Assembly: GCA_036013505.1 (NCBI GenBank)
Contig: CP107851.1
Location: 3,224,001 to 3,288,000, forward strand
Direction: 5' to 3'
Origin: Streptomyces sp. NBC_00510
GTDB taxonomy: Bacteria; Actinomycetota; Actinomycetes; Streptomycetales; Streptomycetaceae
Length of the DNA: 64,000 bases
Position 1 is the first letter of the stretch. Each line of letters begins with the position of its first letter. The notes beneath the pieces are model-generated. The model saw nothing but the letters and a program-made list of their open reading frames with translations, did not search any database and was not told the origin of the DNA. The position numbers were made by a program, and so were the translations under genes. Below, in pieces: positions 1 to 64,000 of the stretch.

Positions 1-238
1 CGGCCAGCACACCGGTGAGCAGCGCCGTCCACAGCACGGCGGGCCGTGCGGCGCGTGGGGTCCGCGAGCGGCTCGCGATCACCCACGCGGGCGGCGGGGG
101 CGGTGGCGGGGGCGTCCAGGGACGCGGGTACGGCGGCGCCGGATGGACGGGTGGACCGTGCTTCCGCAGCGGTGCCTGCGGATGTGCCTGCGCGGGCGCC
201 TGCGCCGTCGGCGCGGCGTCGGACGGTGTGTCGGACAT
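1..238 (-). CDS. N-terminal part of a proline-rich membrane protein (runs off the window)
   Basis: The ATG at 236-238 is preceded by a good ribosome site (GGAGGGG), and the frame stays open to the window edge, giving 79 residues. The first 60 or so are Ala/Pro-rich with a run of prolines, followed by basic residues and then the start of a hydrophobic stretch (AVLWTALLTGVLA). This is the form of a cytosolic Pro-rich tail leading into a first membrane helix. Streptomyces DUF4153/DUF4173 membrane proteins often begin this way, but too little is present to assign a family. The gene is truncated only by the window boundary. Confidence 0.55.
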   Translation of the reverse strand, partial: MSDTPSDAAPTAQAPAQAHPQAPLRKHGPPVHPAPPYPRPWTPPPPPPPPAWVIASRSRTPRAARPAVLWTALLTGVLA

Positions 239-338
239 GAGAACCCCTCCCCGCCGGTCGCACGGCGCCCGGGGGCTGCGCGCGGGACCGGTGCTCGACT
301 GCGCGTCCGGCGAAGATCGGCCGGACGGCGTGGCCGAC

Positions 339-366
339 AGGCTAGGCGCGCCGACGAGCTGCGCAA
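339..366 (-). promoter_or_regulatory. Possible promoter of the truncated membrane-protein gene
   Basis: Read on the minus strand, TTGCGC (361-366) is followed after 16 nt by TAGCCT (339-344), about 100 nt upstream of the ATG at 238. The hexamers resemble a vegetative sigma-factor promoter. Only sequence similarity supports this. Confidence 0.3.
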
Positions 367-454
367 ACGCGGTACGGGCCCGAGGCGCAGTCTGTGACAG
401 GGCCGTGACAATGCAGAGGGTTGGGAGGCCGGGGGCGGGGCCGGCGGGCGCGGC

Positions 455-1357
455 TCAGCCGGCGGGCAGCCATTCCGGCAGGGGCTCGCACCGCTCCTGC
501 CACTCCCGCGGGGGCTCGCCACCGGCGCCGGCGGCGATGATCCCGCCGACGATGGCGCAGGTGGTGTCCACGTCGCCGCCCGCGCGGGCGGTGGTCCAGA
601 AGGCGCCCTCGTAGTCGCCCAGGCCCCGCGCGGCGGACCACAGGGCGAAGGGGACGGTGTCGTGCGCACTGGTGCGGCGGCCGTTGCCGAGCACGGCCGC
701 GACGGTGGCCACGTCGTCGTAGTCGAGCATGTCGACGGCGCGGCGCAGCCCGGCGTGCACGGCGCTGCGCGGCAGCAGCGCCACGACGCGGGTGATCAGG
801 TCCGCGGGGTCGCCGGGGCCGGCCGGGTCCGCGGCGAGCGAGGCGGCGGCCGCGACGGCCATCGCGCCGACGACGGCCTCGCGGTGCTGGTGGGTGGTGT
901 ACGCCGACAGCTCGGCCTGCTCGGCGGCCTTCTCCGGCTCGCCCGCGTACCAGGCGCCCAGGGGCGCCACGCGCATGGCGGCGCCGTTGCCCCAGGAACC
1001 CTGGCCGTTGAACATCTCGGCCGCGAGCGTGCGCCAGTCGGCGCCTTCCTGCCGGATCAGCCGCAGCATCCGGTTCACGCCGGGGCCGTAGCCGCGGTCG
1101 AAGTCGTGGTGTGCCGCGAAGGAGGCGGCCAGGGTGTCCTGGTCGACGGCGCCGTGCGAGTCCAGGACCGCGACGACCGAGCACGCCATCTCGGTGTCGT
1201 CCGTCCACTGCCAGGTTCCCGGCGGCAGCGTGCGGCCCTGCAGTGCCGGGTAGTGCGCCGGCACGAAGAACTGGGAGCCGAGGGCGTCGCCCAGGGCGAG
1301 ACCGCGCAGGCTGGACAGCGCGCGGCGGCGTGGGAGGTCATGGGGGTCAGCGGTCAT
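455..1357 (-). CDS. ADP-ribosylglycohydrolase family protein
   Basis: A 300-residue DraG/ARH-type hydrolase, expected to remove ADP-ribose from modified proteins or small molecules in the cytosol. The dinuclear-metal motifs are visible: WTDDTEM at residues 51-57 and GDVDTTCA with Asp262 and Asp264 near the C-terminus. G-rich ALGDALGSQF lies at the N-terminus as in the family, and the length fits a single-domain enzyme. The ATG at 1355-1357 has no strong ribosome site. No ADP-ribosyltransferase or NAD-related gene is adjacent, so the target is unknown. It could instead act on ADP-ribosyl-arginine-like metabolites. Confidence 0.88.
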   Translation of the reverse strand: MTADPHDLPRRRALSSLRGLALGDALGSQFFVPAHYPALQGRTLPPGTWQWTDDTEMACSVVAVLDSHGAVDQDTLAASFAAHHDFDRGYGPGVNRMLRLIRQEGADWRTLAAEMFNGQGSWGNGAAMRVAPLGAWYAGEPEKAAEQAELSAYTTHQHREAVVGAMAVAAAASLAADPAGPGDPADLITRVVALLPRSAVHAGLRRAVDMLDYDDVATVAAVLGNGRRTSAHDTVPFALWSAARGLGDYEGAFWTTARAGGDVDTTCAIVGGIIAAGAGGEPPREWQERCEPLPEWLPAG

Positions 1358-1412
1358 GGCGGGAGAACTCTGACATCCGGTGCCACCCGGGTCAATCGTC
1401 CTGTGCGCAATC

Positions 1413-2078
1413 TCACCCGTGATATCGCGCCAGGCCGGAGTCGGTGGTCCGCCAGCGGGCGAAGGGCCGGTCGAGCCGGTACCGGCCGTCGGGCTCGGCC
1501 AGCAGCATCCGCGTCTCGCCGTTGTCGGGGTTCGACAGGCACTCGAACTCGTCGACGGTCCAGTGGAACCACCGCATGCAGAACAGCCGCATGGTGAGCC
1601 CGTGCGTGACGAGCAGGACGTTCGGCGGGAACTCGGGCTTGTCGAAGGCGCGGTAGAGCGTCTCCAGGAAGGACCCGACGCGGTCGTAGACGTCCGCCCC
1701 GGACTCGCCCTGGGCGAAGCGGTAGAAGAAGTGACCGTAGGCGTCCCTGGCCTTGCGCTGCCGCTGCACGTCCTCGGCGTCCTGGTAGTTCCCCCAGTCC
1801 TGCTCGCGCAGCCGGGGCTCCTCCTTGGCGCGGGTACGGCACGGCTCGAGACCGAGCAGGTGGAAGGTCTGATGCGTCCGGCGATATGGCGAGACGAAGG
1901 CCTGCACCCGCTCCTCGCCGAACAGCTCCCGAAGCTCCCGGCCCGCCGCGCTGGCCTGCTCCTCCCCTCTCGTGGTGAGGGTCAGCGCGTGGTCGGGCAC
2001 CCGCTCGTAGATCGTGTCGTCGGCATTGCCCTGGGACTCTCCGTGCCTGATGAGCACTATGCGACGCGGTCGGGCCAT
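1413..2078 (-). CDS. Histidine phosphatase (phosphoglycerate-mutase-like) family protein
   Basis: This 221-residue protein opens with IVLIRHGESQGN, the RHG signature with the phospho-accepting His12. The second catalytic His lies in LLVTHGLTMR (about residue 159), and Arg residues of SPYRRTHQT (about 63-71) complete the phosphate pocket, so the enzyme looks active. Likely substrates are phosphorylated metabolites; the specific one cannot be told. I chose the ATG at 2078 over an in-frame TTG at 2108 because homologues start just before the RHG motif and GTGAGG lies upstream. It follows the glycohydrolase gene in the same direction with a 55-nt gap and may share its transcript. Confidence 0.85.
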   Translation of the reverse strand: MARPRRIVLIRHGESQGNADDTIYERVPDHALTLTTRGEEQASAAGRELRELFGEERVQAFVSPYRRTHQTFHLLGLEPCRTRAKEEPRLREQDWGNYQDAEDVQRQRKARDAYGHFFYRFAQGESGADVYDRVGSFLETLYRAFDKPEFPPNVLLVTHGLTMRLFCMRWFHWTVDEFECLSNPDNGETRMLLAEPDGRYRLDRPFARWRTTDSGLARYHG

Positions 2079-2288
2079 GGCCTCACTGTAATTCGTACGC
2101 GCGAGCAAGGTCGCGGCGGTCCCCGGCGGAGGCCGTGGGCGGACCCCGCCGCAGGCCTGCCACGGGCCCCGGCCGACGGTCGCCGGCTCCGTCCACAGGC
2201 CGGGCGTCCCGCCCCCGATTGTCAGTGGCGTACCTCAGACTCAGCATGAAGAGGGGGGCGCGTTCGCGCGCCACGGTTGGAGGCCGCC

Positions 2289-3080
2289 ATGAAGACCACG
2301 TCGTTCGTTCCCGGCACACCCTGCTGGACCGATCTGAGCAGTCCCGACATCGAGGCCTCCCGTGCGTTCTACGGCGGCCTGTTCGGCTGGGACTCCCAGG
2401 CGGGCCCCCCGGAGGCCGGGGGATACACCTTCTTCAGCCTGCGCGGCGAGCACGTGGCGGCCGTCGGGCCCGTGATGGCCGAGGGCGACCGGCCGCGGTG
2501 GATCACCTACATGGCCACGAGCGACGTGACCGACACGGCCAAGGCGGTCGAGGCGGCGGGCGGCTCGGTGTGCGTACCGCCGATGGCGGTCTTCGACCAG
2601 GGCAGCTTCGCGCAGTTCACGGACCCGCACGGGGCGGAGTTCGCCGCGTGGCAGCCGGGCCGGTTCAGCGGCGCGGGCCTGCTCGACGAGCCGGGAGCGC
2701 TGTGCTGGATCGAGCTCAACACCCGGGACGTGGACGGCTCCCGCGCCTTCTACCGCAACGTCTTCGGCTGGACGGGCGAGACCCACCCGTTCGCCGGGGA
2801 CAGCTCGTACACCGAGCTCGAAGTGGAGGGAACGGACCGGAAGTTCGGCGGCATCCTGCTCATGAACGACGCCTGGCCGCAGGAGATACCCCAGCACTGG
2901 ATGCACTACTTCTCCGTCGCCGACACCGACGCGGCCGCCGCGCGGGCCACCGAGCTCGGGGGCAGCGTCTCCGTGCCGCCGTTCGACCTCGAGCACGTCG
3001 GGCGGGTCGCCGTGCTCGACGATCCGCACGGCGCGTACTTCTCGGTGATCACCCGCCCCGCGCAGGGCGGGAAGGGCTGA
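2289..3080 (+). CDS. VOC-family protein with two glyoxalase-like domains
   Basis: A 263-residue protein built from two tandem vicinal-oxygen-chelate modules (roughly residues 8-125 and 135-255). Each has the PCWTDLSS.DI..SRAFYGGLFGW / CWIELNTRDVDGSRAFY pattern and a DPHGA(E/Y)F(A/S) ending. Such proteins are usually metal-dependent lyases, isomerases or antibiotic-binding proteins; the substrate is unknown. The ATG at 2289 has a GGAGG site 6 nt upstream, so the in-frame TTG at 2277 is less likely. It converges with the next gene on the minus strand. Confidence 0.85.
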   Translation: MKTTSFVPGTPCWTDLSSPDIEASRAFYGGLFGWDSQAGPPEAGGYTFFSLRGEHVAAVGPVMAEGDRPRWITYMATSDVTDTAKAVEAAGGSVCVPPMAVFDQGSFAQFTDPHGAEFAAWQPGRFSGAGLLDEPGALCWIELNTRDVDGSRAFYRNVFGWTGETHPFAGDSSYTELEVEGTDRKFGGILLMNDAWPQEIPQHWMHYFSVADTDAAAARATELGGSVSVPPFDLEHVGRVAVLDDPHGAYFSVITRPAQGGKG

Positions 3081-3092
3081 CCGCGGCGGCTC

Positions 3093-3109
3093 CCGGGGGC
3101 GGCCCCCGG
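3093..3109. terminator. Short GC-rich hairpin between convergent genes
   Basis: CCGGGGG and CCCCCGG form a 7-bp perfect stem with a 3-nt loop just after the VOC stop codon. It has no U-tract, as is usual for GC-rich actinobacterial terminators. Confidence 0.4.
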
Positions 3110-3120
3110 TCGCCGTGCCG

Positions 3121-3729
3121 TCATATCGACCAGGCCTGTTCCAGGTCGACGACGTCACCGGCGACGGTGAGCACGTCGGCGTCGAGATCGGCACGTTCGG
3201 ACAGTCGCAGGATGGAGCCGTCCCGGTACTTGGCGTGCTCGGACGCCGAGTCCCACATGGACAGCACCAGGAAGTCGGACTCGGGTCCCTGCGCGAAGAC
3301 CCCCCGCAGCATCCCCGGGGATCCGGCCATGGCCGGGTTCCAGACCTTCTCCTGCATCAGCACGAAGTGCTCGACACGGTCCGGCCGCACCTTGCAGTGC
3401 GCCAGCCGCAGCAGGTCGCTGTCGGCGAAGCGGGGGCGGAAGCCGACCTTGACGTCCAGGCGGTGCTCGAAGAGCTTGACGCCGAGGCTCTCGTAGGTGC
3501 CGGCCTGGGCGGCCGCGAGGCGGTCGTGCGCGCCGGCCATGAAGGCGTCGTAGTACTCGCGGTCCTCCCAGAACGCGAAGAGGTGCGCGACGCCCGGCTG
3601 GCTGCGGCTCCAGCCGCCGCCCTGCCCCCGGAACCCCGGCTCCCCCGTGAGCCCGTTGGCCCATTTCCGCTGCCCGCGCTCGAATCCGGCGCGATCGACG
3701 ATTCCGCAGCGAATCCACTTCACCAGCAC
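3121..3729 (-). CDS. YdbC/DUF4937-family protein
   Basis: A 202-residue protein made of two ferredoxin-like (dimeric alpha-beta barrel) halves. The first includes LFAFWEDREYYDAFM and the second VLSMWDSASEHAKYRDG, both characteristic of monooxygenase-like or stress-response dimeric barrel folds. The family matches proteins annotated YdbC/DUF4937; no biochemical function is established that I know of. The start is taken as GTG at 3729 (MLVKWIRC, the usual family beginning), with only a weak AGGATGG upstream. It has no signal peptide and is probably cytosolic. Confidence 0.7.
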   Translation of the reverse strand: MLVKWIRCGIVDRAGFERGQRKWANGLTGEPGFRGQGGGWSRSQPGVAHLFAFWEDREYYDAFMAGAHDRLAAAQAGTYESLGVKLFEHRLDVKVGFRPRFADSDLLRLAHCKVRPDRVEHFVLMQEKVWNPAMAGSPGMLRGVFAQGPESDFLVLSMWDSASEHAKYRDGSILRLSERADLDADVLTVAGDVVDLEQAWSI

Positions 3730-3813
3730 CGCGCCATCCTATGGCCCGCCGGCGGCCCTTCCGCCCCATCAAGGGACCAACTCCCCTGAACGGGAGAGGA
3801 ATACGATCACGAC

Positions 3814-4218
3814 ATGGACGCCCTGTACCCGCGCCTCCTCGTCGAGGACTTCGACACCGCCGCCCGCTTCTGGACCGCAGCCCTGCGCGACCTGCTCGGC
3901 ATAGAGCCCGTCAAGGTGATCCCGCAGGCCGGATACGCCAACTGGGACCTGGGCGGCGAAGCCGCCCTCACCCTCTTCTCCCGTGCCGCGCTCGCCCGTG
4001 CGATCGGCACCGAGGCCCTGCCCGCGCACGCCCCCGCACAGGACGCGGCCATGCTCGTCCTGCGGGTGGACGACGTCGAGGCGGCCGCGGGGAAGCTGAC
4101 CGCGCACGGTGCGAGCGTCGTGACCGAACCCCGGGACCGGCCCGAGTGGGGCGCCGGGCTGCGGACCGCGCATCTGCGCACACCGGACGGCAGCCTCGTG
4201 GAGCTCCAGTCGTACTGA
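3814..4218 (+). CDS. VOC-family (glyoxalase/bleomycin-resistance-like) protein
   Basis: This 134-residue single-module VOC protein begins PRLLVEDFDTAARFW and ends HLRTPDGSLVELQSY, the classical start and end strands of the fold. A middle VLRVDDVEAAAGKL strand-helix unit is also present. It would work as a dimer. The ATG at 3814 is preceded by GGGAGAGG. A DHA2-family exporter lies about 90 nt downstream in the same orientation, so a drug-binding or resistance role is conceivable, but nothing shows the substrate. Confidence 0.8.
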   Translation: MDALYPRLLVEDFDTAARFWTAALRDLLGIEPVKVIPQAGYANWDLGGEAALTLFSRAALARAIGTEALPAHAPAQDAAMLVLRVDDVEAAAGKLTAHGASVVTEPRDRPEWGAGLRTAHLRTPDGSLVELQSY

Positions 4219-4308
4219 CCGGACCTCAGAAGGCCCGAAACAAATAGTCTTCAACAAAACCATCTGCTAGCGTCTTACCTGGGTCCTCGACAACCAGGAG
4301 ACGACGCC

Positions 4309-5775
4309 ATGCCCTTACGCGCACAGCTCTCGCCCGCGGCGGCGACCACGGGAGCCGCCCCCGACCACCGATCCCGCGGACTGGCCCTCGCGGTCCTGTG
4401 CGCCGGGATGCTGATGATCATCCTGGACGGCAGCATCGTCACCGTGGCACTGCCCGCCATCCAGCATGACCTGCACTTCTCCCCCGCCGACCTGACCTGG
4501 ACCGTCAACGGCTACATGATCGCCTTCGGCGGGCTGCTCCTGCTGTCCGGCCGGCTCGGCGACCTCCTCGGGCGCAAGCGGATGTTCATCGCCGGACTGG
4601 CCGTCTTCACCGGGGCCTCGCTCCTGTGCGGCCTCGCCACCGGGCAGGCCGTGCTCATCGGCGCCCGCTTCCTCCAGGGCATCGGCGGCGCGATGACCTC
4701 AGCCGTCAGCCTCGGCCTGCTCGTCACGCTCTTCCCCGAACCCCGTGAACGCGGCCGGGCCATCGGCGCGTTCAGCTTCGTCGGCGCCGCCGGGGCGTCG
4801 ATCGGCCAGGTGCTCGGCGGTGTGCTCACCCAGGCCGCCGGCTGGCACTGGATCTTCTTCATCAACCTGCCCATCGGGCTGGCGGCCGCGCTGTTGGCGG
4901 CGCGCGTGCTGGAGCCCGACCCGGCACGTCCCCCCGCCCGGGGCGCCGACGCCCTCGGCGCACTCCTGGTCACGACGGGCCTGATGACCGGCGTCTACAC
5001 GATCGTCCAGACCGGCGGTCACGGCTGGGCCTCCGCACGCACCCTCGGCCTCGCCGCCCTGGCCGCGGCGCTCCTGGGATCCTTCGTGGTCCGCCAGGCG
5101 ACGGCGGCGTCCCCGCTGCTGCCGCTGCGCATGTTCCGCTCACGCGAGGTCTCCGGAGCCAACCTCGTCCAAGTGCTGATGATCTCCGCCCTCTTCGGCT
5201 TCCAGATCCTCATGGCGCTCTACCTGCAGAACGTCCGGGGGTACGGTGCCGCCGCCACGGGGCTGGCCATGCTGCCCGCCGCGCTGTCCATCGGCACCGT
5301 CTCGCTGCTGCTCTCCGCCCGGCTGAGCGCGCGCTTCGGCGAGCGCCGCGTCCTGCTCACCGGGCTCGCCCTTCTCGTGGTGGCACTCGGTCTGCTCACC
5401 CGGCTGCCGGTCCACGCCGGTTACGCCGCCGACCTGCTGCCGACGATGCTGCTGGCGGCCGGCTTCGGCCTCGCCGTCTCCGCGCTGACGGTGCTCGGCA
5501 TGTCCGGCGCGGGCCCCGAGGACGCGGGGGTCGCCTCGGGCCTGTTCAACACCACCCAGCAGGTGGGCGGCGCCCTCGGCGTCGCCGTCCTGTCCACCCT
5601 CGCCGGCTCCCGGACGCACGCCCTCGTCGCCGACGGGCACGACGCCGCGTCCGCCCTCACCGCGGGCTTCCGCCTCGCCTTCGGCACCGGCGCGGCCCTG
5701 CTCGCCGCGGCCTTCGTGCTCGCGCTGGTGATACTGCGGCCGCGGCGCGAACGGGACGTCCCTCCGCCGGCCTGA
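4309..5775 (+). CDS. MFS transporter, DHA2 (EmrB/QacA-like) family, 14 TM
   Basis: A 488-residue integral membrane protein with about 14 hydrophobic segments, fitting DHA2 drug/H+ antiporters. The N-terminal helix reads LDGSIVTVALPAIQ (motif D1 of the family). Motif A, GRLGDLLGRKRMF, follows helix 2, and helix 5 carries a G-rich motif C-like stretch (GAAGASIGQVLGG). It should export a hydrophobic drug or secondary metabolite. The ATG has AGGAGACG upstream. An AT-rich tract (about 4237-4285) unusual for this region precedes it and probably holds the promoter. No TetR-type regulator is adjacent, which is uncommon for this family. Confidence 0.88.
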   Translation: MPLRAQLSPAAATTGAAPDHRSRGLALAVLCAGMLMIILDGSIVTVALPAIQHDLHFSPADLTWTVNGYMIAFGGLLLLSGRLGDLLGRKRMFIAGLAVFTGASLLCGLATGQAVLIGARFLQGIGGAMTSAVSLGLLVTLFPEPRERGRAIGAFSFVGAAGASIGQVLGGVLTQAAGWHWIFFINLPIGLAAALLAARVLEPDPARPPARGADALGALLVTTGLMTGVYTIVQTGGHGWASARTLGLAALAAALLGSFVVRQATAASPLLPLRMFRSREVSGANLVQVLMISALFGFQILMALYLQNVRGYGAAATGLAMLPAALSIGTVSLLLSARLSARFGERRVLLTGLALLVVALGLLTRLPVHAGYAADLLPTMLLAAGFGLAVSALTVLGMSGAGPEDAGVASGLFNTTQQVGGALGVAVLSTLAGSRTHALVADGHDAASALTAGFRLAFGTGAALLAAAFVLALVILRPRRERDVPPPA

Positions 5776-5777
5776 CG

Positions 5778-5807
5778 GCGGGCGGCCGACGGGGACGGGC
5801 CGCCCGC
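5778..5807. terminator. Terminator hairpin between the MFS gene and the lectin gene
   Basis: A 10-bp perfect stem (GCGGGCGGCC at 5778-5787 with GGCCGCCCGC at 5798-5807) and a 10-nt loop lie 3 nt after the MFS stop codon, between convergent genes. Confidence 0.5.
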
Positions 5808-5870
5808 GGCCGGTCCTGCCCACGGTGGCGGTCGCCGTTGCTCCTGCCGCGTGACCCACGGGCCGGGGGA

Positions 5871-6974
5871 TCAGCCGGCACTCCACTTCTGGTTGTCCGC
5901 GCCCGTACAGGTCCACAGCCGCAGCGTCGTGCCGTCGCCTCCGTGCGCGTCCGTGGCCTCCACGCACTTGTGGGCCTGGAGGTTGACCAGGTCGTGGGCG
6001 GGGTTGAGCCGGAACCTCTGGGATGCGGCGCCGTTGCAGTCGACCAGCCGGACGGCCGCACCGTCGGCCGTGGATCCGCCCGCGACGTCCATGCACGTGG
6101 CCGCGATCCGGATGCTCCTGTCCTCCGGCACGATCCGCCACGACTGTCCGGCGCCGACCGTGCAGTCCCGGAGCCTCAGCGGCACGCCCTCCGCGGAGCC
6201 CGCGTCGATGCACCTTCGGGAAGCGTGACTCCGTATCGCCACACCGGGAACCACCTCGGAGGAGGAGGGTCCCCCGGAGGCGGGAACCTCGCCGCTCTCC
6301 GCTCCGGGGGCGGCCTCGCCCACCTCGGGATCCCGAGGGGACGGCGGGGCGTCGCTCGCGGCAACGCCCGCGGACGGCCGCCCCGGAGTCCGTCCCGGGG
6401 ACGGACGTGTCACGTCGAGCGGGCTCGCCGGGACGGTGCCGGCCGGGGAGGACCCGATGCCCGGCGCCGAGCCGGGGCGGGGGGCGGCCGTCGAACCGCC
6501 CTCGCCGGAGTCCGAACCCCGTACCAGGAAGGGAACGCACACCAGCAGGCCGGCCACCAGACAGGCACCCAGCAGCAGCAGCCGGCGGGGCCTGCGGCCG
6601 GGGGAGGCCACAAGCGCGGTCCCCTCCCGGCCGGCGTCCCCGTGCGGTTCGGCCCCGGGCGTCGGATCGTCCTCGGCCGCGGTCGCCTCGGGGTACGAGG
6701 CGAAGGCGAGCCCGGCCGCGAATCCGTCCGCGTAGCCGGAGGGCGACCCCCCGGACGTGTCCTCGGGTTCGACCGGAAGGGCGGCGGCCTGGCCGGCGCG
6801 CATCGTCACGGTCCTGTGCGTGGACCAGTCAGGGGGGTTCCGGCTCCTGGTGGCGTCGGCCTCGGCGATCGCGTTCGTCCTCCGCGTCCGCCGGGGCAGC
6901 GGTGCGGGGCCGGGGCGGCGCACGGCCCCCGCCTCGTCGTCCGCAGCCGTCGGCTCGTCAGGAGAGGCTGCCAT
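5871..6974 (-). CDS. Membrane-anchored ricin-type beta-trefoil lectin protein
   Basis: This 367-residue protein has a long charged N-terminal region (1-130), one membrane helix (about 132-151, LLLLGACLVAGLLVCVPFL), a Pro/Ser/Gly linker (about 155-240) and a C-terminal beta-trefoil (about 245-367). The trefoil shows the CIDAG, CMDVAG, CVEATD and QSWRI, SQRFRL, NQKWSAG repeats. It is expected to display a carbohydrate-binding domain outside the membrane. The ATG at 6974 has GGAAGG 5 nt upstream. The cytosolic part has low complexity and no recognisable domain. No glycoside hydrolase is adjacent, so the ligand is unknown. Confidence 0.8.
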   Translation of the reverse strand: MAASPDEPTAADDEAGAVRRPGPAPLPRRTRRTNAIAEADATRSRNPPDWSTHRTVTMRAGQAAALPVEPEDTSGGSPSGYADGFAAGLAFASYPEATAAEDDPTPGAEPHGDAGREGTALVASPGRRPRRLLLLGACLVAGLLVCVPFLVRGSDSGEGGSTAAPRPGSAPGIGSSPAGTVPASPLDVTRPSPGRTPGRPSAGVAASDAPPSPRDPEVGEAAPGAESGEVPASGGPSSSEVVPGVAIRSHASRRCIDAGSAEGVPLRLRDCTVGAGQSWRIVPEDRSIRIAATCMDVAGGSTADGAAVRLVDCNGAASQRFRLNPAHDLVNLQAHKCVEATDAHGGDGTTLRLWTCTGADNQKWSAG

Positions 6975-7429
6975 CGGATCCTTCCAGCGTCAGGGGGCGA
7001 GGGAACTTCACCACCGCGCGGTCCGGAGACGGACGTCGCGGCCGGCCGCTCCCCGCCGGGGCTCGCCCCGGCCCCGGCATGCGGCCCGGGCGGACAGCCC
7101 CATCCGCACCCCGGGCGAGACAGGGCAGGGACGGCCCGCAGACGCATCGGCCGGCGGCCACCGCTCCCACTATCCCCGGGCACACCGTCGCCCCATAGAA
7201 CCCGCGTGCCGTCCTGGCGTCACCCTGGATCGATGGCCGGCTCATCGGCGAAACCGCCGTCCGGCTCCGCCTCGGAGATCCGGGGCGATTCCACGGTGTC
7301 CGGCCTCCGGGCGAAGGGGAGGGGACACGCCCCTCAGGGCACCGACCTCCCCGTGGACGGGTGCCACCATGCCCCTGGGTGGCCGGTGTGTGTGCCATCC
7401 ACGCCGCGGACGACGGGAGCACCGAGCCG
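6975..7429. other. 455-bp divergent intergenic region
   Basis: This GC-rich region separates the lectin gene (minus) from the monooxygenase-like gene (plus) and must hold both promoters. I see a short hairpin (GAGGGG 7319-7324 / CCCCTC 7330-7335) and a small inverted repeat GTCCG/CGGAC near 7021-7034. There is no convincing promoter, coding frame or RNA gene. Confidence 0.4.
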
Positions 7430-7768
7430 ATGAACGACACCCCCGAGGCAACGTGGCCACTGACCGACGCCCAGCCGGGCCAGGTCGTCGTGATCGCCCG
7501 GTGGAGCCCCGGGCCCGGCAGCCGCGACACCGTCCTCGCCACGCTCACGGCACTGGTACGGGCCTCCCGGGACGAACCGGGCTGCCTGGGCTACCAGGTC
7601 TTCCACCCGGATGGGACCGACGACGGGGACATCGTGCTGGTCGAGCGCTACGAGGACCGGGCGGCCCTCCAGGCCCACCGCGACAGCCCCCACTTCCGCG
7701 GCCTCGCCCTGGAGCGCGTCATCCCGCTCCTGAGGGACCGTCACGCGGTCGTCACCACCGTCGTGTGA
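7430..7768 (+). CDS. ABM-family (antibiotic biosynthesis monooxygenase-like) protein
   Basis: A 112-residue single-domain dimeric alpha-beta barrel protein. The pattern DEPGCLGYQVFHPD, followed by VERYEDRAALQAHRDSPHF and ending in LLRDRHAVV, is typical of the ABM/YgiN superfamily. The family includes quinol monooxygenases and heme-degrading enzymes as well as proteins of unknown role. The ATG at 7430 has CGGGAG about 10 nt upstream; an in-frame ATG at 7361 would add 23 atypical residues. No partner pathway is visible. Confidence 0.78.
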   Translation: MNDTPEATWPLTDAQPGQVVVIARWSPGPGSRDTVLATLTALVRASRDEPGCLGYQVFHPDGTDDGDIVLVERYEDRAALQAHRDSPHFRGLALERVIPLLRDRHAVVTTVV

Positions 7769-7974
7769 GGCGGCCGGAAAGCTCCCCGCGCCAAGCGGCC
7801 CACGGGGAAACAAATTTGGCACGTCCGTTCTATTAATCGCCGTGACGGCCGGGAAAACTGGGGCCGGAAGACTTCGCCCAGGTCGCGGAAACCCCGGGCG
7901 GCCCCGCGCATCGCGGGGCGGTCCGGGCGGGCGCGGGGGCGGCACGGGGGTGAGCGGCGCATCACGGGGGTTCC

Positions 7975-8823
7975 ATGAAGATTCCGAGCGACATCCTTCC
8001 CCTCCTGGAGTCGGCGGAGGCGGAGGAGATGTTCGAGTTCGAGGGTCTGGTGTCCGGACAGGACCGCGTCGACCTGGCCATGGCGGCGGCACGGCTCCAC
8101 GGAGGCGTCTGCCTGTCGGTCGGTGACGACCCCGACAGCTTCTGGAGCAGGGCGCTCGGGTTCGGCTTCGGGACACCGGTCACCGCGGGCCTCGTCGCCG
8201 ACGTGCTCGACTTCTACGCGGCTCACCGGCCCGGCCTGGCCGTTCTCCAGTTCGCGCCCTCCGTGCTGCCCGCGGACTGGGACCGGATCGCCGAGAAGTT
8301 CGCGCTGCAGGGCAGCGCGGGAGTGGTCAAGTTCGCGGCTCCGGTGGAGGACGTCATCGCCGCCGGCCGCTCCCTCCGCCTGGGTGACGGCCTGTCCGTG
8401 GAGGTCGTACGACCGCGGCACGCCGCGGAGTGGGCGCGTACGGTCGCCACCGCGATGGGGATCGGCGGACGGTGCTTCCCGCCCGCCGCCGTCGCCACGA
8501 CGGGGCATCCCTCATGGCGTCCCTTCGGTGTGTGGGACGGCGAGGGGAACATCGTCGCGGGAGGCAACGTCCGGATCCACGGCCGGGTGGCCTCCCTCTT
8601 CGCGGGAGGGACCCTGCCGCAGGCGCGCGACCTCGGGGCGCAGGGGGCCCTCATCCACGCCCGCGCCCTGGCGGCCCGGGAGGCGGGCTGCGAGTGGCTC
8701 GTCGTGGAGACCGGGCCCTCGACCCCGGAAGACCCGAACCCCTCCTACCGGAACATGCTGCGGTACGGCTTCGGGATCGCCTATCGGCGGCCGAGCTGGA
8801 TCTGGCGACCGACCGGCGCGTAA
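7975..8823 (+). CDS. GNAT-superfamily N-acetyltransferase
   Basis: A 282-residue protein. The N-terminal half (1-125) is a degenerate acyltransferase-like module. The C-terminal half (about 130-282) is a GNAT domain with the acetyl-CoA pyrophosphate loop around LPQARDLGAQGALIHARALA, and a closing PSYRNMLRYGFGIAYRR, the usual N-x-x-S/Y-x-x-x-x-x-Y-x-x-GF ending. The substrate is unknown. The ATG has GGGGG 4 nt upstream, and an AT-rich tract at about 7807-7840 probably carries the promoter. The SARP-type regulator gene begins 80 nt downstream in the same direction, so co-expression is possible. Confidence 0.82.
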   Translation: MKIPSDILPLLESAEAEEMFEFEGLVSGQDRVDLAMAAARLHGGVCLSVGDDPDSFWSRALGFGFGTPVTAGLVADVLDFYAAHRPGLAVLQFAPSVLPADWDRIAEKFALQGSAGVVKFAAPVEDVIAAGRSLRLGDGLSVEVVRPRHAAEWARTVATAMGIGGRCFPPAAVATTGHPSWRPFGVWDGEGNIVAGGNVRIHGRVASLFAGGTLPQARDLGAQGALIHARALAAREAGCEWLVVETGPSTPEDPNPSYRNMLRYGFGIAYRRPSWIWRPTGA

Positions 8824-8903
8824 GGCGGTTCCCGCGGGCCGGTCACGGCGCGGGCGGCCCGCCACACACGGCGTGGCATCAGGGATGCCCAGAAGGAAGA
8901 CCA

Positions 8904-11780
8904 TTGAAGGACCAGTTGCGTTATGCCGTCCTGGGCCCGGTCAGGGCATGGCGGGGTGCGGACGAGGTCGACCTGGGACCGCCCCAGCAGCGGGCGGTGC
9001 TGGCCGCGCTCCTGCTGGCCGACGGTGCCCAGGTGTCGGCCGGCGAACTGATCGACGCGGTGTGGGGTACGCGGACGCCCGCTTCCGCGCTGGGCACGTT
9101 GCGCACCTACGTGCACCGGCTGCGCAGGGCACTGGACCCCGCCGGGGAGGGCGCGTCCTCCACGATCCAGTCCGTGGGGCGCGGTTACCAGCTCCGTATG
9201 CCACCGGACGGACTCGACCTCGGGATCTTCCAGGAGCTGCTCAACCGGACGGAGCGCGCCCTCGACGCGGGGAGCCCGAAGGAGGCGGCCGGGCACGCAC
9301 GTGCGGCCCTGGCGCTGTGGCAGGGATCCGCCCTGTCGGGAGTCCGCGGCGCGTACGCGGACTCCCAGCGGCACAGGCTCGGTGAACAACGGCTGTCCGG
9401 CGAGGCGATGCTCATGAGGGCCGAGATCGACCTCGGTTCGCACGTGCAGGCGGTCGGCAAGCTGACCGGGCTCGTGAGCGAGCACCCGCTCGACGAGCGG
9501 TTCCGGGAGATGCTGATGCTCGCCCTCTACCGGTCGGGACGGCAGGCTGCGGCCCTGGCCACCTACCGCGAGGGACAGGAACTGCTGGCGGAGGAGCTCG
9601 GCGTCGACCCCGGCCCGGGCCTCCAGCGGATGTTCCAGCGCGTGCTGCGTGCGGACGGCGACCTCGTCGCCCCGGTGGCCCAGGCCCGTACGGACCGGAC
9701 CTGTACGGAGCAGGCCCGTACGGAGCAGGTGGACACCGCCCGCGGGCAGGTGCCCCCCGCGGCGGCGACGCCCGCCCAATTGCCTGCGGGCCCGGCGCCG
9801 TTCGTCGGCCGGGAGGCCGAACTGTCCGTCGCGACGGGCCTGCCGGCGGAGAGCGGGGCGGCGGTGAGCGTCGTCACCGGCATGGCGGGTGTCGGGAAGA
9901 CGGCATTCGCCGTCCACTGGGCCCGGCAGGTCGCCGACGGCTTCCCCGACGGGCAGATCTTCCTCAATCTGCGGGGCTTCGACCACGCGGGTCCTCCGCT
10001 CGGCCCGGAACAGGCCCTGCGCACGGTGCTGGACGCCCTGGGCGCCAGCGTCGGGAGCGAGCCGCAGGACGTCGACGCGCTGGCGGCCCTGCACCGGACC
10101 TGGCTCGCCGGGAAGCGCGTGCTGCTGCTCCTGGACAACGCGCGCGACGCCGCCCAGGTCCGGCCCCTGCTGCCGGGGGCGCCCGGATGCCTGGTGATCG
10201 TGACCAGCCGCGACCAGATGGCCGGCCTGGTGGCCGTCGACGGTGCCCGGCCGATCCCCCTGGACGTGCTGTCGGCGTCGGAGGGACACAGCCTCCTGAC
10301 GCGTCGTCTCGGAGGTACCAGGACGGCGGCCGAGCCCGAGGCGGTCGCGGACATCGTCGCGATGTGCTGCCGGCTGCCGCTGGCGCTGGCGATCACCGCC
10401 GGCCGCGCGGTGACCCGCCCGGCCATGCCGCTGTCGGTCATCGCGGCGGAACTGCACGACAGCGCCGGTGACCTCGACGCCTTCCGCAGCGGCGACGCCG
10501 CGGCCGACGTCCGCGCCGCCTTCGCCTGCTCCTACCGGGCGCTCGGCACCGATGCCGCACGGCTGTTCCGGATGCTCGCGCTCCATCCGGGCCCCGACAT
10601 CGGGCCGGGTGCCGCGGCGAGCCTCGGCGGGTTCTCCATGGCGCACACGCGCCGGTTGCTGGACGAACTGCTCCAGGCCCATCTCGTGGACGAGCGCTGC
10701 CCCGGCCGGTTCGCCTCGCACGACCTGTTGGGCGCGTACGCCTCCGAACTGCTCGACTCGACGGAGACGGAGGACGAGCAGGACGCGGGACGCCGCAGGC
10801 TGCTGGACCACTACCTGCACAGCGCCGGCCACGCGAGGCGGCTCTTCACCTCCGGCCGGGACGACATCGGCATACCCCCGGCGGCGCCGGGCGCGTACGT
10901 CGAGGAGTTCGCCCGCGGGGGCGGCGGCGAAGCGGCACGACGATGGTTCGACGCCGAGCACGCCGCGCTGGTCGCCTGCGTCGGCCTGGCCTCCGACCGG
11001 TCCTTCGACACGCACGCGTGGCGACTCGCCTGGGCCGTCAGGCCCTACCTGGACCGCCGGTTCGGATGGCACGAGATAGAGGTGACCCACCGGGCGGCCC
11101 TGGGCGCGACGCGCCGCCTGGGCGACCTGCTCGCCGAGGCGCACACCCTCCTGGGGCTCGCCCGGGCGACGGCGACGCTCGGTCGCATGGAGGAGGCCCG
11201 TGGGCACATGGCCCGCTCGGTGGAGCTGTTCGTCAGGACCGGGGACGCCGCCACCGCCGGGAACGCCTACCGCCAGGCCGGATGGCTGGCCGAGCGCCTG
11301 GGCGACGTACGCGGCGCGCTGGATTACGCCTCACAGGCACTGGAGTTGAGCCGGGCGAGCGGCGACGCCGTGACGACGGCACGCTCGCTCAACGCGGTCG
11401 GCTGGTACCACGCCCTGCTCGGACAGTACGACCAGGCCCTGGTCCACTGCCGGGAGGCCGTGCCCCTGCACGACGCGGTCGGTGACGTGTGCGGCTCGGC
11501 GGACACCCACGACAGCATCGGCTACGCCCATCATCAACTGGGCCGGCACGAGCAGGCCGTGTCCGCCTACCGGGAGGCCCTCGCCCGCTACCGCGCGATC
11601 GGCGTCCTGTACGGCAGTGCCGACACCCTCGGCCGGCTCGGCGACACCTACCTGAGCATGGGCCGGCCGGCGGACGCGCGGGACGCCTGGTGCGACGCCC
11701 TGGACGTCTTCGACGCGATGGGCCACGGGCGGGGCGACGACATCCGGACCAGGATCAAGGAGCTGGACGGGGGCGGTTAG
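8904..11780 (+). CDS. SARP-type transcriptional regulator with NB-ARC and TPR domains (AfsR-like)
   Basis: A 958-residue regulator laid out like AfsR: an OmpR-type winged helix (about residues 1-95), a BTAD domain (about 100-245), an NB-ARC ATPase and C-terminal TPR repeats (about 760-950). Walker A is GMAGVGKT at 326-333; Walker B is VLLLLDN at about 405; a sensor-like VIVTSRD follows. It should bind direct repeats near promoters of secondary-metabolite genes after ATP-driven oligomerisation. The start is TTG at 8904, with AAGGA 6 nt upstream and no better ATG. AfsR itself is phosphorylated by AfsK; no kinase is adjacent here. No biosynthetic cluster is next to it, so its targets are elsewhere or unknown. 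Confidence 0.88.
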   Translation: MKDQLRYAVLGPVRAWRGADEVDLGPPQQRAVLAALLLADGAQVSAGELIDAVWGTRTPASALGTLRTYVHRLRRALDPAGEGASSTIQSVGRGYQLRMPPDGLDLGIFQELLNRTERALDAGSPKEAAGHARAALALWQGSALSGVRGAYADSQRHRLGEQRLSGEAMLMRAEIDLGSHVQAVGKLTGLVSEHPLDERFREMLMLALYRSGRQAAALATYREGQELLAEELGVDPGPGLQRMFQRVLRADGDLVAPVAQARTDRTCTEQARTEQVDTARGQVPPAAATPAQLPAGPAPFVGREAELSVATGLPAESGAAVSVVTGMAGVGKTAFAVHWARQVADGFPDGQIFLNLRGFDHAGPPLGPEQALRTVLDALGASVGSEPQDVDALAALHRTWLAGKRVLLLLDNARDAAQVRPLLPGAPGCLVIVTSRDQMAGLVAVDGARPIPLDVLSASEGHSLLTRRLGGTRTAAEPEAVADIVAMCCRLPLALAITAGRAVTRPAMPLSVIAAELHDSAGDLDAFRSGDAAADVRAAFACSYRALGTDAARLFRMLALHPGPDIGPGAAASLGGFSMAHTRRLLDELLQAHLVDERCPGRFASHDLLGAYASELLDSTETEDEQDAGRRRLLDHYLHSAGHARRLFTSGRDDIGIPPAAPGAYVEEFARGGGGEAARRWFDAEHAALVACVGLASDRSFDTHAWRLAWAVRPYLDRRFGWHEIEVTHRAALGATRRLGDLLAEAHTLLGLARATATLGRMEEARGHMARSVELFVRTGDAATAGNAYRQAGWLAERLGDVRGALDYASQALELSRASGDAVTTARSLNAVGWYHALLGQYDQALVHCREAVPLHDAVGDVCGSADTHDSIGYAHHQLGRHEQAVSAYREALARYRAIGVLYGSADTLGRLGDTYLSMGRPADARDAWCDALDVFDAMGHGRGDDIRTRIKELDGGG

Positions 11781-11966
11781 GTCCTGCCTCCCGGCCGCCC
11801 CCCGGAGCCGCGCCGGGTCGCCCGTGAACGGGTCGTCAACGAGACGTCCATGGAACGTGGATGCCCGCGCGGTTGCCTGTCGGTGGCACGGCATCGCCCC
11901 GTGGGGGCGGTGCGCCCCCGCGTGCCGTGTGCACCTGCTCGTACGAACACAGCAAGGGAAGAAGCA

Positions 11967-12602
11967 ATGTCGCGTTCCTACGCATCGCTCGGCATGGCCG
12001 CCGCGCTCGGAGGTGTCCTGCTGCTCGCCGGATGCGGTGACCCCGACGGCGGATCCGCGTCCCAGGCTCCCGCCGCGCCCGCCGCCGCCTCGCAGGACGC
12101 CGGATCCGGCGGCGCCGCGAACGGCGGTACCGGGAACGGCGGTACCGGGAACGGCGGTACCGGGAACGGCGGTACCGGTAACGGCGCCTCCGGCGGTCAG
12201 GGGTCCGGGTCGACCAACCCGTCCGGGGGCTACTGGCCCGCCACCGTGCAGCTCGGCCACAACGACGGTCTCGGCAGCACCGTGGTGGACGGTGAGGGCA
12301 GGACGCTCTACCGCTTCGACCCGGACTCCGCCCATCCCTCGAAGGCGACCTGCGTCGACGCCTGCGCGGTCACCTGGCCGCCCGTCCTCGTCAACGACGA
12401 GATCACCTTCAAGGGGCTGGACAGCACCACGATCTCCGCGGTCACCAGGCCCGACGGCACGCATCAGCTGACCATCGGGGGCTGGCCGGTCTACAAGTTC
12501 TCCAAGGACACGGCGGCCGGGGACACCAAGGGCGAGGGCGTCGGCGGCACCTGGTTCGCCGTCGCCCCCGACGGCACGAAGGCCAAGGACAGAAAGGACT
12601 GA
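11967..12602 (+). CDS. Secreted lipoprotein with COG4315 repeats
   Basis: A 211-residue lipoprotein. The signal peptide ends in the lipobox LLAGC with Cys23. A low-complexity linker with four GGTGN units follows. Then come two copies of the secreted-repeat module of unknown function (PF03640-type): one around GRTLYRFDPDSAHPSKATC, with CVDACAVTWPP, and one around GGWPVYKFSKD. It should be anchored outside the membrane. Function is unknown; homologues are sometimes linked to redox or metal homeostasis. The ATG at 11967 has AAGGGAAG upstream. A strong terminator follows. Confidence 0.85.
   Translation: MSRSYASLGMAAALGGVLLLAGCGDPDGGSASQAPAAPAAASQDAGSGGAANGGTGNGGTGNGGTGNGGTGNGASGGQGSGSTNPSGGYWPATVQLGHNDGLGSTVVDGEGRTLYRFDPDSAHPSKATCVDACAVTWPPVLVNDEITFKGLDSTTISAVTRPDGTHQLTIGGWPVYKFSKDTAAGDTKGEGVGGTWFAVAPDGTKAKDRKD
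12120..12179 (+). repeat. Four 15-bp tandem repeats inside the lipoprotein linker
   Basis: The unit AACGGCGGTACCGGG is repeated four times, the last copy ending in T. Each copy encodes NGGTG. The repeat keeps the frame, so copy number could change without breaking the protein. Confidence 0.9.
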
Positions 12603-12611
12603 CGGCCCGGT

Positions 12612-12648
12612 CGGGCGCCGGGCCGGACCCCCACCGGCCCGGCGCCCG
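12612..12648 (+). terminator. Strong terminator after the COG4315 lipoprotein gene
   Basis: A 15-bp perfect GC-only stem (12612-12626 with 12634-12648) and a 7-nt loop start 9 nt after the stop codon. Confidence 0.7.
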
Positions 12649-12676
12649 GAACGCGTGGGACAGGACGGTGACGACG

Positions 12677-12808
12677 ATGGCGGCACACGCGACAGGCACA
12701 ACAGGTAAGGCAGGAAGGGCAGGGAGGGCGGCCGAGGCGATCACCCGGCGGCCAGGGCCCCACCTCACGCAGGGCGCACGCGCCGGCACCCCGGGAGCCC
12801 ACCGGTGA
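12677..12808 (+). CDS. Putative 43-residue small ORF overlapping the DUF4255 gene
   Basis: An ATG at 12677 opens a 43-residue frame rich in Ala, Gly, Arg and Thr (MAAHATGTTGKAGRAGRA at the start). Its TGA overlaps the GTG start of the next gene (GTGA, 12805-12808). The overlap suggests translational coupling. The upstream GGACGGTG is only a moderate ribosome site, and the protein has no recognisable domain. It may be a real leader or simply chance. Confidence 0.3.
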   Translation: MAAHATGTTGKAGRAGRAAEAITRRPGPHLTQGARAGTPGAHR

Positions 12809-13389
12809 TCCACGAGGTTGACGAGGCACTGCGGCGCCTGCTGTCCGCGCGGGCGCTGCCGGGCGGGGCCGCGGACATCGTCTTCGACGCTCCCACCCGC
12901 GCCTGGGCGACCCGGCGCGAGGCTCCCACCGTGAACGCGCACCTCTACGACGTGCGGGAGGAGACGGCCGCTCGGGAGCACGGTACGGCGGCACTGCGCG
13001 ATCCCGCCGGCACGTTCACCGCGCATCGGCGACCGCCCCGCTGGTTCCGGCTGTCGTACCTGCTCACGGCGTGGGCCGACCGCGCCGAGGACGAGCACCG
13101 GCTCCTCTCCGCGGTCCTGTCCTGCCTGCTCCCCCACGAGTCACTGCCGGCCGGGTACCTCGAAGGAGCCCTGGCGGACCTCGGCCTGACCGTTCCCCTC
13201 GTGATCGGGACCCGGCAGGACGAGCCCCGATCCGGCGCGGACACCCGGTCCGCCCTCGGCGGGGAGCTCAAGCCCTCGCTGGAGGTCGTGGTGACCATGC
13301 CGGTGGCGGTCCACACGGACCACACGGTGCCGCGGCAGGTCCTGGAGCCGAGGGTGGCGATGGTGCACGACTTCCCCCGGCGGCCGTGA
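12805..13389 (+). CDS. DUF4255 (Pvc16-like) protein, orphan
   Basis: A 194-residue protein matching the DUF4255 family, which corresponds to the Pvc16/Afp16-like cap or tube-terminator component of contractile injection systems. The start MIHEVDEALRRLL is typical. So are NAHLYDVREE, the FRLSYLLTAWADRAEDEHRLLS segment and the later strand-rich part. The GTG start at 12805 lies within a GTGA overlap with a small upstream frame. No sheath, tube, baseplate or AAA+ ATPase gene is nearby, so here it is separated from the usual cluster. Its role in this setting is unknown. Confidence 0.75.
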   Translation: MIHEVDEALRRLLSARALPGGAADIVFDAPTRAWATRREAPTVNAHLYDVREETAAREHGTAALRDPAGTFTAHRRPPRWFRLSYLLTAWADRAEDEHRLLSAVLSCLLPHESLPAGYLEGALADLGLTVPLVIGTRQDEPRSGADTRSALGGELKPSLEVVVTMPVAVHTDHTVPRQVLEPRVAMVHDFPRRP

Positions 13390-13411
13390 AAGGCGGGGAC
13401 TCCAGGTGCCC

Positions 13412-13447
13412 CGGCCCGGCGACGCGGGACGCCGTCCGGCCGGGCCG
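13412..13447. terminator. Imperfect terminator between the DUF4255 and GNAT genes
   Basis: CGGCCCGGC (13412-13420) pairs with GCCGGGCCG (13439-13447) around an 18-nt loop, between convergent genes. Confidence 0.4.
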
Positions 13448-13456
13448 CACCGGTCG

Positions 13457-14233
13457 TCACGCCTGCTGCGGGGCCGAGATCATGGTCAGCTGCTCCTCGG
13501 TGCGGAAGCCCGCCGAGGCGTACACGGATTCGCCCATGCTGCTCGCGTAGAGGTACGCGGTGGTGGCACCGGCGGCGTGGCCCGCGCGCACGATCTCCAT
13601 GGTGACGGCCCTCCCGTAGCCGCGGCGCCGGTACTCCGGGAGCGTGGAGATGTTGAAGATCCCCGTCAGACCACCGGCCACGGCTCCCAGCCCCGTCCCC
13701 ACCGGAACGCCATCCACCTCGGCCAGGTAGCAGGTGAAGCCCTCGATGCGGGCGATGCCCGGATCGGCGAACATGCTGAAGAACGCGTACGGTGCTTCGA
13801 AGCCCTCCGCCATCACCTTGGCGTACAGGCCGAGTTCGCCGCCGTCCAGCGCGCGGACGGTCAGGGACCAGTCGACGGGCTCCGGCGGCATTCCCTCGGC
13901 TGCATTCCTGATCATGAGCGGTGTGCGGTCGAACCGGGTCAGCCCGTGCCGCGCCGCCACCTCGGTGACCTCGGCTGCGGGTACCCCGCGCACGTAGATG
14001 CTCCAGGGGACGTCCCACGGCTCGGAGGCCGCCAGCGCGGCTATCTCTTCCGCACTCGGTTCCAGCGCCGGGGCGAGGATGCCGTTCAGCGAGGCGACCG
14101 GCGCCCCGGTGACGGCCAGCAGGGCGCCGCCCGCACCCCTGCGGGTGCGTCCGGTGGCCACGCCGGCCAGTCCCTCCACGACGTCGGTGTAGGCGGATGC
14201 GACCGGCGCGAGCGGGTCCTGGACTCGGGTCAT
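13457..14233 (-). CDS. GNAT-superfamily N-acetyltransferase
   Basis: A 258-residue protein with a C-terminal GNAT domain. The acetyl-CoA loop is STLPEYRRRGYGRAVTMEIV, followed by TTAYLYASSMGESVYASAGF. The N-terminal 130 residues form a second, divergent module seen in many actinobacterial GNATs. The substrate is unknown. The start ATG at 14233 overlaps the stop of the upstream AraC-type gene (ATGA), so the two are translationally coupled and should be functionally linked. The longer reading frame to 14455 runs inside the regulator gene and is rejected. Confidence 0.85.
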   Translation of the reverse strand: MTRVQDPLAPVASAYTDVVEGLAGVATGRTRRGAGGALLAVTGAPVASLNGILAPALEPSAEEIAALAASEPWDVPWSIYVRGVPAAEVTEVAARHGLTRFDRTPLMIRNAAEGMPPEPVDWSLTVRALDGGELGLYAKVMAEGFEAPYAFFSMFADPGIARIEGFTCYLAEVDGVPVGTGLGAVAGGLTGIFNISTLPEYRRRGYGRAVTMEIVRAGHAAGATTAYLYASSMGESVYASAGFRTEEQLTMISAPQQA

Positions 14234-15255
14234 GACGGACCGACCTTTCTCTGGTCTCTCAAGTACGCGGCCGGAGTGGCCCCGTAGAACGATTTGAAGT
14301 GCCTGATGAAGTGACTGGCGTCCGAGAAGTGCCAACGCGCCGCGATCTCCGACATCCCGGCCGCGCCGCCCACGTTCATGAGCTCGTCGTGCGCCCTCTG
14401 CAACCGCCTCCGCCGGGCGAACGCCATGACGGAGTCGTCCGACGCCGAGAAGCACCGGTGCAGCGTCCGCAGGGACACCCCGACGCTCCGGGCGACCATC
14501 GGAGGGGACAGGTCACCGCTCTCCAGGTGCTTCTCTATGACGTTCTTGGCGGCGACCACGACGGCCCCGGGGTGGTCGTCCAGCCGCGGGCCGGGGCGCT
14601 CCGAGATGATCCGGGAGAACAGCGTGGCCAGGGCGTCCCTGGCCATCCGCTGCGCGGCGACCGAACCCTCCAGTTCACCGCTGCTCCTCTTGATCGTTTC
14701 AAGGAAGTTGACGAAGAACCGGACCTCGGGGACGTCGACGTCCGACACGTACGCGTCGCTGAGCGCCTTGAGCGATCCGAGGTGCGGAACGACGAGGTGC
14801 CGCGGGATCGATATGACGTGCGCGGTCGTCGCCGGCGAGCAGGAGAACTCCCAGGAGGACTTGGTGTCGCGAATGCAGATCTGCCCGGGCTTGACCGCAT
14901 GCCTTTTCCTCCCGCCCAGGAACTCGATCCAGCCCGAGGTCACCAGATCGGCCACGATCGGATCCCGGTCGTGGTTGTTGCCCGATACCCCGGTCAGCGA
15001 ATCGCAGTACACCTGGGCGGACAGCAGGCCGTCGATGAGGTGCCCGTTCGCGGCGAATCGAAAACCGCGGTAAACGGCGGGACGAGGAACGGCAAGGCGT
15101 ATGAGGTGTGAGAACGGGCCCCGCTCCCATTGCGAGAAATGGCGCTCGGAAACTTGTGCCTGTTCGGCCGTGAGGCTCATTCTCTCCCGGTAGTTTATCG
15201 CGCTGTCGTGAACCGGCCATGGATTCACCGAGCCCGCCGTCCGCTGACCTTCCAC
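14230..15255 (-). CDS. AraC-family transcriptional regulator
   Basis: A 341-residue regulator with an N-terminal AraC-binding-domain-like region (about 60-230). The C-terminal double helix-turn-helix (about 240-335) reads VARSVGVSLRTLHRCF and then AARWHFSDASHFIRHFKSFYGATPAAYLR, the typical end. It likely controls the coupled acetyltransferase gene and perhaps itself. Two starts compete: GTG at 15255, with GGGAGG 6 nt away, and ATG at 15180 (MSLTAEQ), with GGGAGAGA directly upstream. I list the longer form; the shorter is equally plausible. Confidence 0.85.
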   Translation of the reverse strand: MEGQRTAGSVNPWPVHDSAINYRERMSLTAEQAQVSERHFSQWERGPFSHLIRLAVPRPAVYRGFRFAANGHLIDGLLSAQVYCDSLTGVSGNNHDRDPIVADLVTSGWIEFLGGRKRHAVKPGQICIRDTKSSWEFSCSPATTAHVISIPRHLVVPHLGSLKALSDAYVSDVDVPEVRFFVNFLETIKRSSGELEGSVAAQRMARDALATLFSRIISERPGPRLDDHPGAVVVAAKNVIEKHLESGDLSPPMVARSVGVSLRTLHRCFSASDDSVMAFARRRRLQRAHDELMNVGGAAGMSEIAARWHFSDASHFIRHFKSFYGATPAAYLRDQRKVGPS

Positions 15256-15739
15256 CCGTATCCTCCCGCGATCGCCCCGTCACCCGCCACACAACGCGTT
15301 GAGCGATCGACGTAAAACCTGCATTGATGTTGTTCACCCCTGATCGGCCGCCCGGTCGGCACACCCCCACACAAGGGGATGTCGAGCACGTCAGCCGATT
15401 CCCGACGATGAGGACGCCGCAGCCGGGCGCCCGTACCCAAGAGGGCCACAGCGCGCTCCGGCACCCTTGACAAGGTTGTCACCGAGACGGGCCTCATTGC
15501 CCGCGAGGTCGTTCACGACCGGGTGCGCCCGGCGCCAGGAGTGCACGTCAGCCGACGGCAACACCGCACAGCGGGGGCGGGCACAGCTCGTACGACACGC
15601 CACGGGCGCGTCGACGGCTGCTCGTCGGCATTATTTCCGACGGCACCGCTCATCGAATAGTACGACCGTGCCAGATCGCCCCCCGCGTGGAACGTGGGAC
15701 CGGCACTCCGCTTCCATGCGTCACGGCCCCGGACCGCCG
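15256..15739. other. Intergenic region upstream of the AraC-type gene
   Basis: About 480 nt with no convincing coding frame. It holds the TGACAA/TTGTCA inverted repeat at 15468-15481 and a CAACGCGTTG palindrome at about 15294-15303, close to the AraC-type gene. The segment near 15625-15665 is less GC-rich than its surroundings. The rest shows nothing I can name. Confidence 0.4.
15468..15481. promoter_or_regulatory. Inverted repeat upstream of the AraC-type gene
   Basis: TGACAA and TTGTCA face each other across 2 nt, about 215 nt upstream of the GTG start. This is a candidate operator; no promoter elements clearly match it. Confidence 0.3.
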
Positions 15740-15776
15740 GGGGGATCCGGCCACCGGCCCGGTGGCCGGATCCCCC
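15740..15776 (-). terminator. Strong terminator after the DUF4232 lipoprotein gene
   Basis: A 16-bp perfect stem (15740-15755 with 15761-15776) and a 5-nt loop lie 12 nt beyond the stop codon at 15789. Confidence 0.7.
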
Positions 15777-15788
15777 GGGACGCGCGGG

Positions 15789-16490
15789 TCAGCGGGCGGG
15801 CCGGACCGGGCCGACCTTCAGGCCGCCCGCGCCCCGGCCGCTGCACTGCGAGGCCTTCCACGCCACGTTGATCTGGTCCTTCGAACCGGGCGGGAACACG
15901 CCGAGGTAGTTGACGCTCCGCAGCGCGCACACGTCGTCGGAGTACCCGGCCTGCCCGTTCGGCGCCTGCGCGTCGACGACGGCGCGGGCGTCCGGGTCCA
16001 GGGTCACCGTGGCGACCGGCGTCCCCGTGGTGCGTTCCGCGGCAGTTCCCACCTGCCCGCCGTCACGCCCGTGGAAGGACACCCCGGGGAAGCCCGTGAG
16101 CGTGCACGCCGTCCTGCCCGTGTTCCGGAAGACCAGCTGGAAATGCGTCGTGCCGGCGCCGGAGTCCTTGTCCCCGATGGAAACCGAGAGCTGCGCGGAC
16201 GCGCACCGCTGCGCTCCGCCCTCACGCCCCGAGCCGGAATCGGCGACGGAATCCTGTCCCGCGGAACGGTCGGGCGACCCGGCCCCGGAATCCCGGCCCT
16301 CCCCGTCCGAACCGCCGTCGCCCGAATTCCCGCGGGCCGGTGACGCGATCCCGGAGGGCGCCGCCGCGGAGGACGGGGACGAGCCGGCTCCGGAAGCGTC
16401 CTTCGTATCCGGTCCGCACGCCGTCACGGCGAAACCGGCCACGACCAGAGCGAGAACGGGAACGGCACGGCGGGCAGTCGAAACCTGCAT
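15789..16490 (-). CDS. DUF4232-domain lipoprotein
   Basis: A 233-residue secreted protein. The signal peptide ends in AVTAC (Cys25), so it is probably a lipoprotein. A Ser/Gly/Asp-rich linker (about 28-100) leads to a C-terminal DUF4232 domain (about 105-230). That domain has the typical paired cysteines (CASAQLSVSIGD, CTLTGFPGVSF, CALRS, SQC) and the LVFRNTG strand. Function is unknown; it is an immunoglobulin-like exported domain common in Streptomyces. The ATG at 16490 has GGGG upstream; the frame extends further but into non-coding-like sequence. Confidence 0.85.
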   Translation of the reverse strand: MQVSTARRAVPVLALVVAGFAVTACGPDTKDASGAGSSPSSAAAPSGIASPARGNSGDGGSDGEGRDSGAGSPDRSAGQDSVADSGSGREGGAQRCASAQLSVSIGDKDSGAGTTHFQLVFRNTGRTACTLTGFPGVSFHGRDGGQVGTAAERTTGTPVATVTLDPDARAVVDAQAPNGQAGYSDDVCALRSVNYLGVFPPGSKDQINVAWKASQCSGRGAGGLKVGPVRPAR

Positions 16491-17065
16491 CGGAATAACC
16501 CCAATTTCTTGACGCCGGCGAGGCCTTTCCCCGCCATGTCCCTCACTCTGACCGCTCACCCGGCACCGGACCAGGCACGCAGGGGCCCTGTGACGACCCC
16601 ATCCGTGATCGGTTACCGACCGATGACACCGGAGAAATTCCCGGCACCTAAATAGATGCACGTGCATTCAGCCGGTGCTGTCGGCGCGCGGGACATAGAT
16701 CCGCCGGCCGGCGCTTCCACGGCACCTTCTTGACATCCACCGCGTATCCGTTCCGTCGTTTTCGTTCGTGCTGCGCTGTCGCTCCCCTCAGTCAATCCGG
16801 TGGGCGTTCACGCCTCGTCGACTGCGCGTTGACGAATCGTCCTTCGGCGGTTGACGCGGGTGCCGACCGGGCGTCCCGGCACGCCCGAATGGAAGATCCG
16901 CGCCCCGCGATGGAAGGGATGTGCCGATATCGCGGGGGCGTTGGCCATCGCCTCTGACGCTTTGTCATGCTGATCTCCCCGCCGCCCCCTGAACCTCGCG
17001 CATCGCCGTGCGGCGCGGGCCCTGGTGCATCAACCACCGTCCGAGGTCGAAGGAGACCGCACACC
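16491..17065. other. 575-bp divergent intergenic region
   Basis: This separates the DUF4232 lipoprotein gene (minus) from a membrane-protein gene (plus). It contains the perfect palindrome at 16656-16667, a TTGACA hexamer at about 16732 with no good partner, and several GTTGACG-like strings (about 16828-16860). It is less GC-rich than the genes around it. No RNA or further gene is evident. Confidence 0.4.
16656..16667. promoter_or_regulatory. Perfect 12-bp palindrome in a divergent intergenic region
   Basis: ATGCACGTGCAT is a perfect inverted repeat in an AT-richer pocket, 166 nt upstream of the DUF4232 lipoprotein start and about 400 nt upstream of the membrane-protein gene. It is a candidate operator with no known regulator. 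Confidence 0.3.
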
Positions 17066-18082
17066 GTGAACCATCCGTGTGTGTCGTTCCATCAGGTGCG
17101 CGTCGCCATGGCCGTGCTGAGCCTCGCGCTGTTCGCCCAGACGGCGATCTGGCTCGTGCACGACGTCGTCGTGCGCGGCCTGCCGGGGGCATGGGCGCTG
17201 TGGACGGCCGGTGACGCGCCCGGCCTGTCGGCGACGTCCTCACTGGACCTCGGCCTGGCGGCGCTGCAACTGGGCGCCGGACTGGCGACGTTCCATCAGA
17301 CCCGGGGCGCCGGCGGTCTGCTGGTGACCGCGTGCGCGGTGACGCTCGGCTTCAGGCTGCCCGCGGTCTGGTACTTCCTGCTCGACTCGCCCTCCGACCC
17401 GTGGTTCGGCACGCTCACGGGTGCCTCGGTGAGCGCCGTCGGCGGCACCGCCGCGGTCGCCGTGGTGCTGGCCCTCGCCCTCGGCGCGCTCCTGGTCCTG
17501 GCGCGGCAGATGGAGTACGGGGCCGCCGCGGACGCGGTCTCCGGCAGCGGGATCCGCCCGGTGAAGGTCACGGCCACGACCTCCGGCCTGCTGCTGGCGG
17601 TGCTCAACGTCTTCTACATCGGCCGGAACGCGGTGACGGCCTTCGAGGTCGGGCCCGGCACGCTCGGCGAGCTGCTCGTCGGCAAGGGCACAGGGCGGGC
17701 GGTCCTCGGCGTTTCCGCCCCCTACCAGTGGGCCTGCCTGACGGTGCTCTGCGGGGCCGGCATGTTCCTCGCCGCCCGGCGCCGCCCCGTCGCGACCGGC
17801 TTCTCCGTGGGTCTGTCGCTGTTCATGATGCCGTCGGCGCTCACGGAGTTGTGGGCGCACGCGGCGGGCACGGTGCCGCAGTCCCTCGTGGACACGTCCC
17901 AGAGCCTGCTGGAGTTCGTGGGTTCCGCGGCTGTCGTCGCCCTCGTCGCCGGGGACGTCCGCCGTGACCGCCGGCCGCACCTGCGCACCCTCGCGGACGC
18001 CGCCCCCTCGGTACCGGCCGGGGCCGCCGAAGCCGGCGACCCCGCACAGCGCGACGCCGGCTCGGAGCCCGTCGGGGCCTGA
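17066..18082 (+). CDS. Multi-pass membrane protein of unknown function
   Basis: A 338-residue protein with about eight hydrophobic segments. Examples are VLSLALFAQTAIWLV near the start, AAVAVVLALALGALLVLA, ATTSGLLLAVLNVFYIG and WACLTVLCGAGMFLAA. A hydrophilic Ala/Pro/Asp-rich C-terminal tail follows. I recognise no family. The start is GTG at 17066, with AAGGAG about 10 nt upstream; the frame extends to 16967 but those residues are Pro-rich and lack a ribosome site. It converges with the receptor kinase gene. Confidence 0.7.
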   Translation: MNHPCVSFHQVRVAMAVLSLALFAQTAIWLVHDVVVRGLPGAWALWTAGDAPGLSATSSLDLGLAALQLGAGLATFHQTRGAGGLLVTACAVTLGFRLPAVWYFLLDSPSDPWFGTLTGASVSAVGGTAAVAVVLALALGALLVLARQMEYGAAADAVSGSGIRPVKVTATTSGLLLAVLNVFYIGRNAVTAFEVGPGTLGELLVGKGTGRAVLGVSAPYQWACLTVLCGAGMFLAARRRPVATGFSVGLSLFMMPSALTELWAHAAGTVPQSLVDTSQSLLEFVGSAAVVALVAGDVRRDRRPHLRTLADAAPSVPAGAAEAGDPAQRDAGSEPVGA

Positions 18083-18185
18083 GCGCGCCGGGGTCGCGGT
18101 TCAGACGATCCGACTCCCCCCGGCGGCAGTGGACACGACGTCGGTGTCCGATGGACGCCCGCCGCGGGGGACGCGTCCCGGGCGC

Positions 18186-19781
18186 CTAGCCGTCGAGGCG
18201 GAGTCCGGCGACCGCGTTGTCGAAGACCGCCCGGTAGGAGCCCCATCGGTCCGACGGAGCGGAGAGGTAGACCGTGAACTCCCGCTCCCCGGGCTGCCCG
18301 AAGCCGAGGTCGACGGCCCGGAAGTCCCGGGCCGTCCCCTTGAAGGTGAACTCCCATACGGCGGCGGGCCGCCCGCGCCAGCGGGTGCTCTGCATCCGCA
18401 GCCGCTCGTAGCCCTCCAGGTCGGGGACCATCTGCTCCTCGACGTCCTCGAAGTGCTGCAGCGGGCTGGGGCCCGCGAAGTCGAGCGCGGCGACCCGCAG
18501 GCCCACCAGCCCCGTCGGGTCGACGTAGACGAACTGCCGCCCGTCGTCGCTCACCTGGCGCTTCCAGCCGTCCGGCACGGGGACGGAGAAGCCGCGGTCC
18601 CGCTCCGCGACGAGGTGGTAGCCGTCCGGGACAGGGGGCGGTGTGTACGAGGGTGCCGGCGACGCGGAAGGGCCGGCCGCGGCGGAGGCGGAGGGCGTGC
18701 CCGGCGTGGTCACCGCGGGCGGGGACGAGGGCGAGGTCGCCGTGCCGTGGTCCCGGTCGCCGAAGTGCGGGACGGCGTACACGACCCCGCCGGCGAGGGC
18801 GGGCACCAGGGCGGCGGCGGTCCACAGCGGGGCGCGGCGGCGCCGGGGGCGCGGCAAGCGGACGGGGGCGGTCGTGGTGCCGCTGCTCCGGGGGCGCACG
18901 GCAGGGGCCGGCCCGATCGGGGATACGAGGCCGTCCCGCGACGCGTTCGCGGTCTCGGTCTCGGTCTCGGTGGCGCTCGCCCGCAGCATCCGCTCGGCGT
19001 CCGCCGCCGACAGACGCCGCTCCGGCTCCCGCACCAGCAACCCCGCGATGACCGGCCCCAACGGCCCCGCCAGACCCGCCACCGGCACCTCATCGGTGGC
19101 GATCGCGTACGCCGTCTCGATCGCCGTGTCCCGGCGGAACGGCGAACGCCCCTCCACCGCCTGGAACAACGTCGCCCCCAACGCCCACAGATCCGCCTCC
19201 GGACCCGGAGCACCACCGGTCAGCCGCTCCGGAGCCAGGAAATCGATCGAACCGATCAACTCACCCGTCCGCGTCAGCGTCGACGTCCCCGAAGCCTGCG
19301 CGATCCCGAAATCGGTCAGCACCACCCGCCCCGACTCCGACAACAGCACATTGCCCGGCTTCACATCCCGGTGCAGCACCCCCGCCGCATGCGCCGCACG
19401 CAGCGCCGCCACCATCCCCCGGCCGATCCGCGCCGCCTCCCCCGGCCCCACCGGACCCCGCTCCTTCAGCAGATCACCCAAGGTCGTCGACGGCACGTAC
19501 TCCATCACGATCGTCGGCAGACCCTCGTCATCCACCACGTCGTGCACCACCACGACATTGGGATGACTGATCCGCGCCGCACTGCGCGCCTCCCGCCGGG
19601 TCCGCTCGAACAACGTCTCCAGCTCGTCGTCCTCCAGGTGGACCTGGGGGTGAAGGCGCTTGACCGCCACCGCACGGCCCAGCAGCTCGTCCATGGCCCG
19701 CCAGACCGTGCCCATGCCGCCACGGCCTATCCGCTCCACCAGCCGGTATCTCCCGGCCACCAGGCGTCCGAGCTCGGACAT
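18186..19781 (-). CDS. Receptor-type serine/threonine protein kinase (PknB/Hanks family)
   Basis: A 531-residue kinase. The N-terminal catalytic domain (about 12-270) has the glycine loop RIGRGGMGTVW, the lysine in AVAVKRL, HRDVKPGNVL, TDFGIA and APERL. A Pro/Arg-rich stretch, one membrane helix (about 345-365) and a C-terminal extracellular region follow. That region has strands such as GYHLVAERDRGFSVPVPDGW. It should phosphorylate Ser/Thr of cytosolic proteins in response to an unknown outside signal. The ATG at 19781 has AAGGAG 9 nt upstream; the one at 19802 would place that site inside the gene. The catalytic part has strand composition unlike its flanks. Confidence 0.88.
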   Translation of the reverse strand: MSELGRLVAGRYRLVERIGRGGMGTVWRAMDELLGRAVAVKRLHPQVHLEDDELETLFERTRREARSAARISHPNVVVVHDVVDDEGLPTIVMEYVPSTTLGDLLKERGPVGPGEAARIGRGMVAALRAAHAAGVLHRDVKPGNVLLSESGRVVLTDFGIAQASGTSTLTRTGELIGSIDFLAPERLTGGAPGPEADLWALGATLFQAVEGRSPFRRDTAIETAYAIATDEVPVAGLAGPLGPVIAGLLVREPERRLSAADAERMLRASATETETETANASRDGLVSPIGPAPAVRPRSSGTTTAPVRLPRPRRRRAPLWTAAALVPALAGGVVYAVPHFGDRDHGTATSPSSPPAVTTPGTPSASAAAGPSASPAPSYTPPPVPDGYHLVAERDRGFSVPVPDGWKRQVSDDGRQFVYVDPTGLVGLRVAALDFAGPSPLQHFEDVEEQMVPDLEGYERLRMQSTRWRGRPAAVWEFTFKGTARDFRAVDLGFGQPGEREFTVYLSAPSDRWGSYRAVFDNAVAGLRLDG

Positions 19782-19832
19782 CGCGCGATTCTCCTTGGTC
19801 ATCCGTTGACGGGTCTCCTCGGCCGGCCGGGC

Positions 19833-20462
19833 TCAGGACAGGGCGACGACCCGTGCCTGCGCCGGGCCCGCGTCGAAACGCAGGACGATGTCGTAGAGGT
19901 AGGTGTCGCCGGCCCGGGGCCCCAGGGCCGTCCGGGTCCCGGGGCGCAGCAGGCGGGAGACGGTCTCGTGCCGCTCGCCCGGGGCCGTGCCGCTGACGGT
20001 GACGAGCCGCAGGGCGGTACGGCCGGTGTTCTCGAGGGTGACGGTGCGGGTCCGCGGGCACGGAGTGGCCGCGGTGCCCGCGGACCCGCACCGGAAGCGC
20101 ACGTCGCCGAAGTTCCCCAGCCCGCAGGAGACCTCGGTGGCGTAGTCGATGTCCGACGAGCAGACGGCGCCGACCCGCAGACCGGCCGGCGGGGCGGCCT
20201 CGACCGCCGCCCCGTGCGCGTCGGAACCCCGTGGCTGCACGACGGCGAACACGCCGAGTACGGCGGTGGCGAGTACGGCGGGTACGAGTGCTTTCCGCAC
20301 CGGGTGCTCCAGGAGGCGGGCGACCCGCGGCGGGCGCCGCCGGACGGCGGATGCCTCCGGGCAGCGGGTCGCCGCGGGTGCTGCGGGATCAATGACGGAT
20401 CGCGGATCGGGGGCCGCGTTGAGGACGACGGCGCTTTCCTTCGGAAAGGGCACCGGATTCAC
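19833..20462 (-). CDS. Membrane-anchored protein with an exported domain, unknown
   Basis: A 209-residue protein with a basic N-terminus, one hydrophobic helix (about 58-75, ALVPAVLATAVLGVFAVV) and a C-terminal exported beta-rich domain with four cysteines (CSSDI, SCGLGN, FRCGS, PCPRTRTV). No family is recognised. The start is uncertain: GTG at 20462 has a poor ribosome site, and GTG at 20453 is an alternative. It precedes the receptor kinase gene in the same direction with a 51-nt gap, so the two may form an operon and it may take part in the kinase's signalling. Confidence 0.6.
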   Translation of the reverse strand: MNPVPFPKESAVVLNAAPDPRSVIDPAAPAATRCPEASAVRRRPPRVARLLEHPVRKALVPAVLATAVLGVFAVVQPRGSDAHGAAVEAAPPAGLRVGAVCSSDIDYATEVSCGLGNFGDVRFRCGSAGTAATPCPRTRTVTLENTGRTALRLVTVSGTAPGERHETVSRLLRPGTRTALGPRAGDTYLYDIVLRFDAGPAQARVVALS

Positions 20463-20474
20463 GGGATCCGCCCG

Positions 20475-21842
20475 CTATCCGCGGTCTCCCGTTCCGGCGT
20501 AGTGGCGCATGAAATGGGCTTCGGCGACGGCGAGGCGCCGCAGTTCGTCGACGGACACGCTCTCGTCCACGGCGTGGATCTGTGCCTCCGGTTCGCACAA
20601 CCCGATCAGGAGGATCTCCGCCCGGGGGTAGAGGGAGGCGAGGGTGTTGCACAGGGGGATGCCGCCGCCGAGCCCCGCGATGTTCAGGTCGCGACCGCTG
20701 TAGGCCGTGCGCATGGCCTCGGCCATGGCCGTGTAGGCGGGGCTCGAGGTGTCGGCGAGGAACGGCTCGCCCTGGGCGACCTGCTCCACCGACACCCGCG
20801 CGCCCCACGGGGTGTGCTTCTCGATGTGGGCGGTCAGCAGCTCCGTGGCCTGCGCGGCGTCGACGCCCGGGGGGATGCGCAGGCTGACCGCCGCCCGCGC
20901 GCTCGCGTGGACGGAAGGGGTGGCGCCCACGACGGGGGGACAGTCGATGCCCATCACGCTGAGGGACGGCCGTGCCCAGAGACGGTCCGCGACGGAGCCG
21001 GTGCCGACGAGGTCCACCCCGTCCAGCACCCCGCCGTCCACGCGGAAATCGGCCTCGGGGTAGGCCAGTCCACGCCATGCGCCGTCGGTCTCCAGGCCCT
21101 CGACCCGGGGCGATCCGTCGTCGTCCACCAGCGAGCCGAGGATCTTCACGAGCGCGGTGAGCGCGTCGGGCGCGGCCCCGCCGAACTGGCCGGAGTGCAG
21201 GTTGCCGCGCAGGGTCTCGACGTCGATCCGGAGCATCGTGATGCCGCGCAGCGACGCGGTGACGGTCGGCGTCCCGAGGCGGAAGTTCCCGGCGTCACCG
21301 ATGAGGATCACGTCGGCGTCGAGCAGTTCGGGGTGAGCCCGCGCGTACCGTTCCAGGCCGCCCGTCGCCTGCTCCTCGGAGCCCTCCACGATCACCTTGA
21401 CGTTCAGCGGCACGCCGCCGTGCGCCTTGAGCGCGCGCAGGGCCAGGAGGTGCATGACCACGGCGCCCTTGCAGTCCGCGGTGCCGCGTCCGTACCACCG
21501 TCCGTCGCGTTCGGTCAGCTCGAACGGCGGGGTGTGCCAGGCCTGTTCGTCCGGGGCCGGCTGGACGTCGTAGTGCGCGTACAACAGGATCGTGGGAGCC
21601 CCCGCCGGCCCCGCGAGGTGACCGTGGACGGACTGGTGGCCGTCGGGCATGTCGAGGATGCGTACGTCGTCGAATCCTTCGTCCCGCAGGGCGCCGGCCA
21701 CCCAGGCGGCGGCCTTGCGGCATTCCTCGGGGGGTGAGATGGCCGGGTCCGCGACCGACCTGAACGCGACGAGTTCCGTGAGCTCGTCCCGCGCTGCCGG
21801 GATCAGCGAGGCGACGGTGTCGGCGAGGGGATCGGTGGACAA
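20475..21842 (-). CDS. M20-family dipeptidase/metallopeptidase
   Basis: A 455-residue cytosolic di-metal peptidase. The motifs are in order: AHYDVQPAP (first metal His and Asp), GRGTADCKG (bridging Asp), EGSEEQ (catalytic Glu and metal Glu), DAGNF (metal Asp) and EAQIHAVDE (final His). A dimerisation lid lies between about residues 190 and 310. It probably cleaves dipeptides or N-acyl amino acids. The start is taken as TTG at 21842, with AAGGAG 6 nt upstream; the frame extends to 21923 but lacks such a site. The gene for the exported unknown protein follows after 12 nt. Confidence 0.88.
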   Translation of the reverse strand: MSTDPLADTVASLIPAARDELTELVAFRSVADPAISPPEECRKAAAWVAGALRDEGFDDVRILDMPDGHQSVHGHLAGPAGAPTILLYAHYDVQPAPDEQAWHTPPFELTERDGRWYGRGTADCKGAVVMHLLALRALKAHGGVPLNVKVIVEGSEEQATGGLERYARAHPELLDADVILIGDAGNFRLGTPTVTASLRGITMLRIDVETLRGNLHSGQFGGAAPDALTALVKILGSLVDDDGSPRVEGLETDGAWRGLAYPEADFRVDGGVLDGVDLVGTGSVADRLWARPSLSVMGIDCPPVVGATPSVHASARAAVSLRIPPGVDAAQATELLTAHIEKHTPWGARVSVEQVAQGEPFLADTSSPAYTAMAEAMRTAYSGRDLNIAGLGGGIPLCNTLASLYPRAEILLIGLCEPEAQIHAVDESVSVDELRRLAVAEAHFMRHYAGTGDRG

Positions 21843-21974
21843 CGGGAACTCCTTGGCGTGCGGGGAAGGGAGCGCCGATCGCCGGAGGAGGGAAAACGCC
21901 TCACCGTCACGGGAATTCGACAACCCCCTCGACCTTAATCGCGTCGCGATGGACGGGAATAGAAGGTGAGTGCC

Positions 21975-22130
21975 ATGTTCGGTGGCGCCGAATACCGGAG
22001 GAAAACACGCGGTCCGGCCGGAGACCTACGGAGGCGCTGGTGGCCGAACGCCGCCATCGAGGAGGGCCGGGGCCCGTCCTCGATGAGCGGCGTCCTGGCC
22101 GGCACCGCCTACCGTCTGCTGCCGGCCTGA
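21975..22130 (+). CDS. Putative 51-residue small ORF
   Basis: An ATG at 21975 with AAGGTGAG 5 nt upstream opens a 51-residue frame ending just before the convergent hydrolase gene. It is Arg/Gly-rich with a hydrophobic tail (MSGVLAGTAYRLLPA). Codon third positions are mostly G or C, but AAA, ACA, GGA and CTA also occur. No domain is recognised; this may be chance in the 298-bp gap. Confidence 0.25.
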   Translation: MFGGAEYRRKTRGPAGDLRRRWWPNAAIEEGRGPSSMSGVLAGTAYRLLPA

Positions 22131-22140
22131 CGGCCCGGCC

Positions 22141-22863
22141 TCACTTCAGGTGCCGGCCGAAGAACCGGATCCCGTCCTCCAACTCGAAGAACGGGGTGCC
22201 GGTGTGCCCGCCCAGATTGGCGTGCAGCGTCTTCTCCTTGGTGCCGAAGGCGTCGAACAGGTCCAGGGCCCTGCGCCGGGGGTTCCCCTCGTCGTCCCAC
22301 TGCAGCAGGAAGAGCAGCGGAATGGTGACCTGCCGGGCCTCCTCGCGCTGGGCGCGGGGCACGTAACCCCCGGCGAAGAAACCGGCGGCCGCGATGCGCG
22401 GCTCGGTCGCCGCCAGCCGGATCCCGACGGCGGTCCACCCCGAGTACCCGACCGGGCCGCCGATCTCGGGCAGCGGAAGGAGGGCGTCCAGGGTGGTCCG
22501 CCAGTCCGGGACCGCCTTTGCGACCAGCGGGCCGACGAGGGACTCGAAGATCTCATCGACCGGCTCGCCGGCCTGCATCGCCCGGCGGAGGTCGGCGCGG
22601 GCCTGCTCGTCGGCGGCGGAACGGGGCCGGTCACCGCACCCGGCGGCGTCGATGGAGGCCACCGCGTAGCCGGACGCCGCGGTGATCCGGGCGCGGGCCA
22701 CCAGCCGGGCTTCCCCCTTGGGCAGGCCGTTGTTGTGGGCCATCAGGATCAGCGGGGCCGGTGCGGCGGATTCAGGCGTCCACAGGGTGCCGGGGATCTC
22801 GCCGAGGGTGAATTCGCGTTCGAGGACGCCGTCGTCGAGGCGCTGCTCGGAAGTGAATCGCAT
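22141..22863 (-). CDS. Alpha/beta-hydrolase (dienelactone-hydrolase-like)
   Basis: A 240-residue single-domain hydrolase. It has an oxyanion-region LILMAHNNGLPKGE, a nucleophile elbow GYSGWT (Ser about residue 148) and a late His in NLGGHTGTPFFE. An Asp-bearing LQWDDEG lies between, so the triad appears complete, though the elbow ends in W-T rather than the usual x-G. It is probably an esterase or lactonase of unknown substrate. The ATG at 22863 has AAAGG upstream. A very short open frame with a strong ribosome site sits 45 nt upstream and may be a leader. Confidence 0.78.
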   Translation of the reverse strand: MRFTSEQRLDDGVLEREFTLGEIPGTLWTPESAAPAPLILMAHNNGLPKGEARLVARARITAASGYAVASIDAAGCGDRPRSAADEQARADLRRAMQAGEPVDEIFESLVGPLVAKAVPDWRTTLDALLPLPEIGGPVGYSGWTAVGIRLAATEPRIAAAGFFAGGYVPRAQREEARQVTIPLLFLLQWDDEGNPRRRALDLFDAFGTKEKTLHANLGGHTGTPFFELEDGIRFFGRHLK

Positions 22864-22908
22864 GGTCGTGCCTTTCGGGAGTGCGCTTGAACGGCGCTCC
22901 CGGACGAC

Positions 22909-22962
22909 CTATCGCCCGACCGCGACCCCGGAGGGGAGCACCCATGTCGATACTGCGTTCAC
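22909..22962 (-). CDS. Putative 17-residue leader peptide upstream of the hydrolase
   Basis: A GTG at 22962 is preceded by a near-ideal ribosome site (GAGGAGGT, about 7 nt away) and encodes MNAVSTWVLPSGVAVGR followed by TAG. The hydrolase ATG lies 45 nt after its stop. The excellent ribosome site suggests translation, and the position suggests a leader affecting the downstream gene. No attenuator is clear. Confidence 0.4.
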   Translation of the reverse strand: MNAVSTWVLPSGVAVGR

Positions 22963-23094
22963 GGGTACCACCTCCTCGTTCTCTCGCACGGCCTCCGGAA
23001 AGGTAGCAGCGGTCGCCGTGGTCCGCCAACGGGTTTTTCACCCACGCCGGACCCGCACGGACCCGCCCGGCCCCGGGCGGTGCGGCTGGGAAGA

Positions 23095-23136
23095 CCCGCG
23101 AGGGGGATCCGGACGAATCCGGATCCCCCTCGCGGG
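23095..23136 (-). terminator. Very strong terminator after nrdJ
   Basis: An 18-bp perfect stem (23095-23112 with 23119-23136) and the 6-nt loop ACGAAT lie 26 nt beyond the nrdJ stop codon. Confidence 0.8.
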
Positions 23137-23162
23137 TGCCTTCGGGTGTCGACCGCCCGAAA

Positions 23163-26072
23163 TCAGCTGCAGCCGCTGGTGGAGCCGCAGCCCTCGCAGA
23201 GGTAGCAGCTGCCCGCGCGGCGCATCTTCGTACCGCAGGAGAAGCAGAGCGGGGCGTCGGCGTTGAGGCCGAGCTGGATCTCCAGCAGCTCCGTGGAGTT
23301 GTGCGCGGTCTTCGGCGCCGGGGTCACCGCGACGGCCTCGGGCTTGGCCGTGACGGCCGGCTTGGGCACCTCGGTCTGGCGCGGGGCGGACTGCGCCAGG
23401 CCCTCGACGTCGACCTCCTCGGCGGCGGGCTCGTACGAGCCCGTGTCGAGGTGGCGCTGGCGCTCCTCGGCGGAGTGGATGCCGAGGGCGGAGCGGGTCT
23501 CGAAGGGCAGGAAATCCAGCGCCAGGCGGCGGAAGATGTAGTCGACGATCGACTGCGCCATCCGCACGTCCGGGTCGTCCGTGAGACCGGCCGGCTCGAA
23601 GCGCATGTTGGTGAACTTCGAGACGTAGGTCTCCAGCGGCACGCCGTACTGCAGGCCGACCGAGACGGCGATGGAGAAGGCGTCCATCATGCCCGCGAGG
23701 GTCGAGCCCTGCTTGGACATCTTCAGGAAGACCTCGCCCAGACCGTCGTCCGGGTAGGAGTTGGCGGTCATGTAGCCCTCGGCGCCACCCACCGTGAAGG
23801 AGGTGGTGATCCCCGGACGGCCCTTGGGGAGCCGGCGGCGGACCGGGCGGTACTCGACGACCTTCTCGACCGCGGCGGGGGCGGGGGCCTCCACCGTCCC
23901 GGCCTTCTTCTCGTCCGCCTTCTTCTTGGCGGAGAGCGGCTGGCCGACCTTGCAGTTGTCGCGGTAGATCGCGAGCGCCTTCAGGCCGAGCTTCCAGCCC
24001 TCGTAGTAGATCTCCTCGATCTCCTCGACGGTCGCCGACTCCGGCATGTTGACCGTCTTGGAGATGGCGCCGGACAGGAACGGCTGGGTCGCGGCCATCA
24101 TCCGGACGTGGCCCATCGGCGCGATGGAGCGCTCGCCCATGGCGCAGTCGAAGACCTCGTAGTGCTCGGGCTTCAGGCCGGGCGCGTCGATGACGCTGCC
24201 GTGCTCGGAGATGTGGGCGACGACCGCCTCGATCTGCTCCTGCTGGTAGCCCAGGCGGTGCAGGGCCTGCGGGACCGTGTTGTTCACGATCTGCATGGAG
24301 CCGCCACCGACCAGCTTCTTGAACTTGACCAGGGCGAGGTCCGGCTCGATCCCGGTGGTGTCGCAGTCCATCATCAGGCCGATGGTGCCGGTCGGGGCCA
24401 GCAGGGAGGCCTGCGCGTTGCGGAATCCGTTCTTCTCACCGAGGCGCAGGACGTCCTGCCAGGCCTCGGTGGCCGCGGCCCAGACCGGGGAGTCCAGGTC
24501 GTCCATCCGCGTGGCGACCGCGTTGGCGTCGGAGTGCTGCTTCATGACGCGCTTGTGGGCGGTGGCGTTGCGGGCGTAGCCGTCGTACGGGCCGACGACC
24601 TCGGCGAGCTCCGCGGAGCGCTTGTACGAGGTGCCGGTCATCAGGGAGGTGATGGCACCGGCCAGCGCGCGGCCGCCCTCGGAGTCGTAGGCGTGCCCGG
24701 TCGCCATGAGCAGCGCGCCGAGGTTGGCGTAGCCGACGCCCAGCTGGCGGAAGGCGCGGGTGGTCTCGCCGATCTTCTGCGTCGGGAAGTCCGCGAAGGA
24801 GATGGAGATGTCCATCGCGGTGATGACGAGTTCGACGACCTTGGCGAAGCGCACGGCGTCGAAGCGCTGGGTGCCCTTGCCGTCGTCGTCGAGGAACTTC
24901 ATCAGGTTGAGCGAGGCGAGGTTGCAGGACGAGTTGTCCAGGTGCATGTACTCGCTGCAGGGGTTGGACGCGGTGATGCGGCCGGTCTCCGGCGTGGTGT
25001 GCCAGTGGTTGATGACGTCGTCGTACTGGATGCCGGGGTCGGCGCAGGCCCAGGCGGCCTCCGCCAGCTTGCGGAACAGCGCCTTGGCGTCGATCTCCTC
25101 GATGACCTCGCCGGTCATCCGGGCGCGCAGGCCGAACTTCTCGCCGTTCTCGTACGCCTTCATGAACTCTTCGTTCACGCGGACGGAGTTGTTGGCGTTC
25201 TGGTACTGGACGGACGCGATGTCGTCGCCGCCCAGGTCCATGTCGAAGCCCGCGTCGCGCAGGGCGCGAATCTTCTCCTCCTCCTTCACCTTGGTCTCGA
25301 TGAAGGCCTCGACGTCGGGGTGGTCGACGTCCAGGACGACCATCTTGGCCGCGCGGCGGGTGGCGCCGCCGGACTTGATGGTGCCGGCGGAGGCGTCCGC
25401 GCCGCGCATGAAGGAGACCGGGCCGGAGGCGTTGCCGCCGGAGGAGAGCAGCTCCTTGGAGGAGCGGATGCGGGAGAGGTTCAGGCCCGCGCCGGAACCG
25501 CCCTTGAAGATCATCCCCTCTTCCTTGTACCAGTCGAGGATGGACTCCATGGAGTCGTCGACCGAGAGGATGAAGCACGCCGAGACCTGCTGCGGCTGGG
25601 CGGTGCCGACGTTGAACCAGACCGGGGAGTTGAAGCTGAAGACCTGGTGGAGCAGGGCCCAGGTGAGCTCGTGCTCGAAGATCTCCGCATCGGCGGGCGA
25701 CGCGAAGTAGCCGTGGTCCTCGCCGGCCTTGCGGTACGTCGTGACCACGCGGTCGATCAGCTGGCGGAGGCTGCTCTCGCGCTGCGGGGAACCGACGGCG
25801 CCGCGGAAGTACTTGCTGGTGACGATGTTGACCGCGTTCACCGACCAGAAGTCGGGGAACTCCACGCCGCGCTGCTCGAAGTTGATCGAGCCGTCGCGCC
25901 AGTTGGTCATGACGACGTCACGGCGTTCCCAGACCACCTCGTCGTAGGGGTGCGTCCCCGGGGTGGTGTGGATGCGCTCGATGCGCAGCCCCTTGGCGGC
26001 CGGGGCCGCCGCGGCCGCCTTGCCGGCCTTGGCTCGGGAGCTCCGTGCCGGGCCGCTCGTCGTCTCTGTCAT
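23163..26072 (-). CDS. nrdJ: Adenosylcobalamin-dependent (class II) ribonucleotide reductase
   Basis: A 969-residue enzyme that reduces ribonucleotides to deoxyribonucleotides using coenzyme B12, without oxygen. Supporting motifs are SACFILSVDDS (active-site Cys), GSGAGLNLSRIR, NPCSEYMHLDNSSCNLASLNL (thiyl-radical Cys region) and LAPTGTIGLMMDCDTTG. The C-terminal Cys-rich tail (CFSCG, CYLCEGCGSTSGCS) relays reducing power. Length and motifs match the Streptomyces enzyme. The ATG has GGGAGG upstream. nrdR lies 127 nt upstream in the same direction, and the NrdR boxes upstream of nrdR should repress both. A strong terminator follows. Confidence 0.97.
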   Translation of the reverse strand: MTETTSGPARSSRAKAGKAAAAAPAAKGLRIERIHTTPGTHPYDEVVWERRDVVMTNWRDGSINFEQRGVEFPDFWSVNAVNIVTSKYFRGAVGSPQRESSLRQLIDRVVTTYRKAGEDHGYFASPADAEIFEHELTWALLHQVFSFNSPVWFNVGTAQPQQVSACFILSVDDSMESILDWYKEEGMIFKGGSGAGLNLSRIRSSKELLSSGGNASGPVSFMRGADASAGTIKSGGATRRAAKMVVLDVDHPDVEAFIETKVKEEEKIRALRDAGFDMDLGGDDIASVQYQNANNSVRVNEEFMKAYENGEKFGLRARMTGEVIEEIDAKALFRKLAEAAWACADPGIQYDDVINHWHTTPETGRITASNPCSEYMHLDNSSCNLASLNLMKFLDDDGKGTQRFDAVRFAKVVELVITAMDISISFADFPTQKIGETTRAFRQLGVGYANLGALLMATGHAYDSEGGRALAGAITSLMTGTSYKRSAELAEVVGPYDGYARNATAHKRVMKQHSDANAVATRMDDLDSPVWAAATEAWQDVLRLGEKNGFRNAQASLLAPTGTIGLMMDCDTTGIEPDLALVKFKKLVGGGSMQIVNNTVPQALHRLGYQQEQIEAVVAHISEHGSVIDAPGLKPEHYEVFDCAMGERSIAPMGHVRMMAATQPFLSGAISKTVNMPESATVEEIEEIYYEGWKLGLKALAIYRDNCKVGQPLSAKKKADEKKAGTVEAPAPAAVEKVVEYRPVRRRLPKGRPGITTSFTVGGAEGYMTANSYPDDGLGEVFLKMSKQGSTLAGMMDAFSIAVSVGLQYGVPLETYVSKFTNMRFEPAGLTDDPDVRMAQSIVDYIFRRLALDFLPFETRSALGIHSAEERQRHLDTGSYEPAAEEVDVEGLAQSAPRQTEVPKPAVTAKPEAVAVTPAPKTAHNSTELLEIQLGLNADAPLCFSCGTKMRRAGSCYLCEGCGSTSGCS

Positions 26073-26199
26073 GTGCCGCCTCCCATTACAGGCATTACAG
26101 GTAAAACGCCCTGAAGCGCCGCGGTCTTCCCGCGTCTGTGTCTCTCACGGCCGGTGCACCCCCCGGGTGCCCGGCAAGTCTCGTACCGGTGTGCCGCCG

Positions 26200-26712
26200 C
26201 TACTCTGCGGCGACGGCGGCGGTCGGGACGGTTCCGTCCCGGTCCCGCCCACCGGTGTCGTCCGGTGGCCCCTGGTCGCGCAGCTCGGCGATCGCCGTCT
26301 CGAAGTCCTCGAGCGAGTCGAAGGCCCGGTAGACGGAGGCGAAGCGGAGGTAGGCGACCAGGTCCAGGTCCTTCAGCGGGCCGAGTATGGCCAGTCCGAC
26401 GTCGTGGGTCGACAGCTCGGCGCTGCCCGTGGCGCGTACCGCCTCCTCGACGCGCTGCCCGAGCTGGGCGAGGGCGTCCTCGGTGACGGGCCGGCCCTGG
26501 CAGGCCTTGCGGACTCCGGCGATGACCTTGTTACGACTGAAGGGTTCGGTGACCCCGCTGCGCTTGATCACCATCAGCGAGGCCGTCTCCACGGTGGTGA
26601 AGCGGCGGCCGCAGTCGGGACACTGCCGGCGACGGCGGATCGAGGTGCCGTCGTCGGTGGTCCGGCTGTCGACGACGCGGCTGTCGGGGTGTCGGCAGAA
26701 GGGGCAGTGCAT
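26200..26712 (-). CDS. nrdR: NrdR, repressor of ribonucleotide reductase genes
   Basis: A 170-residue repressor with an N-terminal zinc ribbon (CPFC at residues 3-6 and CPDC at about 31-34) and an ATP-cone domain (about 46-136, beginning [16 protein letters not shown]). It senses ATP/dATP and binds paired NrdR boxes at nrd promoters. The ATG at 26712 is preceded by a purine-rich GGGAGAGGG. It is first in an operon with nrdJ. Two candidate boxes spaced for co-operative binding lie 122-168 nt upstream, implying autorepression. Confidence 0.97.
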
Positions 26713-26833
26713 CGTTTCCCTCTCCCTCCCTCACCCACGGTGAGCGCACGACTTCTGAGCCCGAGGGGCCGGTCACGGCCCCGCGAAGCAGCCACAAGCA
26801 TAGGCGATCCGGGAGGGCTTGATGACCCGGGGA

Positions 26834-26849
26834 CCACTACTTGTGGGGG
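26834..26849 (-). promoter_or_regulatory. Candidate NrdR box 1
   Basis: CCACTACTTGTGGGGG is an imperfect palindrome in the 16-nt NrdR-box style (ends CCAC and GTGG). It lies 122 nt upstream of nrdR and 31 bp from a second copy. Confidence 0.6.
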
Positions 26850-26864
26850 CTGGACCCCATCCAA

Positions 26865-26880
26865 CCACTAGATCTGGTGG
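26865..26880 (-). promoter_or_regulatory. Candidate NrdR box 2
   Basis: CCACTAGATCTGGTGG is a near-perfect 16-nt palindrome. Its start is 31 bp (three helical turns) from box 1, the spacing known for paired NrdR boxes. A minus-strand promoter (TTGGAT, 17 nt, AGTAGT) would lie across and between the boxes. Confidence 0.65.
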
Positions 26881-27170
26881 CGTGGTGGCCATATGCGCCC
26901 ATCGCTCGGACCGCGTGTCGCGGCCCGTCGACGGGACGGGAGCCTACGCGACGCGCGGCCTCCCGGGAGAGCCGGGGCGCGGATGACACACTGGGTGTAC
27001 GGATCGTCACGGCTCGCGCATCATGGAACCGGGCGGGCGGACGGGGGCGACACCGCAATACCGGCTCGGGGAAACGGCGTTCGGATCCCGAATGCGGGAT
27101 GAATTCGAAATCATATTCGATCAATACCATCTACACCTTGATCGCGTCACTGGATCCGCGCAAATTCACT

Positions 27171-27184
27171 CGAACGTGTGTTTG
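27171..27184 (+). promoter_or_regulatory. LexA (SOS) box upstream of lexA
   Basis: CGAACGTGTGTTTG fits the actinobacterial LexA consensus CGAAC-N4-GTTYG exactly. It lies 63 nt upstream of the lexA start and overlaps the -35 of a plausible promoter (TTGGCG 27182-27187, 18 nt, TACCGT 27206-27211), as expected for autorepression. Confidence 0.8.
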
Positions 27185-27247
27185 GCGCAACCTTTCGAAA
27201 GCAACTACCGTTGTCCTACTAGGGAGAACATCTCGAGAGGGGCCGCC

Positions 27248-28018
27248 GTGACCACCACCGCCGACAGCGCCACATTGACCGCCCATGACCGCCCCCAGGA
27301 CCGGCTACGCCCGATGGAAGCGATGAACGACGAGACGCCAAAGCCCGCGCGAGCGCTACCCGGACGACCTCCAGGAATCCGGGCGGACAGTTCCGGACTC
27401 ACCGACCGCCAAAGGCGCGTCATCGAGGTGATCCGGGATTCCGTCCAGCGGCGCGGATACCCGCCGTCCATGCGCGAGATCGGCCAGGCCGTCGGGCTGT
27501 CGAGCACCTCGTCGGTCGCCCATCAGCTCATGGCGCTGGAGCGCAAGGGCTTCCTCCGGCGTGACCCGCACCGGCCCCGCGCCTACGAAGTGCGGGCCTC
27601 CGACTCCGCGCAGGCGCAGCCCACGGACACCGCGGGCAAGCCGTCCGCGTCGTACGTCCCCCTGGTGGGCCGGATCGCCGCCGGTGGCCCGATCCTCGCC
27701 GAGGAGTCCGTGGAGGACGTGTTCCCGCTCCCCCGCCAGCTGGTGGGCGACGGCGAGCTGTTCGTCCTGAAGGTCGTCGGCGACTCGATGATCGAGGCCG
27801 CCATCTGCGACGGCGACTGGGTGACCGTGCGCCGTCAGCCGGTCGCGGAGAACGGCGACATCGTCGCGGCGATGATCGAGGGAGAGGCCACGGTCAAGCG
27901 CTTCAAGCGCGAGGACGGGCATGTCTGGCTGATGCCGCACAACGCCGCGTACCAGCCCATCGCCGGTGACGAGGCGACCATCCTCGGCAAGGTGGTGGCG
28001 GTGCTGCGCCGGGTCTGA
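27248..28018 (+). CDS. lexA: LexA, SOS-response repressor/protease
   Basis: A 256-residue repressor. After about 50 variable residues comes the winged helix ([16 protein letters not shown], then [21 protein letters not shown]). The C-terminal S24 peptidase follows, with the cleavage-site region around GRIAAGGP, the catalytic Ser in [11 protein letters not shown] and Lys in [11 protein letters not shown] damage and RecA trigger self-cleavage. I chose GTG at 27248, after GAGAGGGG, because it matches the known Streptomyces N-terminus (MTTTADSA); the frame runs further upstream through regulatory DNA. Expression should be autoregulated by the box at 27171. Confidence 0.97.
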
Positions 28019-28039
28019 GCCAAGGACCCGCCCGTGACC

Positions 28040-28073
28040 GGGCCCCGGAACCTCTGCGCCGGTTCCGGGGCCC
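28040..28073 (+). terminator. Terminator after lexA
   Basis: A 13-bp perfect stem (28040-28052 with 28061-28073) and an 8-nt loop lie 21 nt beyond the lexA stop. Confidence 0.7.
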
Positions 28074-28086
28074 CGTTGTGTGCCGG

Positions 28087-28130
28087 GGCTGCTGTCGTGC
28101 TCTGCCGAGGCTGCTGTCGTGCTCTGCCGG
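28087..28130. repeat. Two tandem copies of a 22-bp repeat
   Basis: The unit GGCTGCTGTCGTGCTCTGCC plus two bases occurs at 28087-28108 and 28109-28130, differing only at the last base. It lies between the lexA terminator and the convergent helicase gene, outside any gene. Confidence 0.85.
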
Positions 28131-28145
28131 GGGTGCCCGTGGGCG

Positions 28146-30134
28146 TCACTCGGCCGCCGAGGCGGCGGCGTCGATGGCGGCCAGCGAACGGCGGACCTGG
28201 TTGCGGTCGGTCGTCTGCCAGAAGTCCGGCATCGAGGCCTTGATGAAGCCGCCGTAGCGGGCCGTCACCAGCCGGGGGTCGAGGACGGCGACGACCCCCC
28301 GGTCGCCGGAGGCCCGCACCAGCCGGCCGGCGCCCTGCGCCATGAGCAGGGCCGCGTGCGTGGCGGCGACCGCCATGAAACCGTTGCCGCCCCGGTCCTC
28401 CACCGCCTTCTGGCGCGCGCTCATCAGCGGGTCGTCGGGGCGGGGGAACGGGATCCGGTCCATGACGACCAACTGGCAGTTCGGCCCGGGCACGTCCACC
28501 CCCTGCCAGAGCGAGAGGGTGCCGAACAGGCACGTGCGGGCGTCCGAGGCGAAGCGGCGGATCAGCTCGCCCAGGGTCTCCTCGCCCTGCAGCAGGACCG
28601 GGTGGTCGATGCGGCCGCGCAGCGCCTCGGCGGCGCCCTGGGCCGCACGCATGGACGAGAACAGCCCGAGCGTACGGCCGCCCGCGGCCTCGATCAGCTC
28701 CGCGAGCTCGTCCAGCATGTCCTCGCGGCCGCTGTCCCGGCCGGGCTGCGACAGATGACGGGCCACGTAGAGGATGCCCTGCCGGGGGTAGTCGAAGGGC
28801 GAGCCGACGTCGACGCCCTTCCACACCGGCGGCTCCTCCTCGCCCTCGGCGGCCACGGTGCCCTCCGGGGCCAGCCCGAGCGAGGCCGCGACCCCGTTGA
28901 AGTCGCCGCCGAGCCGCAGTGTGGCCGAGGTCAGGACGACGGAGCGCTCGGTGAACAGCTTCTCCCGCAGCAGTCCGGAGACGCTGAGCGGGGCGACCCG
29001 CAGCGAGGCGCCGAAGCGGTCGTGGCGCTCGTACCAGACGACGTCGTACTCGGAGCCCTCCACGATGCGCTCGGCGACCTCGTGGACGTTCTCCGTGGCG
29101 GCGAGGGCCATCTTCCGCACGGCGTCCTCGTCCTGCACGGAGCGGTCACGGGTCTCGCCGAGCGAGGTGATGACCTGGCGGCAGGCGTCGCGCAGCGCCA
29201 TCAGGGCGTAGCGCAGATCCTCGGGCAGCTCCTCCAGACGCCCGGGGAGGGCCAGCTCCATGAGCCGCTCGAAGCCCTCCGACGCGCTCATCAGGGCGTC
29301 CGCGGCCTTCTCGTTGACCAGCTTGGCCGCGAGCTTCACCGTCCGGTTGACCCTGCCGGGGGTGAGCTCGCCCGTGGCGACCCCGGTGACGCGCGAGACC
29401 AGTTCATGGGCCTCGTCGACGACGAGCACCTCGTGGCTGGGCAGGACGGGCGCGCCCTCCAGGGCGTCGATGGCCAGCAGCGCGTGGTTGGTGACCACGA
29501 CGTCGGCGAGCTTGGCGCGCTCGCGCGCCGCCTCCGCGAAGCACTCGGCGCCGTACGCGCAGCGCGAGGCGCCCAGGCACTCGCGGGAGGTCACCGAGAC
29601 CTGCTGCCAGGCGCGGTCGGAGACGCCGGGGGTCAGGTCGTCGCGGTCGCCGCTCTCCGTCTCGTCCGACCAGTCGCGCAGCCGGAGCAGGTCCTGGCCG
29701 AGCTTGCTGGTCGGCGCCGCGGCCTCGAACTGGTCGAAGAGCCCGTCGCCCTCGTCCTGCGGCACGCCCTCGTGGAGTCGGTGCAGGCACAGGTAGTTGG
29801 AGCGGCCCTTGAGCATCGCGAACTGCGGCTCGCGGCGCAGCAGCGGCTGCAGTGCGGTGACGGTGCGCGGCAGGTCGCGCTCGACGAGCTGGCGCTGCAG
29901 GGCCAGGGTCGCGGTGGCCACCACGACGCGTTCGCCCTGCGCCAGCGCGGGCACCAGGTAGCCCAGCGACTTGCCGGTTCCGGTACCCGCCTGGACGAGC
30001 AGGTGGGAGCCGGTGTCGACGGCTTCGGCGACGGCTTCGGCCATGGTGACCTGGCCGGGGCGCTCCACTCCGCCGACCGCGGTGACGGCGGCGTGGAGGA
30101 GGTCGGTGAGGGCGGGCTTCGCGGGCTGTGTCAT
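28146..30134 (-). CDS. DinG-like ATP-dependent DNA helicase
   Basis: A 662-residue XPD/DinG-type superfamily 2 helicase. It has Walker A AGTGTGKS (about residues 53-60) and the DEAH box VVDEAHELV. Four cysteines suit an Fe-S cluster: one in NYLCLHRL and three in ECLGASRCAYGAECF. Motif VI-like GAGRLVRASGDRGVV follows near the end. It should unwind DNA 5' to 3', perhaps at R-loops or damaged forks. The gene converges with lexA. I see no LexA box before its ATG at 30134, so SOS control is not supported. Confidence 0.88.
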   Translation of the reverse strand: MTQPAKPALTDLLHAAVTAVGGVERPGQVTMAEAVAEAVDTGSHLLVQAGTGTGKSLGYLVPALAQGERVVVATATLALQRQLVERDLPRTVTALQPLLRREPQFAMLKGRSNYLCLHRLHEGVPQDEGDGLFDQFEAAAPTSKLGQDLLRLRDWSDETESGDRDDLTPGVSDRAWQQVSVTSRECLGASRCAYGAECFAEAARERAKLADVVVTNHALLAIDALEGAPVLPSHEVLVVDEAHELVSRVTGVATGELTPGRVNRTVKLAAKLVNEKAADALMSASEGFERLMELALPGRLEELPEDLRYALMALRDACRQVITSLGETRDRSVQDEDAVRKMALAATENVHEVAERIVEGSEYDVVWYERHDRFGASLRVAPLSVSGLLREKLFTERSVVLTSATLRLGGDFNGVAASLGLAPEGTVAAEGEEEPPVWKGVDVGSPFDYPRQGILYVARHLSQPGRDSGREDMLDELAELIEAAGGRTLGLFSSMRAAQGAAEALRGRIDHPVLLQGEETLGELIRRFASDARTCLFGTLSLWQGVDVPGPNCQLVVMDRIPFPRPDDPLMSARQKAVEDRGGNGFMAVAATHAALLMAQGAGRLVRASGDRGVVAVLDPRLVTARYGGFIKASMPDFWQTTDRNQVRRSLAAIDAAASAAE

Positions 30135-30214
30135 AGGGCATCCAGCCTACGGGGCGGCACTGACACCGCGGTCGCCACCGAACGTACCGGGGAGCCGCCC
30201 GAGGGCGCGGCCGG

Positions 30215-30964
30215 TCACAGGACGTGACGCAGCGCGCGGTCGCGGACCAGCAGCGCGGCCCGCTTGCCGGGCAGCTCGACCTCCGCGGAGAAGCGGAAGC
30301 CCGCGGCGAGGAAGGCGGCCACGGACGGGGTGTTGCGCAGGTCGGGCTCGGCGATCACCCGGGTGCACCGGGGGCGCTGTCGCAGGGCGTGGTCGGCGAC
30401 GGCCCGCAGGAGGGTGCCGCCGAGGCCGCGGGCCCGGTCGGCGACGGGACCGATGAGCAGGTGGAGCCCGGTGTCGTGGGGGCGGGCCGGGTAGTAGCGG
30501 GCCACCGCGTCGAGGTCGGCGCGGTACACCTCCCAGTAGCTCATGGGCACCCCGTCGAGGACCCCGACGCAGGGCATGCTGCGCCCGTCGCCGTCGAGCT
30601 GGGCGCGCAGGTGCCGCTCGGCGACCTCGGGCCGGCCGGCCAGGTCCCAGAACTCCGCGACGGCGGGGTCGTTCATCCAGTGGGTGATGACCGGGAGGTC
30701 GCGCTCGGGGCGTACGGGGACGAGCTGGAAGGTGCCCGCGGGGGTGCCGACCGGGCCCCAGTCGGCGACGCCGTCGAGGAGGTCGTCGAGCGGGGCCGGG
30801 CCGCCGGCGCGGTCGTCGGCGGTGACGTCCTCGTCGAGGAGGGCGCGGAGCTCGGGGGGCAGTTCCAGGTCGAGGGTGTCGTCGGCGTTCCCGGCACCGG
30901 GGTCCCGGGGGCCGGCGGTCGCGGGCGGGCACACGGGGGCGCGGGTGGGGTCGGCGGTCGCCAC
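30215..30964 (-). CDS. Siderophore-type acyltransferase (IucB/RhbD-like, GNAT fold)
   Basis: A 249-residue protein with an acidic, disordered-looking N-terminus (1-80) and a C-terminal acyltransferase of the kind acting on hydroxylated diamines or lysine. Diagnostic parts are FQLVPVRPERDLPVITHWMNDPAVAEFW, SYWEVYRADLDAVARYY, the CoA loop GLGGTLLRAV and EPDLRNTPSVAAFLAAGF. It lies directly downstream of the NIS synthetase gene (21 nt gap), and its ribosome site abuts that stop codon. The GTG at 30964 has GAGGAGG 11 nt upstream. It should acylate an amine precursor of a siderophore-like product. Confidence 0.85.
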   Translation of the reverse strand: MATADPTRAPVCPPATAGPRDPGAGNADDTLDLELPPELRALLDEDVTADDRAGGPAPLDDLLDGVADWGPVGTPAGTFQLVPVRPERDLPVITHWMNDPAVAEFWDLAGRPEVAERHLRAQLDGDGRSMPCVGVLDGVPMSYWEVYRADLDAVARYYPARPHDTGLHLLIGPVADRARGLGGTLLRAVADHALRQRPRCTRVIAEPDLRNTPSVAAFLAAGFRFSAEVELPGKRAALLVRDRALRHVL

Positions 30965-30985
30965 GGTGGTCGCGGCCTCCTCTCG

Positions 30986-32842
30986 TCAGGCGGTGAGGGG
31001 GTTGGGGACGGTGACGTAGACGGACTGCGTGTCGACGGGGCCGGCCAGCTCGTCCATCCCGTGCAGCCGGGTGAGGAGGTTGGCCTTGCAGCGCAGCCCG
31101 GGTTCCTCCAGCAGCCGTGCGGGCAGCCCGGAGCGGCCGGTGCGGGCGGCCTGCTCCAGGAAGCGTCGCAGGGCGGCGAGGAGCACCCGTTCGTCGGCGA
31201 GGCGCTGGGAACCGAGGGCGCCGACCAGGCCGAGGACGTTGTTGACGCCGAGGTAGTAGGCGAAGCGCTCGTCCGCCACGGCGTCGTCCACGAAGGTGTC
31301 GCTGCTCCCGCCGGCCCCGGGCAGCAGCGCGGTGAGCCCGGCGCGCGCGGACTCGCGGAAGTAGTAGCCCTGGTTGTCGCGGTAGCGGCCGCCGGCCGGC
31401 CAGCCGTGGGCGTCGAGGACGACCAGGGTGTTCTGCTGGTGGGCCTCCAGGGCGATGCCCGCCTCGCCGTCCAGCCACAGCACCGGCCGGACCACGGCGT
31501 CCAGGTAGCGCAGGAACCACTCGGTGGCGACGGCCGCCACCGGTCGTCCGGTACGGGACGCGAGCCGGGCCAGCAGTTCGCCGAGCCGGGACCGCAGGGC
31601 GCCCCCGTCCGGCGCGGGGCGCAGGGCCGTGATCCCGGCGAGGCAGCGCACCTCGTCGCCGGGGCCGAAGGGGTTGTGCCGCAGGACGACGTCGAGGCCG
31701 GGTACGGGGGCGTCCGTGCCGACGGCCAGCCAGGCGGGGTCGCGGACGATGTCGAACCCTGGGTGCGCGGCGTGCCAGCGCGTGGCGAGGCCGGCCCGGA
31801 GCAGCCGGTGCACCTCGACGCCCCGGTGGAGTTCCTTGCGGAGGTTCTCGCGGCGGGAGTTGGTGATCCGCAGCGCCAGCGAGAGCTTGAGCATCGCGGG
31901 GGCGCCGGGGCGGAACACCGTGCGCAGCGAGGACGTGGGGTGCCAGGGGTCGCCCGCGGCGCCGAGGTCGTGGAGCAGCCCGGCCTCCAGCAGTGCGCGC
32001 ACCGCCGGGCGGTGGGCGACCTCGCGGGCCTGCCAGGGGTGGAGCGGCAGGGCCACGGTGCCGGCGGGGAGCCGCCGGGCGAGTTCCGGTCCGGCGAGGG
32101 CCGCCAGCAGGTGCTCGGCGGGGACCGGGCGGCCGCGTTCGGTCCATGCGGAGTCGGTGGCCAGCAGCGAGCGGTGCACGGACAGCCAGTGCAGGGCGAA
32201 GGCCCCGCGCGTTTCCGGGGCGTAGACCACGGCCTCGGCCTCGGTGAGTCCTTCCCGGCCCTTGGGCGCGGGGTGGAGCGGGTGGCCCAGGACGAGGGCC
32301 TGCTCGGAGTCGAGGAAGGGATGGGTTCCCCGGGGGGCGGCGGGGCGGGCGCGGCGTGCGGAGAGGAAGACGGCGGTCTGGCGTACGGAGTCGGCGACCC
32401 GCGCGACGAGGCCGGGACCGTCCGGACCGGCCGCGGCGGCCTCCCGTGCGAGCAGCGCGGCGAGGGTGACGGCGTCCAGTGGGGCGCCCCCGGCGGCGGG
32501 CTGCGGGGCGCCGAGGCGGTGGTGGCCGACGGCCGACCAGTGGAGGACCGGGACGAGGAGTTCCGCGCCGCTCGCGGGCAGCGGCACGCGCAGGGTGCGG
32601 CCGTCGGGCTCCGGTGGCAGCCCCGTCTCGCGGACCCAGCAGCGCAGCAGGGCCTCCGTGCCGGCGGCGTCGGCGGCGGCCCACGGATCCGCCTGCTCCA
32701 GCGGGTCGGCGCCGGGCGACGGGGTGGACGGTCCGGGCAGCCCGGCCCGGCCCGGCGGTTCGGCCCGGCCCGGCGGTTCGGCCGCGGCGGCGCGCTGCTG
32801 GGGGACGGCCGCGGTGGCTTCGTCGCCGGGACGTACGGTCAT
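30986..32842 (-). CDS. IucA/IucC-family NRPS-independent siderophore synthetase
   Basis: A 618-residue ATP-dependent synthetase joining carboxylic acids such as citrate to amines or alcohols. The family motifs are present: HPLHPAPKGREG (about residues 187-198), SLALRITNSRRENLRKELHRG (nucleotide and citrate binding), EAHQQNTLVVLD and YRDNQGYYFRES. The N-terminal 50 residues are low complexity and include a duplicated segment. ATG at 32842 has GGAG upstream. It is the middle gene of three, after a transaminase and before an acyltransferase. Whether it is a type A, B or C synthetase needs phylogeny. Confidence 0.92.
   Translation of the reverse strand: MTVRPGDEATAAVPQQRAAAAEPPGRAEPPGRAGLPGPSTPSPGADPLEQADPWAAADAAGTEALLRCWVRETGLPPEPDGRTLRVPLPASGAELLVPVLHWSAVGHHRLGAPQPAAGGAPLDAVTLAALLAREAAAAGPDGPGLVARVADSVRQTAVFLSARRARPAAPRGTHPFLDSEQALVLGHPLHPAPKGREGLTEAEAVVYAPETRGAFALHWLSVHRSLLATDSAWTERGRPVPAEHLLAALAGPELARRLPAGTVALPLHPWQAREVAHRPAVRALLEAGLLHDLGAAGDPWHPTSSLRTVFRPGAPAMLKLSLALRITNSRRENLRKELHRGVEVHRLLRAGLATRWHAAHPGFDIVRDPAWLAVGTDAPVPGLDVVLRHNPFGPGDEVRCLAGITALRPAPDGGALRSRLGELLARLASRTGRPVAAVATEWFLRYLDAVVRPVLWLDGEAGIALEAHQQNTLVVLDAHGWPAGGRYRDNQGYYFRESARAGLTALLPGAGGSSDTFVDDAVADERFAYYLGVNNVLGLVGALGSQRLADERVLLAALRRFLEQAARTGRSGLPARLLEEPGLRCKANLLTRLHGMDELAGPVDTQSVYVTVPNPLTA
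32744..32779 (-). repeat. 18-bp tandem duplication in the synthetase N-terminus
   Basis: The unit GGCCCGGCCCGGCGGTTC occurs twice in a row and encodes a repeated E-P-P-G-R-A segment. It keeps the frame. Confidence 0.85.
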
Positions 32843-32909
32843 CGCTTCGCTCCGTGAGGGATCGGCGCCCGGTGGGATCCGCCCCGGGGCGGGGCCGGCG
32901 GGCGCATGG

Positions 32910-34301
32910 TCACGCCCGGACGGCCGTCGCCGCGACGAGGGCGTCGGCGAGGCGGTCGAGGACGGCTTCTGACTGTTCTTCGGTGATCGTCAGCGGGGGC
33001 AGCAGCCGGATCACGGCGGCGTCGCGGCCGCCGAGTTCGACGATGAGGCCACGCTCGAGGGCGGCCCGACGGACGGCCGCCGCGAGGCGGGGCGCGGTCG
33101 GGGGGACGCCGCGGGGGCCGGGGGCGGCGTCCGGGTCGACGAGTTCGACGCCCAGCATGAGGCCGCGGCCGCGGACGTCGCCGACGCAGGGGTGCTCCGC
33201 GGCCAGGGCGCGCAGCCGGGCGAGCATCCGGGAACCGAGCTCGGCGGCGCGCTCGGCGAGGCCGTTGCGCCGCACGTAGGCGAGGGTGGCGGTGCCCGCG
33301 GCCATGGCGAGCTGGTTGCCGCGGAAGGTGCCCGCGTGGGCGCCGGGCTGCCAGGAGTCGAGTTCCTCGCGGTAGACGATGACGGCGAGCGGGAGGCTGC
33401 CGCCGATCGCCTTGGACAGCACCATCACGTCCGGGACGACGCCGCTGTGCTCGACGGCCCAGAAGGTCCCGGTGCGCCCCACGCCGGTCTGCACCTCGTC
33501 GGCGATGAGCGGGATGCCGCGGGCCGCGGTGAGGTCGCGCATCCGCCGCAGCCAGGCGTCGGGGGCGGGGATGACGCCGCCCTCGCCCTGGACGGGTTCG
33601 AGGAGCATGCCCGCGGGGGGCTGGATGCCGCCCTTGGGGTCGTCGAGCAGGTTCTCCGTCAGGCGGGCGGAGAGTTCGGCGCCGTGTTCCCCGCCGACGC
33701 CGAACGGGCAGCGGTAGTCGTACGGGTAGGGGAGCCGGGTGATCCGGGCGTCGGCGGCGCAGGCCGCGCCCCGGACGGCGATGTCCCCGGTGGCGGCGAG
33801 GGCGGCGGCGGTCATGCCGTGGTAGCCACCGGAGAAGGCGAGCAGTCCGCCGCGGCCGGTGGCGGTGCGGACGAGCTTGAGGGCGGCCTCGACCGCGTCG
33901 GTGCCGGCCGGGCCGCAGAACTGGATGCGTCCGCGGTCGGCGAGTTCGCGCGGCAGGGTCTCGAAGAGCGCGGTGGTGAAGGCGTCCTTGACGGGGGTGG
34001 CGAGGTCCAGCACGTGGAGCGGGGCACCGGAGTCGAGGACGGCGCGGATGGCCTCCAGGACGACGGGGTGGTTGTGGCCGAGGGCGAGGGTGCCGGCGCC
34101 GGAGAGGCAGTCGAGGTAGCGGCGGCCGTCGGCGCCCTCGACGGTCATGCCGCGGGCGCGCACGGGGACGACGGGCAGCGAGCGGGCGTAGGTGCGGGCG
34201 GCGGACTCGCGCGCCGACTGACGCCGCAGGATGCCCTCGGTGTCGTCGAACTCGCCCTCGTGCACCGCCGGTCGGCTCCTGGCGCTCGGCATGGCGGCCA
34301 C
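32910..34301 (-). CDS. Class III aminotransferase, diaminobutyrate-2-oxoglutarate transaminase type
   Basis: A 463-residue PLP enzyme. It carries CSGAGTLALGHNHP, the PLP-phosphate GPAGTDAVEAALKL, GGYHGMTAAALAAT, the Asp in LIADEVQTGVGRTG and the PLP Lys in VLSKAIGGSLP. By family it makes L-2,4-diaminobutyrate from aspartate semialdehyde and glutamate. Diaminobutyrate is the precursor of diaminopropane-type siderophores when a decarboxylase is present, which is not the case here; ectoine genes are also absent. The start is GTG at 34301, with GAGGAG 7 nt upstream; ATG at 34292 is an alternative. It is first in the three-gene operon. Confidence 0.88.
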   Translation of the reverse strand: MAAMPSARSRPAVHEGEFDDTEGILRRQSARESAARTYARSLPVVPVRARGMTVEGADGRRYLDCLSGAGTLALGHNHPVVLEAIRAVLDSGAPLHVLDLATPVKDAFTTALFETLPRELADRGRIQFCGPAGTDAVEAALKLVRTATGRGGLLAFSGGYHGMTAAALAATGDIAVRGAACAADARITRLPYPYDYRCPFGVGGEHGAELSARLTENLLDDPKGGIQPPAGMLLEPVQGEGGVIPAPDAWLRRMRDLTAARGIPLIADEVQTGVGRTGTFWAVEHSGVVPDVMVLSKAIGGSLPLAVIVYREELDSWQPGAHAGTFRGNQLAMAAGTATLAYVRRNGLAERAAELGSRMLARLRALAAEHPCVGDVRGRGLMLGVELVDPDAAPGPRGVPPTAPRLAAAVRRAALERGLIVELGGRDAAVIRLLPPLTITEEQSEAVLDRLADALVAATAVRA

Positions 34302-34495
34302 GTGCTCACTCCTCGGTGTCGGCTGCTCCGTCCCCGGAGCTACCAACGACGCACGCGCTTACCGGCAACTGTCTCGGGCCGAGATCCTGGCGAGGAACCG
34401 CGGGCGCGGCGCCCGCCGTCCTCCCTTCGAGGGCACAGTGAGGGGTTGCCCTTGAGCGGGCAGACGACATGTTCACAACAGGGGGACCACAACCC

Positions 34496-35671
34496 ATGGC
34501 ACCGATAAGCCGGTTGGCCGTGGCCGCCGTCGCCGCGGCGCTGCTGGCCGTGACCGCGACCGCCTGCGGCCCGTCGGACGACAACGCCGACGCCAAGCCG
34601 AGCCCGACACCCACCGCGACGGCCGGTGACGGCGGCCTCCAACTGCCGACGGCCCTCCCGACCAGCCTCGACGACCTGGACCAGTGGGCCGACGCGCTGA
34701 AGAACGGCGGCTGGAAGGACTGGGACAAGGACAAGTGGCTGCGCGACGCGGCCGACTTCATCAACCCCATCATCAAGGACCTCTGGGACGCCGACCGGCT
34801 CCGCAACGCCGACGGGACCCCGGACGACGAGCAACGGCCCGACCTGGGGCGGGTGGACGACGGCACCACCGACCGTGAGCCCGCCGCGATCCGGGCGCAG
34901 CGCCTTTCGACCCCGTACCACGAGGCCTCCCCGGCGACGGGCAAGCTGCTCTTCGACATGCCCGACGGCCAGGCGGTCTGCTCGGCGACCGTGGTCGGCG
35001 ACCCGGCCAACCCGGGCCGCAGCAACCTGGTGTGGACGGCGGGGCACTGCGTGCACGCGGGCGCCCAGGGCGGCTGGTACCGCAACATCGTCTTCGTGCC
35101 GTCCTTCAACGACACGGGCCTGAGCGGCGCCGCGCTGCGGAGCGCCACCAAGCAGCAGCTCGCCCCGTACGGCACGTGGTGGGCGACGAAGGCGGGGACC
35201 TCCCAGCAGTGGATCGACGGGGGCGGGGAGTCCTCGCAGACGAGTTCCGCCTACCCCTACGACTTCGCGGTGCTGAAGGTGACCAACCCGGACTCCGACA
35301 CGTCGCTGGAGGAGACGGTCGGGGCGTCGGTGCCGGTCTGGTTCGACGCGCCCACCTCGGCCGGCATCGACTCCATGGACATCCGCGGCTACCCCGCCGC
35401 GGCCCCCTTCGACGGCTTCGGCTACCAGCAGTACCACTGCTCGGGCGACCCGGTCCGCCTCGCGCTGGACCCGGGGGCGCCGACCATGCACTGGCTCGGC
35501 TGCACCATGACGGCGGGCTCCTCCGGCGGCGGCTGGTTCGCCCGGGGGCCCGGTGGGAAGCCGGCCCTGGTCAGCAACACCTCCATCGGCCCGCAGGACA
35601 GTCCCCGCTGGCTGGCAGGACCGCACCTGGGCTCCGAGGCCGAGGAGGTCTTCGACGCGATCCGCGGCTGA
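34496..35671 (+). CDS. Secreted trypsin-like serine protease (lipoprotein-like signal)
   Basis: A 391-residue exported protease. The signal peptide ends in VTATAC (Cys24), compatible with a lipoprotein. A Pro/Thr/Asp linker and a Trp-rich prodomain-like segment (about 55-110) follow. The chymotrypsin-fold catalytic region shows WTAGHCVH (His184), YPYDFAVLK (Asp256) and TAGSSGGGW (Ser343), so the triad is complete. It should act at the cell surface or outside. The start at 34496 has GGGGGA 9 nt upstream, better than ATG at 34469. It diverges from the siderophore-like operon. Confidence 0.85.
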   Translation: MAPISRLAVAAVAAALLAVTATACGPSDDNADAKPSPTPTATAGDGGLQLPTALPTSLDDLDQWADALKNGGWKDWDKDKWLRDAADFINPIIKDLWDADRLRNADGTPDDEQRPDLGRVDDGTTDREPAAIRAQRLSTPYHEASPATGKLLFDMPDGQAVCSATVVGDPANPGRSNLVWTAGHCVHAGAQGGWYRNIVFVPSFNDTGLSGAALRSATKQQLAPYGTWWATKAGTSQQWIDGGGESSQTSSAYPYDFAVLKVTNPDSDTSLEETVGASVPVWFDAPTSAGIDSMDIRGYPAAAPFDGFGYQQYHCSGDPVRLALDPGAPTMHWLGCTMTAGSSGGGWFARGPGGKPALVSNTSIGPQDSPRWLAGPHLGSEAEEVFDAIRG

Positions 35672-35685
35672 CACCGCCGTCGGAC

Positions 35686-35727
35686 ACGAGGAGGGCCCGC
35701 CCCCGGCCGGGGGCGGGCCCTCCTCGT
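35686..35727. terminator. Bidirectional terminator between the protease gene and hflX
   Basis: A 19-bp perfect stem (35686-35704 with 35709-35727) and the 4-nt loop GGCC lie 14-15 nt from both convergent stop codons. Confidence 0.85.
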
Positions 35728-35740
35728 ACGTGCGTACCGC

Positions 35741-37240
35741 CTAGCGGCGCGCGACCAGCGCGAACGGTTCGAGCTCCGCCGCGAGCTCGTCGTGCACCCG
35801 CGCCTTGAGCAGGGTGCCCTCGCCGGTGTGCTCCTCGGAGAGCACCTCGCCGTCCGCGTGGACGCGGGCGACGAGCGCACCGCGCGTGTACGGCACCAGG
35901 GCCTCGATCTCGACGGCGGGCCTCGGCAGCTCGTCGTCGATCATGGTGAGCAGCTCCGCGATGCCCCGCCCGGTGCGGGCGGAGACGGCGATGGCGTGCT
36001 TCTCGCGGCGCAGCAGGGACTGCAGCAGCACCGGGTCGGCGGCGTCCGCCTTGTTGATCACCACGATCTCCGGCACGTCCAGCGCGCCGACGTCGCGGAA
36101 GACCTCGCGCACGGCGGCGAGCTGCTCGTCCGGATTGGGGTGCGAGCCGTCCACCACGTGCAGGATGAGGTCGGCCTCGGCGACCTCCTCCATGGTGGAG
36201 CGGAACGCCTCGACCAGGTGGTGCGGCAGGTGCCGCACAAAACCGACGGTGTCGGCCAGGGTGTAGAGCCGGCCGCTCGGGGTCTCCGCCCGGCGCACGG
36301 TCGGGTCCAGGGTGGCGAACAGCGCGTTCTCCACCAGGACGCCGGCGCCGGTGAGCCGGTTGAGCAGCGAGGACTTGCCGGCGTTGGTGTAGCCGGCGAT
36401 CGCCACCGAGGGCACCTTGTGGCGCTTGCGCTCCTGGCGCTTCAGGTCGCGGCTGGTCTTCATCTCCGCGATCTCCCGGCGCATCTTGGCCATCTTCTCG
36501 CGGATGCGCCGCCGGTCGGTCTCGATCTTGGTCTCACCGGGACCACGGGTCGCCATGCCGCCGCCCGAGGAGCCGGCGCCACCGCCACCCATCTGCCGGG
36601 ACAGCGACTGACCCCAGCCTCGCAGCCGCGGCAGCATGTACTGCATCTGCGCGAGCGAGACCTGGGCCTTGCCCTCACGGCTCTTGGCGTGCTGGGCGAA
36701 GATGTCGAGGATCAGCGCGGTGCGGTCGACGACCTTGACCTTGACGACGTCCTCGAGGTGGATGAGCTGGCCGGGGCTGAGCTCACCGTCGCAGACCACG
36801 GTGTCCGCACCGCTCTCCATGACGATGTCGCGCAGCTCCTGGGCCTTGCCGGAACCGATGTAGGTGGCCGGGTCCGGCTTGTCACGGCGCTGGATGACAC
36901 CGTCCAGGACGAGGGCGCCGGCGGTCTCGGCGAGGGCGGCGAGCTCCGCGAGGGAGTTCTCGGCGTCCTGGACCGTGCCGTCCGTCCACACCCCGACGAG
37001 CACGACCCGCTCCAGGCGGAGCTGGCGGTACTCGACCTCGGTGATGTCCTCGAGCTCGGTGGAGAGGCCCGCGACGCGGCGCAGCGACGCTCGCTCGGAG
37101 CGGTCGAACTGGTCGCCGTCACGCTCTCCGTCGATCTCGTGACTCCAGGCGACGTCCTCTTCCATCAGGGCGTCGGCCCGAAGGCTCTCGGGGAGGCGCT
37201 GGCGGCTGCGGGCAGAAGAAGAGGAGGAAGAGGAGGTCAT
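35741..37240 (-). CDS. hflX: GTPase HflX
   Basis: A 499-residue ribosome-associated GTPase, thought to split stalled ribosomes under stress. The N-terminal HflX domain (about 65-250) has a Gly-rich linker (MGGGGAGSSGGG). It is followed by the coiled-coil RIREKMAKMRREIAEMK and the G domain (GYTNAGKSSLLNRLTG, DTVGFVRHLP, NKAD, SARTGRG). A Ser-rich start (MTSSSSSSS) is typical in Streptomyces. ATG at 37240 has AAAGGA 6 nt upstream; the frame extends to 37369 without a good start. It sits alone between the M1 peptidase gene and the protease. Confidence 0.95.
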   Translation of the reverse strand: MTSSSSSSSARSRQRLPESLRADALMEEDVAWSHEIDGERDGDQFDRSERASLRRVAGLSTELEDITEVEYRQLRLERVVLVGVWTDGTVQDAENSLAELAALAETAGALVLDGVIQRRDKPDPATYIGSGKAQELRDIVMESGADTVVCDGELSPGQLIHLEDVVKVKVVDRTALILDIFAQHAKSREGKAQVSLAQMQYMLPRLRGWGQSLSRQMGGGGAGSSGGGMATRGPGETKIETDRRRIREKMAKMRREIAEMKTSRDLKRQERKRHKVPSVAIAGYTNAGKSSLLNRLTGAGVLVENALFATLDPTVRRAETPSGRLYTLADTVGFVRHLPHHLVEAFRSTMEEVAEADLILHVVDGSHPNPDEQLAAVREVFRDVGALDVPEIVVINKADAADPVLLQSLLRREKHAIAVSARTGRGIAELLTMIDDELPRPAVEIEALVPYTRGALVARVHADGEVLSEEHTGEGTLLKARVHDELAAELEPFALVARR

Positions 37241-37385
37241 TGGATCCTTTGCTCGGAAGATCGACGGGAACGGGGGGCTCTCGCCCCTCGTACGGAGAGA
37301 ACGCCGCACGGACCCGGAGGATTCCCCCGGCCCGGGCACGCCGCCGTCGCCGTACCTAGATGGTCGCACGGTCGTCGCCGCCGGG

Positions 37386-38870
37386 TCACGCGACTTTCCC
37401 CGCCTCGCGCCGGTGCGCGGGACCGTGCACCGGTTTGGCGGGCACGGAGCGCTTCCAGTCGGGGTGGCCGGGCATCGGGGGCGTGGTCGGACCGTAGAGC
37501 CAGGCGCCCAGGAAGCCGCCCAGGTCGCGGCCGGCGACCTCGGAGGCGAGGGCGATGAAGTCCCGGGTGGAGGCGACCCCGTCGCGGTGGCGGGCGACCC
37601 AGGCCCGCTCCAGCCGCTGGAAGGCGTCGGTGCCCATCTCCTGGCGCAGCGCGTACAGCACGAGCGCTCCGCCGAAGTAGACGTTGCCGCGGAAGATGCC
37701 GAGCTTGCCGTCGGCGCCGGGCGGCTTGGGGGCGGCGGCCGGGCCGCCGTCGCGGCGCAGACGCGCGTCGGCGCCGTAGGCGGCCTTGGCGAGCTGCTCC
37801 AGCGTGAGCTCGTGGTAGTGCTCGGCGGCGTAACGCCACTGGTACCAGGTGGCGTGCCCCTCGTTGAGCCACAGGTCGGACCAGGTCGCGGGCGAGACGC
37901 TGTCGCCGAACCACTGGTGGGCCAGTTCGTGCACCATCACCGGCGCCGCGTCGGCCTCCCGGGACAGCAGCACCCGCCGCTCGAAGAGCGAGAGGGTCTG
38001 GGTCTCCAGCTCGAAGCCGGTGACGGTGTCGGCGCTGAGGATGCCGTACGTCTCGAAGGGGTACGGGCCGACCTGCTGTTCCATCCACGCGATCTGCCCG
38101 GCGGTCATCGCCAGGCGCTTCTCCAGTTTGGCCCGGTCGGGGTCGGCGGAGCCGACGACGTCGCGCAACGGGAGGCCGCCGGGGCCGGTCCGGCGCAGCA
38201 CCGCGGAGCGGCCGATGGAGACCTGGGCGAGCTCGGTGGCCATCACGTGGACGGTGCGGTAGTTCCAGGTCGTCACGGGGCCCTTGCGGACGGCCGTCTC
38301 GGGCAGGCCGTTGGCGACGACGGTGAGGTCGTTCGGCGCGGTGACGTGGAAGGCGAAGCGGGCCTTGTCCGAGGGGTGGTCGTTGCAGGGGAAGACGGTG
38401 TGGGCGGCGGCTGCCTGGTTGGCCATGGCCAGGCCGTCCTTGGTGCGGATCCAGCCGGTGTCCCCCTTGACCGCGGGGTCGCTGGTGTGGACGACGGTCA
38501 CCCGCAGGCGGTCGCCGCGCGGTACCGGGACGGCGGGGGTGACGACCAGTTCCTCGCGCCAGGTGCTGAACGCCGCCCGGCGGCCGTTGACCTCGACGGA
38601 ACGGACGTCGCCGCGGAAGTCGAGGTGGAAGCGGTCGAGGGTGTCCGTGGCGAGCGCGTCGACCCGGGTCACCGTGTCCAGGGGCCGGTCGTTGCCGCGG
38701 TAGGTGAACGAGATGTCGTAGTCGTAGACGTCGTACCCGGGGTTGCCGAGTTCGGGGTAGAGCCGGTCACCGAGCCCCGCGGGCGTCGCGTCGCCGGGCA
38801 GTCCGGCCGCGGTGAGCGCCACCACGGCCGCCGCGGTGACGGTGGCACGGCGCGCAAAGGATCCGATCAT
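37386..38870 (-). CDS. Exported M1-family metallopeptidase
   Basis: A 494-residue protein with an N-terminal signal peptide (basic start, VTAAAVVALTAAGLPG). The beta-rich M1 N-domain leads to a gluzincin catalytic domain: HELAHQWFGD (His314, Glu315, His318) and NEGHATW (third ligand Glu337). The exopeptidase GxMEN motif is replaced by VTGFELETQ, as in related bacterial M1 enzymes. It should trim peptides outside the membrane, using zinc. It lacks the long C-terminal helical domain of PepN, which makes it short. The start is ATG at 38870. Confidence 0.88.
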   Translation of the reverse strand: MIGSFARRATVTAAAVVALTAAGLPGDATPAGLGDRLYPELGNPGYDVYDYDISFTYRGNDRPLDTVTRVDALATDTLDRFHLDFRGDVRSVEVNGRRAAFSTWREELVVTPAVPVPRGDRLRVTVVHTSDPAVKGDTGWIRTKDGLAMANQAAAAHTVFPCNDHPSDKARFAFHVTAPNDLTVVANGLPETAVRKGPVTTWNYRTVHVMATELAQVSIGRSAVLRRTGPGGLPLRDVVGSADPDRAKLEKRLAMTAGQIAWMEQQVGPYPFETYGILSADTVTGFELETQTLSLFERRVLLSREADAAPVMVHELAHQWFGDSVSPATWSDLWLNEGHATWYQWRYAAEHYHELTLEQLAKAAYGADARLRRDGGPAAAPKPPGADGKLGIFRGNVYFGGALVLYALRQEMGTDAFQRLERAWVARHRDGVASTRDFIALASEVAGRDLGGFLGAWLYGPTTPPMPGHPDWKRSVPAKPVHGPAHRREAGKVA

Positions 38871-38942
38871 GGGATACCGGTATCAGCGCACCGTGCCCGC
38901 CCGACGGCGGCACGTCAGCACCCCACCCGATCGGGTACTCCT

Positions 38943-41069
38943 CTACGGCTGCGCGGCGGCCACGGCCTCCTGGGCGCGGTACACGTCGTACACACCGGGG
39001 ACGGCGCGCATGGCGCGCATGAGGGCGGGCAGCGCTTCCGGGTCGGGCAGTTCGACGGTGTAGGTGTGGCGTACGCGGTGCTCCTGCGGCGGCTCCACGG
39101 CGGCGTAGACGATGGCGACGCCCTGGGTGGCGATCACCTCGGTGAGGTCGGCGAGCAGCCGGGGCCTGCCGAGCGCCTCGGCGTAGAGGGTGGCCCGGTG
39201 ACCGGTGACGGGGGCGTCGGAGCGCCAGTGGACGGCGACCCTGGCGCGGCCCGAGGCGGCCATGCGCGCGGCGACGGGACACTCGCTGCGGTGCACGGCG
39301 ACGGTGCCGCCGCGGATGGGGAAGCCGGTGATCCCGTCGGGCGGCACGGGCGTGCAGCAGCGGGCCATGCGGACGGCGGTCCCGGGCGGGTCGGTGTCCG
39401 CGAGCGGTTCGGCGGCCCTGCGGGCGGCCGTTGCGGCGGCGCGGACGGCGGGGGCGGCCGGCTCCTCCTCGGCGGTGGCCGCCGGGTGGGCCTCCAGCCA
39501 GCGGGCGATGGCGATCCGGGCGGCCGGGGTGCGGGCGTGCTCCAGCCACTCGGGCGAGGGCCCGTACCCGTCCCCGTCGGTGGCCTCGGTCATCAGGAGC
39601 TGGACGGTGTCGCCGTCCCGCAGGACCGTGCCGAGCGGCGCGAGCCGCCCGTTGACCCGCACCCCGACGCAGGAGTGGGCGCCCTCACCGTGCAGCGCGT
39701 ACGCGGCGTCGGTACAGGTGGCGCCGTCGGGCAGGCCCACGGTGCCGCCGTCGGCGGAGAAGACGGTGATCTCGCGGTCCTGGGCGAGCTCGTCGCGCAG
39801 GGTGCTCCAGAAGAAGTCCGGGTCGGGAGCCTCGCGCTGCCACTCCAGCAACCGGGCCAGCCAGCCGGGGCGCGTGGGGTCGACGCGCTCGCCCTCGTCG
39901 GAGTCCGCCGCCTCGGCGGTGGCGTACGGGTTGCCGAGCGCGATGACCCCGGCCTCGGCGGCGTGGTGCATCTGCCGTGTGCGGATGAGGACTTCGGCGA
40001 TGCGGCCCTCACCGTCGCGGATGGCGGTGTGCAGCGACTGGTACAGGTTGAACTTGGGCGCGGCGATGAAGTCCTTGAACTCCGCGATGACGGGGGTGAA
40101 GCAGGTGTGCAGTTCACCGAGGACGGCGTAGCAGTCGGCGTCCTCGGCGACCTGGATCAGCACCCGCCCGAAGTCGCTGCCGCCGGGCTGCGCACCGCCG
40201 CGCTTGAGCCGGACCCGGTGCACGGACACCACGTGCCGGGGCCGTACCTCGACCTCGGAGCTGATGCCGGCCTCGCGGAGCACCTTGCGGACGTCCTCGG
40301 CGACGGCGCCCAGCGGATCGGGCAGGGCGGCGTGCTCCAGGATGAGTTCGGTGGTGCGGAGGTAGTCCTCGGGGTGGAGGATGGCGAAGACCAGGTCCTC
40401 CAGTTCGGTCTTCAGCGCCTGGACGCCGAGGCGTTCGGCGAGCGGGATCAGCACGTCCCGGGTGACCTTGGCGATGCGGGCCTGCTTCTCGGGGCGCATG
40501 ACGCCGAGGGTGCGCATGTTGTGCAGCCGGTCGGCGAGCTTGATGGACATGACGCGGACGTCGTTGCCGGTGGCGACGAGCATCTTGCGGAAGGTCTCGG
40601 GCTCGGCGGCGGCGCCGTAGTCCACCTTCTCCAGCTTGGTGACGCCGTCGACGAGGAAACGGACCTCCTCGCCGAACTCCTCCCGCACCTGATCGAGCGT
40701 CACATCGGTGTCCTCGACGGTGTCGTGGAGCAGCGACGCGGTCAACGTCGTCGTCTCCGCGCCGAGTTCGGCGAGGATCAGGGTCACGGCGAGCGGGTGC
40801 GTGATGTACGGCTCCCCGCTCTTGCGCATCTGGCCGCGGTGCGAGGACTCGGCGAGCACGTACGCCGTGTGCAGGATGGCGAGGTCCGCGCCGGGATGTC
40901 GGGCACGGTGCACCTTGGCGATGTGCTCGATGGACTCCGGCAGCCGGCCGGCGCGTCCGCCGGGGCCCAGCAGGGCCGCGCGTCCCAGCCGGCGCAGGTC
41001 CGCGGCCCGGGGGATGCGCCTGCGTCCTGCGGCGCCCGGGGCGGTCTCCACTGCGTTGTCCGGTCTCAT
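38943..41069 (-). CDS. rshA: RelA/SpoT-homologue, (p)ppGpp hydrolase/synthetase
   Basis: A 708-residue RSH protein. Domains in order: HD hydrolase (about 45-200; HRGQMRKSGEPYITHPLAV and LLHDTVEDT), synthetase (about 240-380), TGS (about 425-490) and a C-terminal ACT (about 630-700). The hydrolase motifs look intact. In the synthetase, DFIAAPKFNLYQSLHT is recognisable, but the region equal to the usual PKHxYSIYRKM reads PRHVVSVHRVRLKRGG. By position this is the second Streptomyces RSH (RshA) rather than RelA. The ATG has GGAGGT upstream. dapF lies upstream on the same strand, with a 152-nt gap. Confidence 0.88.
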   Translation of the reverse strand: MRPDNAVETAPGAAGRRRIPRAADLRRLGRAALLGPGGRAGRLPESIEHIAKVHRARHPGADLAILHTAYVLAESSHRGQMRKSGEPYITHPLAVTLILAELGAETTTLTASLLHDTVEDTDVTLDQVREEFGEEVRFLVDGVTKLEKVDYGAAAEPETFRKMLVATGNDVRVMSIKLADRLHNMRTLGVMRPEKQARIAKVTRDVLIPLAERLGVQALKTELEDLVFAILHPEDYLRTTELILEHAALPDPLGAVAEDVRKVLREAGISSEVEVRPRHVVSVHRVRLKRGGAQPGGSDFGRVLIQVAEDADCYAVLGELHTCFTPVIAEFKDFIAAPKFNLYQSLHTAIRDGEGRIAEVLIRTRQMHHAAEAGVIALGNPYATAEAADSDEGERVDPTRPGWLARLLEWQREAPDPDFFWSTLRDELAQDREITVFSADGGTVGLPDGATCTDAAYALHGEGAHSCVGVRVNGRLAPLGTVLRDGDTVQLLMTEATDGDGYGPSPEWLEHARTPAARIAIARWLEAHPAATAEEEPAAPAVRAAATAARRAAEPLADTDPPGTAVRMARCCTPVPPDGITGFPIRGGTVAVHRSECPVAARMAASGRARVAVHWRSDAPVTGHRATLYAEALGRPRLLADLTEVIATQGVAIVYAAVEPPQEHRVRHTYTVELPDPEALPALMRAMRAVPGVYDVYRAQEAVAAAQP

Positions 41070-41221
41070 GCGGCACCTCCGGCAGCGTCACCCACCGGCG
41101 GGATGGCTTCCGTGCCGGTGCTTGATGCTACCGAGCCCATCACGTGCCGCTGCCACGCTCTCGCCCAGCGTGATCGGCATCACCCGTTCGAGCGAATACC
41201 GGGCCCTCGGAGCGGGTATCC

Positions 41222-42100
41222 TCAGCCGCCGTCGCCGAGCCAGGCCGGATCGATGACGCCTTCGGCGACGATCACGGCGGGACCGGTCATCTCGACGGTG
41301 CCGTCGGGACGTTCGGTGATCACCAGGGTGCCGCCCGGCAGGTCGACGCGGTACGTCTCGGGACGGCCGGTGACGGCCGGGTCGCGGCCGTCGCGCCGGG
41401 CCGCGGCGACCATGACGGCGCAGGCCCCGGTGCCGCAGGAACGGGTCTCGCCGGAGCCGCGCTCGTGGACCCGCATGGCGACGTGGCGCTCACCCCGGTC
41501 GACGACGAACTCCACGTTCACACCGTCCGGGTAGGCCGCGGCAGGCGCGTGGGCCGGGGGGTCCAGCAGCTTGCCGGCGTCGGCGAGGTCGTCGACGAAG
41601 GCGACGGCGTGCGGGTTGCCCATGTTCACGTTGCGGGCGGGCCAGCTGCGCTCGCCGACGGTCACCTCGACCTCGCCGGCGGGAAGCGCGGCGCGGCCCA
41701 TGTCGACGGTGATGTCGCCGTCCTTGTCGATGTGCACCCGGCGCACGCCGGCGCGGGTCGCCACGGCGACGTCCCCGGCACCGGTGAGACCGGCGCGCCG
41801 GAGGTAGTGCGCGAAGACCCGTACGCCGTTGCCGCACATCTCCGCGATGCTGCCGTCGCTGTTGCGGTAGTCCATGAACCACTCGGCCTCCGCGGCCATG
41901 GCAGCGGCCTCCGGGTGCTTCGCCGACCGCACGACCCGCAGCACCCCGTCGCCGCCGATCCCGGCGCGGCGGTCGCACAGGCGCGCGACGGTCCCCGCGG
42001 TCAGGTCGAGGGCCCCGTCGGGGTCGGGGATGATCACGAAGTCGTTCTCCGTGCCGTGCCCCTTGAGGAAGGGCAGGCCCTGCGGTGCTGCGCTGGTCAT
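41222..42100 (-). CDS. dapF: Diaminopimelate epimerase
   Basis: A 292-residue PLP-independent epimerase converting LL- to meso-diaminopimelate, for lysine. Streptomyces peptidoglycan uses the LL-form, so the meso-form is wanted mainly for lysine. Both catalytic cysteines are present: MCGNGVRVF and RSCGTGACAVM. The N-terminal FLKGHGTENDFVI is typical. The ATG at 42100 overlaps nothing; the upstream small membrane-protein gene ends 16 nt before it, so the two are in an operon with miaA. Confidence 0.96.
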   Translation of the reverse strand: MTSAAPQGLPFLKGHGTENDFVIIPDPDGALDLTAGTVARLCDRRAGIGGDGVLRVVRSAKHPEAAAMAAEAEWFMDYRNSDGSIAEMCGNGVRVFAHYLRRAGLTGAGDVAVATRAGVRRVHIDKDGDITVDMGRAALPAGEVEVTVGERSWPARNVNMGNPHAVAFVDDLADAGKLLDPPAHAPAAAYPDGVNVEFVVDRGERHVAMRVHERGSGETRSCGTGACAVMVAAARRDGRDPAVTGRPETYRVDLPGGTLVITERPDGTVEMTGPAVIVAEGVIDPAWLGDGG

Positions 42101-42116
42101 GCGCCGAGTCTACGGG

Positions 42117-42593
42117 TCAGCGCAGACGGGCGACCCGCCAGAAGGCGAGCAGCGTGAGCACCACCGTGATCGCCGCGTACAGCGCCACGAAGCGCCAGTC
42201 CGGGCGGCGGCCGGAGCCGCGGGCCGGCAGTCCCGGCCAGGTGTAGCCGACCCGGCGGGCGGCCATGATCCCCCAGCCCGCGGAGCAGCAGCCCAGCAGG
42301 AGGCCGAGCATCGCGACGACGGCACCGCCGTCGCCGGTCTCGAAGGCCAGCGGGAAGGCGAACATGAGCGAGCCGAGCACGCCGAGGGCGACGATCGGGG
42401 CGAGCTGCCACGCGCGCAGGCGCCGCTCGGGACGCAGCTCGCGGAAGGACTGTTCCTCCTCCGCGAGGGTCTGCCCGTCCAGCGGGTCCTCCAGGGGGCC
42501 GTCCACCACGAGCCGGTCGCGCGGCTCGAGCTCCCCGCCAGAGGTGTGCTCGGTGTGTTCCGGCTGCGGTCCGTTGCGAGGGCCGGCTTCCAT
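42117..42593 (-). CDS. Small membrane protein of unknown function
   Basis: A 158-residue protein with an acidic N-terminal region (about 1-60), then three or four hydrophobic segments: WQLAPIVALGVLGSLMFAF, VVAMLGLLLGCCSAGWGIM and FVALYAAITVVLTLLAF. No family is recognised. It lies between miaA (99-nt gap) and dapF (16-nt gap) on the same strand, so it is probably co-transcribed. I chose ATG at 42593, with GGGAGG about 10 nt upstream; the frame extends to 42650. Confidence 0.7.
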   Translation of the reverse strand: MEAGPRNGPQPEHTEHTSGGELEPRDRLVVDGPLEDPLDGQTLAEEEQSFRELRPERRLRAWQLAPIVALGVLGSLMFAFPLAFETGDGGAVVAMLGLLLGCCSAGWGIMAARRVGYTWPGLPARGSGRRPDWRFVALYAAITVVLTLLAFWRVARLR

Positions 42594-42692
42594 CGCCACG
42601 CGCCCTCCCAAGAAGTCCGACACCGTAGCTCCGATGCTCGATGATGGCACGCTCGAAGAGGCGTCAAGTGCCGCTGGGGCGTCCCGATGCCA

Positions 42693-43640
42693 TCACGTGA
42701 TCAGGCTGTGACCGCCCGACCGGGCGGGGCCGAGCAGGGCGAGCGCCTGGCCGACCAGTTCCTGTCCACGGCCCGCCAGCCAGTGCACCCGGCCGTCCCG
42801 GCGGAACCACGAGTCCTGCCGGCGCGCGAAGCGTTTGGTGGCGCGGACGGTCTCGGCGCGCGCCTCCGCGTCCGTGCACTCCCCGGCCAGCGCGGCCAGC
42901 ACCTGCTGGTAGCCGAGCGCCCGGGAGGCCGTGCGCCCCTCGCGCAGGCCGGCCGTCTCCAGGGCGGCGACCTCACCGACCAGTCCGGCCTCCCACATGC
43001 GGTCGACCCGCAGCGTGATGCGTTCGTCGAGCTCCGGGCGGGGGACGTCGACGCCGATCTGGACGGTGTCGTACACGGAGTCGTGCCCGGGCAGGTTGGC
43101 GGTGAAGGGGCGGCCGGTGATCTCCACGACCTCCAGCGCGCGGACGATCCGCCGGCCGTTGCTGGGCAGGATCGCGCGGGCCGCCTCCGGGTCCACGGCG
43201 GCCAGGCGGGCGTGCAGCGGGCCGGAGCCGAGCGTGTCGAGCTCGGCCTCCAGCCGGGCGCGCACCTGCGGGTCGGTACCGGGGAACTCCAGGGCGTCGA
43301 TGGCGGCGCGCACGTAGAGCCCCGATCCGCCGACGAGCACGGGGGTGCGACCGGCGGCCAGCAGCCGGTCGATCTCGGCGCGGGCGAGGCGCTGGTACTC
43401 GGCGACGCTGGCGGCCTGGGTGACGTCCCATATGTCGAGCAGGTGGTGCGGCACACCCTGCCGCTCGTCCTCGGTGAGCTTGGCGGTGCCGATGTCCATG
43501 CCGCGGTAGAGCTGCATGGAATCCGCGTTGACCACCTCGCCGTCGAGGGCCTGGGCCAGGGCGACTCCGAGGTCGGACTTGCCGGCCGCGGTGGGGCCGA
43601 CGACGGCGATCACGTGGGGGACGTCGATTCTCACGTGCAC
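42693..43640 (-). CDS. miaA: tRNA dimethylallyltransferase
   Basis: A 315-residue enzyme adding the dimethylallyl group to A37 of tRNAs reading U-starting codons. MiaB, encoded 1.5 kb away, then methylthiolates it. The P-loop is GPTAAGKS (about 15-22), with NADSMQLYRGMDIGTAK, the catalytic SNGRRIVRALEV, and ALGYQQVLA further on. The start is either GTG at 43640 or GTG at 43634; neither has a clear ribosome site. It heads the operon with a small membrane protein and dapF. Confidence 0.96.
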   Translation of the reverse strand: MHVRIDVPHVIAVVGPTAAGKSDLGVALAQALDGEVVNADSMQLYRGMDIGTAKLTEDERQGVPHHLLDIWDVTQAASVAEYQRLARAEIDRLLAAGRTPVLVGGSGLYVRAAIDALEFPGTDPQVRARLEAELDTLGSGPLHARLAAVDPEAARAILPSNGRRIVRALEVVEITGRPFTANLPGHDSVYDTVQIGVDVPRPELDERITLRVDRMWEAGLVGEVAALETAGLREGRTASRALGYQQVLAALAGECTDAEARAETVRATKRFARRQDSWFRRDGRVHWLAGRGQELVGQALALLGPARSGGHSLIT

Positions 43641-43742
43641 AGTTTCGCAAATTCCGGCGGCGCGGATTTACCTGTGGACGGGTAAGATCTTTACGGGAAA
43701 AGGGTCATTTCCGGCAAAGGCATCCACGGGAGACGGTGACGC

Positions 43743-43982
43743 ATGAGCTTCAAGGACACGCTGAAGGCCAAGGCCGAGCACGCCAAGGCCAGGGCCGGCG
43801 CCAAGGCCGGCGACTTCATGGAGCACCACGGCGAGTCGATCGGCTCCCGCCTGGACAAGGTCGCGCGCACGGTCGACGAGAAGACCAAGCACAAGTACAG
43901 CGGGAAGATCCACAAGGGCGTCGACAAGACGAAGGACGCCATGGAGCACCTCAAGGAGGGCGGCTCCAAGGGCACGCCCTGA
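43743..43982 (+). CDS. MT0933/Rv0909-like antitoxin-family small protein
   Basis: A 79-residue Lys/Ala/Asp-rich helical protein (MSFKDTLKAKAEHAKARAGA and VDEKTKHKYSGKIHKGVDK). It matches the actinobacterial family named after the Mycobacterium antitoxin Rv0909. The partner toxin (Rv0910-like, START fold) is not next to it, so it is an orphan here and an antitoxin role is doubtful. The ATG has GGGAGACGG upstream. A TTACC/GGTAA inverted repeat at about 43669-43686 precedes it and may be a control site. Confidence 0.7.
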   Translation: MSFKDTLKAKAEHAKARAGAKAGDFMEHHGESIGSRLDKVARTVDEKTKHKYSGKIHKGVDKTKDAMEHLKEGGSKGTP

Positions 43983-44013
43983 GGACGGTCCCGGACCCCG
44001 AGAACCGGCCGGT

Positions 44014-44709
44014 CTACGACCAGGCCGCCACGAAGTAGCCGACGCCGTAGGGCGCCTGGTCGTACAGCAGCTGGCCGCCGAGCCCGGCGCCGTCCGCGGC
44101 GCCGGCCAGGACCTGCCAGGGGGCGCGGCCGGCCGCCCCCAGATCGGTGGCGAGCCGTGCGTCAAGGGCCGCCAGCGCCCCGGTGTCGGCGGCACCGAGG
44201 GCGCGCGCCACGGACGCGTCGAAGGGCTCGGCCCGCTCGTCGAGGTAGCCGGGAGCCTTGAGCGTGCGGGAGGTGGTGCCGTCGCCCATGACCAGCAGCG
44301 CCACCCGGTCGGCCAGTCCCGCCAGGCCCTGTCCCAGCTCCAGCATCCTGGCCGCCGGCGCGTGCGCGGGCACGGCGCAGGCGTGCAGGGGCGCGGCGGA
44401 GCCCGCCTGCGTCAGGAGCCAGGCTGCGAGCGTCAGCGACGGGGCCAGGGGCTCGGGGTCGCTGCCGTCGCCGAGCCGCACCGTCAGATTGACGCCGTAC
44501 GGGCGCAGCGAGCCCGTACCGCCGCCTTCCCAGACGTGCGCGGAGTCCGCGGCACCCACCACGACCAGCAGATCGGCACGCGCGGCGGCCAGCACGGCCA
44601 ACGCGTCCGCGCAGGCGGCGCGCAGCGGGTCCAGTTCCGGCGCCGCGCCCGACGCGACGTCGGGCACGAGCAGCGGCGGACAGGGGCAGACGGCGGCGGC
44701 GACCAGCAT
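44014..44709 (-). CDS. Class III extradiol dioxygenase subunit B-like protein
   Basis: A 231-residue protein with the MEMO/LigB-type fold. CPCPPLLVPDVASG at the start, VVVGAADSAHVWEGGG and LLVMGDGTT are the usual conserved stretches. The metal-binding histidines of true dioxygenases are largely missing: the early H-x-P becomes C-P-C-P-P. It is probably not a dioxygenase, and its function is unknown. It is the third gene of the miaB operon, 25 nt after the 109-residue protein, and this arrangement is common in actinobacteria. Confidence 0.75.
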   Translation of the reverse strand: MLVAAAVCPCPPLLVPDVASGAAPELDPLRAACADALAVLAAARADLLVVVGAADSAHVWEGGGTGSLRPYGVNLTVRLGDGSDPEPLAPSLTLAAWLLTQAGSAAPLHACAVPAHAPAARMLELGQGLAGLADRVALLVMGDGTTSRTLKAPGYLDERAEPFDASVARALGAADTGALAALDARLATDLGAAGRAPWQVLAGAADGAGLGGQLLYDQAPYGVGYFVAAWS

Positions 44710-44734
44710 GATCGGAACCCTACCGTCCGCCGTC

Positions 44735-45064
44735 TCAGAAGCCCTCGGGCACGCGGTCCCAGGGCTCGGCCGTGGCGGCGACCTTCGGGTCCTTGCTGTC
44801 GCGGACCAGCTCGGCGACCGTGAAACGGCAGATGTAGGTCGTGGTCACACCCTCGTTGACCTGGACGAACCCCTCCCCCGAGCGGTACAGCCAGCTGCGC
44901 CGCACGCTGAACGGCTTGCTGGGCCGGTAGGCCAGCGCCGCCTCCTCCAGCTTGCCCAGCGCCTCCTCGCGCGTGCCCTCGGCGTGGCCGAGGAGCTCGA
45001 ACTCCCAGCGCCTGGCGTCGCCGCTGCCCACGGTCTCCTCGGCGAAGAGCCCCCAACGAGCCAT
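44735..45064 (-). CDS. Conserved 109-residue protein of unknown function downstream of miaB
   Basis: A 109-residue cytosolic protein. It starts MARWGLFAEETVGSGDARRW and has a helix-strand pattern (TREEALGKLEEAALAYR, SWLYRSGEGFVQVNEG). It has no recognised domain. The ATG at 45064 has GAGGGGGG upstream. It is 53 nt after miaB and 25 nt before the dioxygenase-like gene, so all three should share a transcript. The link to tRNA modification is only by position. Confidence 0.75.
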   Translation of the reverse strand: MARWGLFAEETVGSGDARRWEFELLGHAEGTREEALGKLEEAALAYRPSKPFSVRRSWLYRSGEGFVQVNEGVTTTYICRFTVAELVRDSKDPKVAATAEPWDRVPEGF

Positions 45065-45117
45065 CCGTGTCCCCCCTCGTCCCCGCGGTCCTCGCGGTCC
45101 TCGCGGTCCCCGCTCCG

Positions 45118-46608
45118 TCAGTCGCAGCCGCAGCCCGGCGCGGCCGCCGCCGCTGCCGGAACGGGCGCGCCGATCGTCGGCAGGCCCAGCATGACACCCG
45201 CGGGCTTGGCCGCCGCGGCCGAGGTACGCCGCTCCCAGGCGTCGCCCGCCGCAGTGCGGCGGACGCCGAAGGCCGGCGCCTCGGCGAGCAGGTGGTGCGG
45301 CGCGGCGTAGGTGATCTCCGCCATGACCATGTCGCCGGGGCGGACGGGCTCGGCGGGCGGCGCGAAGTGCACCAGGCGGTTGTCGGGGGCGCGGCCGGAC
45401 AGGCGGTGCGTGGCGTCGTCCTTGCGGCCCTCGCCCTCGGCGACCAGCACCTCCAGGACGCGGCCGACCTGCTTCTTGTTCTCGGCCCAGGAGATCTCGT
45501 CCTGCAGCGCGACCAGCCGCTCGTAGCGCTCCTGGACGACCGCCTTCGGGACCTGCCCCTCCATCTCGGCGGCGGGCGTGCCCGGGCGCTTGGAGTACTG
45601 GAAGGTGAAGGCCTGCGCGAAGCGCGCCTCGCGGACCACGTGCAGCGTCTGCTCGAAGTCCTCCTCGGTCTCGCCGGGGAAGCCCACGATGATGTCGGTG
45701 GAGATGGCGGCGTCCGGCATGGCCGCGCGCACCTTCTCGATGATGCCGAGGTAGCGGTCCTGCCGGTACGAGCGGCGCATCGCGCGCAGCACGGTGTCGG
45801 AGCCGGACTGCAGCGGCATGTGCAGCTGGTGCATCACGTTCGGGGTCTCGGCCATGGCCGCGATCACGTCGTCGGTGAAGTCGCGCGGGTGGGGCGAGGT
45901 GAAGCGGACCCGCTCCAGGCCGTCGATCTTCCCGCAGGCGCGCAGCAGTTTGCCGAAGGCCTCGCGGTCGCCGATGTCGGAGCCGTAGGCGTTGACGTTC
46001 TGGCCGAGCAGGGTGACCTCGGTGACGCCCTCGGCGACCAGCGCCTCGACCTCGGCGAGGATGTCGCCGGGGCGGCGGTCCTTCTCCTTGCCGCGCAGCG
46101 CGGGGACGATGCAGAAGGTGCAGGTGTTGTTGCAGCCGACCGAGATCGACACCCACGCCGCGTAGGCCGACTCGCGCCGGGTCGGCAGCGTGGACGGGAA
46201 GGTCTCCAGCGACTCGGCGATCTCGACCTGCGCCTCTTCGGCGATCCTGGCACGCTCCAGCAGCACGGGGAGGCTGCCGATGTTGTGGGTGCCGAAGACG
46301 ACGTCGACCCAGGGGGCCTTCTTGACGATCGTGTCCCGGTCCTTCTGCGCCAGGCAGCCGCCGACGGCGATCTGCATGCCCGGCCGGGCGGCCTTCTGCG
46401 GTGCCAGGCGGCCGAGGTTGCCGTACAGGCGGTTGTCGGCGTTCTCCCGGACCGCGCAGGTGTTGAAGACGACAACATCTGCGGACACCGTGCCGTCCTC
46501 GCCCTTGGGCGCGCGGACGTAGCCGGCCGCCTCCAGGAGGCCTGCCAGCCGCTCGGAGTCGTGGACGTTCATCTGGCACCCGTAGGTGCGGATCTCGTAG
46601 CTCTTCAC
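45118..46608 (-). CDS. miaB: tRNA-2-methylthio-N6-dimethylallyladenosine synthase
   Basis: A radical-SAM methylthiotransferase of about 496 residues acting after MiaA on A37 of tRNA. The N-terminal domain (about 3-130) binds one Fe-S cluster with [15 protein letters not shown] and VGGCLAQ. The radical SAM motif is [17 protein letters not shown] domain follows (about 375-450). A low-complexity tail ends in CGCD, as in other Streptomyces MiaB. The start is uncertain: GTG at 46608, with GAAGAG upstream, or GTG at 46629. The tail beyond the TRAM domain is Ala/Pro-rich. Confidence 0.95.
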
Positions 46609-46730
46609 ACCCTGCTCTTCACGCTGCACCCATCCAGGGTAAGGGCGCGCCGCGCGCGCTCGTGCCCGCGCCCGCCCCCGCGCGGACGGCAGCGGACGGC
46701 GCCGCACGGCACCGGACGGCGCCCGCCGCA

Positions 46731-47618
46731 TCAGGTGCCGGGTGGCTCGGCGAGGAGGCGGTGGCCGCCCGCCCCCGGGACGACGGTGCCCGCGGTGGGC
46801 GGCGGGAAGTGGGTGCCGAGCAGCAGGGTGTCCGTACCCGCGTACGCGGTGAGCAGCGCGCGGCGGGTGCGCACGGCCAGGGCCGCGTCAAAGTCGGCGG
46901 TGCTGGTGATCGCGGGATCGGCGATCTGCACGGGGTGGTGGAAGCTGTCGCCGGTGACCAGCGCGGACCGCCCGGTGCCGTGCAGCTCCACCGCGACCTG
47001 CCCCGGGGTGTGCCCGGGCACCGCCAGGAGACGGATGCCGGGGGCCGCCTCCACGGGGGCGTCGGTGACGTCGGCCAAGTCGAGCAGTCCGGCGTCGCGG
47101 ACCGGCAGCACCGAGTCGCGGAAGACCTGCCGGTGGTCGTCGTCCAGGTCCGTGCCCGCCCAGTGGTCCCATTCGGCACGGGAGACCAGGTAACGGGCGC
47201 GGGGGAAGGAGGGCACCCAGGTGCCGCCGTCGTCACGGGTGTTCCAGCCGACGTGGTCGGTGTGCAGGTGGGTGAGGATCACCAGGTCCACGGCGTGCGG
47301 CGGGAAGCCCGCCTCCACCAGCCGCCGCGGGTAGTCGGTGGCGAGCCGGTGCCACGCGGGGTCCGACCGGGTCTTGCCGTTGCCGATCCCGGTGTCCACC
47401 AGGACGCGCAGGCCGCCGGCCACCACGGCGAAGGTGTGGGTGGCCAGCCGGAGCGTGCCGTCGGGGGCGGCGAAGTCCGGCCGCAGCCACGGCGCCCCCG
47501 CCACCACCCGCGCGGTGGCGGCGGGCAGCAGCCGCCGTCCGGTCGCCGCGGGCAGCGTGGTCTCGTCGACGCGATGCACGACGAGGTCGCCCACCGTCCA
47601 GCTCACCGTGCGTCCCAT
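46731..47618 (-). CDS. MBL-fold metallo-hydrolase
   Basis: A 295-residue metallo-beta-lactamase-fold hydrolase. The motif [10 protein letters not shown] (metal ligands), then [11 protein letters not shown] and [11 protein letters not shown] supply the other metal ligands; the fold resembles lactonase-like quorum-quenching enzymes (AiiA group). The substrate is unknown. The ATG at 47618 is preceded by GGAGG 7 nt away. It diverges from the TAXI-type gene. Confidence 0.85.
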
Positions 47619-47749
47619 GCGGGGCCTCCCTTCGTACGGGGTGCGCCCTGGGACGAGTGTTCCCCGTGGGGCGGGCCGTCACGTCCGAAATCCGGACGCG
47701 GCAGGACGGCGCTGGCCGCCGCGCCGCCGGGCCTGGCACTATCGCGGGG

Positions 47750-48733
47750 ATGGAGTTCCCCCGTATCGGCAGACGCAGGGCCGTGCAGGCCGTGCTGGCG
47801 GTGGCGGCGGCGGTCGCGCTGCTGCTGTGGTGGGTGCTGCCCTCCGACGGGCCGTCGTACCCGAAGGACCGGGTCGACTTCGCCACCGGTGTGCGCAACG
47901 GCGTGTACGACACGTACGGGAAGCGGCTCCAGCCCTACCTGCACACGGACCTGCCCGGGGTGCCGGTGCGCCTGGTGCGGTCCGAGGGGTCCGTGGACAA
48001 CGTCCGGCGGGTCGCGACCGGCAAGGCCGATTTCGCGATCGCCGCGGCCGACGCCGTCGCCGACTACCACGGCCCGGGCGCGGGGCGGCTGCGTGCCTGC
48101 GCCCGGCTGTACGACGACTACGTGCAGCTCGTGGTGCCCGCCGACTCGCCCGTGAGGTCGGCGAAGGACCTGCGCGGGCTGCGGGTGGGGATCGGCCAGC
48201 CCAGCTCCGGGGTGAACCTGATAGCGCAGCGGCTGCTCGAGGCGGCCGACCTCGGGGAACCGGGCGACGTGCGGCGCCGGACGGTCGGCATCGACCGGGC
48301 GCCGGAGATGCTGCGCCGGGGGAAGCTGGACGCGTTCTTCTGGTCGGGCGGACTGCCGACCAAGACCGTCGCGAACCTGGCGGAGACCACCGACGTGAAG
48401 CTGGTGCAGCTCGGCGACCTGGTGGCCCGGCTGCACGCCGAGAGCGACGAGTCGACGTACTACCGGCAGGCGGTCATGCCGGCGGACGCGTACCCCATGG
48501 TCCAGGGCGGCCGCGCGGTGCAGACGATCGCCGTGGCCAACCTGCTGATCACCACGGACCGGACGGACACCGGGCTGGTGGACCGCCTCACCCGCACGGT
48601 GATCGACAGCCGTGACCGGATCGGTCAGGAGGTGCACGCCGCCCAGCTGATGGACCTGCGGACGGCGGTCTTCACCGACCCGTTGCGGCTGCACGACGGC
48701 GCCGAGCGCTACTACCGGTCCGTCAAGCCCTAG
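47750..48733 (+). CDS. TAXI-family (TRAP-type) solute-binding protein, membrane-anchored
   Basis: A 327-residue protein with an N-terminal uncleaved-looking helix (about 11-28, AVLAVAAAVALLLWWVLP) and a TAXI-type binding domain. The domain shows FATGVRNGVYDTYGKRL, DFAIAAADAV, GIGQPSSGVNLIAQRLLEAA and LDAFFWSGGLPTKT. TAXI proteins usually feed TRAP permeases such as glutamate or carboxylate importers, but no TRAP permease is next to it. The receptor kinase gene follows 124 nt downstream in the same direction, so it may serve as a sensor subunit. The ATG has GGGG very close, which is poor spacing. Confidence 0.78.
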   Translation: MEFPRIGRRRAVQAVLAVAAAVALLLWWVLPSDGPSYPKDRVDFATGVRNGVYDTYGKRLQPYLHTDLPGVPVRLVRSEGSVDNVRRVATGKADFAIAAADAVADYHGPGAGRLRACARLYDDYVQLVVPADSPVRSAKDLRGLRVGIGQPSSGVNLIAQRLLEAADLGEPGDVRRRTVGIDRAPEMLRRGKLDAFFWSGGLPTKTVANLAETTDVKLVQLGDLVARLHAESDESTYYRQAVMPADAYPMVQGGRAVQTIAVANLLITTDRTDTGLVDRLTRTVIDSRDRIGQEVHAAQLMDLRTAVFTDPLRLHDGAERYYRSVKP

Positions 48734-48857
48734 GGGATCCGGGACCGGTACGGACCATTCCGCCCGACATGTGATCGCTCCCCGCCCCGGGGACGATGTT
48801 CATCCCCGTCAGAGCCCCCTAACCTGTAGCGGACCACGTACCGATGGGGGCACACGC

Positions 48858-50702
48858 ATGAGTTCTGGGGGGATGCCGCACACCCTCGTCGACGGCCGCT
48901 ACGAGCTGCGCCGGCAGTTGGGGCGCGGTGGCATGGGCGTGGTGTGGGAGGCCTACGACAACCGGCTCAGCCGTCAGGTCGCCGTCAAGGAGCTGCTGTT
49001 CCGGGGCGCGCTGGACCCGGAGACGCAGGCCCAGTGGGTGGAGCGGGCGCGCCGGGAGGCGCAGGCCATCGCCCGGATCGGGCATGAGCACGTGGTCGCC
49101 GTGCACGACGTGATCGAGGCCGACGGCCAGGTCTGGATCGTCATGGAGCAGGTCAACCCGCACTCCCTGGCGGACCAGTTGCGCGAGCAGGGCCGGATCC
49201 CGGCGCTGCAGGCGGCGCGGATCGGCCTGGAGGTGCTGCGCGGGCTGCGCGCGGTGCACGCGGCCGGGGTGCTGCACCGCGACGTGAAACCGCACAACAT
49301 CCTGTTCCGCCGGGACGGGCGGGCGGTGCTCATGGACTTCGGGATCGCGACCTTCGAGGGCGCGGCCCAGGTGACGCGGGTGCACGAGACCGTCGGCACC
49401 CCGCAGTACCTGGCACCGGAGCTGGCCAACCGGCTGGCGCCCACGCCCGCCGCCGACCTGTGGTCGCTGGGCGTCACGCTCTACGAGATGGTCGAGGGCC
49501 GGCCCCCCTTCCGCGGCCCGACGCCGTACGAGGTGCTGGAGGCCGTCCGCACGGCCGAGGTGCCGCCGACGGCGCACGCGGGGCCGCTGCGCCCGCTGAT
49601 CGACGGGCTGCTGGTCAAGGAGCCGGGGGCACGGCTGTCGGCGGAGCGCACCGAGCAGTTGCTGCAGCACGTGGCGCAGGAGACCCCGCAGTTCCCGGTC
49701 GGCGTCTACCCGGACTACGACCCGGACGCCACGCGGACGGACGGCGGCGCCGCGCCCCCGTCGCACCGGACGGAGCCCGATGCCCCCGCGGTGGCGGAGC
49801 CGGCACGGGAACCCGGGGGGCGCACGTCCCTGCGCCGGTGGTACACGCTCGCGGCGGGCGGGGTCGCGCTCGCGGTCCTGGCCGCTGCCGGGTGGTTCGC
49901 CGTCGACCGGCTGGGGGACGACGGCCCCGACCTCTCCTCCTCGCCGACCTACCGGACGGCGCGTGACCGCGGCTACCTCGTGGTCGGCGTCAAGAAGGAC
50001 CAGCCGGGCCTCAGTGAGGCCTCCAGCACCGCCAAGGACGGCTACGAAGGGTTCGACATCGACCTGGCGAGGGCCATCGCCCGGCATCTGGGCTTCGACA
50101 AGGTGCAGTTCACGGTCGTGGACACCCAGTCGCGCGAGTACTTCCTGCGCGCCGGGTACGTCGACTTCATAGTGGCGAGCTACTCCATCACGGAGGAACG
50201 CAAGAGGTCGGTCGACTTCGCGGGCCCCTACTACCAGGCCGGCCAGGACTTCCTCGTCCGCAAGGACGCCCCCGTCCACAGCGTGCAGGACCTGTTCGGC
50301 CGTCATGTCTGCACCGTCACCGACTCGACGCCCGCCGAACGGCTCCGCAAGGAGTACCCGCAGATAAGGACCGAGCAGCAGACCTCGTACGGGCTGTGCG
50401 TCAACCAGCTGCTGGCGGGGAAGGTCGACGCCGTCTCCACCGACGACATCATCCTGGCCGGTTACCGCGCCCAGCACACCGGGCAACTGCGGCTGCTGGG
50501 GGTCCCCTTCGGGACCGAGGAGTACGGCGTGGGGCTGGCCCAGAACGAGCCCGAGCTGAAGCACGCCATATGCGACGCCATCAAGGACGAGATCTCCTCC
50601 GGGGCCTGGCGCGCCTCGTACGTCAAGCACCTCAAGCCGCTGGCCTCCCAGGAGGTGGCGGACCAGCGGCCGAGGCTGGACGAGATGAGCGAGTGCGACT
50701 AG
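48858..50702 (+). CDS. Transmembrane Ser/Thr kinase fused to an extracellular glutamate-type ABC binding domain
   Basis: A 614-residue fusion. Residues about 15-275 are a Hanks kinase: [10 protein letters not shown] (22-31), Lys44, HRDVKPHN (His140, Asp142), DFG with Asp160. A Pro/Thr linker and one membrane helix (about 329-349) follow. Residues about 365-600 are a family-3 solute-binding domain very close in pattern to the GluB of this window: [46 protein letters not shown], and two cysteines in the same places. It should sense an amino acid outside and phosphorylate cytosolic targets. The ATG at 48858 has GGGGG upstream. Confidence 0.92.
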
Positions 50703-50710
50703 GGCCGTGA

Positions 50711-50736
50711 CCCGCGCGACCGGTCGGTCGCGCGGG
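50711..50736. terminator. Bidirectional terminator after the receptor kinase gene
   Basis: An 11-bp perfect stem (CCCGCGCGACC with GGTCGCGCGGG) and a 4-nt loop lie 8 nt after the kinase stop and 9 nt from the convergent stop at 50746. Confidence 0.7.
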
Positions 50737-50745
50737 CCCGCCCGT

Positions 50746-52527
50746 TCAGGACAGGGCGAACGTGGTGACCACGGCGGCGTGGTCGGAGGGCCAGGCGTTG
50801 CCCGCCACGTCCGGTTCGGGGCGGGGCTCCCCGGTGACCAGGGTGGTGGAGTCCAGCACCCGCAGGCCCCGCCCGGCGTACAGGACGTAGTCGATCCGGT
50901 CCTGCGGCTCGGGCTCGGGGGTGACGGGTGACCAGGTGGTGCCGGGCTCGCGCACGGGGTCCGGGTGGGCCTCGCGGTAGGAGTCGCGCAGTCCGGCGGC
51001 CTCGGCGGCGAGGGTGACCGGCCAGGGCACGGGTCCGTACCCGCCGTGCAGGGGCGCCGCCTCGGCGGTCCAGTCCAGGTGGGAGGGGACGTTGAAGTCG
51101 CCGACGAGGACGACCGGGGTGGTGTCGCGGGCGGCGAGGTCGTCGGCCATGTCGTGCAGGATGTCCCGGATCTGGTCCAGGCGTCCCGAGGCCGCCTCGT
51201 GCTCGACGAGCACCTCGACCGGCTGCCGGTCGTGGAGGGCGTCGTAGGGGCCGTACGGGGTGTAGTTCAGGTGCGCGCTCCACAGCGTGAGGTCGTGGCC
51301 CTCGTCGAGCCGGACGGTGGCGCCGAGGCCGCCGTAGAACGGGCTCGCGGGCAGGCCGTGACGGGAGACGATCGGGTAGCGGCTGATGACGCCGAGGTTG
51401 TCGCCCGCCTGGTGGTGGTCCCAGCCCAGTGCCTCGGCCAGTTCCTTGGCGGAGTGCGTCCGCGTCTCCTGCAGGCCGACGACGTCCACGTCGGCTTCCA
51501 GCAGCACGCGCAACTGCTTGTCCCGGTGGTCGTCGACGCGGGTGCCGCCGAGCCACAGGTTCCAGCTCATGACGCGCAGCTCGCGCACGACGGGTTCGCC
51601 CGCCGCGACGACCGGCACACGCACGGTGACGGTGGCGGAGCGCCCGTCGGCGTCCGTGGCGGTGACGGCGACCTCCACGTCGCCGGCTGCGTCGGGGGTG
51701 CCGGTGACGGTGCCGTCGGCGGAGACCCGCGCCCAGCCGGGGCCCGCGGTCCCGGCGTACGTGACGGGGGCGCCGCGCAGGAGCCCGGCGACGGTGGCGC
51801 GGAACGGCTCGCCGACGCGGGCGCGGCGGCTGGTGAAGGCGGGCACGAGGAAGGACGGCGGCCGCGCGACCAGGGCCCGCAGCACGGAGACGTCGGCCCG
51901 TTCCAGGCTGCCGAGCACCGCGCGTCCGGCGCCGGGGGCGATGGGCGCCAGGGAGGGCACGGCCAGCACGCGGCAGCCGGCGGCCTCGGCGGAGGCGACA
52001 CCGGTCGGGGTGTCCTCGACGGCCACGCACGCGCCGGGGTCCACGCCGAGGGCGTGGGCGGCGGCGAGGTAGGGGTCGGGGGCGGGCTTGGTGCGGGGGG
52101 TGTCGTCGGCGGTCAGGGATACCGCGAAGCGCTCGCGGCCCAGCACCGCCAGCACGATGTCCACGACCTCGCGCGGGGACGCCGAGACCAGGGCGATGGG
52201 GATCTCGTGCCGGGCGAGTTCGTCCAGCAGCTCCAGCGCGCCGGGGCGGGGCACCGTGCGGGCGCGGACCCGCTCGGCGAACTCCCGGTGCAGGAGGGCG
52301 GCCAGTTCCTCGGCGCCGGCCGCCGTCCCGGTCGTGGTCACCAGGTGGGTGGCGGTGTGCTCGACGGCGCGGCCGAGGACCTCGGTCACGTCCGCGTCGC
52401 CGAGCACGTGTCCCAGCCCGGCGGCCACCTCGGCGACCGCCTCCCACCACAGCTCCTCGGTGTCGACGAGCGTGCCGTCCATGTCGAACAGGACGGCCTG
52501 GAGCGGGTGGTGCGGTGGGTGGGTCAC
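50746..52527 (-). CDS. Fusion: HAD phosphatase - Ig-like domain - endonuclease/exonuclease/phosphatase domain
   Basis: A 593-residue three-part protein. Residues about 10-215 are a beta-phosphoglucomutase-like HAD hydrolase (FDMDGTLVDTEELWW, VSASPREVV, KPAPDPYLAAAH, VEDTPTGVASA). About 225-315 is an Ig-like or cadherin-like beta domain (VTGTPDAAGDVEVAVTATD). About 320-590 is an EEP-fold enzyme (MSWNLWLGG, GLQETRTHS, VLVGDFNVPSHLDW, WPSDHAAVV). There is no signal peptide. It is the last gene of the ABC operon (49 nt after the ATPase gene), so a phosphate-containing substrate is likely; which one is unknown. Confidence 0.85.
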   Translation of the reverse strand: MTHPPHHPLQAVLFDMDGTLVDTEELWWEAVAEVAAGLGHVLGDADVTEVLGRAVEHTATHLVTTTGTAAGAEELAALLHREFAERVRARTVPRPGALELLDELARHEIPIALVSASPREVVDIVLAVLGRERFAVSLTADDTPRTKPAPDPYLAAAHALGVDPGACVAVEDTPTGVASAEAAGCRVLAVPSLAPIAPGAGRAVLGSLERADVSVLRALVARPPSFLVPAFTSRRARVGEPFRATVAGLLRGAPVTYAGTAGPGWARVSADGTVTGTPDAAGDVEVAVTATDADGRSATVTVRVPVVAAGEPVVRELRVMSWNLWLGGTRVDDHRDKQLRVLLEADVDVVGLQETRTHSAKELAEALGWDHHQAGDNLGVISRYPIVSRHGLPASPFYGGLGATVRLDEGHDLTLWSAHLNYTPYGPYDALHDRQPVEVLVEHEAASGRLDQIRDILHDMADDLAARDTTPVVLVGDFNVPSHLDWTAEAAPLHGGYGPVPWPVTLAAEAAGLRDSYREAHPDPVREPGTTWSPVTPEPEPQDRIDYVLYAGRGLRVLDSTTLVTGEPRPEPDVAGNAWPSDHAAVVTTFALS

Positions 52528-52576
52528 GGGGCTCTCTTTCCTCGGGGGTGTGGGGGGATGGGAGGTGCGATCGGGG

Positions 52577-53668
52577 TCAGGCGGTGCGCGCGGTGACCAG
52601 GACGGGCCGGTCGGGCAGGGAGACGGTGACGGTCGCCCCCGGCGGGAGGGCGGCGGCGTCGGAGCCGGCCACGTCGGCCTTGACGGAGGTGCCGTCGGGC
52701 AGTTGCACGGTCACCCGGGTGACGGCGCCGAGGAAGGCGGTCGCCATGACGCGCGCGTCGCCGGCGGGGTCGGCGGTCAGGCGCACCGCCTCGGGACGGA
52801 CGAGGACGTCCACTTCGGTGCCGGCGGGCACGTCGCCCTGGGCGGGGAGCCGCCGGCCGAGGACCTCGACGTCGCCGCCGTCGGTCAGCCGGCCCGGCAG
52901 GCGGCTGTTGGTGCCCACGAACTCGGCGACGAAGGCCGTGGCGGGGCGGTCGTACAGCTCGGCGGGGGCGGCGCACTGCTCCATCCGCCCGGCGTTCATG
53001 ACGGCGACGCGGTCCGCCATGGACAGCGCCTCCTCCTGGTCGTGCGTCACGAACAGCGTGGTGATGCCGAGTTCGAGCTGGAGGCGGCGGATCTCCTCGC
53101 GCAGGTTGGTGCGCACCTTGGCGTCCAGCGCGCTCAGCGGCTCGTCCAGGAGCAGGACGCGCGGTCGCAGCGCCAGGGCGCGGGCGAGGGCCACGCGCTG
53201 CTGCTGGCCGCCGGAGAGCTGGTGCGGGTAGCGGTCCCCGTGGTCCGGCAGGCCGACGAGTTCCAGCAGTTCCGCGGCGCGGGCGCGCCGTTCGGCGGCG
53301 CCGACCTTGCGCATGCGCAGCCCGAAGGCGACGTTGTCGGCGGCGCTCAGGTGCGGGAAGAGGCTGTAGGACTGGAAGACCATGCCCGCGTCGCGGCGGT
53401 GCGCGGGGATCTTGGTGATGTCCTTGCCGTCGACCAGCACCTGACCGGAGTCGGGGTGCTCGAAGCCGGCGAGCATCCGCAGCGCGGTGGTCTTCCCGCA
53501 GCCGGACGGGCCGAGCAGGGCGAGGAGTTCTCCGGGCCGGACGGTCAGGTCCAGTCCGTCGAGGGCGACGGTGGGCCCGAAGGCGCGGCGCAGCGCCCGG
53601 AACTCGACGGTGGCGCCGCCGGGCACGGTCGGCGCGGCGTCGGCCGGGGCGGGGACGGTGTCGGTCAT
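52577..53668 (-). CDS. ABC-importer ATPase (PotA/PhnT-like)
   Basis: A 363-residue ATPase of the spermidine/iron/2-aminoethylphosphonate importer class. Walker A is GPSGCGKTT; the Q-loop is in GMVFQSYSLFPHLSA; signature [15 protein letters not shown]; Walker B LLLDEPLSALD. A C-terminal TOBE-type domain (about 250-363) may bind regulators or the substrate. It energises the two permeases encoded upstream; the gap to the first is 7 nt. The ATG is at 53668. Confidence 0.9.
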   Translation of the reverse strand: MTDTVPAPADAAPTVPGGATVEFRALRRAFGPTVALDGLDLTVRPGELLALLGPSGCGKTTALRMLAGFEHPDSGQVLVDGKDITKIPAHRRDAGMVFQSYSLFPHLSAADNVAFGLRMRKVGAAERRARAAELLELVGLPDHGDRYPHQLSGGQQQRVALARALALRPRVLLLDEPLSALDAKVRTNLREEIRRLQLELGITTLFVTHDQEEALSMADRVAVMNAGRMEQCAAPAELYDRPATAFVAEFVGTNSRLPGRLTDGGDVEVLGRRLPAQGDVPAGTEVDVLVRPEAVRLTADPAGDARVMATAFLGAVTRVTVQLPDGTSVKADVAGSDAAALPPGATVTVSLPDRPVLVTARTA

Positions 53669-53675
53669 GTCTCGG

Positions 53676-54512
53676 TCACTTCCGGGAGGCGGTACGTGAG
53701 GTGGGGCGGCGTCCGCCGACGGCGGCCAGGATGAGCAGCAGCACCCAGGTGACCAGCAGGCTGAGCACCGAGACGGCCACGGACAGCTGGGCCTGCGAGC
53801 CGCTGACCGTGACGATCCACACCGCGAAAGGCTGGAAGCCCAGCAGCTGGGCGACGGTGAACTCGCCGAGCACCAGGGCGAGGGTGAGGAAGGAGGCGTT
53901 GAGCAGCGCCCCGCGCAGGTTGGGCAGCACGACCCGGACCAGCGCGCGCGGCCAGTCGGCGCCGCAGGAGCGGGCCGCCTCGACCAGGGTGCGGACGTCC
54001 ACCGCCCGCAGTCCGGCGTCCAGGGCCCGGTACACGAAGGGCAGCGCCATCACGACGTACGTGAGCACCAGGACGACCGGGAAGGACGGGTTCTGGATGG
54101 CCACGAAGGTCTGGAAGAGCGGCGTGGTGGCCAGGTGCTCGGGGCCCCAGCGCAGCACGTTGCTCACCCCGGCGACCAGCGCGATCGGCGGCACGACCAG
54201 CGGCAGCGAGCAGACGACCTCGACCACCGGGCGCAGCCGGGGCGCGGACAGCCGCAACGCGACCATGGCCGGCACCATCAGCAGCAGGACGACGGCGATG
54301 GTGGCGGCCGCGAGCTCCAGGGAGAGCAGCAGGCTGGAGGTGAAGCCCTCGGCGCCCACGATCTGCCCGTACGCGTCGAAGGTGATGCCCTGGCCGGGGA
54401 CGTCCACGGTGAAGATCACCGAGGCGGCCAGCGGCACCAGGAAGTAGAGGCCGGCACCGGCGAGGACGATGCCGCGCCAGGGCCGGATCCGGGTGCTCGT
54501 CAGACCAGCCAT
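53676..54512 (-). CDS. ABC-importer permease 2
   Basis: A 278-residue inner-membrane permease with about six helices and the cytosolic EAA-type loop EAARSCGADWPRALVRVVLPNLRG, which contacts the ATPase. The start ATG at 54512 overlaps the end of the preceding permease gene by 13 nt, so the two are translated together. It pairs with permease 1 for one substrate. The family gives phosphonate-, spermidine- and iron-type importers; the exact substrate is unknown. Confidence 0.88.
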   Translation of the reverse strand: MAGLTSTRIRPWRGIVLAGAGLYFLVPLAASVIFTVDVPGQGITFDAYGQIVGAEGFTSSLLLSLELAAATIAVVLLLMVPAMVALRLSAPRLRPVVEVVCSLPLVVPPIALVAGVSNVLRWGPEHLATTPLFQTFVAIQNPSFPVVLVLTYVVMALPFVYRALDAGLRAVDVRTLVEAARSCGADWPRALVRVVLPNLRGALLNASFLTLALVLGEFTVAQLLGFQPFAVWIVTVSGSQAQLSVAVSVLSLLVTWVLLLILAAVGGRRPTSRTASRK

Positions 54513-55408
54513 CGCGCGCTCCGTCGTTGCAGGGGCAGGTAGACCGCCATGACCAGGCCGGCGACGACGACCATGTCCAGGCTGAGGGCGAGGGCGACGT
54601 TCTCCTGCCCGACCAGGACGTTGCCGGAGATGGCGTCGGCGATCTGCAGGGTGATCAGCGGCACGGAGCTGCCGACCATCGCCGCGGCGGTGGCGTAGGC
54701 GGCGAAGGCGCTGCCGAAGAGCAGGACCAGGCCGCCGAGGAGCGAGGGGGCCAGCACGGGCAGGGCGACGTGCCGCCAGTACTGCCCGTTGGTGGCGCCG
54801 TTGTTCTGGGCCGCCTCGCGCCACTGGACGCGCAGCCCCTCCAGCGCCGGGGTCACGGTGAGCACCATGAGCGGGATGAGGAAGTAGAGGTAGACGATGA
54901 CCAGGCCCCAGAAGCTGTAGAGGCTCCAGCCGTGGTCGGCGAGACCCAGGTGGCGGGTGAGGACGCCGGCGTTGCCCAGGGTCGCCACGAAGGCGAAGGC
55001 CAGCGGCACCCCGCCGAAGTTGGCGAGCACGCCGGAGGCGGTCAGCACGGCTTCACGCAGCGCGCGGAAGCGCGAGGTCACCACCGCCTGGGCGAGCAGC
55101 AGCCCGAACACCGCGCCGATGGCGGCGGAGAGCCCGCACAGCTTCACGCTGCCCCACAGGGCGGTCAGGTAGGCGCCCTGCAGGGAGGCGGTCAGGTTGG
55201 CCGTGGTGTACGAGGTGGCCCCGGTCGCGGGGTCCTTGACGGTGAAGGCGCCGTTGAGCATGGCGACCGCGGGGGCCCCGAAACTGATCGCCACGAAGAC
55301 GAGCAGCGGGACCACCGCGAGCCAGCCGGCCGAGCGCCGCCGCGCCGGGGCGGTGGCCCCGGCAGCGGCGGCGACGGGCGCCGCGGTGGCGGTCATCGGG
55401 TCGGTCAT
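54500..55408 (-). CDS. ABC-importer permease 1
   Basis: A 302-residue permease with about six helices and the ATPase-contact loop EAAQNNGATNGQYWRHVALPVL. The N-terminus is Ala/Thr-rich and cytosolic. The start ATG at 55408 overlaps the stop of the binding-protein gene in an ATGA junction, and its own stop overlaps permease 2. Tight coupling across this operon indicates equal expression. Confidence 0.88.
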   Translation of the reverse strand: MTDPMTATAAPVAAAAGATAPARRRSAGWLAVVPLLVFVAISFGAPAVAMLNGAFTVKDPATGATSYTTANLTASLQGAYLTALWGSVKLCGLSAAIGAVFGLLLAQAVVTSRFRALREAVLTASGVLANFGGVPLAFAFVATLGNAGVLTRHLGLADHGWSLYSFWGLVIVYLYFLIPLMVLTVTPALEGLRVQWREAAQNNGATNGQYWRHVALPVLAPSLLGGLVLLFGSAFAAYATAAAMVGSSVPLITLQIADAISGNVLVGQENVALALSLDMVVVAGLVMAVYLPLQRRSARWLV

Positions 55409-56565
55409 CCGGAGACGGCCTTGCCCCAGCCCTGGGCCAGCACTTCCTTGGCCTTGTTCTGCTGGGCGTCGGTCGGGAAGGACGGGGTGCCGCTGACCGC
55501 GGGGAGCTTGGCGGCGGCGGTCTTGTCGAGGGTGCCGGCCGTGTCCATGGCGGGCATCAGGACGGGGCGGGCGAAGCCGGCGAGCCACAGGTTCTGGCCC
55601 TCGGTGCTGTACAGGTACTCCTGCCACAGGCGGGCGGCCGCCGGGTGCGGGGCGTCCTTGTTGATCGCCTGCGCGTAGTACTGGGCGTACTCGCCGTCGC
55701 TCGGGACGGAGACCTTCCAGTCCACGCCCTTGCTGGCGAACTCCTCGGCGTAGCCGGCGTTGAGGTAGTCCCAGTCGATGCTGATCGGGGTCTCACCCTT
55801 CTCGACGGTGGCCGGGGTGGACTCGACGGGGTTGTAGTTGCCGTTCTTCTTCAGCTTGCCGAAGAAGTCGATGCCGGGCTGGATGTCGTCGAAGGAGCCG
55901 CCGTTGGCCAGCGCCGCCGCGTAGACGCCGCCGAAGGCCGAGCCCGACTTGGTCGGGTTGCCGTTCATCGCGACCTGGCCCTTGTACTCGGGCTTGAGCA
56001 GGTCGGCGAAGGTGGTCGGGCAGTTCTTGACGCGCTTGGCGTCGCAGCCGATGGAGACGTAGCCGCCGTAGTCGTTGTACCAGCGGGCCTGGGCGTCCTT
56101 CTGGGCGGCCGGGATGTCGTCGTAGGAGGCGACCTTGTAGGGGGCGAACAGGCCCTGCTGGGCGCCGCTGATCGCGAAGGACGCGCCGAGGTCGAGGACG
56201 TCGGGGGCGCGGTCCTGGCCCTTGCGGGAGGTGACGGCGTTGATCTCGTCCTGGCTGGCGGCGTCCGGAGTCTCGTTCTGGATCTTGATGCCGTACTTCT
56301 TGGTGAAGCCGTCGATCAGCGCGCCGTAGTTCGCCCAGTCGCGGGGCAGGGCGATCGCGTTGAGCGTGCCCTCCTTCTTGGCGGCGGCGACCAGGGCGTC
56401 CATGCCGCCGAATTCCTCGGCGGAGGTCGCGGTGGCCGCGCTCTTGCCGTTCTTGCCGTCGGCGGCGGTCTGGGTGGTGGGGGCCGAGCCGCAGGCGCTG
56501 AGCGCCAGCGCGGTCACGGCGAGGCCGGCGGCGAGTGCGGCCGCCTTCGGGAGGGACGCGGGCAC
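55405..56565 (-). CDS. ABC-importer substrate-binding lipoprotein (PhnS/AfuA/PotD-like)
   Basis: A 386-residue lipoprotein (LSAC lipobox, Cys25) with a family-6-type binding domain. LVAAAKKEGTLNAIALPRDWANYGALIDGF and VLDLGASFAISGAQQGLF are typical of the phosphonate, iron and polyamine binding proteins. The ligand is not known: Streptomyces relatives are often labelled 2-aminoethylphosphonate binders, without proof here. The GTG at 56565 has AGGAGA upstream. It is first in a five-gene operon and diverges from the GntR regulator, which probably controls it. Confidence 0.88.
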   Translation of the reverse strand: MPASLPKAAALAAGLAVTALALSACGSAPTTQTAADGKNGKSAATATSAEEFGGMDALVAAAKKEGTLNAIALPRDWANYGALIDGFTKKYGIKIQNETPDAASQDEINAVTSRKGQDRAPDVLDLGASFAISGAQQGLFAPYKVASYDDIPAAQKDAQARWYNDYGGYVSIGCDAKRVKNCPTTFADLLKPEYKGQVAMNGNPTKSGSAFGGVYAAALANGGSFDDIQPGIDFFGKLKKNGNYNPVESTPATVEKGETPISIDWDYLNAGYAEEFASKGVDWKVSVPSDGEYAQYYAQAINKDAPHPAAARLWQEYLYSTEGQNLWLAGFARPVLMPAMDTAGTLDKTAAAKLPAVSGTPSFPTDAQQNKAKEVLAQGWGKAVSG

Positions 56566-56620
56566 GGAAGTCTCCTGGAGGGGAAGTCGGGTCCTGAGGG
56601 CCAGGGAGGTCGGGGCGGTT

Positions 56621-56640
56621 CAACTTGTCCGAACAAGTTG
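56621..56640. promoter_or_regulatory. Likely operator of the GntR regulator
   Basis: CAACTTGTCCGAACAAGTTG has perfect 8-bp arms with a 4-nt centre. It lies 56 nt upstream of the binding-protein start in the divergent region shared with the GntR gene, the place and form expected for a HutC-type site. Confidence 0.7.
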
Positions 56641-56842
56641 GCCTTCAGTAGGCCGTGCGTCAATGGCCTTTCCGTAAACGGCGGGAAAACCTCGGCAAGC
56701 CTGCAGAGGGCAGTCGTCCCTTTTCAGCCAAGGAGCCCGGGAGCGGCCCCGGGAGCCGTGAACCCCTGCGCGCGATCGGCGCCCGGCTCGTCTACGCTGA
56801 GCGATGTTGTGCGCAGACGGTGAATGAACGGAAGGGGGCGCG

Positions 56843-57610
56843 GTGGCGGCGCGGCACGAGGAGATCGCCGAGGAGCTCCGGCGGGCCATCGACGACGAGG
56901 AGTACACGGTCGGTGCCCTGCTCCCGCCGGAGACCGAACTGGCCGCCCGGTACGGCGTCTCCCGTGGCACGGTGCGCCAGGCCGTGGCCGCGCTGACCGC
57001 GGAGGGGCTGATCGGCTCCCGTCAGGGCGCCCGCCGCGTCGTGCTGGCCAGCCGGCGCAGCCAGAGCTTCGCGGAGCTGCGCAGCTTCGCCCAGTGGGCG
57101 CGGGCCATGGGCCGCGCCGCCTCCGGCACCGTGGTCCGCACCGAGACCCGGCCGGCCACCGCTGAGGACGCCACGCGCCTGCACCTGCGCACGGGCGCGG
57201 ACGTGCTGTACGTGCTGCGGGTGCGCGGACTGGACGGTGAGCACGTCCTGGTGGAGCGCACGGTCTACGCCGACTGGATCGCCCCCGCGGTGCTGCGCAT
57301 AGAGCCGGACTGCGAGTCGGTCACCCAGCGGCTGTACGACGACACGGGCCTGGTCTTCGCCTACGGGGAGCACCTGATCGACGCGGTCGCGGCCGGCACC
57401 CGGGACAGCGAACTGCTGGGCGTGCGGCGCGGCAGCCCGCTGCTGCGGGTGCGCCGGGTCACCACCACGCAGAAGGGCCGCCCGGTGGAGTGGTCGGACG
57501 ACCGCTACCGCTCGGACGCCGTCAACTTCAGCATCCACAACTCGATCGGCTCCAACCCGCTGGCCCGCCAGGCCGGCCCCGGGCTCAGGGAGCCGTACGC
57601 GGCACCGTGA
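56843..57610 (+). CDS. GntR/HutC-family transcriptional regulator
   Basis: A 255-residue regulator. The N-terminal winged helix (about 5-70) reads YTVGALLPPETELAARYGVSRGTVRQAVAALTAEGLI. A C-terminal UTRA domain (about 90-235) binds the effector, probably a phosphorylated small molecule. It diverges from the ABC operon, with a perfect palindrome between them, and likely represses it until the substrate is present. GTG at 56843 has GAAGGGGG upstream. Its last 26 nt overlap the end of the convergent gluK. Confidence 0.9.
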   Translation: MAARHEEIAEELRRAIDDEEYTVGALLPPETELAARYGVSRGTVRQAVAALTAEGLIGSRQGARRVVLASRRSQSFAELRSFAQWARAMGRAASGTVVRTETRPATAEDATRLHLRTGADVLYVLRVRGLDGEHVLVERTVYADWIAPAVLRIEPDCESVTQRLYDDTGLVFAYGEHLIDAVAAGTRDSELLGVRRGSPLLRVRRVTTTQKGRPVEWSDDRYRSDAVNFSIHNSIGSNPLARQAGPGLREPYAAP

Positions 57611-58973
57611 GGGTCACCACCAGTCCGTGCGGCTCGTTCGGCGCGTACGCGATGCTGCCGCCGCCCTGCGTCAGCAGCACCCGCGCGATGGACAGGCCGA
57701 GGCCCGAGCCGTCGACGTTCTGGTGACGCGGGCTGCGCCAGAAACGGTCGCCGATGCGGGCGAGTTCGTCCTCGGTGAGACCCGGGCCGCCGTCGGCGAC
57801 GGTCACGTCGATCGCGCCGGGGCGGCCGCGCAGTTCGGTGGTGACCCGCACGCGTTCACCGTCCGGGGTGAACTTCACGGCGTTGTCGATCACGGCGTCG
57901 AGGGCGCTGGACAGCGCCACCGGGTCGGCCCAGCCGGTCACGGCGGCGGCGCCCCCGTAGGAGAGCTCCACGCCGTCGCGCTCGGCGACCGGCCGCCACG
58001 CCTCGACGCGTTCCGCGGCGAGGGCGGCGATGTCGGTGAGGGCGAGGTTGGCCTCCGCGTGCTCGGCGGTGGCGAGGCCCAGCAGGTCGTCCAGGACCGA
58101 GGCGAGGCGCTTGCCCTCCTCCCGGACCGAGGCGATCTCCTCGTGCCCGTCGGGCAGTTCCAGGCCCAGCAGCTCGATCCGCAGCAGCAGTGCGGACAGC
58201 GGGTTGCGCAACTGGTGGGAGGCGTCGGCGACGAAGGCCCGCTGCTGGTCGAGCACCTCCTCGACGTTGTCGGCCATCTCGTTGAACGAGCGCGCCAGGC
58301 GCCGCAGTTCCGGCGGCCCCCCGGACACCGCCACACGGGACTTCATCCGGCCGGTGGCGATGTCGTGGGTGACCCGGTCCAGCACCCGGACCGGGCGCAG
58401 CACCCAGCCGGTGAGCCGGAAGGCGGCCATGACGGCCACGATCATGGCGGCCAGCTCACCGGCCGCGAGCAGCAGCCAGCCGCGCAGGATGCGCGAGCGC
58501 ATCGCGCCGGTCGGCGAGTCGGTGAGCACGACCGCGACGACGTCGCCGTCCCGGACGACCGGGGAGGCGACCGACAGGGAGCGGTGCTGCCAGGGCCAGA
58601 TCTGCTTGGGGTCGTGGCTGCGCCGCCCGGCCAGGGCCTCGCTGTACGCGGTGAAGGCCTCACCGCCGGTGGGCAGCGTCCAGCCCTTCGGGGCCGAGGC
58701 GATCGGCTCGCCGTCGCGGTCGAAGACGCCGGCCCGGATCCCGTACACGTAGTGGTACTGCAGCAGCTCCGCCCGCAGCGTCTTCACCCGTTCGCCGCTG
58801 CCGTCGGTGCTGACGTACTGGGCCAGCGCGGCGAAGCGCGCGGTGTCGTCGATGCGGTCGACGACGACGCGCTGCTGCTGGGCGGCGGCCAGGCTGGCGG
58901 CGAGCGGGAAGCCGAGGGCCAGCAGCACACCGGCCATCAGCACGATGAGCAGCGGCAGCAGCCGGGTGCGCAC
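57585..58973 (-). CDS. gluK: Sensor histidine kinase, GluK-type
   Basis: A 462-residue membrane sensor. Helix 1 (about 6-28), an extracellular sensor loop (about 30-163), helix 2 (about 164-186), HAMP (about 188-240), the phospho-accepting His253 in ADASHQLRNPLSALLLR, and the ATPase domain (NAVKFTPDG, DGGPGLTEDEL, GSGLGLSIARVL). In S. coelicolor the GluR/GluK pair beside gluABCD responds to glutamate and controls its uptake. The GTG at 58973 uses an AGGAGG that overlaps the gluR stop codon, so translation is coupled. The name rests on position and organisation. Confidence 0.85.
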   Translation of the reverse strand: MRTRLLPLLIVLMAGVLLALGFPLAASLAAAQQQRVVVDRIDDTARFAALAQYVSTDGSGERVKTLRAELLQYHYVYGIRAGVFDRDGEPIASAPKGWTLPTGGEAFTAYSEALAGRRSHDPKQIWPWQHRSLSVASPVVRDGDVVAVVLTDSPTGAMRSRILRGWLLLAAGELAAMIVAVMAAFRLTGWVLRPVRVLDRVTHDIATGRMKSRVAVSGGPPELRRLARSFNEMADNVEEVLDQQRAFVADASHQLRNPLSALLLRIELLGLELPDGHEEIASVREEGKRLASVLDDLLGLATAEHAEANLALTDIAALAAERVEAWRPVAERDGVELSYGGAAAVTGWADPVALSSALDAVIDNAVKFTPDGERVRVTTELRGRPGAIDVTVADGGPGLTEDELARIGDRFWRSPRHQNVDGSGLGLSIARVLLTQGGGSIAYAPNEPHGLVVTLTVPRTAP

Positions 58974-58987
58974 GGAGGAACGGCCTC

Positions 58988-59698
58988 CTAGCCGGAGGGC
59001 ACGACGAGGCGGTAGCCGACCCCGCGCACGGTCTCGATCAGGGAGGGCAGGCGCAGCTTGGACCGCAGGGACGCCACATGCACCTCAAGGGTGCGCCCGG
59101 TCCCCTCCCAACTCGTCCGCCACACCTCGCTGATGATCTGTTCACGGCGGAAGACCACACCGGGCCGCTGCGCGAGCATCGCGAGCAGGTCGAACTCCTT
59201 GCGGGTGAGCGCGACCGGCTCGTCGCCGACGGTGACCTTGCGGGTCTCCAGCTCCACACGGACCGGGCCGAGCCCGATGACGCCGCCCGCGGCCTCCGTG
59301 CCCTCCGTCTCGGGCCCGGCGGGCGCCTCCTGCGCCTTGCGGCGGCAGACGGCGTGGATGCGGGCGAGCAGCTCACCGGTGTCGTACGGCTTCACCACGT
59401 AGTCGTCGGCGCCGAGGTTGAGGCCGTGGATGCGGGACCGCACGTCGGCACGCGCGGTCACCATGATCACGGGGATGGCGGTGCGCAGCCGGATGCGGCT
59501 GCACACCTCGAAGCCGTCCTGGTCGGGCAGGCCGAGGTCGAGCAGGACCACGTCGAAACCGGGCCCGTGGTCGGGCAGCAGCGCGTGCAGCGCCTCCTCG
59601 CCGCTTCGGGCGTGGGTGACCTGCAGCCCGTGCTTGGCCAGCACGGCCGACAGCGCGGCGGCGACCCGGTGGTCGTCCTCCACGAGCAGCAGTCTCAT
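58988..59698 (-). CDS. gluR: OmpR-family response regulator, GluR-type
   Basis: A 236-residue regulator. The receiver domain (1-115) has acidic MRLLLVEDDH, phospho-acceptor Asp54 in VVLLDLGLP, Thr in VMVTARAD and Lys in DYVVKPYD. The C-terminal winged helix (about 145-236) reads LTRKEFDLLAML and then GRTLEVHVASLRSKL. It should bind the divergent gluA promoter region. ATG at 59698 has GGGAGGT upstream, and the frame extends to 59785 without a better site. gluK follows in the same operon. Confidence 0.87.
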   Translation of the reverse strand: MRLLLVEDDHRVAAALSAVLAKHGLQVTHARSGEEALHALLPDHGPGFDVVLLDLGLPDQDGFEVCSRIRLRTAIPVIMVTARADVRSRIHGLNLGADDYVVKPYDTGELLARIHAVCRRKAQEAPAGPETEGTEAAGGVIGLGPVRVELETRKVTVGDEPVALTRKEFDLLAMLAQRPGVVFRREQIISEVWRTSWEGTGRTLEVHVASLRSKLRLPSLIETVRGVGYRLVVPSG

Positions 59699-59988
59699 CC
59701 GTTCACCTCCCGCGGTCCGGCCCTTCACGCCCCCGCAATCATGCTCTACCACCGAATACACGCCGATGGGCCACGTGCGCGTCAAGCGCAGCCCGGTCCT
59801 GCGGGACGACTGTTACGGAGCCGGTACGCTGCACAACCGGCCGGGCTCACCCACAGTGCCGGATTTGTGCCAGCCAGTGACCGGATCGTGATGCTCAAGT
59901 TCCCCTCAGATGTGCTGACTCGGTTTGCCAAGCGTCAATAGGGTGATCGCCAAGGTCTGGTCAACCGACGAGGATGGAGCACACGCCG
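59699..59988. promoter_or_regulatory. gluR-gluA divergent regulatory region
   Basis: These 290 nt must contain the promoters of gluRK and gluABCD and the likely GluR site. Repeats of the type CAGTG and CCGGAT lie near 59850-59890, but I cannot point to a convincing operator. Confidence 0.5.
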
Positions 59989-60765
59989 ATGACCGAAGTG
60001 CCGGTGACCGAGGACGCCGTTACGGCGCCCGACGACCTGGTCGTACTGAAGGACGTGAACAAGCACTTCGGCGCGCTGCACGTGCTCCAGGACATCAACC
60101 TCAGCATCGGCCGCGGCGAGGTCGTGGTCGTCATCGGCCCCTCGGGGTCGGGCAAGTCGACGCTGTGCCGGGCCGTCAACCGCCTGGAGACGATCGATTC
60201 GGGCGCGATCACGATCGACGGGAAGCCGCTGCCCCAGGAGGGCAGGGAGCTGGCCCGGCTGCGCGCCGACGTCGGCATGGTCTTCCAGTCGTTCAACCTC
60301 TTCGCGCACAAGACGGTCCTGGAGAACGTCACGCTCGGCCAGGTCAAGGTGCGCAAGGCCGGCAAGAAGGCCGCCGAGGAGCGGGCCCGCGCGCTGCTGG
60401 ACCGGGTGGGCGTGGGCAGCCAGGCGGACAAGTACCCGGCGCAGCTCTCCGGGGGCCAGCAGCAGCGCGTGGCGATCGCCCGGGCGCTGGCGATGGAGCC
60501 GAAGGTCATGCTCTTCGACGAGCCGACCTCGGCGCTCGACCCGGAGATGATCAACGAGGTGCTGGAGGTCATGCAGCAGCTCGCGCGCGACGGGATGACG
60601 ATGGTAGTCGTCACCCATGAGATGGGCTTCGCCCGGTCCGCCGCCAATCGCGTGGTCTTCATGGCGGACGGGCGGATCGTCGAGCAGGCGACGCCCGACC
60701 AGTTCTTCAGCAATCCCCGGAGCGACCGGGCCAAGGACTTCCTTTCGAAGATCCTTCACCACTGA
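59989..60765 (+). CDS. gluA: Glutamate ABC importer ATPase
   Basis: A 258-residue polar-amino-acid ATPase. Walker A is GPSGSGKST (about 50-58), the Q-loop is in [15 protein letters not shown], signature [17 protein letters not shown], Walker [15 protein letters not shown] and switch His in [10 protein letters not shown]. It should drive glutamate uptake through GluC and GluD. The ATG at 59989 has GGAG 9 nt upstream and matches the known GluA N-terminus (MTEV); ATG at 59974 is less likely. gluB follows after 39 nt. Confidence 0.93.
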
Positions 60766-60804
60766 GAGCGACACCGACGGTTCGCCGACCTAAGGATGAT
60801 CACG

Positions 60805-61725
60805 ATGAGCTTCCGTACCACTGCCGCCGCCGCTCTGGCCGTCCTGGCGCTGACCGCCACCGCGACCGCGTGCGGCAAGGAGGGCTCGCCCTCCTCCTCC
60901 AGCACCCCTGACAAGGGCTCCAGCAGCGCGGCCGCCGCCGAACTGCCCACCTACACCGTCAAGACCGGTGTGGACCTGGCCGGCTCCAAGACCTGGGACC
61001 GGATCAAGAAGAACGGCAAGCTCGTCATCGGCGTCAAGGCCGACCAGCCGAACCTGGGCTACCAGGACCCCGGCAGCAAGAAGTACTCCGGCTTCGACAT
61101 CGAGATCGCCAAGATGATCGCCGCCGACCTCGGCTTCGACGAGAGCAAGATCGAGTACAAGACGATCCAGTCGGCCAACCGCGAGACCGCCCTCTCCGGC
61201 GGCCAGGTCGACTACTACGTCGGCACGTACACCATCAACGACGAGCGCAAGAAGTCCGTCTCCTTCGCCGGCCCGTACTTCGTCGCGGGCCAGGACCTCC
61301 TGGTCAAGAAGGGCAGCGGCATCAAGAGCACGGGCGACCTCAAGGGCAAGAAGGTCTGCTCCGCGACCGGTTCGACCTCCATCCAGCGCATCAAGGAGGG
61401 CAACTACGGCGCCGAGCCCGTCGAGTACGACTCCTACTCTCTGTGCGTGCAGAACCTGGCCTCCGGCCAGGTCGACGCGGTGACCACCGACGACGCCATC
61501 CTCAAGGGCTACGCGGCCCAGGACCCGGCCAACCTCGAGGTCGTCGGCAAGCCGTTCTCCGAGGAGCCCTACGGCGTGGGCCTGCTCAAGGACGACACCG
61601 TCCTGCAGGAGGCCATCACCAACGCGCTGAAGAACCACGAGGACAACGGCGACTGGAAGAAGGCGTACGACGCCACGCTCGGCAAGTCCGGCGTGAGCGC
61701 CGAGATCCCGCAGCTCCAGTCCTGA
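60805..61725 (+). CDS. gluB: Glutamate-binding lipoprotein
   Basis: A 306-residue binding protein. The signal ends at TATAC (Cys23), so it is probably a lipoprotein. Ser-rich linker, then a family-3 solute-binding domain (GFDIEIAKMIAADLGFDESK, SVSFAGPYFVAGQD, VDAVTTDDAILKGY). Two cysteines (KKVCSATGS and YSLCVQNL) likely form a disulfide and recur in the receptor kinase. It captures glutamate outside and hands it to GluC/GluD. The ATG at 60805 has AAGGA 8 nt upstream. Two hairpins follow, probably limiting read-through. Confidence 0.93.
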   Translation: MSFRTTAAAALAVLALTATATACGKEGSPSSSSTPDKGSSSAAAAELPTYTVKTGVDLAGSKTWDRIKKNGKLVIGVKADQPNLGYQDPGSKKYSGFDIEIAKMIAADLGFDESKIEYKTIQSANRETALSGGQVDYYVGTYTINDERKKSVSFAGPYFVAGQDLLVKKGSGIKSTGDLKGKKVCSATGSTSIQRIKEGNYGAEPVEYDSYSLCVQNLASGQVDAVTTDDAILKGYAAQDPANLEVVGKPFSEEPYGVGLLKDDTVLQEAITNALKNHEDNGDWKKAYDATLGKSGVSAEIPQLQS

Positions 61726-61731
61726 AGCGGG

Positions 61732-61757
61732 CGGGACCCGGCCTGACCCGGGTCCCG
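61732..61757 (+). terminator. First hairpin between gluB and gluC
   Basis: A 10-bp perfect stem (CGGGACCCGG with CCGGGTCCCG) and a 6-nt loop lie 6 nt after the gluB stop. It is probably a partial terminator that keeps gluB expression above gluC and gluD. Confidence 0.55.
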
Positions 61758-61787
61758 TCCCCCCTCCCCGGCACAGCCCGAGCCTGA

Positions 61788-61819
61788 TGCGCCGGCGGCC
61801 AGGAGCGGCCGTCGGCGCA
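61788..61819 (+). terminator. Second hairpin between gluB and gluC
   Basis: TGCGCCGGCGGCC and GGCCGTCGGCGCA form a 13-bp stem with one G-T pair and a 6-nt loop, ending 17 nt before the gluC start. Confidence 0.5.
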
Positions 61820-61836
61820 CCCCTTTCGGAGAATCG

Positions 61837-62484
61837 ATGAACGTACTGCTGGACAACTTCGCGCTCTTCCGCGAGGGGTTCCTCGGCACGGTCGAGCTGA
61901 CCGCGCTCAGCGGGGCGATCGCCCTGGTGCTCGGGGTGATCATGGCCGCATTCCGGGTGTCCCCGGTGCCGCCGCTGCGTGCCTTCGGCACGGCGTGGGT
62001 GACCCTGCTGCGCAACACCCCGCTGACCCTGCTCTTCTTCATCGCGGTGCTGGTGCTGCCCCGGCTGGGGCTGAACACCTGGAGCTTCTTCCGGCTCGCC
62101 GTGCTCGCCCTGAGCTGCTACACCTCGGCGTTCATCTGCGAGGCCGTGCGCTCGGGCATCAACACCGTCCCGCTCGGGCAGGCCGAGGCCGCCCGGAGCC
62201 TGGGGATGACCTTCACCCAGACCCTGCGGCTGATCATCCTGCCGCAGGCCACCCGGACCGTGCTGCCGCCCATCGGCAGCCTGCTGATCGCGCTCACCAA
62301 GAACTCCGCGATCGCCGGTGGGTTCAGCGTCACCGAGCTGTTCAGCGTGCAGAAGGCGCTCGGTGAGAAGGGCTACAGCATCTTCGCGACCTTCGTCTGG
62401 GTGGCACTCGCCTACCTGGTCCTCACCCTCTTCATCAGCGCGGTCTTCCGACTGCTCGAGAGCCGGCTGGCGGTGGCCCGATGA
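61837..62484 (+). CDS. gluC: Glutamate ABC importer permease
   Basis: A 215-residue polar-amino-acid permease with about five helices. It has NTPLTLLFFI near helix 2 and the ATPase-contact loop QAEAARSLGMTFTQTLRLIILPQA. CGGAGA lies upstream of the ATG. Its stop overlaps the gluD ATG (ATGA), so the two subunits are made together. Confidence 0.93.
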   Translation: MNVLLDNFALFREGFLGTVELTALSGAIALVLGVIMAAFRVSPVPPLRAFGTAWVTLLRNTPLTLLFFIAVLVLPRLGLNTWSFFRLAVLALSCYTSAFICEAVRSGINTVPLGQAEAARSLGMTFTQTLRLIILPQATRTVLPPIGSLLIALTKNSAIAGGFSVTELFSVQKALGEKGYSIFATFVWVALAYLVLTLFISAVFRLLESRLAVAR

Positions 62485-63329
62485 GCGCGAACGTCCTCTT
62501 CGACGCGCCCGGCCCCCGGGCCAGGATCCGCAACCGGGTCGTCGGCGCGGCCGCCGCCCTGGTGATCCTCGCACTGCTGTGGTTCGTCCACCGGCGGCTC
62601 GACGAGTCGGGGCAGTTCGCCTCGTACCTCTGGGAGCCCTTCCAGTACACCGACATCCAGCAGCGCATCGTCGACGGTCTGCTCGCCACGCTGAAGGCGT
62701 TCGCGCTGGCCGCCGTCTTCTCGCTGGTGCTGGGCGCGGCGCTGGCGGCGGGCCGGCTGTCGGACCACGCCCCGGTGCGGTGGGTGGCGACGGTCGTCGT
62801 GGAGTTCTTCCGCGCGATGCCGCTGCTGATCATGATCTTCGCGCTGTACGTAGGCGTCTTCACCTCGGCCCCGCTGTGGGCGCTGGTGATCGGCCTGACC
62901 CTCTACAACGGCTCGGTGCAGGCCGAGATCTTCCGGGCCGGCATCAACGCCGTACCGAAGGGCCAGAGCGAGGCCGCGTACGCGATCGGCCTGCGCAAGA
63001 CGCAGGTCATGGTCTTCGTGCTGATCCCGCAGGCGGTCCGGGCGATGTTGCCCTCGATCATCAGCCAGCTGGTGGTCACCTTGAAGGACACCTCGCTCGG
63101 CTACATCATCACGTACGAGGAGCTGCTCTACACCGGCAACCTCATCGCGAAGAACAGCGCGGGCTTCCCCTTCATCCCGATGATCATCATCGTGGCGCCG
63201 ATCTACATCCTGATGTGCCTGGCGCTCAGCGCGCTGGCCAACTGGATCGAGCGTCGCGGCCGCCGCAGCCGCAAGGGCGCGCCGCCGAAGGCGGGCGACA
63301 TCAAGGCGGTGGAGGCCGCCGCGGAGTGA
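62481..63329 (+). CDS. gluD: Glutamate ABC importer permease
   Basis: A 282-residue permease, the partner of GluC. It has a longer N-terminus with a first helix (AAAALVILALLWFVH), then FFRAMPLLIMIFALY, the ATPase-contact loop SEAAYAIGLRKTQVMVFVLIPQA, and a Lys/Arg-rich C-terminal tail. It ends the gluABCD operon. No strong terminator is visible directly after it. Confidence 0.93.
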   Translation: MSANVLFDAPGPRARIRNRVVGAAAALVILALLWFVHRRLDESGQFASYLWEPFQYTDIQQRIVDGLLATLKAFALAAVFSLVLGAALAAGRLSDHAPVRWVATVVVEFFRAMPLLIMIFALYVGVFTSAPLWALVIGLTLYNGSVQAEIFRAGINAVPKGQSEAAYAIGLRKTQVMVFVLIPQAVRAMLPSIISQLVVTLKDTSLGYIITYEELLYTGNLIAKNSAGFPFIPMIIIVAPIYILMCLALSALANWIERRGRRSRKGAPPKAGDIKAVEAAAE

Positions 63330-63387
63330 CGGCGCGCCAGGCGCACCACCGCGCGGCAGGTGTGGTCACTTGACGCACGCACGCGCA

Positions 63388-63407
63388 GTAGGTTGCATAC
63401 GCAATGT
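63388..63407 (+). promoter_or_regulatory. Possible MarR-type operator before the FAD monooxygenase
   Basis: TTGCATACGCAA, near 63394, is a 12-nt imperfect palindrome (arms TTGC/GCAA) about 30 nt upstream of the GTG start. The form is like MarR-family sites; no such regulator is in the window. Confidence 0.35.
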
Positions 63408-63434
63408 GACTGCACAACTTCCGGGGACCACACA

Positions 63435-64000
63435 GTGGACCCGGTGATCATCGCGGGGGCGGGTCCGGTCGGGCTCGCCCTCGCGCTCTGCCTGGCCCGG
63501 CACGACGTGCCGAGCATCGTGCTGGACGAGCACGACCACGCGCCCTCGCTCCCCGCGGAACGCACGGCCGTCCTCAGTCCCGAGACCGCCGGGCTGCTGG
63601 TGCGGCTCGGCCACCGCCGGCTCTACGAGTCCGGCGCCACCTGGGAGGCGTGGCGGACGCTGCGCCGGCGGCAGGAGACCGTCCGGGTGGAGTTCGGCGA
63701 CCGCGCCTCCGGCGGGCAGGGGCCCTCCCCGCTGCACATCGGGCAGGAGCGCCTGGAGCACGGGTTGCGCGGGGCCCTCGCCGAGCAGGCGCTGGTGCGG
63801 ATCGTCCCGGGGGCGCGCGTCGACTCCGTCGAGCAGGACGACCGCGGTGTCAGCGTCCGCACCAAGGGTGCCAACGCCACCTGGTGGCGCGGGAGTTACC
63901 TGATCGGCTGCGACGGCCCGCGGTCCACCGTGCGCAAGCTGCTGGGCGTGCGCTTCCCCGGCCGCACGGCCGTCGACCGGCACGCCGTCGCCGCCCTGCG
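63435..64000 (+). CDS. FAD-dependent monooxygenase (N-terminal part, runs off the window)
   Basis: A GTG at 63435 with GGGGA upstream opens a frame of 188 residues to the window end. It has the dinucleotide-binding VIIAGAGPVGLALALCLAR, then VLDEH, and the second FAD motif LIGCDGPRSTVRKLLG, the order of aromatic or polyketide hydroxylases (PheA/TfdB family). It likely hydroxylates an aromatic ring using NAD(P)H. The substrate is unknown, as the C-terminal part is missing. A possible MarR-type site is upstream. Confidence 0.88.
   Translation, partial: MDPVIIAGAGPVGLALALCLARHDVPSIVLDEHDHAPSLPAERTAVLSPETAGLLVRLGHRRLYESGATWEAWRTLRRRQETVRVEFGDRASGGQGPSPLHIGQERLEHGLRGALAEQALVRIVPGARVDSVEQDDRGVSVRTKGANATWWRGSYLIGCDGPRSTVRKLLGVRFPGRTAVDRHAVAAL

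Follow-up and report, generated by a model that had tools for sequence, protein, structure and literature searches.

Which stimuli activate bacterial Ser/Thr kinases is a question that the field has yet to answer (PMC6069109). What, then, activates the Ser/Thr kinase encoded in the glutamate locus of the soil actinobacterium Streptomyces sp. NBC_00510? We analyzed a 64,000-nucleotide stretch of this genome, referred to here as the window, in which the receptor kinase gene occupies positions 48858 to 50702 on the plus strand. Re-derivation of the open reading frame gave a product of 614 amino acids with the stop codon within these coordinates and no internal stops, and a G-rich, ribosome-binding-like stretch lies 5' of the ATG; the coordinates, length, and motifs listed in the initial annotation were all correct. 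Full-length orthologs (88 to 63% identity) retain the frame and both halves of the protein. Thus, the receptor kinase is neither a chance open reading frame nor an assembly fusion.

The N-terminal half carries a kinase domain (aa 15 to 271; 48900 to 49670, plus strand) that matched PF00069 (Pkinase) with 174.5 bits and an E value of 3.7e-51. All kinase motifs were found, namely, GRGGMG at 22, VAVKE with K44, HRD at 140 to 142, DFG at 160 to 162, and APE at 186 to 188; by these motifs, the protein is a Hanks-type Ser/Thr kinase, and phosphotransfer is predicted. The nearest solved kinase is M. tuberculosis PknA, to which the kinase half is approximately 40% identical, whereas the sensor, a solute-binding protein (SBP), sets the receptor kinase apart from PknA/PknB-type kinases. 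Pfam detected no PASTA repeats, and NF033483 matched the kinase part only (232 bits, cut-off 450). A single transmembrane helix at about aa 326 to 352 (49833 to 49913, plus strand) was placed from the full-length model and the only hydrophobic stretch of the protein, which starts at aa 330 (20 residues). Beyond it lies a predicted extracytoplasmic SBP_bac_3 sensor (aa 374 to 592; 49977 to 50633, plus strand; PF00497, 86.1 bits, E value of 2.2e-24). Both Pfam scores are far over their cut-offs. In the full-length model, one helix (aa 326 to 352) links the two halves and the cytoplasmic linker is of low confidence; the overall pTM was 0.49, and therefore the mutual placement of the two halves was left unused. 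Altogether, the Pfam domains, motifs, and modelled helix bear out the single-chain layout of kinase, membrane helix, and sensor that had been read from the sequence.

Modelled alone with AlphaFold2, the sensor reached a pLDDT of 93.9 and a pTM of 0.90. Foldseek and VIA-align identified 5EYF, a glutamate-bound SBP from Enterococcus faecium, as its closest solved structure (E value of 7e-25; Z of 32.3; rmsd of 1.7 across 238 residues), and M. tuberculosis GlnH (6H1U and 6H2T) scored a Z of about 30. Many amino-acid SBPs with other specificities lie only a few Z units from the best match, so the ligand is not given by the fold alone; the GlnH paper itself describes family-3 SBP specificity as hard to predict (PMC6069109). 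We compared the ligand pocket by alignment. GlnH contacts the backbone groups of aspartate via Ser164, Arg169, and Asp250 and its side chain via Arg147, Trp232, and Thr162 (PMC6069109), and the respective counterparts in the sensor are Ser443, Arg448, and Asp529 and Arg426, Tyr511, and Ser441. With a two-lobed fold and S443, R448, and D529 for the ligand backbone, the sensor is a family-3 SBP_bac_3 protein. Arg426 (50133 to 50135, plus strand), the equivalent of the GlnH arginine that contacts the side-chain carboxylate (PMC6069109), is followed by the stretches holding Ser441, Ser443, and Arg448 (50178 to 50201, plus strand) and Tyr511 and Asp529 (50388 to 50444, plus strand).

R426, R448, and D529 are invariant in 23 of 23 kinase sensors, while S441, S443, and Y511 are retained or conservatively exchanged in nearly all of them. 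The side-chain arginine at the R426 position has been described as typical for Asp/Glu binders (PMC6069109), and the same position is Ile in AncQR. Relative to the Asp/Glu side-chain set of Arg147, Thr162, and Trp232 (PMC6069109), the sensor keeps the Arg and has Ser for Thr and Tyr for Trp; GluB and the glutamate-bound 5EYF likewise have Tyr where GlnH has Trp232. Because the pocket arginines and Asp are invariant and the Tyr is as in GluB and 5EYF, an acidic amino acid is predicted as the ligand. Comparison of a predicted structure with GluB and GlnH, which the initial annotation had proposed as a check, thus yielded a confident sensor model and corresponding pocket residues in the alignment; a pocket lacking amino-acid-binding residues, the finding that the annotation had named as fatal to its reading, was not seen, since the GlnH-equivalent residues are there, the acidic-side-chain arginine included. 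Alternatively, Glu/Asp may not be the main ligand, and the sensor may bind some other amino acid, such as Gln, Asn, Cys, or a D-amino acid, with the kinase reporting another envelope signal. Cys-, Arg-, and Gln-binding proteins do occur among the fold neighbors, Ser and Tyr do replace GlnH Thr162 and Trp232, and position 161 varies between groups (Ala in most kinase sensors, Gly in GluB, and Lys in GlnH). Nonetheless, we consider this alternative unlikely, given the invariant Arg147 equivalent, the placement of the sensor clade with GluB of glutamate operons, and the glutamate-bound best structural match.

The nearest non-kinase kin of the sensor in the genome, by sequence comparison, is GluB (60796 to 61725, plus strand), with 44% identity and an E value of about 1e-58. 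The motifs GFDI, FAGPYxxAGQD, and VDAVxTDD are present in both, and both share the pocket arginines and a cysteine pair; GluB differs in being a standalone transport protein without a kinase. The shared pair, Cys485 (50310 to 50312) and Cys514 (50397 to 50399; the pair spans 50310 to 50399, plus strand), was found in 23 of 23 kinase sensors, in 15 of 15 GluB proteins, and in both GlnH proteins (that of M. tuberculosis and that of the same genome). Because GlnH has both residues, the pair marks the actinobacterial GluB/GlnH group rather than GluB alone and is ruled out as proof of GluB descent. Thus, the GluB pattern described by the initial annotation is present, motifs and both cysteines alike, but its cysteines are not specific to GluB. 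A second pair, Cys572 (50571 to 50573) and Cys613 (50694 to 50696; together 50571 to 50696, plus strand), occurs in 22 and 20 of the 23 kinase sensors, respectively, and in none of the 15 GluB proteins, and GlnH has neither. This pair may form a disulfide tying down the C-terminal tail, which would suit an extracytoplasmic location.

Phylogenetic trees placed the kinase sensors of Streptomycetaceae in one clade with an ultrafast bootstrap of 99 and an SH-aLRT of 98 (20 rows, three long-branch rows having been dropped). This clade groups with GluB proteins, away from GlnH, as had been proposed for the sensor, and a separate tree of the corresponding kinase halves shows a parallel cluster. A topology joining the sensor to GlnH was 24 log units worse with a p-AU of 0.062, by which descent of the kinase sensor from GlnH is disfavored but not formally rejected. 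The fusion of kinase and sensor is old and conserved. A kinase-SBP protein of 39% identity in another genome of the same genus (L018/L051; G004) is placed apart from the main clade whether the tree is built from sensors or from kinases; it may be a separate, independent fusion, though its branches are long.

The gene order in the window is dapF, miaA, miaB, TAXI, the receptor kinase, an insert, gluK, gluR, and gluABCD. The GluK-like sensor histidine kinase (57585 to 58973, minus strand) was assigned by its HisKA, HAMP, and HATPase_c domains and by synteny, the GluR-like response regulator (58988 to 59785, minus strand) by domain search and synteny, and the gluABCD glutamate uptake operon (59974 to 63329, plus strand) by synteny. 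The same placement of the receptor kinase, with TAXI on one side and gluKR-gluABCD on the other, recurs within the genus of the window and also in Wenjunlia, Streptacidiphilus, Peterkaempfera, Embleya, Yinghuangia, and Mangrovactinospora. The insert 3' of the receptor kinase (a HAD/endonuclease-like gene, an ABC importer, and a GntR gene) also occurs in L037, the closest relative; the remaining syntenic relatives lack it and have the kinase between TAXI and gluK. The first gene of the insert (50746 to 52527, minus strand) encodes 593 aa with apparently a HAD-type phosphatase start (FDMDGTLVD) and an endonuclease/exonuclease/phosphatase-like end, and among the syntenic loci compared, it was found only in the window and L037.

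This location also bears on a transport-coupled reading, according to which the sensor retains the docking surface of GluB and touches the GluCD permease, and transporter occupancy or flux, not the free ligand, is what the kinase reads. The GluB-like position of the sensor in the tree and the conserved proximity of the gene to gluABCD are in keeping with such coupling, but four further genomes of the family (G056, G085, G112, and G004) have their relatives away from the glu locus, and we regard the idea as rather improbable.

The receptor kinase was found in at least 23 of 101 family (Streptomycetaceae) genomes and in at least 11 of 35 in the genus. Among 20 further TAXI loci inspected, the kinase was present in 1 (L105) and missing from the TAXI locus in 19; because L105 did hold the kinase, both counts are lower bounds. 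The kinase-sensor fusion holds in all syntenic orthologs, and because most of the family is without it, it is accessory. In a weak search of 247 class genomes with five candidates scored per genome, no relatives outside Streptomycetaceae were detected at an E value of 1e-80. The most economical reading is that the gene inserted into the glutamate locus long ago and was later lost more than once; it may alternatively have been gained by transfer between genera. A natural comparison set is provided by close relatives in which the receptor kinase is all that the glutamate locus lacks.

Upstream, the TAXI-family solute-binding protein (47657 to 48733, plus strand; TIGR02122, 233.9 bits) has an N-terminal hydrophobic anchor, and neither the TRAP membrane component DctM nor a GltS partner for it was detected in the genome. 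TAXI adjoins gluK-gluR in several actinobacterial families; even Lentzea and Actinomycetospora have it next to GluK, with the kinase missing. TAXI has the look of an orphan sensory component belonging to the GluKR locus. A role as the dedicated partner of the kinase is not favored, as TAXI occurs in 100 of 101 family genomes versus at least 23 of 101 for the kinase. Glutamate binding by TAXI is not supported either, as the key Gln of VcGluP appears as Ala when read off the TtGluBP alignment.

Single-chain SBP-kinases were already noted in 2018, with MSMEG_1200/StpK7 of M. smegmatis as an example (PMC6069109). Like the receptor kinase, StpK7 (NF052427) joins an N-terminal Ser/Thr kinase to a C-terminal family-3 SBP; however, its gene lies in a BREX-like island (PMC13355554), whereas the receptor kinase lies in a glutamate locus. 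Deletion of StpK7 alters phage susceptibility through MSMEG_1198 (PMC13355554). One could thus imagine that the receptor kinase regulates a local or envelope stress or defense program, amino-acid sensing being secondary or lost. The architecture is shared and both halves match the StpK7 profile, but the score was 190.3 bits against a cut-off of 900 and the conserved neighbors are glutamate genes, which makes a StpK7-like role highly unlikely; the receptor kinase is not a StpK7 equivalog. It is a distinct member of a known SBP-kinase architecture, one whose predicted ligand is better defined and whose genomic position is telling. Our literature search, which covered few subscription journals, turned up no work devoted to this subfamily.

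In mycobacteria, a pathway from an SBP to a kinase is established for Asp/Glu through GlnH and PknG (PMC6069109). The likeness is that an acidic amino-acid SBP controls a Ser/Thr kinase, as predicted for the receptor kinase, and that the pocket residues correspond; the difference is that GlnH-GlnX-PknG comprises three proteins and that PknG is a soluble rubredoxin-TPR kinase, the rubredoxin and PknG TPR domains being absent from the receptor kinase by Pfam. PknG itself is present in the same genome (PknG_TPR, 294 bits; PknG_rubred, 104 bits), in an operon with GlnH and a GlnX-like protein (L036; G000:C1:6230500-6242500) adjoined by a PP2C phosphatase and a VWA-like protein. The GlnX candidate had no Pfam match and was assigned from position and hydrophobic layout only. 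Because this operon persists in the same genome, the fused kinase is an extra route and not a substitute, and replacement of PknG is ruled out. The contrast with separate GlnH, GlnX, and PknG proteins drawn by the initial annotation therefore stands insofar as sensor and kinase are here one chain, but not in its implication of replacement.

On these data, the protein is probably a Ser/Thr kinase that spans the membrane once and serves as a receptor for acidic amino acids (glutamate and/or aspartate) outside the cell. By analogy with established Venus-flytrap families, glutamate or aspartate would bring the two sensor lobes together on the outer side of the membrane, and lobe closure would rearrange receptor dimers or the juxtamembrane segment and be passed on through the single helix. 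This rearrangement would switch trans-autophosphorylation of the activation loop and, in turn, phosphorylation of cytoplasmic targets, in the direction of either activation or inhibition. GlnR and a GarA/OdhI-type protein are, by analogy, candidates only for such targets: GlnR Ser/Thr phosphorylation goes up with nitrogen (review PMC9739842), and OdhI has been reported as a substrate of several kinases (PMC2784874). The receptor kinase would act beside GluK-GluR and GlnH-GlnX-PknG, replacing neither. GluK-GluR (SCO5779/78) shares the locus but comprises a histidine kinase with another type of sensor, and GluK is reported as a direct glutamate sensor (review PMC9739842); on the basis of gene order, action in parallel to GluK is plausible. 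GluK, GlnH-PknG, and the receptor kinase would give each such organism three separate candidate routes for sensing acidic amino acids.

Because the kinase and a sensor with a predictable ligand are one chain, the question of the activating signal reduces to one binding and one phosphorylation assay; the signal is directly testable because the acidic amino-acid pocket is conserved and the gene lies beside glutamate uptake genes. A more speculative proposal, which we hold to be doubtful, is an envelope glutamate-sensing hub, in which a captured GluB would serve as a glutamate-gated receptor kinase that, with the transporterless TAXI and GluK, Ser/Thr-phosphorylates GluR or the GluABCD importer. 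If true, it would link uptake, two-component signaling, and Ser/Thr signaling.

The window also contains a further membrane Ser/Thr kinase of 538 aa (18186 to 19802, minus strand). A kinase cluster near 4.34 Mb in the same genome (L004) includes a kinase half almost identical to that of the 538-aa protein, a similarity that suggests a recent duplication.
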